Source of the DNA: a virus
Strand: one strand, 5' to 3'
Length of the DNA stretch: 36,793 nt
IMG/VR virus record: IMGVR_UViG_3300011115_000389
Location: 1-36,793 of that record
The stretch's first letter is position 1; the number at the start of each line of letters is the position of its first letter. Below the pieces are notes generated by a model. That model was given only the letters and a program-made list of their open reading frames with translations. It ran no database searches and was not told the DNA's origin. Below, piece by piece: positions 1-36,793 of this stretch. Made by a program: the position numbers and the translations under genes.

Positions 1-189
1 GCGGAACGTACGCCATCCCATAGCGTGCGCTTGCTCTAAGTCGGCGACGCTATCGGCGCTAGCCATGCAAAGCAATTTGAAAGCCTGAAAACGTGGATCA
101 CGCCATTGGTGCGTATATCCGTTTTTTGCGATCACTTTTAGAGTGCATGCGCGCCAGATTTGAAACGGAACGGCAGCACCGTCGCCATA
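1..189. repeat. Terminal redundancy, left copy (189 bases)
   Basis: Bases 1-189 match 36605-36793 except at 40 (g against a) and 163 (a against c). Inside the gene that spans the join, the first change is synonymous (Asp193) and the second swaps Phe152 for Leu, so both copies stay open. This looks like the overlap of a circular assembly from a mixed population, although a physical direct terminal repeat is not excluded. Confidence 0.9.
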
Positions 190-618
190 TGCGCCTATTC
201 TAAAAATCAATCCCGCGAATAAATCGGGCAGAATTGCCGGATCATAGTCAATATGCGGGCGTGCGTAACGCCCGCGCATATACGCACCCCAAACGCTCAT
301 GACCGATTTATTCACATTAACGTAGCATGACCGCTTTACCTTGCCAGTTAATTCATCCAAACGTGGGCGATGAATACAAGAGCCGCAGACGGATTTATCG
401 GAACCGTCACGCAATGCGTCTAAAGGTGATTTGTCCGAACGGATAATAAAAGTTTGAACCATTGCGCCGGTTTTGACGTTATTACTTGCGTCTGTGATAC
501 GGTTCGCGATTGCGACAATCGGTTGACCGTCAATCGCGCTTGCACCTTCAAATAGTATCACACCACGAAATTGACCGCGTTTTAATGCTTTGAGCATTTC
601 TTGCGCTGTTTTTATCAT
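1..618 (-). CDS. Cysteine-rich conserved phage protein, N-terminal part (gene wraps the contig ends)
   Basis: This is the first 206 codons of a 264-residue gene that leaves the window at base 1 and continues in frame from 36604 down to 36428. The start at 618 (MIKTAQEM) has a GAGGGG ribosome site 7 bases upstream. Residues 78-98 hold a C-x2-C-x-H ... C cluster (VCGSCIHRP, then CYVNV), followed by an aromatic and arginine-rich stretch ending RGRYARPH near 122. The C-terminal part adds four more cysteines. I recognise this architecture from many uncultured phages but know of no function. Metal binding is inferred from the cysteines. It is the second gene of the leftward operon that starts at 843. 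Confidence 0.85.
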   Translation of the reverse strand, partial: MIKTAQEMLKALKRGQFRGVILFEGASAIDGQPIVAIANRITDASNNVKTGAMVQTFIIRSDKSPLDALRDGSDKSVCGSCIHRPRLDELTGKVKRSCYVNVNKSVMSVWGAYMRGRYARPHIDYDPAILPDLFAGLIFRIGAYGDGAAVPFQIWRACTLKVIAKNGYTHQWRDPRFQAFKLLCMASADSVADLEQAHAMGWRTFR

Positions 619-663
619 TTTTTGACCCCTCAAAAACGATTGTCCGATATTGGCAATCGGCTA

Positions 664-683
664 GACGGCGCATGCGCGCCGTC
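664..683 (-). terminator. Intercistronic hairpin flanked by ggctag
   Basis: An 8-base perfect stem (gacggcgc / gcgccgtc) with an atgc loop lies between the stop of the 843 gene and the start of the 618 gene. There is no U tract, so it is more likely a processing or attenuating hairpin than a strong terminator. The word ggctag directly precedes it, as at other junctions in this operon. Confidence 0.5.
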
Positions 684-693
684 ACGCGGATTG

Positions 694-843
694 TCACTTT
701 TCTTGTGAAAGTATTGCCGCTCTCAAATCCGCGTTTGCAGCGATAAGGTGAAAGCCCATGCCATACCATCTAACATATACGCCATCTGTTTCGTTATAGC
801 GTTCCGCAAATCCCTGAATTCCGTCAAAAGTAAATTTCCACAT
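694..843 (-). CDS. Small hypothetical protein, 49 aa
   Basis: The reading frame MWKFTFDGIQ...LSQEK is 49 residues. Its start at 843 sits 7 bases after an AGGGG ribosome site, the same start context as the other leftward genes of this block. It is the first gene downstream of the leftward promoter at 884-911. The protein is mixed in charge and rich in aromatic residues (WKF, RWYGMGFH), with no membrane segment or motif I recognise. Its place suggests an early-expressed gene, but no function can be given. Confidence 0.6.
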   Translation of the reverse strand: MWKFTFDGIQGFAERYNETDGVYVRWYGMGFHLIAANADLRAAILSQEK

Positions 844-868
844 TGTGAACCCCTATTCATGCGGCGTG

Positions 869-958
869 ATTGCCTAAAAATACCATATAATAAAAAGTGT
901 TATGTCGTCAAACGTATTTTGCGTGAATTGTCTCTTTTATTGTCACATTTTAGGCAAT
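869..958. repeat. Operator-like inverted repeat flanking the leftward promoter
   Basis: ATTGCCTAAAA at 869-879 and its exact reverse complement TTTTAGGCAAT at 948-958 bracket the predicted leftward promoter. The left arm falls at the expected transcription start. The spacing of about 79 bases is close to a whole or half number of helical turns, so a looping repressor is possible. The arms are seen in the sequence; the regulatory role is inferred. Confidence 0.5.
884..911 (-). promoter_or_regulatory. Predicted leftward promoter
   Basis: On the minus strand, TTGACG (plus 906-911) is separated by 16 bases from TATATG (plus 884-889). Transcription would begin near 876, about 30 bases ahead of the start at 843 and its AGGGG ribosome site. 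The -35 box matches the sigma70 consensus at 5 of 6 positions and the -10 box at 4 of 6. Confidence 0.5.
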
Positions 959-1102
959 GATTTTTGAGTGCTAGCAACGCTTTTTGCCGTATTGTCATGA
1001 ATAATGTAAAAAGAGTAAAATTGAATTATATATATATATGGACTGTAGGATGAAACGCTCCGCGCGATTTAAAACGGCCTCTGTAGATGACAATATGACA
1101 AT
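939..1102. repeat. Cluster of ATTGTCA / TGACAAT words
   Basis: The 7-mer ATTGTCA occurs at 939-945 and 991-997. Its complement TGACAAT occurs twice in tandem at 1088-1094 and 1096-1102, and another ATTGTCA lies at 690-696. Four copies within about 165 noncoding bases suggest a protein-binding site family, possibly for a phage regulator. No regulator gene was identified. Confidence 0.4.
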
Positions 1103-1317
1103 GACCGCGCAAAAATCGAAAATCCGCAACAATAAGTTTTAGGCACAATCACACACACGCACAACAAAACGTGTTGTACCCCGCTTAGAATTGATTTGAA
1201 CGCTATGTCAAAAATCGGGCGCATTTTAGTTCCATAATATTTCACGCAAACTAATGTTAATTACCGCATTGCACCAATATGCTGCACCGCAACACAAAAC
1301 CTGGATTGCAGGCATAA

Positions 1318-1443
1318 ACCCATTTTGGGTCATGTGACCCATTTGCCTGTGCGCAGCACAAGCCGGGTTATTTGGCGCTTGCCGCTAGGCTTGACCCATT
1401 TTGGGTCTTCTGCCCCATTTGCCTGTGGATGACCCAATTTGGG
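1318..1443. repeat. Two 34-base direct repeats with GACCCA...TGGGTC palindromes
   Basis: Bases 1318-1351 and 1394-1427 match at 31 of 34 positions, 76 bases apart. Each starts with an ACCCATTTTGGGT palindrome and ends with CCCATTTGCCTGTG. A third, diverged palindrome (GACCCAATTTGGGCC) follows at 1431-1445. The repeats lie 190-300 bases upstream of the small terminase gene, so a terminase recognition (pac/cos) site and a late-gene operator are both plausible. Confidence 0.6.
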
Positions 1444-1465
1444 CCACGCCAGGCTTGACAGCCAT

Positions 1466-1479
1466 ACCTTACGTAAGGT
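1466..1479. promoter_or_regulatory. 14-base perfect palindrome, operator candidate
   Basis: ACCTTACGTAAGGT is perfectly self-complementary and follows a TTGACA box (1455-1460) that has no matching -10 box. A dimeric helix-turn-helix protein could bind here. Confidence 0.4.
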
Positions 1480-1579
1480 CAAGGCAGGGGGGGGGCCGTG
1501 GCCGACCGGTCAAATCCTACGCAGGGTCTGCAAAAAATTTTTTCTTAAAATGCAGTTTCAACTCGCAAAAAATTTTTTA

Positions 1580-1608
1580 TTGAAATCCAAATTTGACCCT
1601 GTTATAAA
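1580..1608 (+). promoter_or_regulatory. Predicted promoter of the late block, giving a leaderless terminase mRNA
   Basis: TTGAAA (1580-1585) and TATAAA (1603-1608) are 17 bases apart. Transcription would begin near 1615-1616, at the ATG of the small terminase itself, which has no Shine-Dalgarno sequence. A-tract/T-tract blocks at 1530-1543 and 1565-1578 lie where an UP element would bind the polymerase alpha subunit. Confidence 0.5.
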
Positions 1609-1615
1609 ACCCCGC

Positions 1616-2122
1616 ATGAAATCATTTCATTACGAGCCTAGAGAGATCAAAGCTACAGAGGCGCGGCTACGGTCGATCTACGACGCCGCGTATCTTGGCT
1701 TGAAGGGTGATTCGCTCGCGCTGGCTGCGGGGCTGATGCCGGTGGAGTACCGGCAACTGTGCCAACTTGATCCGGTAGCCGAGTTGGCAGAAAAGCAAGG
1801 CCGCGCTGACAGCGAGATCACGGCTAGTCGGGCGCTGCACACCGCCGCCCAACAGGGCGACGCAAAGGCCGCACTTGCCATCCTGCAACACCGGCATGAA
1901 TGGTCGGCCAAGCAGGAGATCTCGGTCGATATTTTTCAACGCATTTCAATTACACAAGCATTGGAAGAAGCTAAAACTCGTGTTATAGAAGGCCTTGTAA
2001 TAAATAACGAAACCCCGAACCGCGGCAACGATTCGAGGCTTCTGACCAATAACCATTACGGAGATGGCGATGGCTACCAATTTGATAACACAAGAGCGTC
2101 TGAAAAATCTACTGCGCTATGA
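1616..2122 (+). CDS. Terminase small subunit-like protein
   Basis: This is a 168-residue protein starting MKSFHYEPRE. The frame is open further upstream to 1439, but that part is basic, repeat-derived noncoding-looking sequence. The start at 1616 lies just after a TATAAA box and lacks a ribosome site. Residues 12-45 look like a helix-turn-helix (LRSIYDAAYLG... LALAAGLMPVEYRQL). Residues 68-95 carry the ASRALHTAAQQGDAKAALAILQHRH pattern typical of small terminase subunits, the DNA-recognition part of the packaging motor. The C-terminal 50 residues are low in recognisable sequence and overlap the inserted HNH gene by 53 bases, which may have replaced the original tail. Its place ahead of the large terminase supports the call. 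Confidence 0.8.
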   Translation: MKSFHYEPREIKATEARLRSIYDAAYLGLKGDSLALAAGLMPVEYRQLCQLDPVAELAEKQGRADSEITASRALHTAAQQGDAKAALAILQHRHEWSAKQEISVDIFQRISITQALEEAKTRVIEGLVINNETPNRGNDSRLLTNNHYGDGDGYQFDNTRASEKSTAL

Positions 2123-2564
2123 CACCGACACCGGCGTTTTTACCCGCCACAATAAATTTCGCAATTTAGCCGCAGGAAGCGTTGTTGGATGCGTAGGAGC
2201 TGGCGGGTATATGCAGTGCAGTTTAGATAACAAAATGTACAAGATGCACCGTTTAGCTTGGCTGTATGTGCATGACCGTTGGCCTACAGACCAAATAGAT
2301 CACATAAACAACATTCGTACCGACAATAGATTAATGAATTTGCGCGAAGTTTCCTGCGCTGAAAACCATCAAAACCGCGCCAGACGCACAAAAAATTCGT
2401 CTGGCTATCTCGGTGTAGGCTGGCATAAACGTGATAGATGCTGGCAAGCGCACATAGAAATAAATGGAAACCGCTACCACTTAGGCTACTATACGCACTT
2501 ATCCGCCGCTATAGACGCTCGTAAAATTGCTGAAACCATACATCACCCAACAAGGCCAAAATAA
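2070..2564 (+). CDS. HNH homing endonuclease with AP2 DNA-binding domain
   Basis: This 164-residue protein has a typical phage free-standing HNH layout. An N-terminal region reaches the conserved MHRLAWLYVH (residues 59-68), then comes the HNH core around D77-H78 (QIDHINNIRTDNR, N-L at 90-91), and then an AP2-type beta domain at 110-150 (GYLGVGWHK...W.AHI...YHLGYY). The start at 2070 is chosen over the ATG at 2064 because GGAG ends 6 bases before it. The gene overlaps the end of the small terminase and shares a TAATG junction with the large terminase. HNH genes beside terminases can either be selfish or help packaging; the sequence does not decide between these. Confidence 0.92.
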   Translation: MATNLITQERLKNLLRYDTDTGVFTRHNKFRNLAAGSVVGCVGAGGYMQCSLDNKMYKMHRLAWLYVHDRWPTDQIDHINNIRTDNRLMNLREVSCAENHQNRARRTKNSSGYLGVGWHKRDRCWQAHIEINGNRYHLGYYTHLSAAIDARKIAETIHHPTRPK

Positions 2565-4090
2565 TGGCGCAAATGCCCATATACGGTTCTGCCGATGAAC
2601 AGGTGCTTATGTCTACCCTGTGGTCTCCCACAGTTGCTAACAATCCTGAAGCGTTTGTGCTTTTGGTATTTCCTTGGGGCCAGCCCAACACGCCCTTGGC
2701 TAAGTTCAAGGGGCCGCGCAAGTGGCAACGCTTGATCCTGCGCGAACTGGCTAATCACATTAAAGCCAATGACGGCAAACTGGACATGGAAACATTTCGG
2801 TTAGCGGTCAGTTCAGGGCGCGGTATCGGCAAGTCGGCACTGGTCAGTTGGCTGATCCTGTGGATGTTATCGACGCGCATTGGCTCGACCATCATCGTGA
2901 GCGCCAACTCGGAAGCGCAGTTGCGCTCCGTGACGTGGGGCGAGTTGACCAAGTGGGCGGCGATGATCATCAACGCGCACTGGTGGGAAATCAGCGCGAC
3001 TAAGCTCATGCCTGCCAAGTGGGTATGCGAACTGGTCGAGCGGGATCTCAAGAAGGGTACGCGCTACTGGGCGGCTGAAGGTAAGCTGTGGTCGGAAGAG
3101 AACCCGGACAGCTACGCCGGTGTTCACAACATGGACGGCATGATGCTGATCTTTGACGAGGCGAGCGGCATACCTGACTCGATCTGGTCGGTCGGTGCGG
3201 GCTTCTTCACCGAAAACATCCTGGATAGGTACTGGCTGGCGTTCTCCAACCCGCGACGCAATACGGGTTATTTTTTTGAGACGTTTCACGCGAAACGCGA
3301 CTTCTGGAAAACACGCCAGGTAGACGCACGCGATGTGGAAGATACCGACAAGGCCGTCTATGAGCAGATCATCGCCGAGTACGGCGAAGACTCTGCCCAA
3401 GCGCGTATTGAGGTCTATGGTGATTTCCCTTCTGCCGGCGAGGATCAGTTCATCGCGCCTAATGTCATATCCGACGCGGTTAAGCGCGAACGGTATAAGG
3501 ACATGACCGCTCCGATCATACTCGGCATTGACCCTGCGCGAGGCGGGACGGACGCGACCGTACTGGTCGTGCGTCAGGGGCGCGACATCATCGCAATCAA
3601 GCGCTACCAAGGCGAAGACACGATGACCATCGTAGGGCGGGTGATCGACGCTATTGAGGAATACAAGCCGGTGCTGTCTATAATCGACGAGGGTGGGCTT
3701 GGCTACGGCATCCTTGACCGATTAACAGAACAGAGGTACAAGGTGCGGGGCGTTAATTTTGGCTGGAAGGCCAAGAACTCCGTTATGTGGGGTAATAAAC
3801 GCGCCGAAATGTGGGGCGCTATGAAGGACTGGCTGCGAACAGCGTCCATTCCTGATGATCGTCAGCTAAGGGCGGATTTGTTGGGGCCAACAAAAAAGCC
3901 GAATTCGTCTGGAACCATTTTCCTAGAAGGGAAAAAGGAAATGCGGGCAAGAGGTTTAGCATCCCCGGACGCCGCCGACGCACTGGCGGTTACTTTTGCT
4001 TTTCCAGTTGCACATCGCGAATATGTTGATAAACCTCGAAACAACTACCAATCATCAAACGGCGTCATCAATTCATGGATGGGCAGCTAA
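2564..4090 (+). CDS. terL: Terminase large subunit (packaging ATPase and nuclease)
   Basis: This 508-residue motor protein pumps DNA into the prohead and cuts the concatemer. The Walker A motif is SSGRGIGKS with K90, and Walker B is MMLIFDEAS with D198-E199. The RNase H-like nuclease domain begins at ILGIDPARGGTD (D323), continues with SIIDEGGLG (D375) and ends with a conserved acidic SPDAADALA near 470. The length is usual for the family. The gene begins on the TAATG shared with the HNH gene, so its translation is probably coupled to it. Confidence 0.96.
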   Translation: MAQMPIYGSADEQVLMSTLWSPTVANNPEAFVLLVFPWGQPNTPLAKFKGPRKWQRLILRELANHIKANDGKLDMETFRLAVSSGRGIGKSALVSWLILWMLSTRIGSTIIVSANSEAQLRSVTWGELTKWAAMIINAHWWEISATKLMPAKWVCELVERDLKKGTRYWAAEGKLWSEENPDSYAGVHNMDGMMLIFDEASGIPDSIWSVGAGFFTENILDRYWLAFSNPRRNTGYFFETFHAKRDFWKTRQVDARDVEDTDKAVYEQIIAEYGEDSAQARIEVYGDFPSAGEDQFIAPNVISDAVKRERYKDMTAPIILGIDPARGGTDATVLVVRQGRDIIAIKRYQGEDTMTIVGRVIDAIEEYKPVLSIIDEGGLGYGILDRLTEQRYKVRGVNFGWKAKNSVMWGNKRAEMWGAMKDWLRTASIPDDRQLRADLLGPTKKPNSSGTIFLEGKKEMRARGLASPDAADALAVTFAFPVAHREYVDKPRNNYQSSNGVINSWMGS

Positions 4091-4103
4091 CAGGAGAAGT
4101 ACT

Positions 4104-4517
4104 ATGGGTAACACCAAATCAATCGGCATCGCGTACAGCGATCAGGACATTAACGGCGCGGACACACTTTTGGCTAACAGCCAGTTTGGTTACACCGCCG
4201 CCGCGCAGGGCGCGGTTACGCAGGCAACGAGCAAGTCAACCGGCGTCACGCTGAACAAGTCGGCAGGCCAGATTACGATGAACAACGCAGCGTTGCTAGG
4301 GGCCACCGCAGTGTCGTTTACGCTGACCAACAGTTTCATTTCTTCAAACGACATTATTATATTGAACGTTGGGTCGGGCGCGACTGCTGCGGCGTATACC
4401 GCGTATGTGTCGAGCTTGGGCGCAGGATCTGCGGTTCTTACGCTTCGCAACATGACAGCGGCTACGTCACTGTCTGAAGCGGTTGTTCTTAATTTTGCTA
4501 TTATCCACTGCGCTTAA
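4104..4517 (+). CDS. Putative structural protein, beta-rich, 137 aa
   Basis: The start at 4104 (MGNTKSIGIA) has AGGAG 7 bases upstream, right after the large terminase stop. The protein is rich in Ala, Thr, Ser and Val, with alternating hydrophobic residues (GVTLNKSAGQITM, VSFTLTNSF, SAVLTLRNMT). It resembles the beta-sandwich C-terminal repeats of phage decoration or fibre proteins. There is no catalytic motif. It lies in the packaging-head region, so a minor head or decoration role is inferred. Only the beta-rich composition is seen directly. Confidence 0.75.
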   Translation: MGNTKSIGIAYSDQDINGADTLLANSQFGYTAAAQGAVTQATSKSTGVTLNKSAGQITMNNAALLGATAVSFTLTNSFISSNDIIILNVGSGATAAAYTAYVSSLGAGSAVLTLRNMTAATSLSEAVVLNFAIIHCA

Positions 4518-4518
4518 T

Positions 4519-4773
4519 ATGGCAAAGTCTGTCTCTCTATCGGTCGGACGCGGCGAGAAGCTACCAGTTAGCAAGGGCGCTGGTCTGACTGCTAAGGGAC
4601 GGGCTAAATACAACAAAGAGACGGGGTCTAAACTTAAAGCCCCCGCGCCTAACCCTAAGTCTAAAGCGGAAGAAGGACGTAAGAAGTCGTTCTGCGCTAG
4701 AATGGGTGGGGTTGTGGCAAACTCGAAGAACGCGGAACGGGCTAAGGCCAGTATGAAAAGGTGGAAATGCTAA
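4519..4773 (+). CDS. Small basic protein, DUF6321-like, 84 aa
   Basis: The protein starts MAKSVSLSVG and carries the pattern GEKLPVSKGAGLTAKGRAKYNKETGS followed by KKSFCARMGGV and a C-terminal lysine-rich ALxxWKC-type end (KASMKRWKC). I recognise this as the DUF6321 type found beside phage terminases and portals. About a quarter of its residues are Lys or Arg. The start is one base after the preceding stop, and its own stop overlaps the next start (TAATG). Function is unknown; nucleic-acid contact is suggested only by charge. Confidence 0.85.
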   Translation: MAKSVSLSVGRGEKLPVSKGAGLTAKGRAKYNKETGSKLKAPAPNPKSKAEEGRKKSFCARMGGVVANSKNAERAKASMKRWKC

Positions 4774-4916
4774 TGAAAAAAGGTCTTTACGCTAATATTC
4801 ATGCTAAACGCGACCGCATTGCCGCCGGATCAGGCGAAAAAATGCGTAAGGTAGGCGCTAAGGGCGCACCTACGGCCAAGGCATTTGAGAAGTCTGCCAA
4901 GACGAGGAAGAAGTGA
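4773..4916 (+). CDS. Small basic protein, 47 aa
   Basis: This reading frame of 47 residues (MKKGLYANIHAKRDRIAAG ... KSAKTRKK) is joined by overlapping stop/start codons on both sides (TAATG at 4773, TGATG at 4916). It is rich in Lys, Arg, Ala and Gly and has no hydrophobic core. The GLYANIHAKR.RI.AGSGEKMRKVG pattern recurs in phage genomes between terminase and portal, from memory. Its role is unknown, and coupling to the neighbours suggests comparable expression. Confidence 0.8.
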   Translation: MKKGLYANIHAKRDRIAAGSGEKMRKVGAKGAPTAKAFEKSAKTRKK

Positions 4917-5053
4917 TGCCATTAAAGAAATCACCTAGTCCAAAGGCTTTCAAAGCCAACATGAAGACGGAAATGAAGGCAGGCAAGCCCCAGAAACAGG
5001 CGCTTGCCATTGCGTATTCGGTTCAGCGCAAAGCACAGGGTAAGAAGAAATAA
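4916..5053 (+). CDS. Small basic protein, DUF6496-like, 45 aa
   Basis: The protein starts MPLKKSPSPKAFKANM and has the KAGKPQKQALAIAYSVQRKA block typical of the DUF6496 type (GKP-x-KQAIAIA-x-S). It is 45 residues long and strongly basic. It overlaps the previous stop by one base (TGATG) and the portal start by one base (TAATG). It is the third of three consecutive tiny cationic genes between the large terminase and the portal. Its function is not known. Confidence 0.82.
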   Translation: MPLKKSPSPKAFKANMKTEMKAGKPQKQALAIAYSVQRKAQGKKK

Positions 5054-7314
5054 TGGATTATTCAGGTGTAGCAGCGGCAGGACGTGTGGCAAGCGGTGGG
5101 GGCAACAAGAAGAACAGCCCCGGCGAAGTGCTTGACACTATGCGAAGCCGTCTGTCTATGGCCGTCTCGGCGTTCTCTGAAAGCCGCGAAGACGAACTGG
5201 ATGATCTACGCTTCTTTGCCGGCTCACCTGACAATCAGTGGCAGTGGCCTGCGGATGTCTTGGCGACACGCGGGTCTGTGCAGGGCCAGACAATCAACGC
5301 ACGGCCATGCCTGACCATCAACAAGCTGCCGCAGCACGTCCGTCAGGTGACGAACGACCAACGGCAGAACCGCCCCGCCGGTAAGGTCATTCCTGCGGAT
5401 GACAATGCCGACATTGAAGTGGCTGAAGTTTTTGATGGTATGGTACGCCATATCGAATATATGTCCGACGCGGATGTTGCCTACGACACGGCGTGCGAGA
5501 ACCAGGTAACTTACGGCGAAGGTTACATCCGTCTTTTGACCGAATACGTCTCGGATGATTCGTTCGATCAGGACATCAAGATCGGCCGTATCCGCAACTC
5601 TTTCAGCGTCTACATGGATCCTACCATTCAAGATCCGTGCGGGTCTGATGCGGAATGGTGCTTCATTACTGAAGATATGCTGCTTGAGGACTACACACGC
5701 CAGTTTCCAGACGCTATGCCGGTGTCGTCCATCCAGACGCAAGGCGTAGGCGATGAAAACCTGTCGCAGTGGGTCAATGAGAACACCGTACGCATCGCCG
5801 AGTACTTCTATGCGTCCTATGAGCAGGCCAAACTGAACCTGTACCCCGGCAACAACGCTGTGTTTGACGGAACACGCGAAGATAAAGCCGCCAAGGAGAT
5901 GGGCCTCAAGCCAATTAAGTCCCGCACTGTCCAGCGCCGTAGTATCAAGTGGTGCAAGACAAACGGTTACGAGATGATTGAGGAAAACGACTGGGCAGGC
6001 GACTGGATCCCGGTCATCCGCGTCGTCGGTAACGAATTTGAAGTTGATGGGCGTATTTTTGTGTCAGGATTGGTACGAAACGCCAAAGACGCCCAGCGTA
6101 TGTACAATTATTGGGTATCTCAAGAGACTGAAATGCTCGCACTGGCCCCAAAAGCCCCGTTTATCGGGTATGGCGGTCAATTTGAAGGCTACGAGTTGCA
6201 ATGGAAGACAGCCAATACGAATAACTGGCCGTATTTGGAAGTAAACCCCGACGTTACAGACGGTCAGGGCGGTGTTTTGCCACTTCCACAGCGTTCTATG
6301 CCTCCAATGGCTCAAACAGGGCTTATTCAGGCTAAAATGGGCGCTTCTGACGACATTAAAGCGACCACTGGGCAGTATGATTCAAGCCTTGGCCAAACGT
6401 CAAATGAGCGGTCTGGAAGGGCTATTTTGGCCCGCGAGCGGCAGGGCGACGTTGGAACGTATCACTATGTGGACAATCTGGCTCGTGCCATCCGCTACAC
6501 GACCCGTCAGATCGTTAATCTGATCCCTAAGATTTACGACACGCAACGCATCGCCCGCATCATCGGGCTTGATGGCGAAACGAGCATGGTCAAGATTGAC
6601 CCGACACAGCAAGAGCCAATTAAGAAGATCGTCAACCAAGACAACATCGTGATCGACAAGATCTACAACCCAGGCGTCGGTAAATACGATGTGTGCGTCA
6701 CGACCGGCCCAAGCTACATGACAAAGCGTCAGGAAGCTCTTGATTCGATGGCGCAGCTTCTGCAAGGCAACCCGCAATTGTGGGCTGTGGCAGGCGATTT
6801 GTTTATTAAGAACATGGACTGGCCCGGCGCTCAAGAAATGGCAAAGCGGTTTGCCAAGACGATTGATCCCAAGCTGTTGTCCAACGACGACAAACCACCT
6901 GAACTGCAAGCTGCTGAACAGCAGATTCAGGCGATGGGCCAAGAGATGGATCAGATGCACCAGATGTTGCAAAACGTCGGTAAGTCGATGGAAGCGCAGG
7001 ATCTGGCGGTCAAGGAATTTGAAGCCACAATCAAGGCTTACGACGCTGAAACCAAGCGTATCTCGGCTGTTCAGGCGTCTATGACACCTGAGCAAATTCA
7101 GGACATCGTGCTTGGAACCGTGCATGGCATGATTACAAGCGGCGATCTCGTCAATCAGATGCCTGGACAGGAACTGCCGGGGGAAATGCAAAATGATATG
7201 CAAATGCCACCTGATATGGGTGCTGCACCACCACCGCCACCCGACATGGGCGGCGCGTTGCCGTCTGACATGGGCGCTATGCCGCCGCCTGATATGGGAG
7301 CCATACCACAATGA
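5053..7314 (+). CDS. Portal protein, P22-like
   Basis: This 753-residue protein is close in size to P22 gp1 (725). The portal is a dodecameric ring at one vertex through which DNA passes, and it joins the head to the gp4-like adaptor. P22-type features are the N-terminal ESREDELDDLRFFAGSPDNQW stretch, the TINKLPQHVRQVTNDQRQNRPAG block near residues 85-105, and the long C-terminal coiled coil (residues 615-700, Gln/Met-rich heptads) that would form the barrel. The last 60 residues are Met, Pro, Gly and Asp repeats (PPPDMGA), low in complexity and probably disordered. The start overlaps the previous stop. Confidence 0.95.
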   Translation: MDYSGVAAAGRVASGGGNKKNSPGEVLDTMRSRLSMAVSAFSESREDELDDLRFFAGSPDNQWQWPADVLATRGSVQGQTINARPCLTINKLPQHVRQVTNDQRQNRPAGKVIPADDNADIEVAEVFDGMVRHIEYMSDADVAYDTACENQVTYGEGYIRLLTEYVSDDSFDQDIKIGRIRNSFSVYMDPTIQDPCGSDAEWCFITEDMLLEDYTRQFPDAMPVSSIQTQGVGDENLSQWVNENTVRIAEYFYASYEQAKLNLYPGNNAVFDGTREDKAAKEMGLKPIKSRTVQRRSIKWCKTNGYEMIEENDWAGDWIPVIRVVGNEFEVDGRIFVSGLVRNAKDAQRMYNYWVSQETEMLALAPKAPFIGYGGQFEGYELQWKTANTNNWPYLEVNPDVTDGQGGVLPLPQRSMPPMAQTGLIQAKMGASDDIKATTGQYDSSLGQTSNERSGRAILARERQGDVGTYHYVDNLARAIRYTTRQIVNLIPKIYDTQRIARIIGLDGETSMVKIDPTQQEPIKKIVNQDNIVIDKIYNPGVGKYDVCVTTGPSYMTKRQEALDSMAQLLQGNPQLWAVAGDLFIKNMDWPGAQEMAKRFAKTIDPKLLSNDDKPPELQAAEQQIQAMGQEMDQMHQMLQNVGKSMEAQDLAVKEFEATIKAYDAETKRISAVQASMTPEQIQDIVLGTVHGMITSGDLVNQMPGQELPGEMQNDMQMPPDMGAAPPPPPDMGGALPSDMGAMPPPDMGAIPQ

Positions 7315-7673
7315 AAGCCGCTGATTTTGTAGGTTTGCTGTTCTTGGCGCGGGATGTAACCCATTCCGTTCACTTGAACACGCGCAGTTACGCCAAGCAT
7401 AAAGCCTTGCAGAAGTTCTATGAGGGCATTGTAGGCTTGGCTGACACGTTTGCTGAAGCCTACCAAGGCCGGTATGGATTGATGGGCGGCATCACGCTTC
7501 AGACAGCCAAAAAGACGGCTAATGTCACCGAGTTTTTGCAAGACCAACTTGACGAGATTGAAACTGCGCGTAGCAAGGTCGTAGACAAAGACGACACAGC
7601 GTTGCACAACATCATCGACGAAATTGTGGCTCTTTATCTGTCCACTCTCTACAAACTGAAATTTTTGGCGTAA
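7311..7673 (+). CDS. DUF5856-like helical protein, 120 aa
   Basis: This helical protein overlaps the portal stop by four bases (ATGA). The sequence ADFVGLLFLARDVTHSVHLNTRSYAKHKALQKFYEGI, then LADTFAEAYQGRYG, matches the pattern I know as DUF5856, with conserved H17/H21-type histidines and acidic residues reminiscent of a small four-helix bundle. DUF5856 proteins commonly sit among phage head genes, but their role is unestablished. The dependence on portal translation suggests a structural or assembly role. Confidence 0.85.
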   Translation: MKAADFVGLLFLARDVTHSVHLNTRSYAKHKALQKFYEGIVGLADTFAEAYQGRYGLMGGITLQTAKKTANVTEFLQDQLDEIETARSKVVDKDDTALHNIIDEIVALYLSTLYKLKFLA

Positions 7674-7682
7674 GGAGCTAAC

Positions 7683-7952
7683 ATGGCAAATTATATGCAG
7701 CTTGCTGCTACTCAACAGGTTAAAGTCGGCGCGGGCAAACTCTATGGGATTTTTGTCTCTGCCACGTCTAGCGGTACTTTAGTGGTGTATGATTCTGGTG
7801 CAAAAGATACTAACGACCCCAAAATATCCAACACGATTACGCTGACTGCGGGAACTTCATATTTGAACTTCCCAGCGGGGCTGTTTTTTAGTAAAGGACT
7901 TTATATCGTACTTGGCGGCACGTCCGCTCAATTTACGGTAGCATATGAGTAA
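7683..7952 (+). CDS. Small beta-rich head protein, 89 aa
   Basis: The start at 7683 has AAGGAG 7 bases upstream. The protein (MANYMQLAATQQVKVGAG...) is short, glycine and threonine-rich and alternates hydrophobic residues (TLVVYDSG, NTITLTAGTSYLNFP, GLYIVLGGTSAQFTVAYE), suggesting a small beta sandwich. It lies between portal and scaffold. Many phages carry a decoration or fibre-like protein of this kind; I recognise the end motif but cannot assign a specific role. Confidence 0.75.
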   Translation: MANYMQLAATQQVKVGAGKLYGIFVSATSSGTLVVYDSGAKDTNDPKISNTITLTAGTSYLNFPAGLFFSKGLYIVLGGTSAQFTVAYE

Positions 7953-7994
7953 CCGTATTGGTGCGGCTCACCAAGGATTCTACAAGGATCAAAA

Positions 7995-8732
7995 ATGTCT
8001 GAAGAAGATGTGTTAGCGGTAACGCCCGCGCCGGAACAGGAAGCGACGACGGCCCCTGAACCTGAGCTACAACAGTCGGATGACGCGCCGGCCAAAGTCT
8101 TCACACAAGAAGAGTTGGACGCTATTGTCAGCAAAAGGCTTGCTAAAGCAGAACGGAAATGGGCAAAAATGCAAGCGCCTTCAGCGCCTGTAACGCCTGT
8201 TACACCGCCTTCTTTAGATCAATTTGGTACTGTTGACGAGTATGCTGAAGCTAGAGCAGAGCAGATCATACAAACGCGGCAGCAACAGGCAAGACACTCC
8301 GAAATTGTTTCGGCGTATCAAGATCGTGAAGAGGATGCGAGGGACAAGTACGAGGACTTTGAACAAGTCGCGTACAATCCTAATCTTCCAATCACAACCG
8401 TGATGGCCCAGACAATACAGGCTTCCGAGATCGGCCCTGAAGTAGCGTACTACTTAGGGGCTAACCCGAAAGAAGCTGACCGGATTTCACGCCTTGAACC
8501 AATGATACAAGCCAAGGAAATTGGACGGATTGAAGCCAAATTGGTTACAGATCCACCTGTTAAGAAGTCAACGAGCGCACCTAGTCCTATATCTCCTGTC
8601 ACTGCTAGAAACAGTGGAAACCCGGCCTTTGACACCACCGACCCTCGGTCTGTAAAGACAATGAGTGCTTCGGAATGGATCGCCGCAGACCGGCTCAGGC
8701 AGAGAAAGAAATGGGAAGCGGCACACCGTTAA
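7995..8732 (+). CDS. Scaffolding protein
   Basis: This 245-residue protein is placed directly ahead of the coat gene. The first 40 residues are acidic, proline and alanine-rich (EEDVLAVTPAPEQEATTAPEPE). Next comes a helical stretch with EELDAIVSKRLAKAERKW near 38-55, and Gln/Glu-rich helices follow. The C-terminus is basic and helical (SASEWIAADRLRQRKKWEAAHR), like the coat-binding end of P22 gp8. Scaffolds fill the prohead, shape the coat shell and leave before DNA entry. The ribosome site AAGGA is 6 bases from the start. The assignment rests on position and on these composition features. Confidence 0.85.
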   Translation: MSEEDVLAVTPAPEQEATTAPEPELQQSDDAPAKVFTQEELDAIVSKRLAKAERKWAKMQAPSAPVTPVTPPSLDQFGTVDEYAEARAEQIIQTRQQQARHSEIVSAYQDREEDARDKYEDFEQVAYNPNLPITTVMAQTIQASEIGPEVAYYLGANPKEADRISRLEPMIQAKEIGRIEAKLVTDPPVKKSTSAPSPISPVTARNSGNPAFDTTDPRSVKTMSASEWIAADRLRQRKKWEAAHR

Positions 8733-8755
8733 CACAGCTTTTGAAAGGCTAAATC

Positions 8756-9970
8756 ATGGCGAACTCTATTCTTACTATTGACATGATCACCCGTAAGGCT
8801 CTCGAAATTCTTGAGAACAACCTGGTGATCACCCGTAACTGCAACCGTCAGTATGACGATTCTTTCGCTGTTGAAGGCGCAAAGATCGGCTCAACACTCC
8901 GCATCCGTCTCCCAGACCGCGCTCTCGTCACTGACGGCGCTGCTCTCCAGGTGCAGGATGACAACGAGCAGTACACAACCCTGACCGTTGCTTCGCAGAA
9001 GCACATTGGCGTCAACTTCACATCGGCAGAACTGACGATGCAGTTGGACGACTTCGCTGAACGTGTTCTCAAGCCTCGTATCAGCCAGTTGGCTTCCTCG
9101 GTTGATGCCGACGTTGCTAACGCCTATAAGAGCATCTATTCGTCGGTTGGAACGCCAGGCACGACACCATCTACGTCGCTGGTTCTTCTTCAGGCACAGC
9201 AGAAGCTCAACGAATATGCCGCCCCAATGAATGATCGTTACGCAACAGTTAACCCTGCTGCTAACGCGAACCTCGTTGAAGGCATGAAGGGCTTCTTCAA
9301 CCCAGTTGACACCATTAGCCGCCAGTTCAAAAACGGTTTGATGGGCACAGGTGTTCTTGGCTACGACGAGATCAATATGTCTCAGTCGATTGCCCAGCAC
9401 ACGACTGGTTCGCGTTCGGCTTCGGACACGATCCTTGTCAACGGCGCTGTGTCAACGCAGGGCCAGTCCACCATCAACCTTGATGGCGGCACAGGTTCGG
9501 CTACGTTCGCCGTCGGCGACGTGTTCACGATTGCTAACGTGTACTCCGTCAACCCACAGACCCGTCAGTCAACCGGCAGCTTGCAACAGTTCGTTGTAAC
9601 CGCCACTGCTACGGCATCTTCGGGCGCGTGGACAAACGTTGCAATTTCGCCTGCCATCTACACCTCGTCTAACGCTCTTGCCACAGTGGACTCGTTCCCT
9701 ACTGACAACGCGGCAGTCACGGTGCTTGGTGCAGCGTCCACAACGTACCCACAGAACCTTGTATACCAGAAGAACGCGATTACCCTTGGTACAGCGGATC
9801 TCCTGCTTCCACAGGGCGTGGATATGGCATCTCGTCAGGTTCATAACGGCATCTCGTTGCGTATTGTTCGTCAGTACGACATCAACAATGACCGTATGCC
9901 TTGCCGTATTGACGTGCTGTATGGCTACTCCGTGATTCGTGCGCCTATGGCAGCTCGTATCTGGGGTTAA
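8756..9970 (+). CDS. Major coat protein, P22 gp5-like
   Basis: This 404-residue capsid subunit forms the icosahedral shell with an HK97 fold. The N-terminal pattern ALEILENNLVITRNCNRQYDDSF and then KIGSTLRIRLPDRALVTDGAALQVQD is typical of the P22 coat family. The SQKHIGVNFTSAELTMQLDDFAERVLKPRI block also fits. Codon use here is markedly more GC-biased at third positions (aac, gtc, ctc) than in neighbouring genes, as expected for the most highly expressed protein. An AAGG ribosome site precedes it and a strong terminator follows at 9976. Confidence 0.95.
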   Translation: MANSILTIDMITRKALEILENNLVITRNCNRQYDDSFAVEGAKIGSTLRIRLPDRALVTDGAALQVQDDNEQYTTLTVASQKHIGVNFTSAELTMQLDDFAERVLKPRISQLASSVDADVANAYKSIYSSVGTPGTTPSTSLVLLQAQQKLNEYAAPMNDRYATVNPAANANLVEGMKGFFNPVDTISRQFKNGLMGTGVLGYDEINMSQSIAQHTTGSRSASDTILVNGAVSTQGQSTINLDGGTGSATFAVGDVFTIANVYSVNPQTRQSTGSLQQFVVTATATASSGAWTNVAISPAIYTSSNALATVDSFPTDNAAVTVLGAASTTYPQNLVYQKNAITLGTADLLLPQGVDMASRQVHNGISLRIVRQYDINNDRMPCRIDVLYGYSVIRAPMAARIWG

Positions 9971-9975
9971 TTTTT

Positions 9976-10005
9976 AACTCAGGGCATAACGCCCTGAGTT
10001 TTTCC
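9976..10005 (+). terminator. Rho-independent terminator after the coat gene
   Basis: A perfect 10-base stem (aactcagggc / gccctgagtt) with a 5-base loop is followed by tttcctttttt. It lies 6 bases after the coat stop and would reduce transcription into the minor head and tail genes. Confidence 0.85.
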
Positions 10006-10027
10006 TTTTTTCTTGTGGAGAATTACT

Positions 10028-10441
10028 ATGGGTCTTCCTTCTGTAGGCGGCGGCTATCAGTTTAATGATGGCAATCTTAGCGAAGTTAAAATGTCTGTTG
10101 CATCGGCTCCGGCCACTGCCGCAGACACCGCAACTTTAACCGTGGATCAGTTGCTTAATGGCATTATCATTGGCACACCAACAGCGACAGCAATCTATAC
10201 GCTTCCGCTTGCGGCAACCCTTGATAATACGTTGACCAACGGAAAAGTTGGTACAACTTTTGACTTCCGCGTTATCACAGCGGCGGCATACGGCATTACA
10301 ATCGCAACCAACACAGGTTGGACGATTGGCTCATCTGGCACGCAGGGTCTTATGACCGTTGCGGCAACTGCCGGTACAGTTCGTTCATTCCGCGCCCGTA
10401 AAACGGGCGATGGCACTTGGGCGCTCTACGCGATCTCGTAA
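10028..10441 (+). CDS. Putative head or fibre-associated protein, 137 aa
   Basis: The start at 10028 (MGLPSVGGGYQFNDG) follows GGAG by 7 bases. From residue 36 onward the protein is a beta-rich domain (ATLTVDQLLNGIII...YTLPLA...FDFRVI...SFRARKTGDGTWALYAIS). The same domain recurs at the C-terminus of the protein at 14570-15091, so the two are paralogous. Position right after the coat suggests a decoration protein, but the shared domain also occurs in fibre proteins. The gene is bracketed by two hairpins (9976 and 10449), which gives it its own expression level. Confidence 0.8.
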   Translation: MGLPSVGGGYQFNDGNLSEVKMSVASAPATAADTATLTVDQLLNGIIIGTPTATAIYTLPLAATLDNTLTNGKVGTTFDFRVITAAAYGITIATNTGWTIGSSGTQGLMTVAATAGTVRSFRARKTGDGTWALYAIS

Positions 10442-10448
10442 TAAAAAC

Positions 10449-10475
10449 GGGGCGGGGTAATTCCCGCCCCAATTT
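10449..10475 (+). terminator. GC-rich hairpin, weak terminator
   Basis: An 8-base perfect stem (ggggcggg / cccgcccc) with a gtaatt loop is followed by aattt. The short U tract suggests partial termination or mRNA 3'-end protection. Confidence 0.6.
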
Positions 10476-10488
10476 CAAAGGGCAAAAA

Positions 10489-10659
10489 ATGAACGTCATC
10501 CTTGAGCATCCGGTACACGGCAGAAAAATTGCTATTTCCGAAATGGAAATTCAACACGATAAAGAACATGGCTGGGTTCGCGCTAAAGATAAACCAGTTG
10601 ATAACCAGACTACAAATGAGTTAGAAGTACGTCGTCGTCGTAAGCCAGACGAGGCATAA
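10489..10659 (+). CDS. Small hypothetical protein, 56 aa
   Basis: The frame begins at 10489 (MNVILEHPVHGRKIAISEMEIQ) after an AAAGGG ribosome site. The N-terminal half has a compact pattern, VILEHPxHGRKIAI then E.E...D..HGWVR, which I have seen in phage proteins between coat and adaptor genes. The C-terminal end is basic (EVRRRRKPDEA). There is no catalytic motif. Similar short proteins sometimes contain a Rho N-terminal-like fold, but that cannot be shown here. Confidence 0.75.
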   Translation: MNVILEHPVHGRKIAISEMEIQHDKEHGWVRAKDKPVDNQTTNELEVRRRRKPDEA

Positions 10660-10668
10660 GGAGCCACC

Positions 10669-11382
10669 ATGACGACTACCGCAGGAGATCAAATCAACGG
10701 CGCTTTGCGGCTCATTGGTCAGCTTGCAGAAGCCGAAACACCGACTGCGGCAGCGTCTCAAGACGCTCTTACCGCGCTCAATCAAATGATTGATTCATGG
10801 AACACGGAACGTCTAGCTGTCTTTTCTACGCAAGACCAAATTTTTGATTGGCCGCCTAACGTCCTTAGCCGTACACTCGGCCCTTCCGGTGATTTTGTTG
10901 GCAACCGTCCGATACTTCTGGATGACTCCACATACTTCATCGACACGGCGTCGGGCATCTCTTACGGCATCAAGATCATCAATCAACAGCAATACGACGG
11001 TATTGCGGTTAAAACAGTCACTAGCACATACCCGCAAGTGATCTGGATTAACATGAGTTACCCCAACATTGAAATGTATGTGTACCCCAAGCCTACCAAG
11101 GTGCTTGAGTGGCATTTCATTTCTGTTGAAGAGTTAACCCAGCCTGCGTTGCTGTCCACCACTCTTGCTTTCCCGCCGGGTTATCTGAGAGCGTTCAAAT
11201 ACAATCTCGCCTGTGAAATTGCGGCTGAATTTGGCGTAGAACCGCCACCGCAAGTGCAACGCATTGCAATGACATCTAAACGCAATTTGAAGCGCATCAA
11301 TAACCCTGATGATGTCATGTCTATCCCATACGCAATTGTCGGAACTCGTCAAAGATTTAATATTTTTGCAGGGAACTACTAA
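10669..11382 (+). CDS. Head-tail adaptor, P22 gp4-like
   Basis: This 237-residue protein has the P22 gp4 pattern, in which the first half is helical: GDQINGALRLIGQLAEAETPTAAASQDALTALNQMIDSWNTERL. Later come LAFPPGYLRAFKYNLACEIAAEFG (about residues 160-190) and a C-terminus ending in a short extended tail. In P22, twelve gp4 molecules bind the portal and plug the tail knob. An AAGGAG site precedes the start. The stop overlaps the next gene by one base (TAATG), fitting stepwise assembly of gp4 then gp10. Confidence 0.9.
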   Translation: MTTTAGDQINGALRLIGQLAEAETPTAAASQDALTALNQMIDSWNTERLAVFSTQDQIFDWPPNVLSRTLGPSGDFVGNRPILLDDSTYFIDTASGISYGIKIINQQQYDGIAVKTVTSTYPQVIWINMSYPNIEMYVYPKPTKVLEWHFISVEELTQPALLSTTLAFPPGYLRAFKYNLACEIAAEFGVEPPPQVQRIAMTSKRNLKRINNPDDVMSIPYAIVGTRQRFNIFAGNY

Positions 11383-12821
11383 TGAAATCGCCAATTCTGG
11401 GGCAAAGTTACGTTGCAAGAAGCGTAAACGCTTCTGCAAATCGTATGATAAATTTGTTCCCGGAAGCTACACTTCAATCTGGTCAGACCGCTGGGTTTCT
11501 TAACCGCGCTCCAGGTTTGCGTTTGCTTAATACTATTGGCGGCGGCCCTATTCGCGGGTTATGGTCACCGCAGCTCACAGGGCAAGAAGCGTATGTTGTT
11601 TCGGGGTTTTCTTTCTATAAAATTGACACCAATTACCAAGCTACTTTTTTAGGTAATGTACTTGGTTCTGGCCCTGTATCTATAACAGACAACGGAACGC
11701 AAATTTTTATCGCGGCGAACCCTTTTGGCTACATCTACAACATGACTACCAACGTATTTGCGCAAATCACAGATCCTGATTTTGCCGGCGCGTCTACGGT
11801 AGGTTTTCTTGACGGGTATTTTGTATTTACGCAACCTAACAGCCAAGTATTTTGGGTAACAAACCTTCTAGATGGCACTTCGGTAGAGCCGTTAAATTTT
11901 GCCAGCGCTGAAGGTTCACCTGATGATTTGGTCGGGCTAATTGTTGACCATCGCGAAGTGTGGTTGTTTGGAACCAGTTCTGTCGAGGTTTGGTATAACG
12001 CAGGCACGGTAGGGTTTCCGCTTGAACGTATTCAAGGCGCGTTTAACGAAATCGGGTGCGCGGCGGCGTACTCTATTGCCAAACTTGACAACGGATTGTT
12101 TTGGCTTGGATCTGATGCGCGAGGACAAGGTATTGTCTACCGCGCTAACGGTTACACTGGAACCCGCGTATCAACGCACGCCGTCGAATGGCAAATTCAA
12201 CAGTACGGCAACATATCGGACGCCATTGGCTACACATACCAACAAGACGGTCATTCGTTTTACGTTTTAACTTTTCCATCAGCTAACGCTACTTGGGTGT
12301 ACGACGTAGCGACAGATAACTGGCATGAACGGGCGTCTTTCAGCAACGGCGAATTTGGGCGTCATAGGTCTAATTGCCAGATGTCGTTCAATAACGAGAT
12401 TATCGTAGGCGACTACAATGACAGCCGCATATATGCGTTTGATCTGGATAAATATTCAGATGATACCGCGGTGCAAAAATGGCTTCGTTCTTGGCGGGCG
12501 CTTCCCCCTGATGCAAACAATTTAACCCGCACAGCGCAGCACACACTTCAACTTATTTGTGAATCTGGTGTCGGGCTTAATGATGGGCAGGGAAGTGACC
12601 CGCAAGTAATGCTTCGGTGGTCGGATGATGGCGGGCATACCTGGTCTAACGAGCATTGGACATCTATGGGTAAAATAGGTGTATACGGAGCCCGTGCTAT
12701 CTGGCGGCGGTTGGGTATGACTACCAAGTTACGCGACCGCGTGTATGAAGTATCGGGAACAGACCCTGTTAAAATTGCTATATTAGGTGCAGAACTTAAC
12801 CTGAGTGGAACCAGTGCCTAA
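11382..12821 (+). CDS. Packaged DNA stabilisation protein, P22 gp10-like
   Basis: This 479-residue protein is about the size of P22 gp10 (472). The N-terminus, SYVARSVNASANRMINLFPE then PGLRLL, is the usual start of this family, and beta-propeller-like repeats follow (VSGFSFYKID, FIAANPFGYIYN, YFVFTQPN, VWLFGTSSVEVWYNAG). WSDDGGHTWSNEHWTSMGKIG near residue 425 is another family hallmark. gp10 closes the portal channel under the adaptor. It starts on the stop codon of the gp4-like gene. Confidence 0.92.
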   Translation: MKSPILGQSYVARSVNASANRMINLFPEATLQSGQTAGFLNRAPGLRLLNTIGGGPIRGLWSPQLTGQEAYVVSGFSFYKIDTNYQATFLGNVLGSGPVSITDNGTQIFIAANPFGYIYNMTTNVFAQITDPDFAGASTVGFLDGYFVFTQPNSQVFWVTNLLDGTSVEPLNFASAEGSPDDLVGLIVDHREVWLFGTSSVEVWYNAGTVGFPLERIQGAFNEIGCAAAYSIAKLDNGLFWLGSDARGQGIVYRANGYTGTRVSTHAVEWQIQQYGNISDAIGYTYQQDGHSFYVLTFPSANATWVYDVATDNWHERASFSNGEFGRHRSNCQMSFNNEIIVGDYNDSRIYAFDLDKYSDDTAVQKWLRSWRALPPDANNLTRTAQHTLQLICESGVGLNDGQGSDPQVMLRWSDDGGHTWSNEHWTSMGKIGVYGARAIWRRLGMTTKLRDRVYEVSGTDPVKIAILGAELNLSGTSA

Positions 12822-13269
12822 TCCAAATCAAATCCCTTCCTCACGCACAGCATTTCTTGACCCTGTAACGGGGTTAATCTCTAGGGTATGGTTTCGGTTT
12901 TTTGAAAATATCAACACTATCGTAAGCGGCGTGTATACGCCGACGCTCACCAATACCACTAACATTGCCGCAAGCACGCCTTTTGAGTGCCAATATTTGC
13001 AAGTGTATGATGTTGTGACGGTGAGCGGGCGGGTTACCATACAAGCCACTGCCATTGGCGCGTGTAACTTGAAAATGACGCTTCCTGTTGCAAGCACGTT
13101 TACGGCGGTGGGCCAAGCAGGCGGTACTCTTGCTACAACAACTTCTGGCGGCACGGCGCAAGGCGGTGTTATAGCTGACATAATTGGGGACAAGTTTGAA
13201 TTCCGTTTTACGGCTACAGACACTGTCAGTACGGGCTACACGTTTACGGCTACCTATCGGATTGTCTAA
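12814..13269 (+). CDS. Putative tail needle or fibre-associated protein, 151 aa
   Basis: The start is taken as GTG at 12814 (PNPNQIPSSRTAFLDPVTGLISRVWFRFF). GTG at 12805 would also be possible and adds three residues. The N-terminal PNQLPxxRxxFLDPxTGxISRxWxRFFxN pattern is a recurring attachment motif in tail proteins of P22-like and marine phages. The rest is a beta-rich, threonine-rich domain (YTPTLTN..., YLQVYDVVTVSGRV, LKMTLP). It follows the gp10-like gene, where a P22-type needle gene would lie, but it lacks a coiled coil, so a fibre-linking role is more likely. Confidence 0.78.
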   Translation: MPNPNQIPSSRTAFLDPVTGLISRVWFRFFENINTIVSGVYTPTLTNTTNIAASTPFECQYLQVYDVVTVSGRVTIQATAIGACNLKMTLPVASTFTAVGQAGGTLATTTSGGTAQGGVIADIIGDKFEFRFTATDTVSTGYTFTATYRIV

Positions 13270-13296
13270 ACCTAAAAATAGATGTAAGGTGCAACT

Positions 13297-13770
13297 ATGT
13301 CAGTTTCTTTATCACCTCTTGCAGGCGCTGCATGGCAGTTCTTCGACAACAACGGAGCGCCGTTGGCGGGAGGGTTGCTGTACACCTATACCGCCGGGAC
13401 TACTACACCTCTTGCGTCTTACACAAGTTCTTCAGGTGCAACCGCGCACTCTAACCCGATTGTTTTAGACGCCGCAGGGCGTGTTCCGTATGAAGTCTGG
13501 CTAGACTCGCTCTCGGTGTATAAGTTTGTTTTGGAAACTTCGGCTGCGGTTCAAATAGGAGCGTGGGATAATATAAGCCCATCTTCGGGCGGCGGCGGCG
13601 GCGGTGCTACTGGCGGCGGTAATGATAAGGTTTTTTATCTGAACGATCAAATAGTTACAACTAACTATGCTATCCCTACTGACAATAACGCCGGCACATT
13701 TGGGCCGCTTACCATTGCCGCAAACATAACCGTCACTATCCCGGCAAACAGCACCTGGAGTATCATCTAA
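13297..13770 (+). CDS. Tail fibre adaptor-like protein, 157 aa
   Basis: Residues 1-95 carry a common phage tail-binding domain: PLAGAAWQFFDNNGAPLAGGLLYTY, TAGTTTPLASY, then NPIVLDAAGRVPYEVWLD and YKFVL. It attaches a fibre or spike to the tail. A six-glycine linker follows at about 100-105, then a short beta segment ending NSTWSII. An AAGG site lies 9 bases before the start, and the stop overlaps the next start (TAATG). Because the receptor-binding part is short, this may act together with the glycine-rich protein encoded next. Confidence 0.85.
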   Translation: MSVSLSPLAGAAWQFFDNNGAPLAGGLLYTYTAGTTTPLASYTSSSGATAHSNPIVLDAAGRVPYEVWLDSLSVYKFVLETSAAVQIGAWDNISPSSGGGGGGATGGGNDKVFYLNDQIVTTNYAIPTDNNAGTFGPLTIAANITVTIPANSTWSII

Positions 13771-14570
13771 TGGGTTCGCTTCAGCTTGAAGGCTCAACTT
13801 CCGGTTCCGTGACGCTTATTGTTCCAAGTGTTGCGGGGAATAGTGTTGTCACAGTACCCGCGACTAGCGGTACAATAGTTGTTACTGGTTCGGGGTTATT
13901 TGGATATACACTTAAAGGCATTACCACGCTAACAACCGGAACCGCAGCTACTTACACAACACCTACGGCTGTGCGTGCCTTGTTTGTTGAAGTAATAGGC
14001 GGCGGCGGGGGCGGGGGCGGCGCTGACGGGCAAGGCGTGGGTACTTGCGCGTCATCCGGCGGCGGCGGGGGCGGCGGGGCTGTTCAAGCACTAATTACAT
14101 CTGTATCTGCTACATATACATATACAATTGGCTCGGCAGGCGCGGCGGGCGCTGCGGCAGCCGGTGATGGGGGCGCAGGTGGCACGTCTTCTTTTGCAGA
14201 CGCTTATGTAACCCTTCAAGCAACTGGCGGCGGCGGCGGCACGGGGTCGACTGGCGGCGCGGGGTCGGGGGCAACGTTAGGCGGGGCTGGCGGCGTGGGC
14301 AGTGTTACAGGTTCGGCGTCTAGCTCATCTTTAATTAAAGGTATTCCTGGTGGAACAGGGCAAAGATCCGGTGGCGTTATTGTGAGTATTCCTAATTCAG
14401 GATGTTGCCCTTTATTTGGTGGCGGTGCGGTATCTGTTAACGCAACCGACGGCACAACAGGCACAGTTTACGGCGAAGGCGGCGGGGCGGCGCGGTCTAC
14501 TGATGTAACTACAAATTATTCTGGCGGCGCAGGGTTCAAAGGTGTTATTCGTGTTTGGGAGTATTACTAA
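13770..14570 (+). CDS. Glycine-rich tail adhesin
   Basis: This 266-residue protein has a short N-terminal domain followed by glycine runs (GGGGGGGG near 77, GGGGGGG near 95, GGGGGTGSTGGAGSG near 150) and a closing FKGVIRVWEYY motif. Proteins of this type fold as stacked polyglycine II helices with variable loops, as in T-even gp38 adhesins; that is family knowledge. Two adjacent cysteines (GCCPLFGG near 212) are unusual. It is translationally linked to the genes on both sides by TAATG overlaps. Receptor recognition is the inferred role. Confidence 0.85.
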   Translation: MGSLQLEGSTSGSVTLIVPSVAGNSVVTVPATSGTIVVTGSGLFGYTLKGITTLTTGTAATYTTPTAVRALFVEVIGGGGGGGGADGQGVGTCASSGGGGGGGAVQALITSVSATYTYTIGSAGAAGAAAAGDGGAGGTSSFADAYVTLQATGGGGGTGSTGGAGSGATLGGAGGVGSVTGSASSSSLIKGIPGGTGQRSGGVIVSIPNSGCCPLFGGGAVSVNATDGTTGTVYGEGGGAARSTDVTTNYSGGAGFKGVIRVWEYY

Positions 14571-15091
14571 TGCCAGTAACATTAAACGGCTCTACAGGTA
14601 TTGCGGGGGTAGATGGGTCTGCCGCCACGCCAGCACTTCAAGGCTCCGACACTAATTCAGGCGTATTTTATGGGGCTGACTTTGTAGCTGTTACTACAAA
14701 CGGCGTCGAAAAAACCCGTGTTGACTCGCCGGGAAATTTTTATGTAGAGACCGGAAATTTATGGCAATACGCACCCGCGCCTACCGCAAAAGCAGCGGTT
14801 GCGACTTTAACCGCTGCTGAATTAATTGCGACTATCATTAGCACCACAGGCACTTCGTACACTTTAACGCTACCTACCGGCACAGCCCTTGATGCGGGGT
14901 TTACGGGTGTACCAACTAACAATATCGGCTTTGATTTTCATGTAGTTAATACGGCGTCAGGCACAATCACTATTGCGGTAAACACGGGCGTAACTTCGTT
15001 AGGTGCGCTTACAATTACTACAGGAACGTCAGGACATTTTCGTTTGCGGCGCACTGCGGCTAACACTTATATTCTTTATCGTTTGGCGTAA
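14570..15091 (+). CDS. Tail fibre protein with a domain shared with the 10028 gene
   Basis: This 173-residue protein starts MPVTLNGSTGIAGVDGSAATPALQGSDTNSGVFY, the repeat that precedes many fibre C-termini (TPxxQGxDTNxGVFYxADxVAVxTxGxE). Residues 80-173 form a beta domain (VATLTAAELIATII...LTLPTG...IGFDFHVVN...HFRLRRTAANTYILYRLA). That domain is paralogous to the protein at 10028-10441. The start lies on the stop of the adhesin gene. The role in attachment is inferred from position and motif. Confidence 0.85.
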   Translation: MPVTLNGSTGIAGVDGSAATPALQGSDTNSGVFYGADFVAVTTNGVEKTRVDSPGNFYVETGNLWQYAPAPTAKAAVATLTAAELIATIISTTGTSYTLTLPTGTALDAGFTGVPTNNIGFDFHVVNTASGTITIAVNTGVTSLGALTITTGTSGHFRLRRTAANTYILYRLA

Positions 15092-15102
15092 GGAAACAAC
15101 TA

Positions 15103-16149
15103 ATGAGTACCTTAAAAGCCACCAACATCCAGAACGCTTCGTCGGCCACTGTCAACATGGTAAACGACACGTTAGGAAACACGGCGTTTGGCGGGATGCC
15201 CTACGGAGCGTCGTCTTTTTTACGCAACCGAATTATTAATGGTAATATGGCGGTTGACCAGCGTAATGCGGGCGCGACGCAAACTTTTACTGCGGCGGCG
15301 GCGTTAGCGTATTCGGTAGACCGTTGGTATGGGTACTGCACAGGCGCAAACGTCACGGGCGCTAGGGTTACAGGAGCGTCAGCCAATCAATATAGGTATC
15401 AGTTTACCGGCGCGGCGTCTGTAACTGCTATTGGGTTTGGTCAACGGATTGAGGCGATTAATTGCGCTGATTTTGCGGGGTCAACAGTTACTATCAGCGT
15501 AGACCTTGCCAACACTCTGCTTACATCTGTTGCTTGGACGTTATCCTACGCAAACACCGCAGATACTTTTGGGTCTTTGGCCTCGCCTACGGTAACCGCG
15601 GTATCTAACGGTTCTTTTAGTGTGACAAGCACCGTAACGCGGTATAGCGTATCTGTAGCAATCCCAGCTGCGGCCACTACAGGTTTGCAACTTGTATTTA
15701 CCGCAGGCGCGCAAATTAGCGGCACATGGACAATTGGCAACGTCCAAATTGAAACAGGCAATGTTGCCACGCCCTTTGAAAAATTACTTTACAACGCACA
15801 ATTAGCGCAGTGCCAGAGATACTACTACAGAATTACCCCCGCGGGCACATTAAGAATACTTGGTAACGGGTATGTTACATCTACAACTGTGGCAGATTTT
15901 ACCGCGCCGTTTCCAGTAACAATGCGCGACGAACCGGCGGCATTAGAACAAATTGGAACCGCCGCAAACTACACTGTCGTAGCTGGCGCAGGCGGCGTAA
16001 ATTGTTCTTCTGTTCCTACTTATTTGCAATGCTCACAATGGGGTGCGCAATACAGGTTTACGGTAGCCGCCGGTTTAACAACAGGCCAATCGGTTCTTGC
16101 TAGAAATGCAGTTACAGGAAGTTATCTTGGCTGGAGTGCTGAGTTATGA
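15103..16149 (+). CDS. Tail fibre or carbohydrate-binding tail protein, 348 aa
   Basis: This 348-residue protein begins MSTLKATNIQN (a common trimer-initiating start) and continues with SFLRNRIINGNMAVDQRNAGA and YSVDRWYGY. The middle is a jelly-roll-like domain (RIEAINCADFAGSTVTISVDL, then TGLQLVFTAGA) ending GNVQIETGNVATPFE. This arrangement is common in phage fibres and prophage proteins and resembles carbohydrate-binding modules. The C-terminal 110 residues are a separate beta-rich tip. It is probably the main receptor-binding fibre. Confidence 0.87.
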   Translation: MSTLKATNIQNASSATVNMVNDTLGNTAFGGMPYGASSFLRNRIINGNMAVDQRNAGATQTFTAAAALAYSVDRWYGYCTGANVTGARVTGASANQYRYQFTGAASVTAIGFGQRIEAINCADFAGSTVTISVDLANTLLTSVAWTLSYANTADTFGSLASPTVTAVSNGSFSVTSTVTRYSVSVAIPAAATTGLQLVFTAGAQISGTWTIGNVQIETGNVATPFEKLLYNAQLAQCQRYYYRITPAGTLRILGNGYVTSTTVADFTAPFPVTMRDEPAALEQIGTAANYTVVAGAGGVNCSSVPTYLQCSQWGAQYRFTVAAGLTTGQSVLARNAVTGSYLGWSAEL

Positions 16150-16295
16150 TTTTCAAATGTCTCCCTGTTAATGAAGGTGAAACTCAAATCTACGCCCGTG
16201 TAGATGAGGACGGCTTGATCCGTCTGACTTGCACGGCTGAATATCCAGAGTTCAAGGCATGGATAGCCGAGGGCAATGAACCAGAGGCAGAATGA
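16146..16295 (+). CDS. Small acidic protein after the fibre gene, 49 aa
   Basis: The start ATGA at 16146 overlaps the fibre stop by four bases, and the stop overlaps the next start. The sequence MIFKCLPVNEGETQIYARVDEDGLIRLTC then PEFKAWIAEGNEPE is compact and acidic, with two cysteines. Similar short proteins follow fibre genes in other phages, where some act as fibre assembly factors. That is an analogy only. Confidence 0.78.
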   Translation: MIFKCLPVNEGETQIYARVDEDGLIRLTCTAEYPEFKAWIAEGNEPEAE

Positions 16296-16729
16296 TGGAC
16301 GTTCGCGAAGCAGTCGAGCAGATTGAAGATGCAATGCAGGGGATGCCTCCTGCATTTTTGCCTATTAAGCACTACTTTGCCAACGGAATGTACGCCCGCG
16401 AAATGACAATGCCCGCCGGTACGATTGTTACCGGCGCTATCCATAAAACGACACATTTTTGTATCCTCTCTCAAGGCCGCGTCCATGTAATGTCCGAGGA
16501 TGGTATTGAGGAGCTTGTGGCTCCCGCCATTATCATTTCGCAGCCGGGTACAAAGCGTGCGATCCACGCGCTTGAGGATACGGTCTGGACAAACATCCAC
16601 GCGACAAACGAGACGGATCTTGATAAGCTGGTCGAAGAACTTACGGAATCAACAGTTGACCAATTGCAGGGCGGTGTTAATAACAAGCAGGAGCTTGCCT
16701 ACGCCGACCAACTGAAACTGGAGCATTAA
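16295..16729 (+). CDS. Cupin-like phage protein, 144 aa
   Basis: The second ATG (16295) is preferred over that at 16292 because GAGG lies 7 bases ahead of it. The core PIKHYFANGMYAREMTMPAGTIVTGAIHKTTHFCILSQGRVHV is a cupin-type pattern, with two conserved histidines (in IHKTTHF) that could bind a metal. A second strand set follows (PAIIISQPGTKRAIHALEDTVWTNIH). A helical C-terminal tail ends in KQELAYADQLKLEH. These proteins are frequent between fibre and ejection genes in P22-like uncultured phages. No enzyme activity is known. Confidence 0.85.
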   Translation: MDVREAVEQIEDAMQGMPPAFLPIKHYFANGMYAREMTMPAGTIVTGAIHKTTHFCILSQGRVHVMSEDGIEELVAPAIIISQPGTKRAIHALEDTVWTNIHATNETDLDKLVEELTESTVDQLQGGVNNKQELAYADQLKLEH

Positions 16730-16730
16730 G

Positions 16731-17576
16731 ATGGCTTTTATTCTAGGTGCAGTACTTGGTGCAGGCGCGTCGCTTATTGGCGGCGCAATGGCATCGTCTT
16801 CGGCGAGCAAGGCGGCTAGCACGCAGGCTGCGTCAGCGGATAAGGCTGCTGAATTGCAAGCGCAGTCTGCTAAAGAATCCCTTGCACTTCAGCAACGTAT
16901 GTATGACGAAGGCGTTGCGCGTTCGCAACCGTTTTACGATGCCGGCATTACGGGGCAAAACCGTTTGATGGATCTTCTTGGTTTAAGCAAAAATAAAGGC
17001 GCGGCGGGATACGGTTCGCTTACAAAAGCGTTTGGTATGAACGATTTTCAAGCTGACCCTGGGTATGCGTTCCGTATGAAAGAAGGGCTTAAAGGGCTTG
17101 ACCAATTGGCGGCGGCTAGAGGCGGTTTGATCTCTGGCAATGCGCTTCGCGGAGCTACAGCGTATGGGCAACAACTTGGTTCGCAAGAATACCAAAACGC
17201 CTACGACCGTTATCAGACAAACCGCGCAAACGTGCTAAACCCGCTTCAGTCTCTGCTTGGGCAGGGGCAGTCAACAGCCAACACGCTTGGCTCGGCAGGC
17301 GCTAATTATGCCGCTAACGCAGGCAACACTATGATGACTTCAGCGGCTAACATAGGTAATCTAGGCATAGCCGCAGGCAACGCGCGCGCTTCTGGCTACA
17401 CTAACTCGGCAGACGCTTGGAACAGGGCGCTAGGCGGGGCGGCAGGCACGATTAACTCCAATATGATGTACAACCAGATGTTTGGTAATGGCGGCTATAA
17501 CCCATACAGCAACTATGGCAGTTTAGCAGGCGGCGGTTCGGTTGCTATGCCGACTGCTAGACCAGGAGACTTCTAA
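16731..17576 (+). CDS. Ejection (internal virion) protein, small
   Basis: This 281-residue protein has a hydrophobic alanine/glycine N-terminus (residues 1-25, FILGAVLGAGASLIGGAMA) able to enter a membrane. An Ala/Gln-rich helical region with QQRMYDEGVARSQPFYDAGITGQNRL follows, and then a Gly, Asn, Ala, Gln-rich C-terminus. The sequence PGYAFRMKEGLKGLDQLAAARGG is typical of phage DNA-transfer proteins. Place and order match P22 gp7, gp20 and gp16, which leave the head and form a conduit across the cell envelope. The stop overlaps the next start (TAATG). Confidence 0.85.
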   Translation: MAFILGAVLGAGASLIGGAMASSSASKAASTQAASADKAAELQAQSAKESLALQQRMYDEGVARSQPFYDAGITGQNRLMDLLGLSKNKGAAGYGSLTKAFGMNDFQADPGYAFRMKEGLKGLDQLAAARGGLISGNALRGATAYGQQLGSQEYQNAYDRYQTNRANVLNPLQSLLGQGQSTANTLGSAGANYAANAGNTMMTSAANIGNLGIAAGNARASGYTNSADAWNRALGGAAGTINSNMMYNQMFGNGGYNPYSNYGSLAGGGSVAMPTARPGDF

Positions 17577-19177
17577 TGGCTGAAATTTATGTCCCCGGCC
17601 CTTTTGATTTTGTAGGCACTGCCAACGCATTGTCGCAACTTCAAAGCGGGCGAATAGCGCAAGAAAATGCGCGGTTGCAACAGCAGTACACGATGGAAGA
17701 TCGTGCGCGGGCGGCGCAGGAGCGTAAGGCAGCGGCAGGGAATGCTTTGGCAGAGCAAGCTCGTAAACGCGAATTGCTTGAAATCTACGGCAATTATGGC
17801 GCGACGCCAGCGCCAGGCGGCACGGGTGCTGCTTACGATCCGCTTGCAACCTTACAAAATAAATTGCTTCTGAGAGGGTATCCTTCGGAAGCAGGCAATG
17901 TTGCTGAACTTAAAAATAAGAACATTCTTGGCAAAAAAGCAGAGGCAGAGACTGCGGGGCAAGAGGCAACTACTAAAGGTACAAATCTTAAAAACATTGA
18001 CACCCGATTAAGTTATTTTAAACGGTTTGCAAGTTCGGTTACTACCGCTGATAGCGCGGCAAATTTTGCGCGTATGATGGCAGAAGAATTTCCTGAATTT
18101 GCAGAATTGTACGGTTCGCCGGAAGACGCCGCCGCCCGCAGCGCAGAATTGTTTAATACAGACCCTGACGCATGGCAACGCCATTCGGTTGATTTAAACG
18201 CCGCGGATTTAGTTAAATCTACTGTTGATGCAAAGGCAGCAAAAGCACCAAAACCTGTCGAGCTAGATTTAGGCGGCAGAAAAATCTTTGTTGACATGAA
18301 CCCAGATAGCCCAACATTCAAACAAGAAGTAACGGGCTTTGACAAAACACCTACACCTGCTGAAACAGCAAATAAAACAGCTGAAGCAGAAAAACTTGCG
18401 TGGGAAAGAGCTAACCCTGAATATACGTTACAAGAAACTGCGCAAGGTTTGGTGGCTGTTAATAAAAGAAACCCAAACAATGTTAAGCCAGTTCAACTTG
18501 ACGGCCAAACACTTACGCCGGCAGATAAGCGGTCGGTTACTAATATTCAAACTTTTGAACCCGCAACTGAAACGGCGCAAAAAGAATATGTAAAAGATAT
18601 AGCTACTACCAGAAAAGAGCTTCAAACAACAACAGTTGTATTGGACAACATTGAGAAAGCTAAAGAACTTATTCCTGAAGCAAGTAACTTTATGGGCGCG
18701 GGCGGCGACGCTTACTTAACCGCAGCTAAATTTCTTAACAACCGTTTTGGCTCAAACATCGATGTTCAAGGCGTTAAAAGCGCTGAAGAATTGCGTTCGC
18801 GCTTGTTTATGGGCGTGCTGGATTACCTTAAAAAATTGGATTCGCAGCCAACGCAACAGCAACAACAAGCTTTGCAAGAAGCTTTTGGTCGGCTTGAAAC
18901 CGACCCTAATGCGTTGCCGCAAGTATTGGATGTTATCGGTGATGCTTTAAGAACAAAAGTTGGTCTGTATAATAAAGATGTTACAGACGCTGAAGCACGC
19001 GGGGTTAAATTTCCGTTCAAACCGCAAATTGATCTACCGCCGCAAAAAATTATCCGCGAAAATTCTTTTCCAAATGCTGACGCGGCAGGTCAAATTCTTA
19101 AGCAACGCGGCGCTAAACCCGGCGACCGCGTGCGTGTCAACATCGGTGGGCAAACCGGAACATTTGTGGTGGAATAA
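17576..19177 (+). CDS. Ejection (internal virion) protein, middle
   Basis: This 533-residue protein is largely helical. Its first 60 residues start AEIYVPGPFDFVGTANALSQLQSGRIAQENARLQQQY, a recurrent opening of internal virion proteins. Coiled coils rich in Ala, Lys, Glu and Gln follow, including a polyglutamine patch (QPTQQQQQALQ near 424). The C-terminus ends with a small domain, GDRVRVNIGGQTGTFVVE. There is no enzymatic motif. It is flanked by the two other ejection-type genes with one-base overlaps. Assignment is by order, composition and the opening motif. Confidence 0.82.
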   Translation: MAEIYVPGPFDFVGTANALSQLQSGRIAQENARLQQQYTMEDRARAAQERKAAAGNALAEQARKRELLEIYGNYGATPAPGGTGAAYDPLATLQNKLLLRGYPSEAGNVAELKNKNILGKKAEAETAGQEATTKGTNLKNIDTRLSYFKRFASSVTTADSAANFARMMAEEFPEFAELYGSPEDAAARSAELFNTDPDAWQRHSVDLNAADLVKSTVDAKAAKAPKPVELDLGGRKIFVDMNPDSPTFKQEVTGFDKTPTPAETANKTAEAEKLAWERANPEYTLQETAQGLVAVNKRNPNNVKPVQLDGQTLTPADKRSVTNIQTFEPATETAQKEYVKDIATTRKELQTTTVVLDNIEKAKELIPEASNFMGAGGDAYLTAAKFLNNRFGSNIDVQGVKSAEELRSRLFMGVLDYLKKLDSQPTQQQQQALQEAFGRLETDPNALPQVLDVIGDALRTKVGLYNKDVTDAEARGVKFPFKPQIDLPPQKIIRENSFPNADAAGQILKQRGAKPGDRVRVNIGGQTGTFVVE

Positions 19178-21483
19178 TGCCTTTTTTTCCCGACGACGCA
19201 ACCGCACCTGCACAAAACGCGCAGCCCGCAACCAACGGACAATTTATACCCGATAACGCGCCGGTAAAACCTAACTTTGCCGTGCCGCGTAAAGACGCGG
19301 GCTATAGTGTTTTTGCGGACGAACCTGTTCGGCAAAATCTTGATCTTATGGAAATCGGCGGCGCGGCTACCGCAGGCGCGGCTACAGGGTTTGCGTTACC
19401 CGAAATACTTAAAGGCACGGGGAAAGTACTTCAAAAAGTTCCTTACGCCCCAGTTAAAGCAGCAGGCACTGCAATGGTGTTGGGTGCGCCGTTTATTGCA
19501 CCCGCTCCAGCTATGATAGCCGGGGCTGTTGGCGGTGGGTCAGGCAATGTTGTAAAACAAAAACTTGAAATTTATGGGGTTAAACCTTCGGTTGCGGCTG
19601 CCGCAGACCTTGTAGCAAACATAGGCGCACCCGCCGCGTTTGGCAAAGTACTAAAGATAGCTACGGCGGTAACTTCGGCGTTGCCTGTAGATATTGATAA
19701 AGCGGCTAGATCAGTAGCTAAAGAACTTGGCATGAGCTTTGATAATTTGTCCCAAGGCGAACAGACAATCATCCGTGACACAGTTAAAGCGATGAAGCAG
19801 GGCGGTGAGCCTGCGGCGAAAGAGTTGTTTGAAGAAATTAAAAAAGGCGGGCAACGTATTGCGTCGGAGGCAGACGTTGCGGCGCAGGCGCGTGAAACAG
19901 CAGCGTATGAGCAAAACAAAATTGATTTTGCTAAGTCTACAGGCGCGTTATCTGCCGCTGACGATACGCTGGCTAGAGCAAGAAGCACGGTCAACCGCGT
20001 AGGCGACCCTAATGTAGAACTGACCGACATTGGCGGGACGCAACGCGCTGCGGTTTTGAAAAGATTTGACGAGCAGACGTTAGCCCGCGATGAAACTTAT
20101 CAGGCTATGAAAGTCGAACGCGATGCAATCGTAGCGGAAAAAGAAAAAAACAAAGAGTTTATATCGGATCTTCCGCTCTACAAACAACTTAGCGGCAAAA
20201 TAAAATCGGTGCTATTGGAAAAACCGATTCCTGCCGCGCAAGGCGTAGCACCTGAAACAGAACAACTTACGCTTTCTGCATTTCGTCAGATGCGCGACGC
20301 GCTTTCACCGGTAATGAAGCCGGTGTCGGCTAATTCAGCGCAACAATTAGCGCGCAGGGGCGCAAACATTCAAAACATTGATGGGCAAAACTACCAAGTG
20401 TTGCAGCCGTCTTTTAACGCAATTGACACCATTCGACGCAAACTTGGCGATGCGGCGTTTGGTCAGGGCGAAGAAGGGTTCAAAGCACTTGGGCAAGCCC
20501 GCGCTAAAGAATGGTACGGGTATTTAAGCAAGCTCCAGAGCAATTACGCAGGCGCGGCGCAAACTGACCTTCAAAAAGGGTACGAGTTAGCGTCGGGCCT
20601 TTTAGCTGATTTTAAGGGCGGCGCAGGCGCGGCGGTGCTTAAGACCGAAAAATTAGCACCTGAGATGTTTGTTGGCGATGCTAAAGACATCCCGGCTAAA
20701 TTTTTTGGTAGCCGCACTGGCGTGGAACAATTGCAGGCGCTTACGCAAGACCCTGATCTGGTGCTTACTACGGCGTCTAATTATATTGCCAAACAGTTGA
20801 ATGGCAAAACGGGCGTTGAAGCCCGCGCCTGGTTGGAAAAGAACTCGGATTTCCTGTCCGCGCCGCAACTTAAGCCTGTGCTTCAAAAAGCAGTTGATTA
20901 CGTTGACGAACTTGAAAGAGCGGGCGATGTTTCTAAAGGCCTTACCGGCACTGCTAAGGGTATGGAGAAGCAGTCGGATGCAGCGCTTGCAAATAAGCTA
21001 GCGGAAGCTGAAAACATACGGCTTGGCGGCAAAAATAAGTTAGCGGATATTGTAGGCGACGCCGCACCTGAAATGCGCATTGCACAGCTTTTGAGCAGCA
21101 ACAAGATGAGCGATTGGGTAAACGTAGCCGACGCGCTTCAAGGCTCAGAACAAGGCCGTACGCTTCTTGCCAAAGCAGTCTCACAACATATCGCCAACAT
21201 TGCTGAGCGGTCGCCTAAATCGTTTTCTGGGGAAGATGCGCTTAAGCAAATAACTGAGCCTATGTTGGAAAGCGGGCTTGTTGATCGTGCGTTTATCAAT
21301 GGTCTTGAAAAACAACTCCGCGCAATGCGTGAACCGGCCGAGTTTAAATTAAATTGGTTCAAAGAAGCACTAGCGCGGGGCATAGCTACGTTTGGCGCTG
21401 CACAAGCCGGGACAGGTATTGGCATGGTTCCTAATATGCTTGCCCCAAAAACCACCAACCAGAACGCATTGGCGGCTCAATAA
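19177..21483 (+). CDS. Ejection (internal virion) protein, large, with hydrophobic segments
   Basis: This 768-residue protein starts MPFFPDDATAPA, with a Pro/Ala-rich leader. Two glycine/alanine-rich hydrophobic stretches lie at about residues 60-75 (IGGAATAGAATGFALP) and 95-125 (AAGTAMVLGAPFIAPAPAMIAGAVGGG). The long central part is helical and coiled. Another hydrophobic segment near the end (ATFGAAQAGTGIGMVPNML) precedes the stop. I see no transglycosylase motif. Position and architecture fit the P22 gp16-type DNA-transfer protein. The stop shares a base with the next start (TAATG). Confidence 0.82.
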   Translation: MPFFPDDATAPAQNAQPATNGQFIPDNAPVKPNFAVPRKDAGYSVFADEPVRQNLDLMEIGGAATAGAATGFALPEILKGTGKVLQKVPYAPVKAAGTAMVLGAPFIAPAPAMIAGAVGGGSGNVVKQKLEIYGVKPSVAAAADLVANIGAPAAFGKVLKIATAVTSALPVDIDKAARSVAKELGMSFDNLSQGEQTIIRDTVKAMKQGGEPAAKELFEEIKKGGQRIASEADVAAQARETAAYEQNKIDFAKSTGALSAADDTLARARSTVNRVGDPNVELTDIGGTQRAAVLKRFDEQTLARDETYQAMKVERDAIVAEKEKNKEFISDLPLYKQLSGKIKSVLLEKPIPAAQGVAPETEQLTLSAFRQMRDALSPVMKPVSANSAQQLARRGANIQNIDGQNYQVLQPSFNAIDTIRRKLGDAAFGQGEEGFKALGQARAKEWYGYLSKLQSNYAGAAQTDLQKGYELASGLLADFKGGAGAAVLKTEKLAPEMFVGDAKDIPAKFFGSRTGVEQLQALTQDPDLVLTTASNYIAKQLNGKTGVEARAWLEKNSDFLSAPQLKPVLQKAVDYVDELERAGDVSKGLTGTAKGMEKQSDAALANKLAEAENIRLGGKNKLADIVGDAAPEMRIAQLLSSNKMSDWVNVADALQGSEQGRTLLAKAVSQHIANIAERSPKSFSGEDALKQITEPMLESGLVDRAFINGLEKQLRAMREPAEFKLNWFKEALARGIATFGAAQAGTGIGMVPNMLAPKTTNQNALAAQ

Positions 21484-21716
21484 TGGACACGCAGACCCTC
21501 ATCAATCTTGGCGGTGCGATCATCATAGCGGGGATGGGTTGGTTGGCGCGTGAGCTTTGGGGTGCGGTGAAGGAACTGCGGAAAGATCTGCACACGATTG
21601 AGGTTGCGCTACCGTCAAATTACATTCGCAAAGATGAGTTTCAAGAAGGCGTCAAAGAACTGAAAGACATCTGCCGGCAAATCTTTGAGCGGCTTGAAAA
21701 CAAAGCGGATAAGTAA
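21483..21716 (+). CDS. Small membrane protein with coiled coil, lysis region
   Basis: This 77-residue protein has one N-terminal hydrophobic segment (residues 6-27, LINLGGAIIIAGMGWLARELWG) followed by a charged helix predicted to form a coiled coil (VKELRKDLHTIE, then FQEGVKELKDICRQIFERLENKAD). Similar small proteins sit ahead of holin and endolysin genes in many phages. An inner-membrane spanin-like role is conceivable because of the N-in topology, but no partner lipoprotein was found. A regulatory holin role is the alternative. Confidence 0.8.
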   Translation: MDTQTLINLGGAIIIAGMGWLARELWGAVKELRKDLHTIEVALPSNYIRKDEFQEGVKELKDICRQIFERLENKADK

Positions 21717-22187
21717 ATGGATCCTTTTACGCTGCTGGCGGGTGCAACGGCCATCTATAATGGAATCAAGTCGGCCACGGATGCGGGCCACGAAGCCATA
21801 GACGTTGTAGAGCGCGTTGGCAGTTTGTTCGCAAGAATAGCGCAAATCACGCAACTCACTTCTGGAAATCGGAAGAAAAAACTTTTTCAAAGTCAAGCAG
21901 AATATGAAGCTGAAGCAATAAAATTGTACGCTTTAAAAGCCAAGGCGCAACAGCTCCAGTTGGACACTAAGAACCTGTTTGTAGGGGCGTACGGCCTTGC
22001 AGCGTGGACTTCCATTCAGAAGGAAGTGACGGAAATGCGCAAAGAGGCCGTGCGTCAGGCCGCTATTGCGCAGAAGGAAGCCGAGGAACGCCAAGCCGAG
22101 CTGATCATGGGCGCTTGGATGTTCTTGGGTGTTATCGTCGCCGCGCTGGGCCTTGCACTCTTTGTCTATATCACCGCGCACAAATAG
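21717..22187 (+). CDS. Membrane-anchored coiled-coil protein, lysis region
   Basis: This 156-residue protein is helical over residues 1-125, with strong Glu/Lys/Ala coiled coil (EYEAEAIKLYALKAKAQQLQ, then MRKEAVRQAAIAQKEAEERQAE). It ends in one hydrophobic segment (residues 130-152, MGAWMFLGVIVAALGLALFVYI). The stop is directly followed by GGAG and the holin gene. I do not recognise the family. Lysis-module position and C-terminal anchor suggest a role in envelope disruption. Confidence 0.8.
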   Translation: MDPFTLLAGATAIYNGIKSATDAGHEAIDVVERVGSLFARIAQITQLTSGNRKKKLFQSQAEYEAEAIKLYALKAKAQQLQLDTKNLFVGAYGLAAWTSIQKEVTEMRKEAVRQAAIAQKEAEERQAELIMGAWMFLGVIVAALGLALFVYITAHK

Positions 22188-22195
22188 GAGCTATC

Positions 22196-22723
22196 ATGGA
22201 TCTTCTTAAAATGTTCGGGCCGCTACTCAGCTCAGTCGCGCCATCTCTGGCAACAGCCTTGGGCGGCCCACTAGCGGGCATGGCAACGAAGGCGCTGTCT
22301 CTGGCCCTGCTCGGCAACGAGGACGGCTCTGAGGATGATCTGCAAACAGCCCTTCGCACCGCCTCGCCTGAACAGCTTGCAACGGTCAAGAAGATCGACG
22401 CCGACTTCCGTGTCCAGATGAAGTCGTTGGACATTGACTTGGCGGCGCTTGCGGTGGACGACCGTAAGTCTGCCCGCGAGATGCAGCGCGAGACACGCGA
22501 CTGGCTGCCCAGACTGTTGGCCTTGTTTATTACCGGGGGATATTTCGGGATTATCGGATGGGTGCTTTACGGCGGCCTGCCAATGAACGGTAGCGAGATC
22601 TTGCTCATGCTGCTTGGCACGCTCACTGCGGGATGGTCTGGCGTAATGGCTTTCTATTTTGGTGCTTCTGCGTCGGACATGACGAAAGACAAGATGCTGT
22701 ACAACTCGACACCGAAAGAATAA
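22196..22723 (+). CDS. Holin, three-transmembrane (Holin_3TMs) family
   Basis: The start at 22196 (MDLLKMFGPLL) lies 5 bases after a GGAG site that overlaps the previous stop. The 175-residue protein has a hydrophobic N-terminal segment (7-40). The mid-region VKKIDADFRVQMKSLDIDLAALAVDDRKSAREM precedes the RDWLPRLLALFITGGYF motif and two further membrane segments (about 104-125 and 134-156). This pattern is the Holin_3TMs/DUF3154 family. It would form the pore that times lysis and releases the endolysin encoded next. Confidence 0.9.
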   Translation: MDLLKMFGPLLSSVAPSLATALGGPLAGMATKALSLALLGNEDGSEDDLQTALRTASPEQLATVKKIDADFRVQMKSLDIDLAALAVDDRKSAREMQRETRDWLPRLLALFITGGYFGIIGWVLYGGLPMNGSEILLMLLGTLTAGWSGVMAFYFGASASDMTKDKMLYNSTPKE

Positions 22724-22726
22724 ACG

Positions 22727-23239
22727 ATGAAAGACAATTTTGAAGAGTGCCTTGCCCATGTCTTGAAACATGAAGGGGGGTATGTCGATCACCCCAAGGA
22801 TCCAGGGGGAGCAACAAATTTAGGCGCCACCAAGAAAGTTTGGGAAGAATGGGTCGGCCATGAGGTAACCAAAGATGACATTAAAGCCCTCACCGTCGCA
22901 GATGTCGCCCCGCTCTACAAAGCCCGGTACTGGGACAAGTGCCGCTGCGATGACCTCCCGCATGGGGTGGACTTTGCTGTTTTTGATCTTGCTATTAATT
23001 CTGGTACTGGCCGTGCCAGCAAGTTTCTTCAGGGCGCTTGTGGTGTGGCTGCTGATGGCGCTATCGGCCCTGCTACACTTGCCGCTGTAGCGAAGATGAA
23101 CCCGCGTGAACTAGCGTCGAAGATCTGCGAGCGCCGCTTGGAGTTCCTGCAAGCCCTGCCGACATGGGAAACCTTCGGCAAGGGCTGGGGCAGGCGCGTA
23201 GCCGAGACGGAAGAGGTAGCGTTCAAGATGGTCGGTTGA
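22727..23239 (+). CDS. Endolysin: GH108-type N-acetylmuramidase with C-terminal binding domain
   Basis: This 170-residue lysozyme-like enzyme cuts the glycan of the cell wall. The catalytic glutamate is E16 in the family motif LKHEGGYVDHPKDPGGATNLG. The HGVDFAVFDLAINSG motif follows at about 80-95. The C-terminal domain (GVAADGAIGPATLAAV and onward) is of the peptidoglycan-binding type PG_binding_3. There is no signal peptide, so it depends on the holin. Its last 17 bases overlap the end of the convergent gene at 23223-23414. Confidence 0.94.
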   Translation: MKDNFEECLAHVLKHEGGYVDHPKDPGGATNLGATKKVWEEWVGHEVTKDDIKALTVADVAPLYKARYWDKCRCDDLPHGVDFAVFDLAINSGTGRASKFLQGACGVAADGAIGPATLAAVAKMNPRELASKICERRLEFLQALPTWETFGKGWGRRVAETEEVAFKMVG

Positions 23240-23414
23240 ACGACGGGTTGCTCTGGACGCGGACTTCAGGATTAGCCCAAGTCCATATCTCACCCGTCTC
23301 TTGAACGCACACCCACATCAGGTGATGCTCTTCGCCGTAGTCAATCACAAAGTGCGCCAGTGCTTTACCCTTCGGGGTAATCATTGGCAGTGTGGGGGAC
23401 AGCTGAAGGATCAT
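23223..23414 (-). CDS. Small hypothetical phage protein, 63 aa
   Basis: The start at 23414 (MILQLSPTLPMITPKG) overlaps the preceding stop (TGATG), and GGAG lies 9 bases upstream inside the end of that gene. The GKALAHFVIDYGEEHHLMWVCVQETGEIWTW..NPEVR pattern is frequent in phage genomes as a small protein of unknown function. Its end overlaps the endolysin gene in convergent orientation, so antisense transcription into either is possible. Confidence 0.82.
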   Translation of the reverse strand: MILQLSPTLPMITPKGKALAHFVIDYGEEHHLMWVCVQETGEIWTWANPEVRVQSNPSFNRPS

Positions 23415-23740
23415 CACTCTTTCTCCAGCGCTTTTTGTGCAATTTTCTGTACTGTCGCCATAGGCGGCGCACCAAACTCAGGGTCTGCACGCATACTGGC
23501 AATTCTGTGCAAAGCATTTCCTCTTCGCTCAAATGCTTGGGCCATGTCCCAATATTTGCCCCAATACGTCACGGTTTCTTCCCGCAACCAATCAATTTCT
23601 TTTTGTGCATCGCTAAAAGCGTTCGATGTGTTTTTGATTTGCTTTTCCAATTCAAAAATTAAATCGTCGATGGTGTCACCGTGTCCCGTTGCCAATCCAC
23701 ATCGGATCATCATTTGAGCTAATTTTTCAGTAGCATCCAT
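23414..23740 (-). CDS. MDIVERL-family small coiled-coil protein, 108 aa
   Basis: The protein begins MDATEKLAQMMIRCGL, a diverged form of the MDIVERL opening of its neighbours. It has a helical middle (DTIDDLIFELEKQIKNTSNAFSDAQKEIDWL) and ends QKIAQKALEKE like the other members. The start and stop are in TGATG overlaps, with GGAG 8 bases before the start. Helical heptads suggest self-association. No function is known; the composition resembles the small Ead/Ea22-type early proteins of lambdoid phages. Confidence 0.8.
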   Translation of the reverse strand: MDATEKLAQMMIRCGLATGHGDTIDDLIFELEKQIKNTSNAFSDAQKEIDWLREETVTYWGKYWDMAQAFERRGNALHRIASMRADPEFGAPPMATVQKIAQKALEKE

Positions 23741-23982
23741 CACTCTTTCTCCTTCAGCATAACAGCGATGTCTTTATCAAATTCCTCATGCGAGTAGTCT
23801 GGGCAAAGCCGCATCATGTTGATACGGAACGATGTAATTAGGATGCTTTGATTGTTCCGCAACTGCTCGATCTCGTCGGCGGCCTCACTGTAAATGTTTT
23901 CTGGTCGTTTTGATTTATCAGCAGTAACCCATGTCATAGCTTCCATTCTTGACATACCTTGCAACCGTTCAACGATATCCAT
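23740..23982 (-). CDS. MDIVERL-family small protein, 80 aa
   Basis: The opening MDIVERLQGM and the ending VMLKEKE are shared with the paralogues to its right, while the middle (RMEAMTWVTADKSKRPENIYSEAADEIEQLRNNQ) differs. The ADEIEQLR motif at about 50-57 is the third conserved block. Both ends are TGATG overlaps and the ribosome site is within the last codons of the upstream gene. The function is unknown. It may be one module of a shuffled family. Confidence 0.82.
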   Translation of the reverse strand: MDIVERLQGMSRMEAMTWVTADKSKRPENIYSEAADEIEQLRNNQSILITSFRINMMRLCPDYSHEEFDKDIAVMLKEKE

Positions 23983-24290
23983 CACTCTTCCTCCCCCAAA
24001 ACAATATTAAGTGCAGCACGCGCTTTATCGCCACAATCTTCTTCAATGATTGCATCTACTGCGGGAGCATCAATCCCCCACTCTGCGTAAAATGCCAACG
24101 CCTCCCGCAACCGCTCGATCTCGGCGTCTTGTTTTTCCAAATCGGCATAAGTGTCCTCGCGGCATTCCCTTTCAAAATCAACTTGCCCTCGCAGTTGCTC
24201 AATCGTATCGGCGGCATCATGCAAAGCAATTGCATCGCTATCAAACTTCACAAGACCAATCCGTTGCCGCAACCGTTCAACGATATCCAT
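23982..24290 (-). CDS. MDIVERL-family small protein, 102 aa
   Basis: The opening MDIVERLRQRIG, the ADTIEQLRGQ block and an acidic end (NIVLGEEE) place it in the same family. The middle is coiled-coil with a long Glu/Arg helix (ECREDTYADLEKQDAEIERLREALAFY). Translation starts in a TGATG overlap. The N-terminal eight codons lie in the repeat. It is probably cytoplasmic, with no catalytic motif. The function is unknown. Confidence 0.83.
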   Translation of the reverse strand: MDIVERLRQRIGLVKFDSDAIALHDAADTIEQLRGQVDFERECREDTYADLEKQDAEIERLREALAFYAEWGIDAPAVDAIIEEDCGDKARAALNIVLGEEE

Positions 24291-24520
24291 CACTCTTTCT
24301 CCTTCAGTGCTTTATTAACCGTTCTTGCAATCTCTTCGCGCACCTTCCGATCAGGGCTGTTCACATCTTTACAGGCTTCCAGTACTGTCAAAAGGACTCC
24401 CCGCAACTTAACGATCTCATCGGCCCCATCAAATGCGTTCTGACATTCTTCCTCGGCCCCGCAGGGTGTTGATTCAAAATTACAGGTGCAGCCGCTCCGC
24501 AACCGTTCAACGATATCCAT
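24290..24520 (-). CDS. MDIVERL-family small protein with cysteines, 76 aa
   Basis: Opening MDIVERLRSG, then a cysteine-containing insert (CTCNFESTPCGAEEECQ, four Cys) absent from its neighbours, then ADEIVKLRGVLL and the ending NKALKEKE. The first and last codons fall in the junction repeats. The cysteines could bind a metal or only be a variable module. It lies in the tandem family, and translation is coupled through TGATG. Confidence 0.82.
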   Translation of the reverse strand: MDIVERLRSGCTCNFESTPCGAEEECQNAFDGADEIVKLRGVLLTVLEACKDVNSPDRKVREEIARTVNKALKEKE

Positions 24521-24855
24521 CACTCTTTCTCCCTCAGCGCCTCACGCGCATCTCTGATCCATTTTCTTTGTATCAAACAACTATCCAAAGTATCATCGTT
24601 TCCAACTTCACTCCAATCTTCGTCAGCCCTTAACTCATCAGCATAACCAGAGTCATCGGGCCAAAGATACTTCTTAGCAAATGGTTCCAACGCTTCCCGC
24701 ATCTCCTTCAGTACGTCACGGGCAACCGCTTCTTCGCGTTGTTTGGCGGTCACCCATACCAAAGCGTTTTCAAGCTGCTTCTCCAGAAGCGCCACGCGCT
24801 TGCGTAGTTCAATGATGTGATCCATCGTTACGGGGTCGCAATGTCTGTGTGTCAT
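24520..24855 (-). CDS. Small coiled-coil protein heading the MDIVERL family, 111 aa
   Basis: The start at 24855 (MTHRHCDPVTMDHIIELRKRV) follows AAAGGGG by 5 bases. Its opening differs from the family but contains MDHIIELR at 11-18, and its end (RDAREALREKE) is the shared end, so the C-terminal junction is conserved. The middle is helical (LLEKQLENALVWVTAKQREEAVARDVLKEM) and ends with an acidic loop. Its stop lies in the first 36-base repeat. The start overlaps the preceding membrane protein by four bases (ATGA). Confidence 0.8.
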   Translation of the reverse strand: MTHRHCDPVTMDHIIELRKRVALLEKQLENALVWVTAKQREEAVARDVLKEMREALEPFAKKYLWPDDSGYADELRADEDWSEVGNDDTLDSCLIQRKWIRDAREALREKE

Positions 24856-25013
24856 TCTTTCCCCTTTAATTTTTTTATTTTTCCCCGAAGCCAATTAACC
24901 ACAGACAAAAATATCGCAACGACAAAGACCACAACAATCAAACCGACAACCAACCCGACAAACCAAAATAGTTCCGCAAAAAACTTTGCCATCCAAAACC
25001 AAATGTAATCCAT
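24852..25013 (-). CDS. Membrane microprotein, 53 aa
   Basis: The frame MDYIWFWMAKFFAELFWFVG...KKLKGKE has one long hydrophobic segment (residues 15-40, FWFVGLVVGLIVVVFVVAIFL) and a basic C-terminal tail (NWLRGKIKKLKGKE). Its KGKE end and the ATGA overlap with the next gene repeat the family's junction style. A C-terminal-in topology fits the positive tail. It could act as an antiholin-like or superinfection-exclusion peptide; the sequence does not decide. Confidence 0.7.
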   Translation of the reverse strand: MDYIWFWMAKFFAELFWFVGLVVGLIVVVFVVAIFLSVVNWLRGKIKKLKGKE

Positions 25014-25016
25014 CAC

Positions 25017-25187
25017 TCACCCCCAATAAAAAACAAGGAACCACACCGCGAATAGAATTGCAGGCGCAAAACAAATCGCAATATTTTTAGGTGTAAAATT
25101 AAAATCTTTGTGCATCATATAAAAGGGTGAAAATACCATCCACAAAGCGCCGAGAAAAACTAACTTTACCTGTATTATCTCGCTCAT
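25017..25187 (-). CDS. Membrane microprotein, two segments, 56 aa
   Basis: MSEIIQVKLVFLGALWMVFSP then a short charged loop (HKDFNFTPKN) then IAICFAPAILFAVWFLVFYWG forms two hydrophobic helices. GGAG lies 8 bases ahead of the start at 25187, which overlaps the previous stop by four bases (ATGA). The stop is three bases before the next start. I do not recognise the family. The hairpin topology and size resemble small phage inner-membrane proteins. Confidence 0.65.
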   Translation of the reverse strand: MSEIIQVKLVFLGALWMVFSPFYMMHKDFNFTPKNIAICFAPAILFAVWFLVFYWG

Positions 25188-25372
25188 TTCAACTTCTCCA
25201 ACAGTTCAACGCGCTCCCGCGTGTTACGCAAAATACAATACCTCTGGTGCAACCTGACGATGAACGTAGGCCGCCTGTCGTTGTCGATCTCGTAGTCGAT
25301 CAACATTCTCAGTTCGTCCTCGGTGTACGACATCAACTTGCTGTTCAGCACAACCCAATTCTCTATGCGCAT
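25184..25372 (-). CDS. Small hypothetical protein, 62 aa
   Basis: The start at 25372 has GAGGAG 5 bases upstream, located in the end of the helicase gene, which it overlaps by 10 bases. The frame MRIENWVVLNSKLMSYTEDELRMLIDYEIDNDRRPTF and onward is charged and helical. It ends ERVELLEKLK. It is adjacent to the helicase, so an accessory role in replication is possible, but no motif supports it. Confidence 0.75.
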   Translation of the reverse strand: MRIENWVVLNSKLMSYTEDELRMLIDYEIDNDRRPTFIVRLHQRYCILRNTRERVELLEKLK

Positions 25373-26706
25373 CTTAACTCCTCAATCGCTATGTCGGATA
25401 GCGCCCGTCTATCGTGAAGCCCCGCCCAAATCCCCTCGTCTACCGTCTTGTTCGTTATAAAGATGTAACACCACACATCGTGCTTCTGCCCGCTACGGTG
25501 CAACCGCCCGACCGTCTGCTCGTATAGCTCCAGCGACCCGCGGGGTAACGACAAGAACGCAATATGCGACCCACCATACTGTAAATTCAGGCCATGCCCT
25601 GCGGACTTCGGGTGGACAAACAGCAGTTCAGCCTTGCCGGCGTTCCACCGCTCTATAGCGTCGTCGTCGTCAAGCGTGAGCGCCTTCGGATACCGGCGCT
25701 TCAACTCTGCCAATTCTTCTTGGTACGTGTACACCACGATTGTCGGCGCGTGTTGGTTCTCCTGCAACAACTCGTCAAGCAGATCAAACTTGTGCGTCGA
25801 GAACCAAAACGGCGTCTTGGTCGTCTTGAACTTGCCCGGCGTTGATGTCGCCTCGGTAACGCTCTTGTACACGAACCCCGACGCCATCTGTTGCAACTTG
25901 CCCGACACAACAGCGGCGTTGGCCGCGATTATCTTGGTGTTGTTGTATTCAAGAACGAGATCCTTCTTCATCTTCTCGTAATGTTTACGATCCATGTCGC
26001 ACCGCATCTCGACGACGTGGAGCGGCGGTAGCGTGTCACTGTACTCGCCTGGCTCAAGCACGAACGTCGCCGGCTTGATGCGTTCCATGACCTTCTCAAG
26101 CGAACCCTTGCGCGGTATCCACTCGTTGTAATCTTTGTTCATCAGGATGAAGTACTGCTGCATGAACGCGCCCTTCGAGCGGCCTAGCAAAGACTGGTCA
26201 ACGATCTTGCATTGCCCGAATACATCCTCAAGCCCGTTCGACGTGAAGCTACCCGTCAAGCCCCACCTGACGCGCATAGGTTCGATCACCTTGGCAAGCG
26301 CCTTGAACCGTGCGCCTGACGGGTTCTTGAGCCGCGTCAGCTCGTCAAAGACAATAGCGTCAAAATTCAGCTTCTGAAGTGCCAGCCATTGCAGATTGTC
26401 GTAGTTCGTTACGACGATGTGCGTGTTGGCCTGCAACGCCTGCAACCGTTGCTTGGGCGTCCCGACCGCCAATGACATTGTGAGGTTAATGGCCCATAAA
26501 GGACGCTCCACAGGCCAGACCTTCTTGACCACGCGCAGCGGCGCGAGGACAAGCACACGGTTGATGTGACCGTGCCGGATCATGTCCTGCAATGCTGTCA
26601 ACGTAACCGCCGTCTTACCCGCGCCCACAGGCGCGAGGATCATCGCCCTGTCGTTGGCGAAGAGGAAGTCGGCGGCTTCGTTTTGGTAGGGTCTTAACGC
26701 AAGCAT
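25363..26706 (-). CDS. SNF2-like superfamily 2 helicase
   Basis: This 447-residue ATPase has all core helicase motifs. The Q-motif-like LRPYQNEA opens it at residue 4. Motif I is APVGAGKTA with K31, and motif II is VFDELTRLKN with D121-E122. Motif III is WGLTGSF near 148. Motif VI is QTVGRLHRSGQ at 397-407. SNF2 proteins of this size in phages usually remodel DNA or protein complexes during replication or recombination. DELT in place of DEAH or DEAD is a family variant. The gene starts 13 bases inside the preceding gene's end. Confidence 0.93.
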   Translation of the reverse strand: MLALRPYQNEAADFLFANDRAMILAPVGAGKTAVTLTALQDMIRHGHINRVLVLAPLRVVKKVWPVERPLWAINLTMSLAVGTPKQRLQALQANTHIVVTNYDNLQWLALQKLNFDAIVFDELTRLKNPSGARFKALAKVIEPMRVRWGLTGSFTSNGLEDVFGQCKIVDQSLLGRSKGAFMQQYFILMNKDYNEWIPRKGSLEKVMERIKPATFVLEPGEYSDTLPPLHVVEMRCDMDRKHYEKMKKDLVLEYNNTKIIAANAAVVSGKLQQMASGFVYKSVTEATSTPGKFKTTKTPFWFSTHKFDLLDELLQENQHAPTIVVYTYQEELAELKRRYPKALTLDDDDAIERWNAGKAELLFVHPKSAGHGLNLQYGGSHIAFLSLPRGSLELYEQTVGRLHRSGQKHDVWCYIFITNKTVDEGIWAGLHDRRALSDIAIEELRCA

Positions 26707-26960
26707 GGAAAAGCCTTGTTAACGTGGTCAACTACTTGCATACATTGTTCAGAATTCATACGTTCCATGTGCGCTTCAAATTCAGACATTTGCATTTGAT
26801 CTTGCAACCATGCGTATGCCTCGCGGCGCGTCATTATTCTTTTTTTCCAAATCAAATCAAATTTGGCATGGGCAACTCCCCGCGCTAACACCACGTCATT
26901 TGCAACGGCTTGCGCGTATGCCTTGCGTAAACTAGTTGCCAACTGTTTTAACCCACTCAT
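26694..26960 (-). CDS. Small helical protein resembling the C-terminal part of DUF3268
   Basis: The start at 26960 (MSGLKQLATSL) follows GGAG by 7 bases. The C-terminal half, RIMTRREAYAWLQDQMQMSEFEAHMERMNSEQCMQVV, resembles the helical end of zinc-finger-containing DUF3268 proteins (RREAYxWLAxQLxL...MxxxxCxxVV). The N-terminal zinc finger of that family is absent. The gene lies between nuclease and helicase and overlaps both, which suggests a linked nucleic-acid function. The match is only partial. Confidence 0.75.
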   Translation of the reverse strand: MSGLKQLATSLRKAYAQAVANDVVLARGVAHAKFDLIWKKRIMTRREAYAWLQDQMQMSEFEAHMERMNSEQCMQVVDHVNKAFPCLR

Positions 26961-27207
26961 CAACTTGCTCCGTTGTCCACAGACACGCATAGTTCTGGTT
27001 AAGCCGTTGCATCTCGGCGGCGAAGAGTTCCTGAAGCGGCGCTAGTTTGCCGCCCTTGGTCTTCAACTCGACGAACCATGTTGAGCCGTCTGGTAGACAA
27101 GCTATTCTGTCTGACACACCACGCCGCGCCGGGGACACGAACTTGTACGACCGACCGCCCATGCGCTCGACCGCCCAGTTGAAATAGTGTTCTACGTCGC
27201 GTTCCAT
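26932..27207 (-). CDS. VRR-NUC domain nuclease, 91 aa
   Basis: This is a compact PD-(D/E)xK nuclease of the VRR-NUC type. It starts MERDVEHYFNWAVE, and the catalytic set is D33 (GVSDRI), E47 and K49 (TWFVELKTKGG), with Q59 (LAPLQ) completing the motif. Phage VRR-NUC proteins often resolve branched DNA. The start at 27207 has no clear ribosome site and lies 7 bases from a predicted -10 box, so the mRNA may be leaderless. The 3' end overlaps the next gene by 29 bases. Confidence 0.92.
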   Translation of the reverse strand: MERDVEHYFNWAVERMGGRSYKFVSPARRGVSDRIACLPDGSTWFVELKTKGGKLAPLQELFAAEMQRLNQNYACLWTTEQVDEWVKTVGN

Positions 27208-27214
27208 ATTTTGT

Positions 27215-27243
27215 TGTATAAGCCATTAAAAATTGTTTGACAA
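27215..27243 (-). promoter_or_regulatory. Leftward promoter overlapping a rightward one
   Basis: On the minus strand, TTGTCA (plus 27238-27243) is 17 bases from TATACA (plus 27215-27220). Transcription would start at about 27208, adjacent to the ATG at 27207. Its -35 box overlaps that of the rightward promoter at 27237-27242 by five bases. Confidence 0.55.
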
Positions 27244-27264
27244 CAGTTTATGTGATGTTAATGT
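27237..27264 (+). promoter_or_regulatory. Rightward promoter of the replication block
   Basis: TTGACA (27237-27242), a perfect -35 box, is followed after 16 bases by TAATGT (27259-27264). The predicted start near 27271 leaves a leader of about 19 bases with GGAG before the ATG at 27290. Confidence 0.55.
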
Positions 27265-27289
27265 GGATATCTCAAACGGAGAAAATAAG

Positions 27290-28423
27290 ATGAAGCACAG
27301 TAATGTTGTCGGCGGCTCTACCGCCAAGCGCGTCATGGCCTGTCCAGGCTCAGTGGCGCTATGCGAGAAGATGCCACCAAAGCCGTCAAGCACCTACGCG
27401 GACGAGGGTACTCTTCTGCATACGTTGATCGCCGAGTATCTCGAACACGGCACGAAGCCCGACAAATTTATCGGGCGTACATATGAGGCGCAAACGCTTA
27501 CCGAGGATCTTCTGCATGAGAAACTTCTTCCTGCAATTAAGGCGTTGGATGAACTTGACCCAGAAGGAAAGATGGACATCGCCGTCGAGACAAACGTCAG
27601 TTTTGATAATGCGGCACTGTCCGGTGTGTTTGGCTCAACAGATTTGTTGGGGCGAATTGGGAACACAGCCTACGTTATCGACTGGAAGTTTGGCGACGGG
27701 GTTTTGGTTACGGCAGAAGAAAACCCGCAACTCATGTTCTACGCCGCAGCCGCTATGCGGACACCCTCGGTCAAATGGGTGTTTGATGGAGCCACAGCAA
27801 TCGAGTGCATCATAATTCAGCCGACCAGAGGCGTCAGCCGCTGGACGACGACACCTGAGCGCATCGCGCAGTTTGAGATTGAACTCACCCGCGCAGTGAA
27901 GAAGGCGCAACTGCCCGACGCCGAGTTGAACGTCGGCGACCACTGCCGGTGGTGCGCCGCCAAGCCGACCTGTCCTATGTTCACGGGAGCTGTGGATAGA
28001 GCGCTCAAGACCAAGTTCGACGCTCTGGACAATACGTTAATCGGCGCGTATCTTCTTAATGCGGATCTTCTCGAAGACTGGATTAAGGATTTGAGAAATC
28101 TGGCACTTAGTACACTGGAACGCGGTAACACGATACCTGGGTACAAACTGGTCGCCAAGCGCGGCACAAGACAATGGGTGAGTGAGGACGCCGCTAAAGT
28201 AGTGCTTCTCAACATCCTCGACGAATCTGAAGTGGTTGAGAGTTCTCTTCTCTCGCCGGCCAAAGTAGAGAAACTGCTGAAGAAGCGGGCTATCGAAATG
28301 CCGGAAGGATTAGTTGTCTCAATCTCGTCAGGTAATACACTGGCAAGCGAGGATGACCCTCGACCCAGTGCCGTTCTCATCGGGCAGCAATTGAGTGCTG
28401 CCCTTAGTAAAATAGGGATTTGA
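27290..28423 (+). CDS. Cas4/RecB-like nuclease, DUF2800 type
   Basis: The start at 27290 (MKHSNVVGGSTAKRVMACPGS) follows GGAG by 8 bases; 377 residues. The PD-(D/E)xK core includes H44 (EGTLLH), D118 (SGVFGSTDLLG) and D131-K133 (AYVIDWKFGDG), followed by QLMFYA. Cysteines C18, C219, C222 and C228 (CRWCAAKPTC) fit the four-cysteine iron-sulfur site of Cas4/AddB proteins. DUF2800 proteins are frequent beside phage single-strand-binding proteins and polymerases, and are probably recombination exonucleases. Confidence 0.93.
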   Translation: MKHSNVVGGSTAKRVMACPGSVALCEKMPPKPSSTYADEGTLLHTLIAEYLEHGTKPDKFIGRTYEAQTLTEDLLHEKLLPAIKALDELDPEGKMDIAVETNVSFDNAALSGVFGSTDLLGRIGNTAYVIDWKFGDGVLVTAEENPQLMFYAAAAMRTPSVKWVFDGATAIECIIIQPTRGVSRWTTTPERIAQFEIELTRAVKKAQLPDAELNVGDHCRWCAAKPTCPMFTGAVDRALKTKFDALDNTLIGAYLLNADLLEDWIKDLRNLALSTLERGNTIPGYKLVAKRGTRQWVSEDAAKVVLLNILDESEVVESSLLSPAKVEKLLKKRAIEMPEGLVVSISSGNTLASEDDPRPSAVLIGQQLSAALSKIGI

Positions 28424-28425
28424 TA

Positions 28426-29076
28426 ATGTCGAATGCAGTTGGATTTGCTAATGTTAACCTTCCTTCAGTTCAGAGCCTGAGCGCGGCGTTGCGCTCACTG
28501 GACACGGGTGTGTCAAGCGGTTCTGTCATCCTGAAAATGGACAAGACAGGCCATTGGGTCTTCGGCGCTGACCAGACCGAAGTTGAAACCGGTTCTCTTT
28601 GGGCCGTCAATCCGTACTCTTTCATTCACGGGTTTATTGCGTGGGGTGAAGGCGACGTATTGGGTGAGAAGATGGTTCCGATCACGCAACCTTTGCCTGA
28701 GATGGACGATGCGCCGCCTACCGCAAAGCGCGGTTGGGAGACGCAAGTTGGTATGTCTCTGAAGTGCTTGGATGGCGAAGACAAGGACATGGAAGTGCGC
28801 TTCGCTACCACGTCGGTCGGCGGCAAGCGTGCGGTTCAGGAGATGGCGGCGGCTATCGCCACTCAAGTTGACGAGGATGTCAGCAAGCCTGTGCCGGTGG
28901 TTAACCTGCACAAGGAACACTATCAGCACAAGTCCTACGGTCGCATCTTCACGCCTGTGTTCAAGGTCGTAAAGTGGGTCGGTATGGATGGCGCGACTGA
29001 ACCAGTCGTTGCGGATGAAGAGCCTGAGTTGGATCTTCAACCTACTGGTCGCCGTCGCCGCCCGGCGGCAGCTTAA
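28426..29076 (+). CDS. Probable single-strand-binding-type protein
   Basis: The start at 28426 (MSNAVGFANVNLPSV) lies 2 bases after the nuclease stop. The 216-residue protein has a beta-rich core (SVILKMDKTGHWVFGADQTEVETGSLWAVNPYSFIHGFIAW), a KRGWETQVGMSLKCLDG segment, and an acidic region (VADEEPELDLQP) before a basic end (GRRRRPAAA). This protein recurs between DUF2800 nucleases and polymerase genes. An acidic tail resembles SSB tails, but the assignment is by position and composition. A terminator hairpin follows it. Confidence 0.8.
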   Translation: MSNAVGFANVNLPSVQSLSAALRSLDTGVSSGSVILKMDKTGHWVFGADQTEVETGSLWAVNPYSFIHGFIAWGEGDVLGEKMVPITQPLPEMDDAPPTAKRGWETQVGMSLKCLDGEDKDMEVRFATTSVGGKRAVQEMAAAIATQVDEDVSKPVPVVNLHKEHYQHKSYGRIFTPVFKVVKWVGMDGATEPVVADEEPELDLQPTGRRRRPAAA

Positions 29077-29082
29077 TGCAAC

Positions 29083-29111
29083 GGGGCGGTCGCAAGGCCG
29101 CCCCTCTTTTC
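29083..29111 (+). terminator. Terminator with GCAA tetraloop
   Basis: A 9-base stem (ggggcggtc / ggccgcccc, with one t:g pair) with a GCAA tetraloop is followed by tcttttc. It sits between the SSB-type gene and the polymerase and would lower polymerase expression. Confidence 0.75.
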
Positions 29112-29122
29112 TGGGTGGAACT

Positions 29123-31057
29123 ATGCTCTGGCTTGATTTTGAGACGCGGAGCCGTTGTGATCTGAGATCACGCGGCGTGTATAACTATGCGATGGATGCA
29201 AGCACCGAAGTGCTGTGTATGTCTTACGCTTTTGATGATGAGGAAGTCCGCACATGGACGCCTGATCAGCTTTTCCCGATTAAGGTGCGCGGGTATAAGG
29301 GACAAATTCGCGCCCATAACGCTGCTTTCGAGCGTCTTGTCTTTTGGTATCCGTTGCAGATCAACATACCGCTTGAGCAGTTCTACTGCACGGCGACGCA
29401 AGCCCGCGCCAACTGCGCTCCAGGTTCGCTTGAAGATGTCGGTCGGTTCTCCGGCGCGAGTATGCGGAAGGATCACCGAGGCAACCAACTGATTCGCGCC
29501 CTGTCGATCCCCCGCGCAGACGGCACGTTCAACGAAGATCCTGCGCTGATGGCCGAGATGATTGCCTATTGCGAGCAGGACGTTCGCGCTATGCGGGCGT
29601 TCAGCAAGGCCATGCGGGATCTGTCGGATGACGAGTTGCGTGACTACCATGTCAATGAGCGCATCAACGACCGAGGCGTGCAGTTGGACAAGCCCTTGGC
29701 CGAGGCGGCTATGCGCTACGCCAGTGCTGAACTGGAAGATATTCAGCGGCTTGTCACCGAGATCACCAAGGGTGCTATTACGTCTGTCCGCAGTCCGCGT
29801 ATGCGTGAATGGGTCATGGACAGGGTGGGCTCCGAGGCGTTGAAGTTGATGATCGTCTACAAGGATGGTGAGCCTAAGTACTCCATTGACAAGACCGTCC
29901 GCGCCAACCTCTTGGCGATGGACAACCCCGACGAAGTGCCGGTGGATGTCGCCGACGTTATACAGTGCGCCGACGATCTGTGGGCCTCGTCAGTGGCAAA
30001 GTTCAGCCGCTTGGCAGAGTTGGCCGACGAGGAAGACAACCGCGTCAGGGGCGCGTTTGTGTTTGCCGGCGGGTCGGCTACAGGTCGAGCGTCGTCCTAC
30101 GGCGCTCAGGTGCATAACTTCACGCGCAAGTGCGCCAAGGAACCTGAAGACGTGCGCCAGGCGATGGTGCGCGGCCATGCTATCGTGCCGCAGTACGGCA
30201 AGCGCGTGACGGATGTTCTGAAGGGTATGTTGCGCCCTGCGCTGATACCGGCGGCGGGCAAGTCCTTCGTCGTCGCCGACTGGGCGTCGATTGAAGCGCG
30301 GGTTACACCGTGGGCGTCGAACAGCCCTGCGGGTGACGCCAAGCTGAAGCTGTTTGTCAGTGGCGAGGATGTGTACAAGGTGAACGCCTCGGCGACGTTC
30401 GGCGTTCCCGTTGCCGACATCACGGCTGAACAACGGCAGATCGGCAAGGTGCAGGAGTTGGCGTGCGGGTTCGCCGGTGGCATTGGCGCGTTCGCGGCGA
30501 TGGGTCGGGCGTATGGCGTGCATCTGCCCGACAGCGAAGCGCAGCGCATGGTGAACGGCTGGCGTAGGGCGAACCCGTGGGCGCCGCCGTACTGGCAGGG
30601 GCTTGAGAACGCTTACACGACCGCGATGCGGAACAAGAACACAGACATAGAAATAGGCTGCATCGTCTACCACTACGACGGTCGGCATCTCTGGTATATG
30701 CTGCCGAGCGGGCGGGTGCTGTGCTATCCATATGCCAAGTTTGACGAGGACGGCATCAGCTACGCCAAGTCGGCGTGGAAGCCCGCGCAGGACGCAAAGC
30801 ATTGGCCGCGTGCGCGGTTGTGGAAAGGTTTGGCGTGCGAAAATATTACTCAGGCAATCGCAAACGATCTGCTAAGGTACGCGCTCAGACAACTTGACGA
30901 TGTGGTCTTGCACGTCCACGATGAGATAGTAATTGAATCAGACAGGCCGGAAGATGTTGCTTCAGAACTGAAGCGCGTGATGACGACCTGTCCGAATTGG
31001 GCGGGGGGTCTGCCATTAGCGGCAGAAGTAAAAATTATGGGGAGGTACGGCAAGTGA
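29123..31057 (+). CDS. DNA polymerase, family A, with N-terminal 3'-5' exonuclease
   Basis: The start at 29123 (MLWLDFETRS) follows GGGTGGA. The 644-residue enzyme begins with an exonuclease domain: D5 and E7 (LDFETRS), H65-N66 (RAHNAAFE) and D153 (YCEQDV). Polymerase motifs follow: TGR at 320-322, motif A VVADWASIEARV (D386, E391), motif B R438 and K442 (RQIGKVQELACGFAGG), and motif C LHVHDEIVI (D600, E601). Motif B has Phe450 where family A usually has Tyr. The overall size is that of a phage Pol I. The next gene starts in its stop (GTGA). Confidence 0.95.
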   Translation: MLWLDFETRSRCDLRSRGVYNYAMDASTEVLCMSYAFDDEEVRTWTPDQLFPIKVRGYKGQIRAHNAAFERLVFWYPLQINIPLEQFYCTATQARANCAPGSLEDVGRFSGASMRKDHRGNQLIRALSIPRADGTFNEDPALMAEMIAYCEQDVRAMRAFSKAMRDLSDDELRDYHVNERINDRGVQLDKPLAEAAMRYASAELEDIQRLVTEITKGAITSVRSPRMREWVMDRVGSEALKLMIVYKDGEPKYSIDKTVRANLLAMDNPDEVPVDVADVIQCADDLWASSVAKFSRLAELADEEDNRVRGAFVFAGGSATGRASSYGAQVHNFTRKCAKEPEDVRQAMVRGHAIVPQYGKRVTDVLKGMLRPALIPAAGKSFVVADWASIEARVTPWASNSPAGDAKLKLFVSGEDVYKVNASATFGVPVADITAEQRQIGKVQELACGFAGGIGAFAAMGRAYGVHLPDSEAQRMVNGWRRANPWAPPYWQGLENAYTTAMRNKNTDIEIGCIVYHYDGRHLWYMLPSGRVLCYPYAKFDEDGISYAKSAWKPAQDAKHWPRARLWKGLACENITQAIANDLLRYALRQLDDVVLHVHDEIVIESDRPEDVASELKRVMTTCPNWAGGLPLAAEVKIMGRYGK

Positions 31058-33327
31058 ATTTTCTAGAACACCTGATGAAGGCTGCGCCAGATGGCGAGAC
31101 GATCTTGGTCGTCAAACAAAAACCAACATCACAAAAGCACAAAGACGGGTCGATCAAATACTTCTGGCCCGCTTATCTACCGGATAAATACAGAGGTGAG
31201 GGCGCATGGTACGCCAACACGGCGTCGTTTGTCGTTGACAGGTTCACTGACGGCAAGGTTCACGCAGGCGCGGCCTACTGCGACTATGTAGCGTTCATGG
31301 TGCTTGACGACATCGGCACGAAGAGCAAGACGCCGCCGCTTGAGCCGACATGGAAGATGGAAACCTCGCCGGGCAACTACCAGTGGGGTTACAAGTTCAA
31401 GTTGGATGAGCAACCGACCAAGGGCGAGTTCTCGGCGGCTATCGTCGCCATTGCCGAGGCGGGCTACACCGACCCCGGCGCTATCAATCCGGTGCGTAAC
31501 TTCCGTCTGCCGGGTTCGATCAATCTGAAGGATGGTCGGGATAACTTCGCGTCGGATCTTGCAGAGCATACGCCTGAGCGTATGTTCACCCTGAAAGAAA
31601 TCTGCGACGCTCTTGGCGTTACCCCGCACGACCCTGACACAAGCACCCGCCGCAAGCTGACGCTTGACGACAACGGTCAGGACGACGTGCTGAAGTGGAT
31701 GCACGACCGAGGCGAAGTGATTGAGAACGGCAACGCCGAGGGTTGGTTCGGCGTCGTCTGCCCTAACGCGGCAGAGCATAGCGACGGTAATGCGATGGGC
31801 CGCTATCATCCGCTAAACCGCGCCTACACCTGTTTCCACGGTCACTGCGGCGACTGGACTTCACGGCGCTTCCTGTGCTGGGTAGCGGAAGAGGGTGGGC
31901 CTAAGCATGAGCATGGTCTGCGCGAGGAACTCATTGCCAAGGCGATGAACGAGGCGCTGTCCAAACTGTCGCCAACTGCGGCGTTTCCAGACGCCGCTGC
32001 CGAGGTCATCGCCGAGATCGAACGCAAGGAACTGGGCCGCGTTGAGAAGTCGGACTGGTACAAGAGGTTCGCCTACATCCAAGAGGACGAGGCGTTCTTT
32101 GATCTGCAAGACCGGCGCGAAATCTCGCGTTCTACATTCAACGCGCTGTTCCGGCACATCACCTGTAAGTCGATCCACAACGGGCGTCGCATTGAGGCGT
32201 CCGTCTGCTTTGACGAGAACCGTCAGGCAATGGAAGCCAAGGTGTTGGTCGGCATTACCTACGCCGCCGGCGAGAGCGTCTTGGTAGCGCGTGACGGTGA
32301 TGTTTACGGCAACAGGTGGCGTGATGCGCGGCCTGTCAGTGCGCCAGGCGACGCGCAGCCGTGGCTTGACCATGTAGCGTTGCTAGTCCCCGACGAGCGC
32401 GAGCGTCAGCACCTGCTCGACATGATGGCGTTCAAGGTTCAGAACCCCGACATCAAGATCAACCACGCCGTGTTGCATGGCGGTGACGAGGGCTGCGGCA
32501 AGGACACAATGTGGGCGCCCTTCATCTGGGCCATCTGTGGGCCAGGTCTGAAGAACCGGGGCTTGGTTGACAATGACAGCATCTCATCCGCGTGGGGTTA
32601 CCATCTTGAAAGCGAAGTGCTGATCATTAACGAGCTGAAGGAAGCCGACGCTAAAGAGCGCCGGGCGTTGGCGAACAAACTAAAACCCCTGATAGCCGCG
32701 CCGCCTGAGATGCTGCCGATCAACCGCAAGGGCTTGCATCCGTACATGATGCTGAACAGGATGTTCGTCTTGGCGTTCTCAAACGATCCGGTTCCGATCT
32801 CGCTACCGTCGCAGGATCGTCGGTGGTTCTGCGTTTGGTCGCACGCACCGCGCATGAACGAGGACGACGCGACGCGGCTCTGGAAGTACTTCCAAGATGG
32901 CGGCTTCGCCGCTATCGCGCATATGTTGCAGACCCGCGACGTGTCGGCGTTCAACCCGGCGGCTACCCCGTTCATGACGGACTTCAAGATCAACTTGGTT
33001 GAGAGCGGCATGAGCCTCTTGGAAAGCTATCTGATGCGCATGATCGTCAACCGCGAAGGCTCGTTCGTGAATGGCGTCATCGGTGGGCCGTTCCACGCGC
33101 TGTGCGATACGCTATCGGTATCAGCACCCAACGGCATGAAAATCCCGCAGTCCGCGTTGCTGCACGCGCTCAAGGAAGGGAAATGGGTTGACAAGGGACG
33201 CCTTGCGTCGGCTACGCACGGCAATAAAAAGCACGTCTTCTGTGCGCCTGAGTACGCCGACTGGTCTAAATCCGATCTGCGGGACTTCATAGAGCCTAAG
33301 CCGCAACCGAAATTTAACATCGTATAA
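31054..33327 (+). CDS. Primase-helicase (AEP-type primase with D5/DUF5906-like helicase)
   Basis: The start is GTG at 31054, 8 bases after GGGGAGG, within the polymerase stop; 757 residues. The N-terminal primase part has D85-D86 (MVLDDIG) and the NPVRNFRLPGSINLK motif near 145-159 typical of primase-polymerases. A zinc-finger-like region is C236, H242, C260 and C265 (VVCPNAAEH ... TCFHGHC). The C-terminal helicase has Walker A GGDEGCGKDTMW (K483) and LIINELKEAD as Walker B-like, with a conserved FVLAFSNDPVPISLPSQDRRW. It would make primers and unwind DNA for the polymerase. Confidence 0.93.
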   Translation: MNFLEHLMKAAPDGETILVVKQKPTSQKHKDGSIKYFWPAYLPDKYRGEGAWYANTASFVVDRFTDGKVHAGAAYCDYVAFMVLDDIGTKSKTPPLEPTWKMETSPGNYQWGYKFKLDEQPTKGEFSAAIVAIAEAGYTDPGAINPVRNFRLPGSINLKDGRDNFASDLAEHTPERMFTLKEICDALGVTPHDPDTSTRRKLTLDDNGQDDVLKWMHDRGEVIENGNAEGWFGVVCPNAAEHSDGNAMGRYHPLNRAYTCFHGHCGDWTSRRFLCWVAEEGGPKHEHGLREELIAKAMNEALSKLSPTAAFPDAAAEVIAEIERKELGRVEKSDWYKRFAYIQEDEAFFDLQDRREISRSTFNALFRHITCKSIHNGRRIEASVCFDENRQAMEAKVLVGITYAAGESVLVARDGDVYGNRWRDARPVSAPGDAQPWLDHVALLVPDERERQHLLDMMAFKVQNPDIKINHAVLHGGDEGCGKDTMWAPFIWAICGPGLKNRGLVDNDSISSAWGYHLESEVLIINELKEADAKERRALANKLKPLIAAPPEMLPINRKGLHPYMMLNRMFVLAFSNDPVPISLPSQDRRWFCVWSHAPRMNEDDATRLWKYFQDGGFAAIAHMLQTRDVSAFNPAATPFMTDFKINLVESGMSLLESYLMRMIVNREGSFVNGVIGGPFHALCDTLSVSAPNGMKIPQSALLHALKEGKWVDKGRLASATHGNKKHVFCAPEYADWSKSDLRDFIEPKPQPKFNIV

Positions 33328-33334
33328 ATAAGAA

Positions 33335-33390
33335 GCGCCCGTCGGGGGGTCATCCGACGGGCGCTAAGGCGTTCTGGGAGGAACGCTTAG
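33335..33390. terminator. Double hairpin between convergent blocks
   Basis: An 11-base perfect stem (gcgcccgtcgg / ccgacgggcgc, 33335-33345 and 33354-33364) follows the primase-helicase stop. A second stem with one bulge (ctaag.cgtt / aacgcttag, 33364-33390) adjoins it. Both can fold on either strand, so they may be bidirectional. Neither has a long U tract. Confidence 0.65.
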
Positions 33391-33449
33391 ATGTCTAGCA
33401 CGGCTCCTATGATGCCGACAAGTGCTAAAGATACTATTGCGATGATCAT
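33387..33449 (-). CDS. Candidate membrane microprotein, 20 aa
   Basis: MIIAIVSLALVGIIGAVLDI is a single hydrophobic helix. Its ATG overlaps the previous stop by four bases (ATGA at 33449-33446). The chain of overlaps favours translation, but the length makes the call weak. Its stop lies in the terminator stem. Confidence 0.4.
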   Translation of the reverse strand: MIIAIVSLALVGIIGAVLDI

Positions 33450-33520
33450 CGGGGCCACGCTATCGCAATAGCTGTGCAGAAAACAATCCCTGCTAGGCAG
33501 TACATGATCCGGTCAGCCAT
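33446..33520 (-). CDS. Candidate membrane microprotein, 24 aa
   Basis: MADRIMYCLAGIVFCTAIAIAWPR has a hydrophobic core of about 17 residues with charged ends. The ATG at 33520 overlaps the DUF6378-like gene by 8 bases, and its stop overlaps the next candidate (ATGA). No ribosome site is obvious, so it would rely on coupling to the upstream gene. No family is recognised. Confidence 0.45.
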   Translation of the reverse strand: MADRIMYCLAGIVFCTAIAIAWPR

Positions 33521-33875
33521 TTTTCGACCATATCTTCTTGCGTGTCACCACGTCCGGCATTGGCTCGGCTGGCGGCAGTTCAGGATGATCTTCAGCGATC
33601 AGCGCGGCTATGTCCCGCTCGACCGCATCCATCGGAGATGGCGCGGCTAGGCTCGCCAGTTGAGCGTATCCGGCGATATCATCCCAATGGTCGCGAAAGT
33701 TCGGGTCGCCGTTCAAGATCCGCGCCAGTTTGGACGCAATCATCTCAATCGCCTCGGCTTGCGGCTCTGTAAGCCTCGGCCAGTTCTTGGACAGCATCAT
33801 CGCTGTCTTGAGCTTCTGGCTTGTCTCTGCTGTCTTCGCGTATTGTCCGTGTGTCTTCTCGCGTTCGTTTAACAT
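33513..33875 (-). CDS. DUF6378-like protein
   Basis: This 120-residue protein starts MLNEREKTHGQYAKTAETSQKLKTAM, followed by NWPRLTEPQAEAIEMIASKLARILNGDPNFRDHWDDIAGYAQL. That is the DUF6378 pattern, an all-helical fold with E-x3-D and H-W-D-D residues resembling MazG-type pyrophosphatases. A nucleotide-housekeeping role is therefore inferred. A Pro-rich C-terminus follows. AGGA lies 5 bases before the start at 33875. The first 44 codons overlap the upstream gene in another frame. Confidence 0.88.
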   Translation of the reverse strand: MLNEREKTHGQYAKTAETSQKLKTAMMLSKNWPRLTEPQAEAIEMIASKLARILNGDPNFRDHWDDIAGYAQLASLAAPSPMDAVERDIAALIAEDHPELPPAEPMPDVVTRKKIWSKNG

Positions 33876-34056
33876 ATTGTCCTCTTTCCTTTACTGCCAT
33901 TGCGGCGCCTGTTGACGTGTAGTGGTAGGTTATCTGGCCGTCGTGCGTCGTCGCACGCCATTGGCCCTTCCATCTGTTGAGGCTGATCCAACCAAGGCGG
34001 TTGTCTTGCTCGTCCGCAACAATGAAACAGTCATCCCCGTCGTAGATTAAGTTCAT
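33745..34056 (-). CDS. Small hypothetical protein overlapping the DUF6378-like gene
   Basis: The start is taken at 34056 (MNLIYDGDDCFIVADEQDNRLGWISL) rather than 34098. The first 58 residues, ending near HYTSTGAAMAVK, are a small beta-rich region (GWISLNRWKGQWRATTHDGQITYHY). The rest is charged (REDTRTIREDSRDKPEAQDSDDAVQELAEA) and lies in 131 bases shared with the DUF6378-like gene in a different frame. The overlap is unusually long, so a frameshift or an overprinted tail is possible. The function is unknown. Confidence 0.6.
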   Translation of the reverse strand: MNLIYDGDDCFIVADEQDNRLGWISLNRWKGQWRATTHDGQITYHYTSTGAAMAVKERGQYVKRTREDTRTIREDSRDKPEAQDSDDAVQELAEAYRAASRGD

Positions 34057-34456
34057 AGCGTTTGATCCCATAATAAACGGTTGAGTGATCCCGATCACCT
34101 ATGTAGCGCCCGATTTGCGGCAGCGACAGGCCGAGTTCTTTGCTTAGCCGATAGTAGGCCAACATCCGCGCATCGATAAATTTTTTACTGCGGTTGTGGC
34201 TGGTCAATTGATCCAGTGTGACGCCATGCGATGCGCAGACCTCGCGCAGGATCAGCTTCCATTTCGGAACGCCGGCAACGCCTGCAACCTTCAGCAATTC
34301 ATGCGCTTCGCGGAACTGCTCGCGCATGGATATTGACAACGCGGGTGGTTCTGGTGGTGGCGGCGGTGGCGGTGGCGGTGGCGGTGCAACACTAGGAATA
34401 GCACCCGCCCACAATCGCGCCCTGACCGCCTTATAATGTTGCTGCAACTCGTTCAT
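34031..34456 (-). CDS. DnaA domain IV-like DNA-binding protein with polyproline linker
   Basis: This 141-residue protein has a short N-terminal helix, a run of 11 prolines (25-35) and a C-terminal domain like domain IV of DnaA. The helix-turn-helix spans about 88-136 (NRSKKFIDARMLAYYRLSKELGLSLPQIGRYIGDRDHSTVYYGIKRYE), with the family signature D-H-S-T-V at 123-127. DnaA domain IV recognises origin boxes; this protein has no ATPase domain. It could mark the phage origin or compete with host DnaA. AAGGA is 7 bases before the start at 34456. Confidence 0.9.
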   Translation of the reverse strand: MNELQQHYKAVRARLWAGAIPSVAPPPPPPPPPPPEPPALSISMREQFREAHELLKVAGVAGVPKWKLILREVCASHGVTLDQLTSHNRSKKFIDARMLAYYRLSKELGLSLPQIGRYIGDRDHSTVYYGIKRYELNLRRG

Positions 34457-34631
34457 CTATGATCCTTCCCGTTTCCATTTGCTTTATATAAACCCGCGCC
34501 GTTGGGTGCGTTTTGCACCAGTGGTCGTATACCATGACCGCGTCGGCTAAATTGTCCTCGACTGTGTCGTCTTCGTCTTCGTCGCTGATGATAACCGCGA
34601 CGTAATAGTCCACCTTGTCATAGATACCCAT
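34431..34631 (-). CDS. Small hypothetical protein, 66 aa
   Basis: The protein starts MGIYDKVDYYVAVIISDEDEDD after a GGGGG ribosome site 7 bases upstream. A long acidic patch (residues 17-27) precedes a helix with a DHWCKTHP motif and a short strand (RVYIKQMETGRII). It overlaps the DnaA-like gene start by 26 bases in another frame. The size and start context match the other genes of this leftward block. The function is unknown. Confidence 0.75.
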   Translation of the reverse strand: MGIYDKVDYYVAVIISDEDEDDTVEDNLADAVMVYDHWCKTHPTARVYIKQMETGRIIDERVAATL

Positions 34632-34643
34632 TATAACCCCCTA

Positions 34644-35225
34644 CTAACAAGCCCAGGCGATACTAGGCGCTGATTTTAAATCCTGCCCAATCCGATACGG
34701 CATAACAACGCCGAATATGTCCTCTTGTGATCCGATACGCACCAACGCCGGGTTGTGGCCGTTGTGATATACAACCGGATCAGGTGAACCGTCCTGCATG
34801 ATTTCAGCCGCTTTTTTAAAATCAACAATATAGTCCGGGTTGAACTGCGCTACTTCGCCGATATCAAACTTCGCGCTTTGAACGATGCGCGCAGTGTTTG
34901 GAAACGTCCCGTCTACTAAAGCGCCGCCGAATGTTTCGCCGGCATAGGCCAGCGATATCATGCCGCCGGTAATTGTGATGATCAATTCAGGCGCTGCCTT
35001 CCGGTTTAACTTAATCTTATCAATCAGCGTACGCGGGATAATCACGTCGCAATCGTCGCCAGCGCAGGGCTGCCGGGCAAGTATCAGCCGGTGACCGTCA
35101 GTAGCGCGCAGCACTGCCCAATTGTCTTTGACGGTAAACGAAACACCGCACAAATAGTAACGTGTTTCCTCTTTCGACATTGCAACTGCAACCGCCTTAA
35201 GTAAACGTGCATTTATATTGTACAT
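34644..35225 (-). CDS. Beta-clamp-like protein (DnaN-related)
   Basis: The start at 35225 lies 6 bases after GGGAG. The 193-residue protein has the clamp pattern YYLCGVSFTVKDNWAVLRATDGHRLILARQ, with a DGHRL motif near residue 44-48, followed by VIIPRTLIDKIKL and the AYAGETFGGALVDGTFPN block that corresponds to the DnaN loop with a conserved D-G-x-F/Y-P. It is about half the usual DnaN length, so it may form a trimer or act as a clamp-like accessory. It is preceded by an alternative-hairpin region. The role as a polymerase processivity factor is inferred. Confidence 0.85.
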   Translation of the reverse strand: MYNINARLLKAVAVAMSKEETRYYLCGVSFTVKDNWAVLRATDGHRLILARQPCAGDDCDVIIPRTLIDKIKLNRKAAPELIITITGGMISLAYAGETFGGALVDGTFPNTARIVQSAKFDIGEVAQFNPDYIVDFKKAAEIMQDGSPDPVVYHNGHNPALVRIGSQEDIFGVVMPYRIGQDLKSAPSIAWAC

Positions 35226-35243
35226 TGCGTTCTCCCAAACACA

Positions 35244-35302
35244 CTAGCCGCCTATCGGCTAGCTTGTGATCCGGCGGGACAGCCCGCCGAATGTCAAGCT
35301 AG
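35244..35302 (-). promoter_or_regulatory. Attenuator-like alternative hairpins before the clamp gene
   Basis: Two folds share bases 35259-35262. Fold one is a 7-base stem (ctagccg / cggctag, 35244-35250 and 35256-35262). Fold two is an 8-base outer stem (ctagcttg / caagctag, 35259-35266 and 35295-35302) around a 7-base GC stem (cggcggg / cccgccg, 35272-35278 and 35283-35289). They lie between the 35299 gene and the clamp gene's ribosome site (35232-35236). Confidence 0.55.
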
Positions 35303-35550
35303 TCAACAAAAGTTAATATTTCGTTCCAGTCGTCGGTTGATAGCAAGCAATCGCCAAACTCGATATCGCACACCGAAAAGCGTTCCCCGCCTGTTTCGCG
35401 GTCTTCGGGCTTCTCAAAGTTAACGAATATTTGATACGTGTTTAATTGCCACGACGGACAGACGTCATTACGCCATGAAATATCCTTCCAATGCTCGGGA
35501 ATAGGCGGAAGTGTTGCGGTATCGTATTCTGGAAATGCGTCTCTAATCAT
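35299..35550 (-). CDS. Hypothetical phage protein, 83 aa
   Basis: The protein starts MIRDAFPEYDTATLPPIPEHWKDISWRNDVCPSWQL after a GGGGG ribosome site. W-x-D-I-S-W-x-N-D-V-C-P-S-W near residues 20-34 and FVNFEKPEDRE then SVCDIEFGD and LLSTDDWNEILTFV form a pattern common among phage proteins of unknown function. The two cysteines are in the core. Its stop lies in the attenuator-like region. The gene reads toward the clamp gene. Confidence 0.82.
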   Translation of the reverse strand: MIRDAFPEYDTATLPPIPEHWKDISWRNDVCPSWQLNTYQIFVNFEKPEDRETGGERFSVCDIEFGDCLLSTDDWNEILTFVD

Positions 35551-35551
35551 T

Positions 35552-35806
35552 TTAACCCCCTAATTCTGCGCTTGTGTCATACCAAAGCGCGGTTTCATTG
35601 TTCTCGCGCAGTCCCTTAACGGGTTCAATCGTGAATTGACGCAATGATTGCGTCATCACGTCCAAGCACTCCGGCGCGCTGTAATCACATTCCGCGCTCA
35701 TGATCTTTCCCGCGTGCGCGTTGATTGCTTTAAGAGCTAGTGCGTGCGACGCATACAGCCCGAAAGAGCGCGCGCGATGATCAATAATTTCGGTTAGTTC
35801 GTACAT
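35552..35806 (-). CDS. Small hypothetical protein, 84 aa
   Basis: The start at 35806 (MYELTEIIDHRARSFGLYASHALALKAINAHAG) sits after GGGGGTTATA, and the upstream ATG at 35818 is less well placed. The protein is alpha/beta with an acidic end (NNETALWYDTSAELGG). Its start shares a TAATG with the preceding 27-residue membrane peptide, and its stop codon is followed directly by the ribosome site of the next gene. No family is recognised. Confidence 0.75.
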   Translation of the reverse strand: MYELTEIIDHRARSFGLYASHALALKAINAHAGKIMSAECDYSAPECLDVMTQSLRQFTIEPVKGLRENNETALWYDTSAELGG

Positions 35807-35889
35807 TATAACCCCCATAAGATGATAGCCGTTACAAAAGCGCCTAAACAGGCAATTTCAAACAAGTCTATAATAAAATCTTTTAACAT
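35806..35889 (-). CDS. Membrane microprotein, 27 aa
   Basis: MLKDFIIDLFEIACLGAFV then TAIILWGL forms one hydrophobic helix. AGGGG lies 6 bases ahead of the start at 35889, and the stop shares bases with the next ATG (TAATG). Promoter-proximal placement after 35910-35938 supports expression. It is too short for the usual gene finders. The function is unknown. Confidence 0.55.
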   Translation of the reverse strand: MLKDFIIDLFEIACLGAFVTAIILWGL

Positions 35890-35909
35890 GTTCAACCCCT
35901 ATTGTTTCG

Positions 35910-35938
35910 ATTATCTGATATTATTACAAAAAGTTTAA
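35910..35938 (-). promoter_or_regulatory. Predicted leftward promoter
   Basis: On the minus strand, TTAAAC (plus 35933-35938) is 17 bases from GATAAT (plus 35910-35915). The start would fall about 15-20 bases before the ATG at 35889. The -35 box is weak. Confidence 0.35.
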
Positions 35939-35956
35939 CAATCGGTTAACGTGATT

Positions 35957-36011
35957 CAGTCGCGGGACAGTCGCGGGACAGTCGCGGGGCAGTCGCGGGG
36001 CAGCCGCGGGA
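35957..36011. repeat. Five 11-base tandem repeats, iteron-like
   Basis: Five direct copies of cagtcgcggga, with small changes (gggg in copies 3 and 4, cagccg in copy 5), lie at 35957, 35968, 35979, 35990 and 36001. The period is one helical turn. An AT-rich stretch (35890-35956) adjoins them, and no gene overlaps. This pattern is that of iterons bound by an initiator. A packaging or partition site is an alternative. Confidence 0.65.
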
Positions 36012-36054
36012 CAAGCGAAAGCAGCTCGCCTGGCGAAGCCTAGCGCGCGGGTAT

Positions 36055-36077
36055 GCAAGCGCCAGATAGGCGCTTGC
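36055..36077 (-). terminator. Hairpin after the 36104 gene
   Basis: A perfect 9-base stem (gcaagcgcc / ggcgcttgc) with loop agata lies 27 bases beyond the leftward gene's stop, next to gctagctag (36084-36092). The U tract is missing. Confidence 0.5.
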
Positions 36078-36103
36078 GATATTGCTAGCTAGTTTTATCG
36101 CGC

Positions 36104-36349
36104 TTAATCCGCGTTTAAAATTGCGTATAAAGCATATTCTATATCACCAAGTAAGTTATATGATTTCATGACATATCCGGCCCCACGGCGTTTGCCACGG
36201 TATAGCAACAAAAAACCCATGTTTCGGCGCGCCTTATCATCCATTTTCGGCCATACGTAGCGCGGGAAATAATAGCGCGGATTTCCATTGATATCATTAT
36301 CAAGTCGTATTGCGCTTTCTTTAATGTCGGACGGCGTGAAATAAGTCAT
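36104..36349 (-). CDS. Small hypothetical protein, 81 aa
   Basis: The protein starts MTYFTPSDIKESAIRLDNDINGNPRYYFPRYVWPKMD, with AAAGGG 7 bases ahead of the start at 36349. It is rich in Arg and Tyr (YRGKRRGAGYVMKSY), so nucleic-acid binding is possible. Hairpins lie on both sides, so it can be a separate transcript segment. I do not recognise a family. Confidence 0.7.
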   Translation of the reverse strand: MTYFTPSDIKESAIRLDNDINGNPRYYFPRYVWPKMDDKARRNMGFLLLYRGKRRGAGYVMKSYNLLGDIEYALYAILNAD

Positions 36350-36378
36350 AATTAACCCTTTCGCTTGTCACTAGCAGG

Positions 36379-36428
36379 ATTGCTAGCTACCGAACGGCAC
36401 GCATGGCGTGCCGTCTATAGCTAGCAAT
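36379..36428 (-). terminator. Long two-part hairpin after the wrapped gene
   Basis: An outer 11-base stem (attgctagcta, 36379-36389, with tagctagcaat, 36418-36428) encloses an inner 9-base stem (acggcacgc / gcgtgccgt, 36394-36402 and 36406-36414). It begins at the wrapped gene's stop codon. There is no U tract, so it may also act as a processing site or a cruciform. Confidence 0.6.
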
Positions 36429-36793
36429 TATGCCGCGAAATGTGACGCGGTCGGGCCATGCGCCATTATGACCATTGACACTTTGGCCTTCGCGCTTGTT
36501 CCGCCGCACGCACGACATGTTGCGCAAGTTGTTTTATATCCGGCTTCCTTGCTAGCAGGGCAAATTGCCTCGCTTGATTGTTTTGCCTCGCTTGCGTGCC
36601 GCACGCGGAACGTACGCCATCCCATAGCGTGCGCTTGCTCTAAATCGGCGACGCTATCGGCGCTAGCCATGCAAAGCAATTTGAAAGCCTGAAAACGTGG
36701 ATCACGCCATTGGTGCGTATATCCGTTTTTTGCGATCACTTTTAGAGTGCATGCGCGCCAGATTTGCAACGGAACGGCAGCACCGTCGCCATA
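36428..36793 (-). CDS. Cysteine-rich conserved phage protein, C-terminal part (gene wraps the contig ends)
   Basis: This is the end of the 264-residue gene whose start is at 618. Residues from 207 on are unique to this side: VRHASEAKQSSEAICPASKEAG then KTTCATCRACGG. Cysteines C221, C233, C236 and C239 look like a zinc-ribbon. Bases 36605-36793 repeat the left end. An ATG-less start inside the window (TTG at 36769) is an artefact of the cut, because the frame stays open to the window edge. Confidence 0.85.
   Translation of the reverse strand, partial: YGDGAAVPLQIWRACTLKVIAKNGYTHQWRDPRFQAFKLLCMASADSVADLEQAHAMGWRTFRVRHASEAKQSSEAICPASKEAGYKTTCATCRACGGTSAKAKVSMVIMAHGPTASHFAA
36605..36793. repeat. 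Terminal redundancy, right copy (189 bases)
   Basis: This matches 1-189 with two differences, at 36644 and 36767. Removing one copy leaves a circle of 36,604 bases in which every gene is intact. Confidence 0.9.

Follow-up and report, generated by a model that had tools for sequence, protein, structure and literature searches.

Small-gene modules probably exchanged at two recurrent joints in a hypervariable accessory locus of a phage

The region between the helicase and lysis genes of the virus record analysed here (the window, which is the whole record of 36,793 bases) can be regarded as a hypervariable accessory locus, in which interchangeable modules are probably exchanged at two joints. 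Each small gene consists of a front module and a back module with a block of the AADEIERLR type between them, to which a further block and a middle module are sometimes added. The modules are separated by two short joints that are conserved at the DNA level. The outer joint, of about 38 nt, stretches from the tail of one gene over a Shine-Dalgarno sequence (AAGGAG, read as KE) and a TGA/ATG overlap to codon eight of the following gene, and the inner joint, of 27 nt, encodes a stretch modelled within one long helix. Homologous exchange between joints could take place within one genome or between co-infecting phages, either through the host RecA or through a phage exonuclease and single-strand DNA-binding protein (SSB). 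At the outer joint, whole genes could then be deleted, inserted, swapped or reordered without breaking translation, and at the inner joint any front could be joined in frame to any back, inside the helix.

The window carries podovirus-type genes, namely terminase, portal, major head protein, DNA polymerase A, primase, SNF2 helicase, exonuclease and endolysin. The row of small minus-strand genes lies between the helicase with its 62-aa follower (25184-26706, -) and a 63-aa gene adjacent to the endolysin (23223-23414, -). The coordinates of these genes, of the array genes and of their joints are given in Table 1. The 54-aa gene preceding the array belongs to the variable stretch, and DNA homologous to it was found in only some relatives (L010, L215, L213, L216, L222 and L083).

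Table 1. Array genes, joints and neighbouring genes in the window.
Feature	Position	Strand	Remarks
SNF2-type helicase	25363..26706	-	upstream of array; backbone marker
Left flanking gene, 62 aa, MRIENWVVLNS	25184..25372	-	constant anchor, downstream of SNF2 helicase
54-aa small membrane-like gene MDYIWFWMAKFF	24852..25013	-	belongs to variable stretch
g5, cassette gene MTHRHCDPVTMDHIIELRKRVALLEKQL...ALREKE	24520..24855	-	111 aa from MTHRHCD
Junction joint g5/g4	24497..24534	-	GG-AG Shine-Dalgarno, TGA overlapping ATG, MDIVERLR
g4, cassette gene: front SGCTCNFESTPCG + back GVLLTVLEACKDVNSPD	24290..24520	-	
Inner joint of g4 (GADEIVKLR)	24401..24427	-	homologous segments end/begin there (query 1089-1101 / 1094)
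Junction joint g4/g3	24267..24304	-	
g3, cassette gene: front QRIGLVKFDSDAIAL, middle GQVDFERECREDTYADLEKQD, back FYAEWGIDAPAVDAIIEED	23982..24290	-	
First inner joint of g3 (AADTIEQLR)	24189..24215	-	
Second inner joint of g3 (AEIERLREAL)	24096..24125	-	segments of different contigs meet there (query 1378-1405)
Junction joint g3/g2	23959..23996	-	
g2, cassette gene: front QGMSRMEAMTWVTADKS + back INMMRLCPDYSHEEFDKDIAVM	23740..23982	-	
Inner joint of g2 (AADEIEQLR)	23857..23883	-	
Junction joint g2/g1	23717..23754	-	weaker: 15-nt core kept, MDATEKL start
g1, last cassette gene MDATEKLAQMMIRCG...ALEKE	23414..23740	-	
Right flanking gene, 63 aa, MILQLSPTLP	23223..23414	-	constant anchor adjoining endolysin
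VRR-NUC / Holliday-junction-resolvase-like nuclease	26932..27207	-	possible recombination helper; phrog_93 3e-23; phrog_5702 Holliday junction resolvase 5e-6
PD-(D/E)XK exonuclease (DUF2800)	27233..28423	+	possible recombination helper; PF10926 1e-59; phrog_69 exonuclease 4e-71
Single-strand DNA-binding protein, probable	28420..29076	+	beside exonuclease; weak: top PDB matches SSBs, best E 0.035

Five genes, g5 to g1, run on the minus strand from 24855 down to 23414, and the stop codon of every one overlaps the next start as TGATG. The original prediction, made from the letters of the window, described a tandem family sharing its first codons (MDIVERL), an ADEIEQL block and its last codons (ALKEKE). 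The shared tandem layout was found, but MDIVERL starts three genes only (g4, g3 and g2, with MDATEKL in g1 and MTHRHCD in g5). Variants also occur in the inner block (GADEIVKLR in g4, AADTIEQLR in g3 and AADEIEQLR in g2) and in the tail (ALREKE in g5, ALKEKE in g4, LGEEE in g3, LKEKE in g2 and ALEKE in g1). The middles of the genes were said to differ, and indeed they are unrelated by sequence. No convincing Pfam, PHROG, NCBIfam or PADLOC family match was obtained for the array genes of the window; weak Pfam matches to YscO and to an antitoxin were below the curated cut-offs and were dropped. A fold search with a cassette model returned long helices only, and nothing useful was matched.

The outer joints share a 15-nt core, CATCACTCTTTCTCC (+ strand), present at five junctions (23412, 23738, 23980 with 1 mismatch, 24288 and 24518). 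The longest exact repeat within 23412-24855 is the 36 nt common to the g5/g4 and g4/g3 junctions, while 1,000 dinucleotide shuffles gave a mean of 10.5 and a maximum of 16; the predicted junction block of up to 36 identical bases, with a gene end, a ribosome site and the next start, is thus real. The g3/g2 junction has a 29-nt exact run with each of these two. Over 132 junctions from 76 contigs, the consensus reads AAGGAG, a short spacer, GAG, TGATG and then GATATYGTTGAACGGTTGCGG, with a conservation that is partly imposed because many of the contigs were fetched by an outer-joint pattern covering the start; the set fetched through the helicase and the two anchor genes is free of this selection bias. 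The KEKE and KEGE tails are present because the Shine-Dalgarno sequence and the last codon before the stop get translated, and judging from its sequence the outer joint appears to be arranged for coupled translation. In the MDIVERLR codons, agreement at third positions is higher inside one contig (0.75) than across contigs (0.66; 0/500 permutations), a likeness that supports local exchange without proving it, since related lineages have codon habits in common.

The close relatives, fetched via the helicase and the two anchor genes and not via the joint, showed that the content of the locus changes between constant flanks. Among 17 contigs sharing both flanking genes, the anchors are separated by 147 to 2,573 bp, and apart from the empty state 11 different contents occur. 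The empty gap of 147 bp was found in L007, L012 and L014, and the other lengths are 441 (L101), 648 (L015), 723 (L008), 774 (L011 and L106), 913 (L009), 934 (L010), 1,196 (L002, L003, L004 and L006), 1,588 (L013), 1,775 (the window) and 2,573 bp (L016). The left flank is 89-100% identical over 1,200 nt, whereas for the arrays the shared part is mostly far below half of the sequence and often nil. A blastn walk along the region gave the same picture: over its first 318 nt the query is 90-98% identical to 16 close relatives, after which this homology ends and is replaced by short segments from many different contigs; it returns at query 2054-2087, at the right anchor gene or slightly ahead of it, and continues from there. 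Whole junction-bounded genes are gained, lost, replaced and reordered among these relatives with both flanks conserved, which is what the original prediction had proposed could happen between junctions; the pattern that would have spoken against it, the same genes in the same order with a diverged junction, was not seen among the relatives. In L002 and L004 the 1,196 bases of the array are identical between flanks that are only 96.8% and 97.7% identical, indicating that a whole array can move.

A second joint is located inside the genes, at the AADEIERLR block, and it splits the cassette proteins into front and back modules. An earlier count gave 65 fronts and 76 backs, with 20 fronts found with more than one back and 15 backs with more than one front. 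In a wider set of 169 proteins, at a stricter threshold, 85 fronts and 97 backs were combined in 137 pairings, an excess of 58 over one-to-one matching; such counts vary with the similarity threshold and with the regular expression that defines the inner block. Two complete four-way squares were present, in which two fronts and two backs occur in all combinations. The genes of the window take part in this re-pairing. The 5' part of g5, most often the first array member, recurs in that place in most close relatives with different back parts. The g4 front occurs with four kinds of back, and L016, L089, L209 and L271 have it with other backs than the window, the g4 back being found behind other fronts in L084, L090 and L261. 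The g3 back follows another front in L239, backs related to that of g2 lie behind other fronts in L213, L220 and L016, and the front and back parts of g1 match different contigs (query 1744-1920 and 1912-2089). Module order changes as well: NCTCNF precedes QRIGLV in the window, L016, L217, L230 and L235, and follows it in L092, L224 and L263. In L201, L208 and L254 a single array contains one back module twice, behind two different fronts. The AlphaFold model of g3 (mean pLDDT 84) has helices at 3-11, 17-70 and 75-97, with the inner block within the long helix 17-70, so that halves joined there would be predicted to keep the helix going.

Ends of homologous segments (at least 60 nt at 88% identity or more) are concentrated at the joints. 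In 87 array loci, outer joints hold 31% of them, where 9.3% would be expected, and inner joints 16%, where the expectation is 4.3%, which amounts to 47% against the 15% expected for both together on the assumption of an even spread of breaks along the loci; 0/2,000 random placements reached this total. The remaining 53% of the homology breaks lie outside annotated joints; some of them will be unannotated joints or indels, and some will not.

Homologous recombination at the joints is the likeliest cause of these exchanges. The joints of the window share 29-36 identical bases, near the minimal lengths (MEPS) cited for RecA (31-34 bp) and Red-beta (23-27 bp) (PMC3945230), and among the products of the window are an exonuclease, a resolvase-like nuclease and, probably, an SSB. 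A search of the window for Erf, RecT and Rad52 family proteins was negative. The 218-aa gene beside the exonuclease was considered as an annealase and dropped, since its model and an annotated relative indicate an SSB; in phage DSL-LC05 the same arrangement is annotated as 'RecB family exonuclease' followed by 'single-stranded DNA-binding protein'. The case for homologous recombination is weakened by the shorter identical runs in most other joint pairs: within contigs, exact identity reaches at least 23 nt in only 33% of outer-joint pairs and at least 31 nt in 1%, and the corresponding figures for inner joints are 12% and 10%. Homogenisation of inner joints within contigs was non-significant over all sites (112/500) and borderline at third positions (36/500).

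The main rival is random joining followed by selection, in which illegitimate recombination would occur anywhere, and the products with intact translation and helix register would survive; the joints would then be survivors and not causes, conserved since translation and the protein need them. Illegitimate recombination has been named an attractive source for most phage mosaicism (PMC3029335), and such an origin would fit the joint identities below published MEPS values, the majority of breaks elsewhere than joints, the obviously translational outer joint and the position of the inner joint in a modelled helix. However, it does not readily explain why, inside contigs, the outer joint is homogenised at its synonymous positions, or why identity in the window runs for 29-36 nt across silent positions. 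In addition, a Dam methyltransferase gene in the L082 array has the same coupled start and an ALKEGE tail, as if joint DNA travelled with the insert. We consider this explanation unlikely, although it keeps appreciable weight next to homologous exchange at the joints.

Plain tandem duplication, with middles that diverged while start, block and tail were kept by function, would account for same-strand tandem genes with a common start and block, and a few arrays do hold one module twice. It is nevertheless very improbable, since unrelated middles recur elsewhere at ~85-98% DNA identity with other partners and in other orders, which makes duplication and divergence alone insufficient. Short recurrent boundary sequences around many cassettes could also point to a dedicated site-specific or diversity-generating device, either integron-like or based on a reverse transcriptase. 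Integron cassettes come with an integrase gene and inverted-repeat attC sites, and a diversity-generating retroelement has a reverse transcriptase, template and variable repeats and adenine-directed changes. That reading is scarcely credible, given that the genome of the window contains neither a tyrosine integrase (PF00589) nor a reverse transcriptase (PF00078), that the only inverted-repeat pair of the region lies away from the joints, that 61-nt stretches around four junctions fold no significantly better than shuffles, and that variation proceeds by block replacement. Least probable of all is the joining of unrelated pieces at repeats during metagenome assembly: all the arrays come from metagenome contigs, and two cassette protein queries (one of them an artificial front and back combination) had no match at E 0.01 in 50,697 named phage records, but the repeats are short, the 1,196-bp L002 array is base-identical in contigs from four IMG sample ids, the pairing NCTCNF + ALLDAV recurs in L016, L085, L180 and L235, and the pieces that replace one another are complete genes that can be translated.

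Modules of these arrays are also found in phages of other backbones, which lack the helicase of the window. In 50 contigs, mostly fetched by the joint pattern, the helicase was clear in two at 91-92% identity and in a third at 66%, and weak in three more. Among the others of these contigs, the large genes of 12 that were read further form several groups; the terminase of the window is 32-35% identical to one protein each of two of the genomes (G022 and G033), and no blastp match was found between it and the terminases of two others (G008 and G037). The original prediction had proposed recombination at the gene junctions, a mechanism supported so far, but it missed both the second joint inside the genes and this traffic of modules across backbones. 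The lysis block at 21717-23239 (+), three genes including a GH108 endolysin, is 49-91% identical in several array contigs of other backbones, indicating that exchange is not confined to the array. In a sister clade with a helicase about 72% identical, the five members read have small genes at the same place, without such joints, indicating that the array is not general to the family.

A search of bacterial and archaeal genomes with the outer-joint pattern matched three contigs. L303 and L304 encode no cassettes, and L305, from a metagenome-assembled genome titled uncultured Ferrovum, encodes cassettes, one of them with a back part also found in L016; this is a possible hint about the host, weak since the genome is a bin.

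Besides the Dam-type gene of L082, with its coupled start and stop, the inserts of other arrays include a methyltransferase-like protein in L013 and an HTH protein in L011, those resembling methyltransferases being only occasional neighbours. A family of 167-182 aa, DCGTVACIGGWCWLL, recurs inside arrays of different phages (L215, L092, L263, L213, L005 and L016); the one copy tested had no Pfam or NCBIfam match. The high turnover beside conserved flanks suggests, as far as sequence comparison can tell, that the proteins are under changing selection. Our guess, a tentative one that falls somewhat short of an even chance, is that the varied small proteins act on the host and that selection on them maintains the system. 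The original prediction saw in them small early proteins that perhaps act against host defences, both of which would be conjectural attributes.

Among known systems, the PeSL of T4-type phages is a conserved regulatory sequence that reportedly mediates shuffling of small accessory genes. The PeSL element consists of an early promoter and a stem-loop terminator. The array is similar in tying a conserved sequence to such shuffling, but its joint is a coding sequence in a stop/start overlap, and promoter- and terminator-like sites in the array region were no commoner than in shuffles; folding around four junctions gave no significant gain over shuffles either. The nearest published precedent is found in mycobacteriophage Island3, where gene 68 is gained or lost between repeats of ~50 bp coding for the 18 C-terminal residues of two adjacent genes, a case termed the first of its kind in mycobacteriophages (PMC3029335). 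As in Island3, the array repeat takes in the ends of adjacent genes and is a place where modules break; unlike in Island3, the repeat also carries the ribosome site and start and recurs as an array, with a second, intragenic joint at which front and back halves are re-paired across several backbones. The Start-Associated Sequences (SAS) of Cluster K mycobacteriophages are another repeat with a Shine-Dalgarno core before the starts of varied genes, in their case non-structural, and consist of a 13-bp upstream sequence, GGGATAGGAGCCC (PMC3203893). No copy of this sequence with 2 mismatches or fewer was present in the window, and the array repeat differs in extending into the coding region and in being linked to gene exchange. 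In archaeal viruses a conserved early promoter precedes varied genes, with anti-defence roles tested there (PMC11065993). The likeness lies in a conserved expression signal before many unrelated small viral genes, although that element is a promoter and the one described here is a translational joint. Extensive gene remodelling in viruses has been described for composite genes (Jachiet 2014, PMC4202312). The array genes are comparable in being built from segments of unrelated families and different in that re-pairing is repeated and concentrated at two defined joints, in tandem arrays. The array resembles published cases of recombination at short boundaries, extended here to an array that builds chimeric genes.

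A similar organization was found in DSL-LC05, the phage that gave the best terminase match among the named phages. At the same locus, between its helicase and holin (L308 8961-10327), are two tandem genes of a family unrelated to that of the window (MSKEAMKLALEAL...ALREALAEQPAQQEP...KEKNT), with the shared start MSKEAMKL, a ALREALAEQPAQQEP block, KENT or KEKNT tails encoding AAGGAG and an ATGA overlap. With a pattern for this family, 48 viral contigs were matched. The ATGA ending is present in 28 of 40 member proteins, and in several contigs fronts and backs have changed partners. The same design seems to recur in this second family, as judged from a much smaller data set.

It is possible, though rather doubtful, that recombination itself is part of the selected benefit of the joints, with pooled modules assembled in frame into chimeric proteins, and that the design arose more than once. 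If true, this would be a kind of exon shuffling without introns. Small genes without known relatives abound in phages, and this system lets the origin of such genes be watched, with its close relatives, defined joints, countable module pool and translatable chimeric genes; it also offers a test of whether exchangeability itself is selected for in phage genomes. The combination of a ribosome site in the gene tail, a stop/start overlap, shared first codons and an inner block is a signature with which further arrays and candidate host-acting proteins could be found.

The window contig ends in direct terminal repeats of 189 bp with 2 mismatches (1-189 and 36605-36793), indicating that it may be a complete genome of ~36.6 kb. 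Close to its right end are two genes that are unusual replication parts given the phage size: a 141-aa protein in which a DnaA C-terminal domain follows a poly-proline stretch (34031-34456, -), and a 193-aa protein whose match to the beta sliding clamp is limited to the central domain (34644-35225, -).
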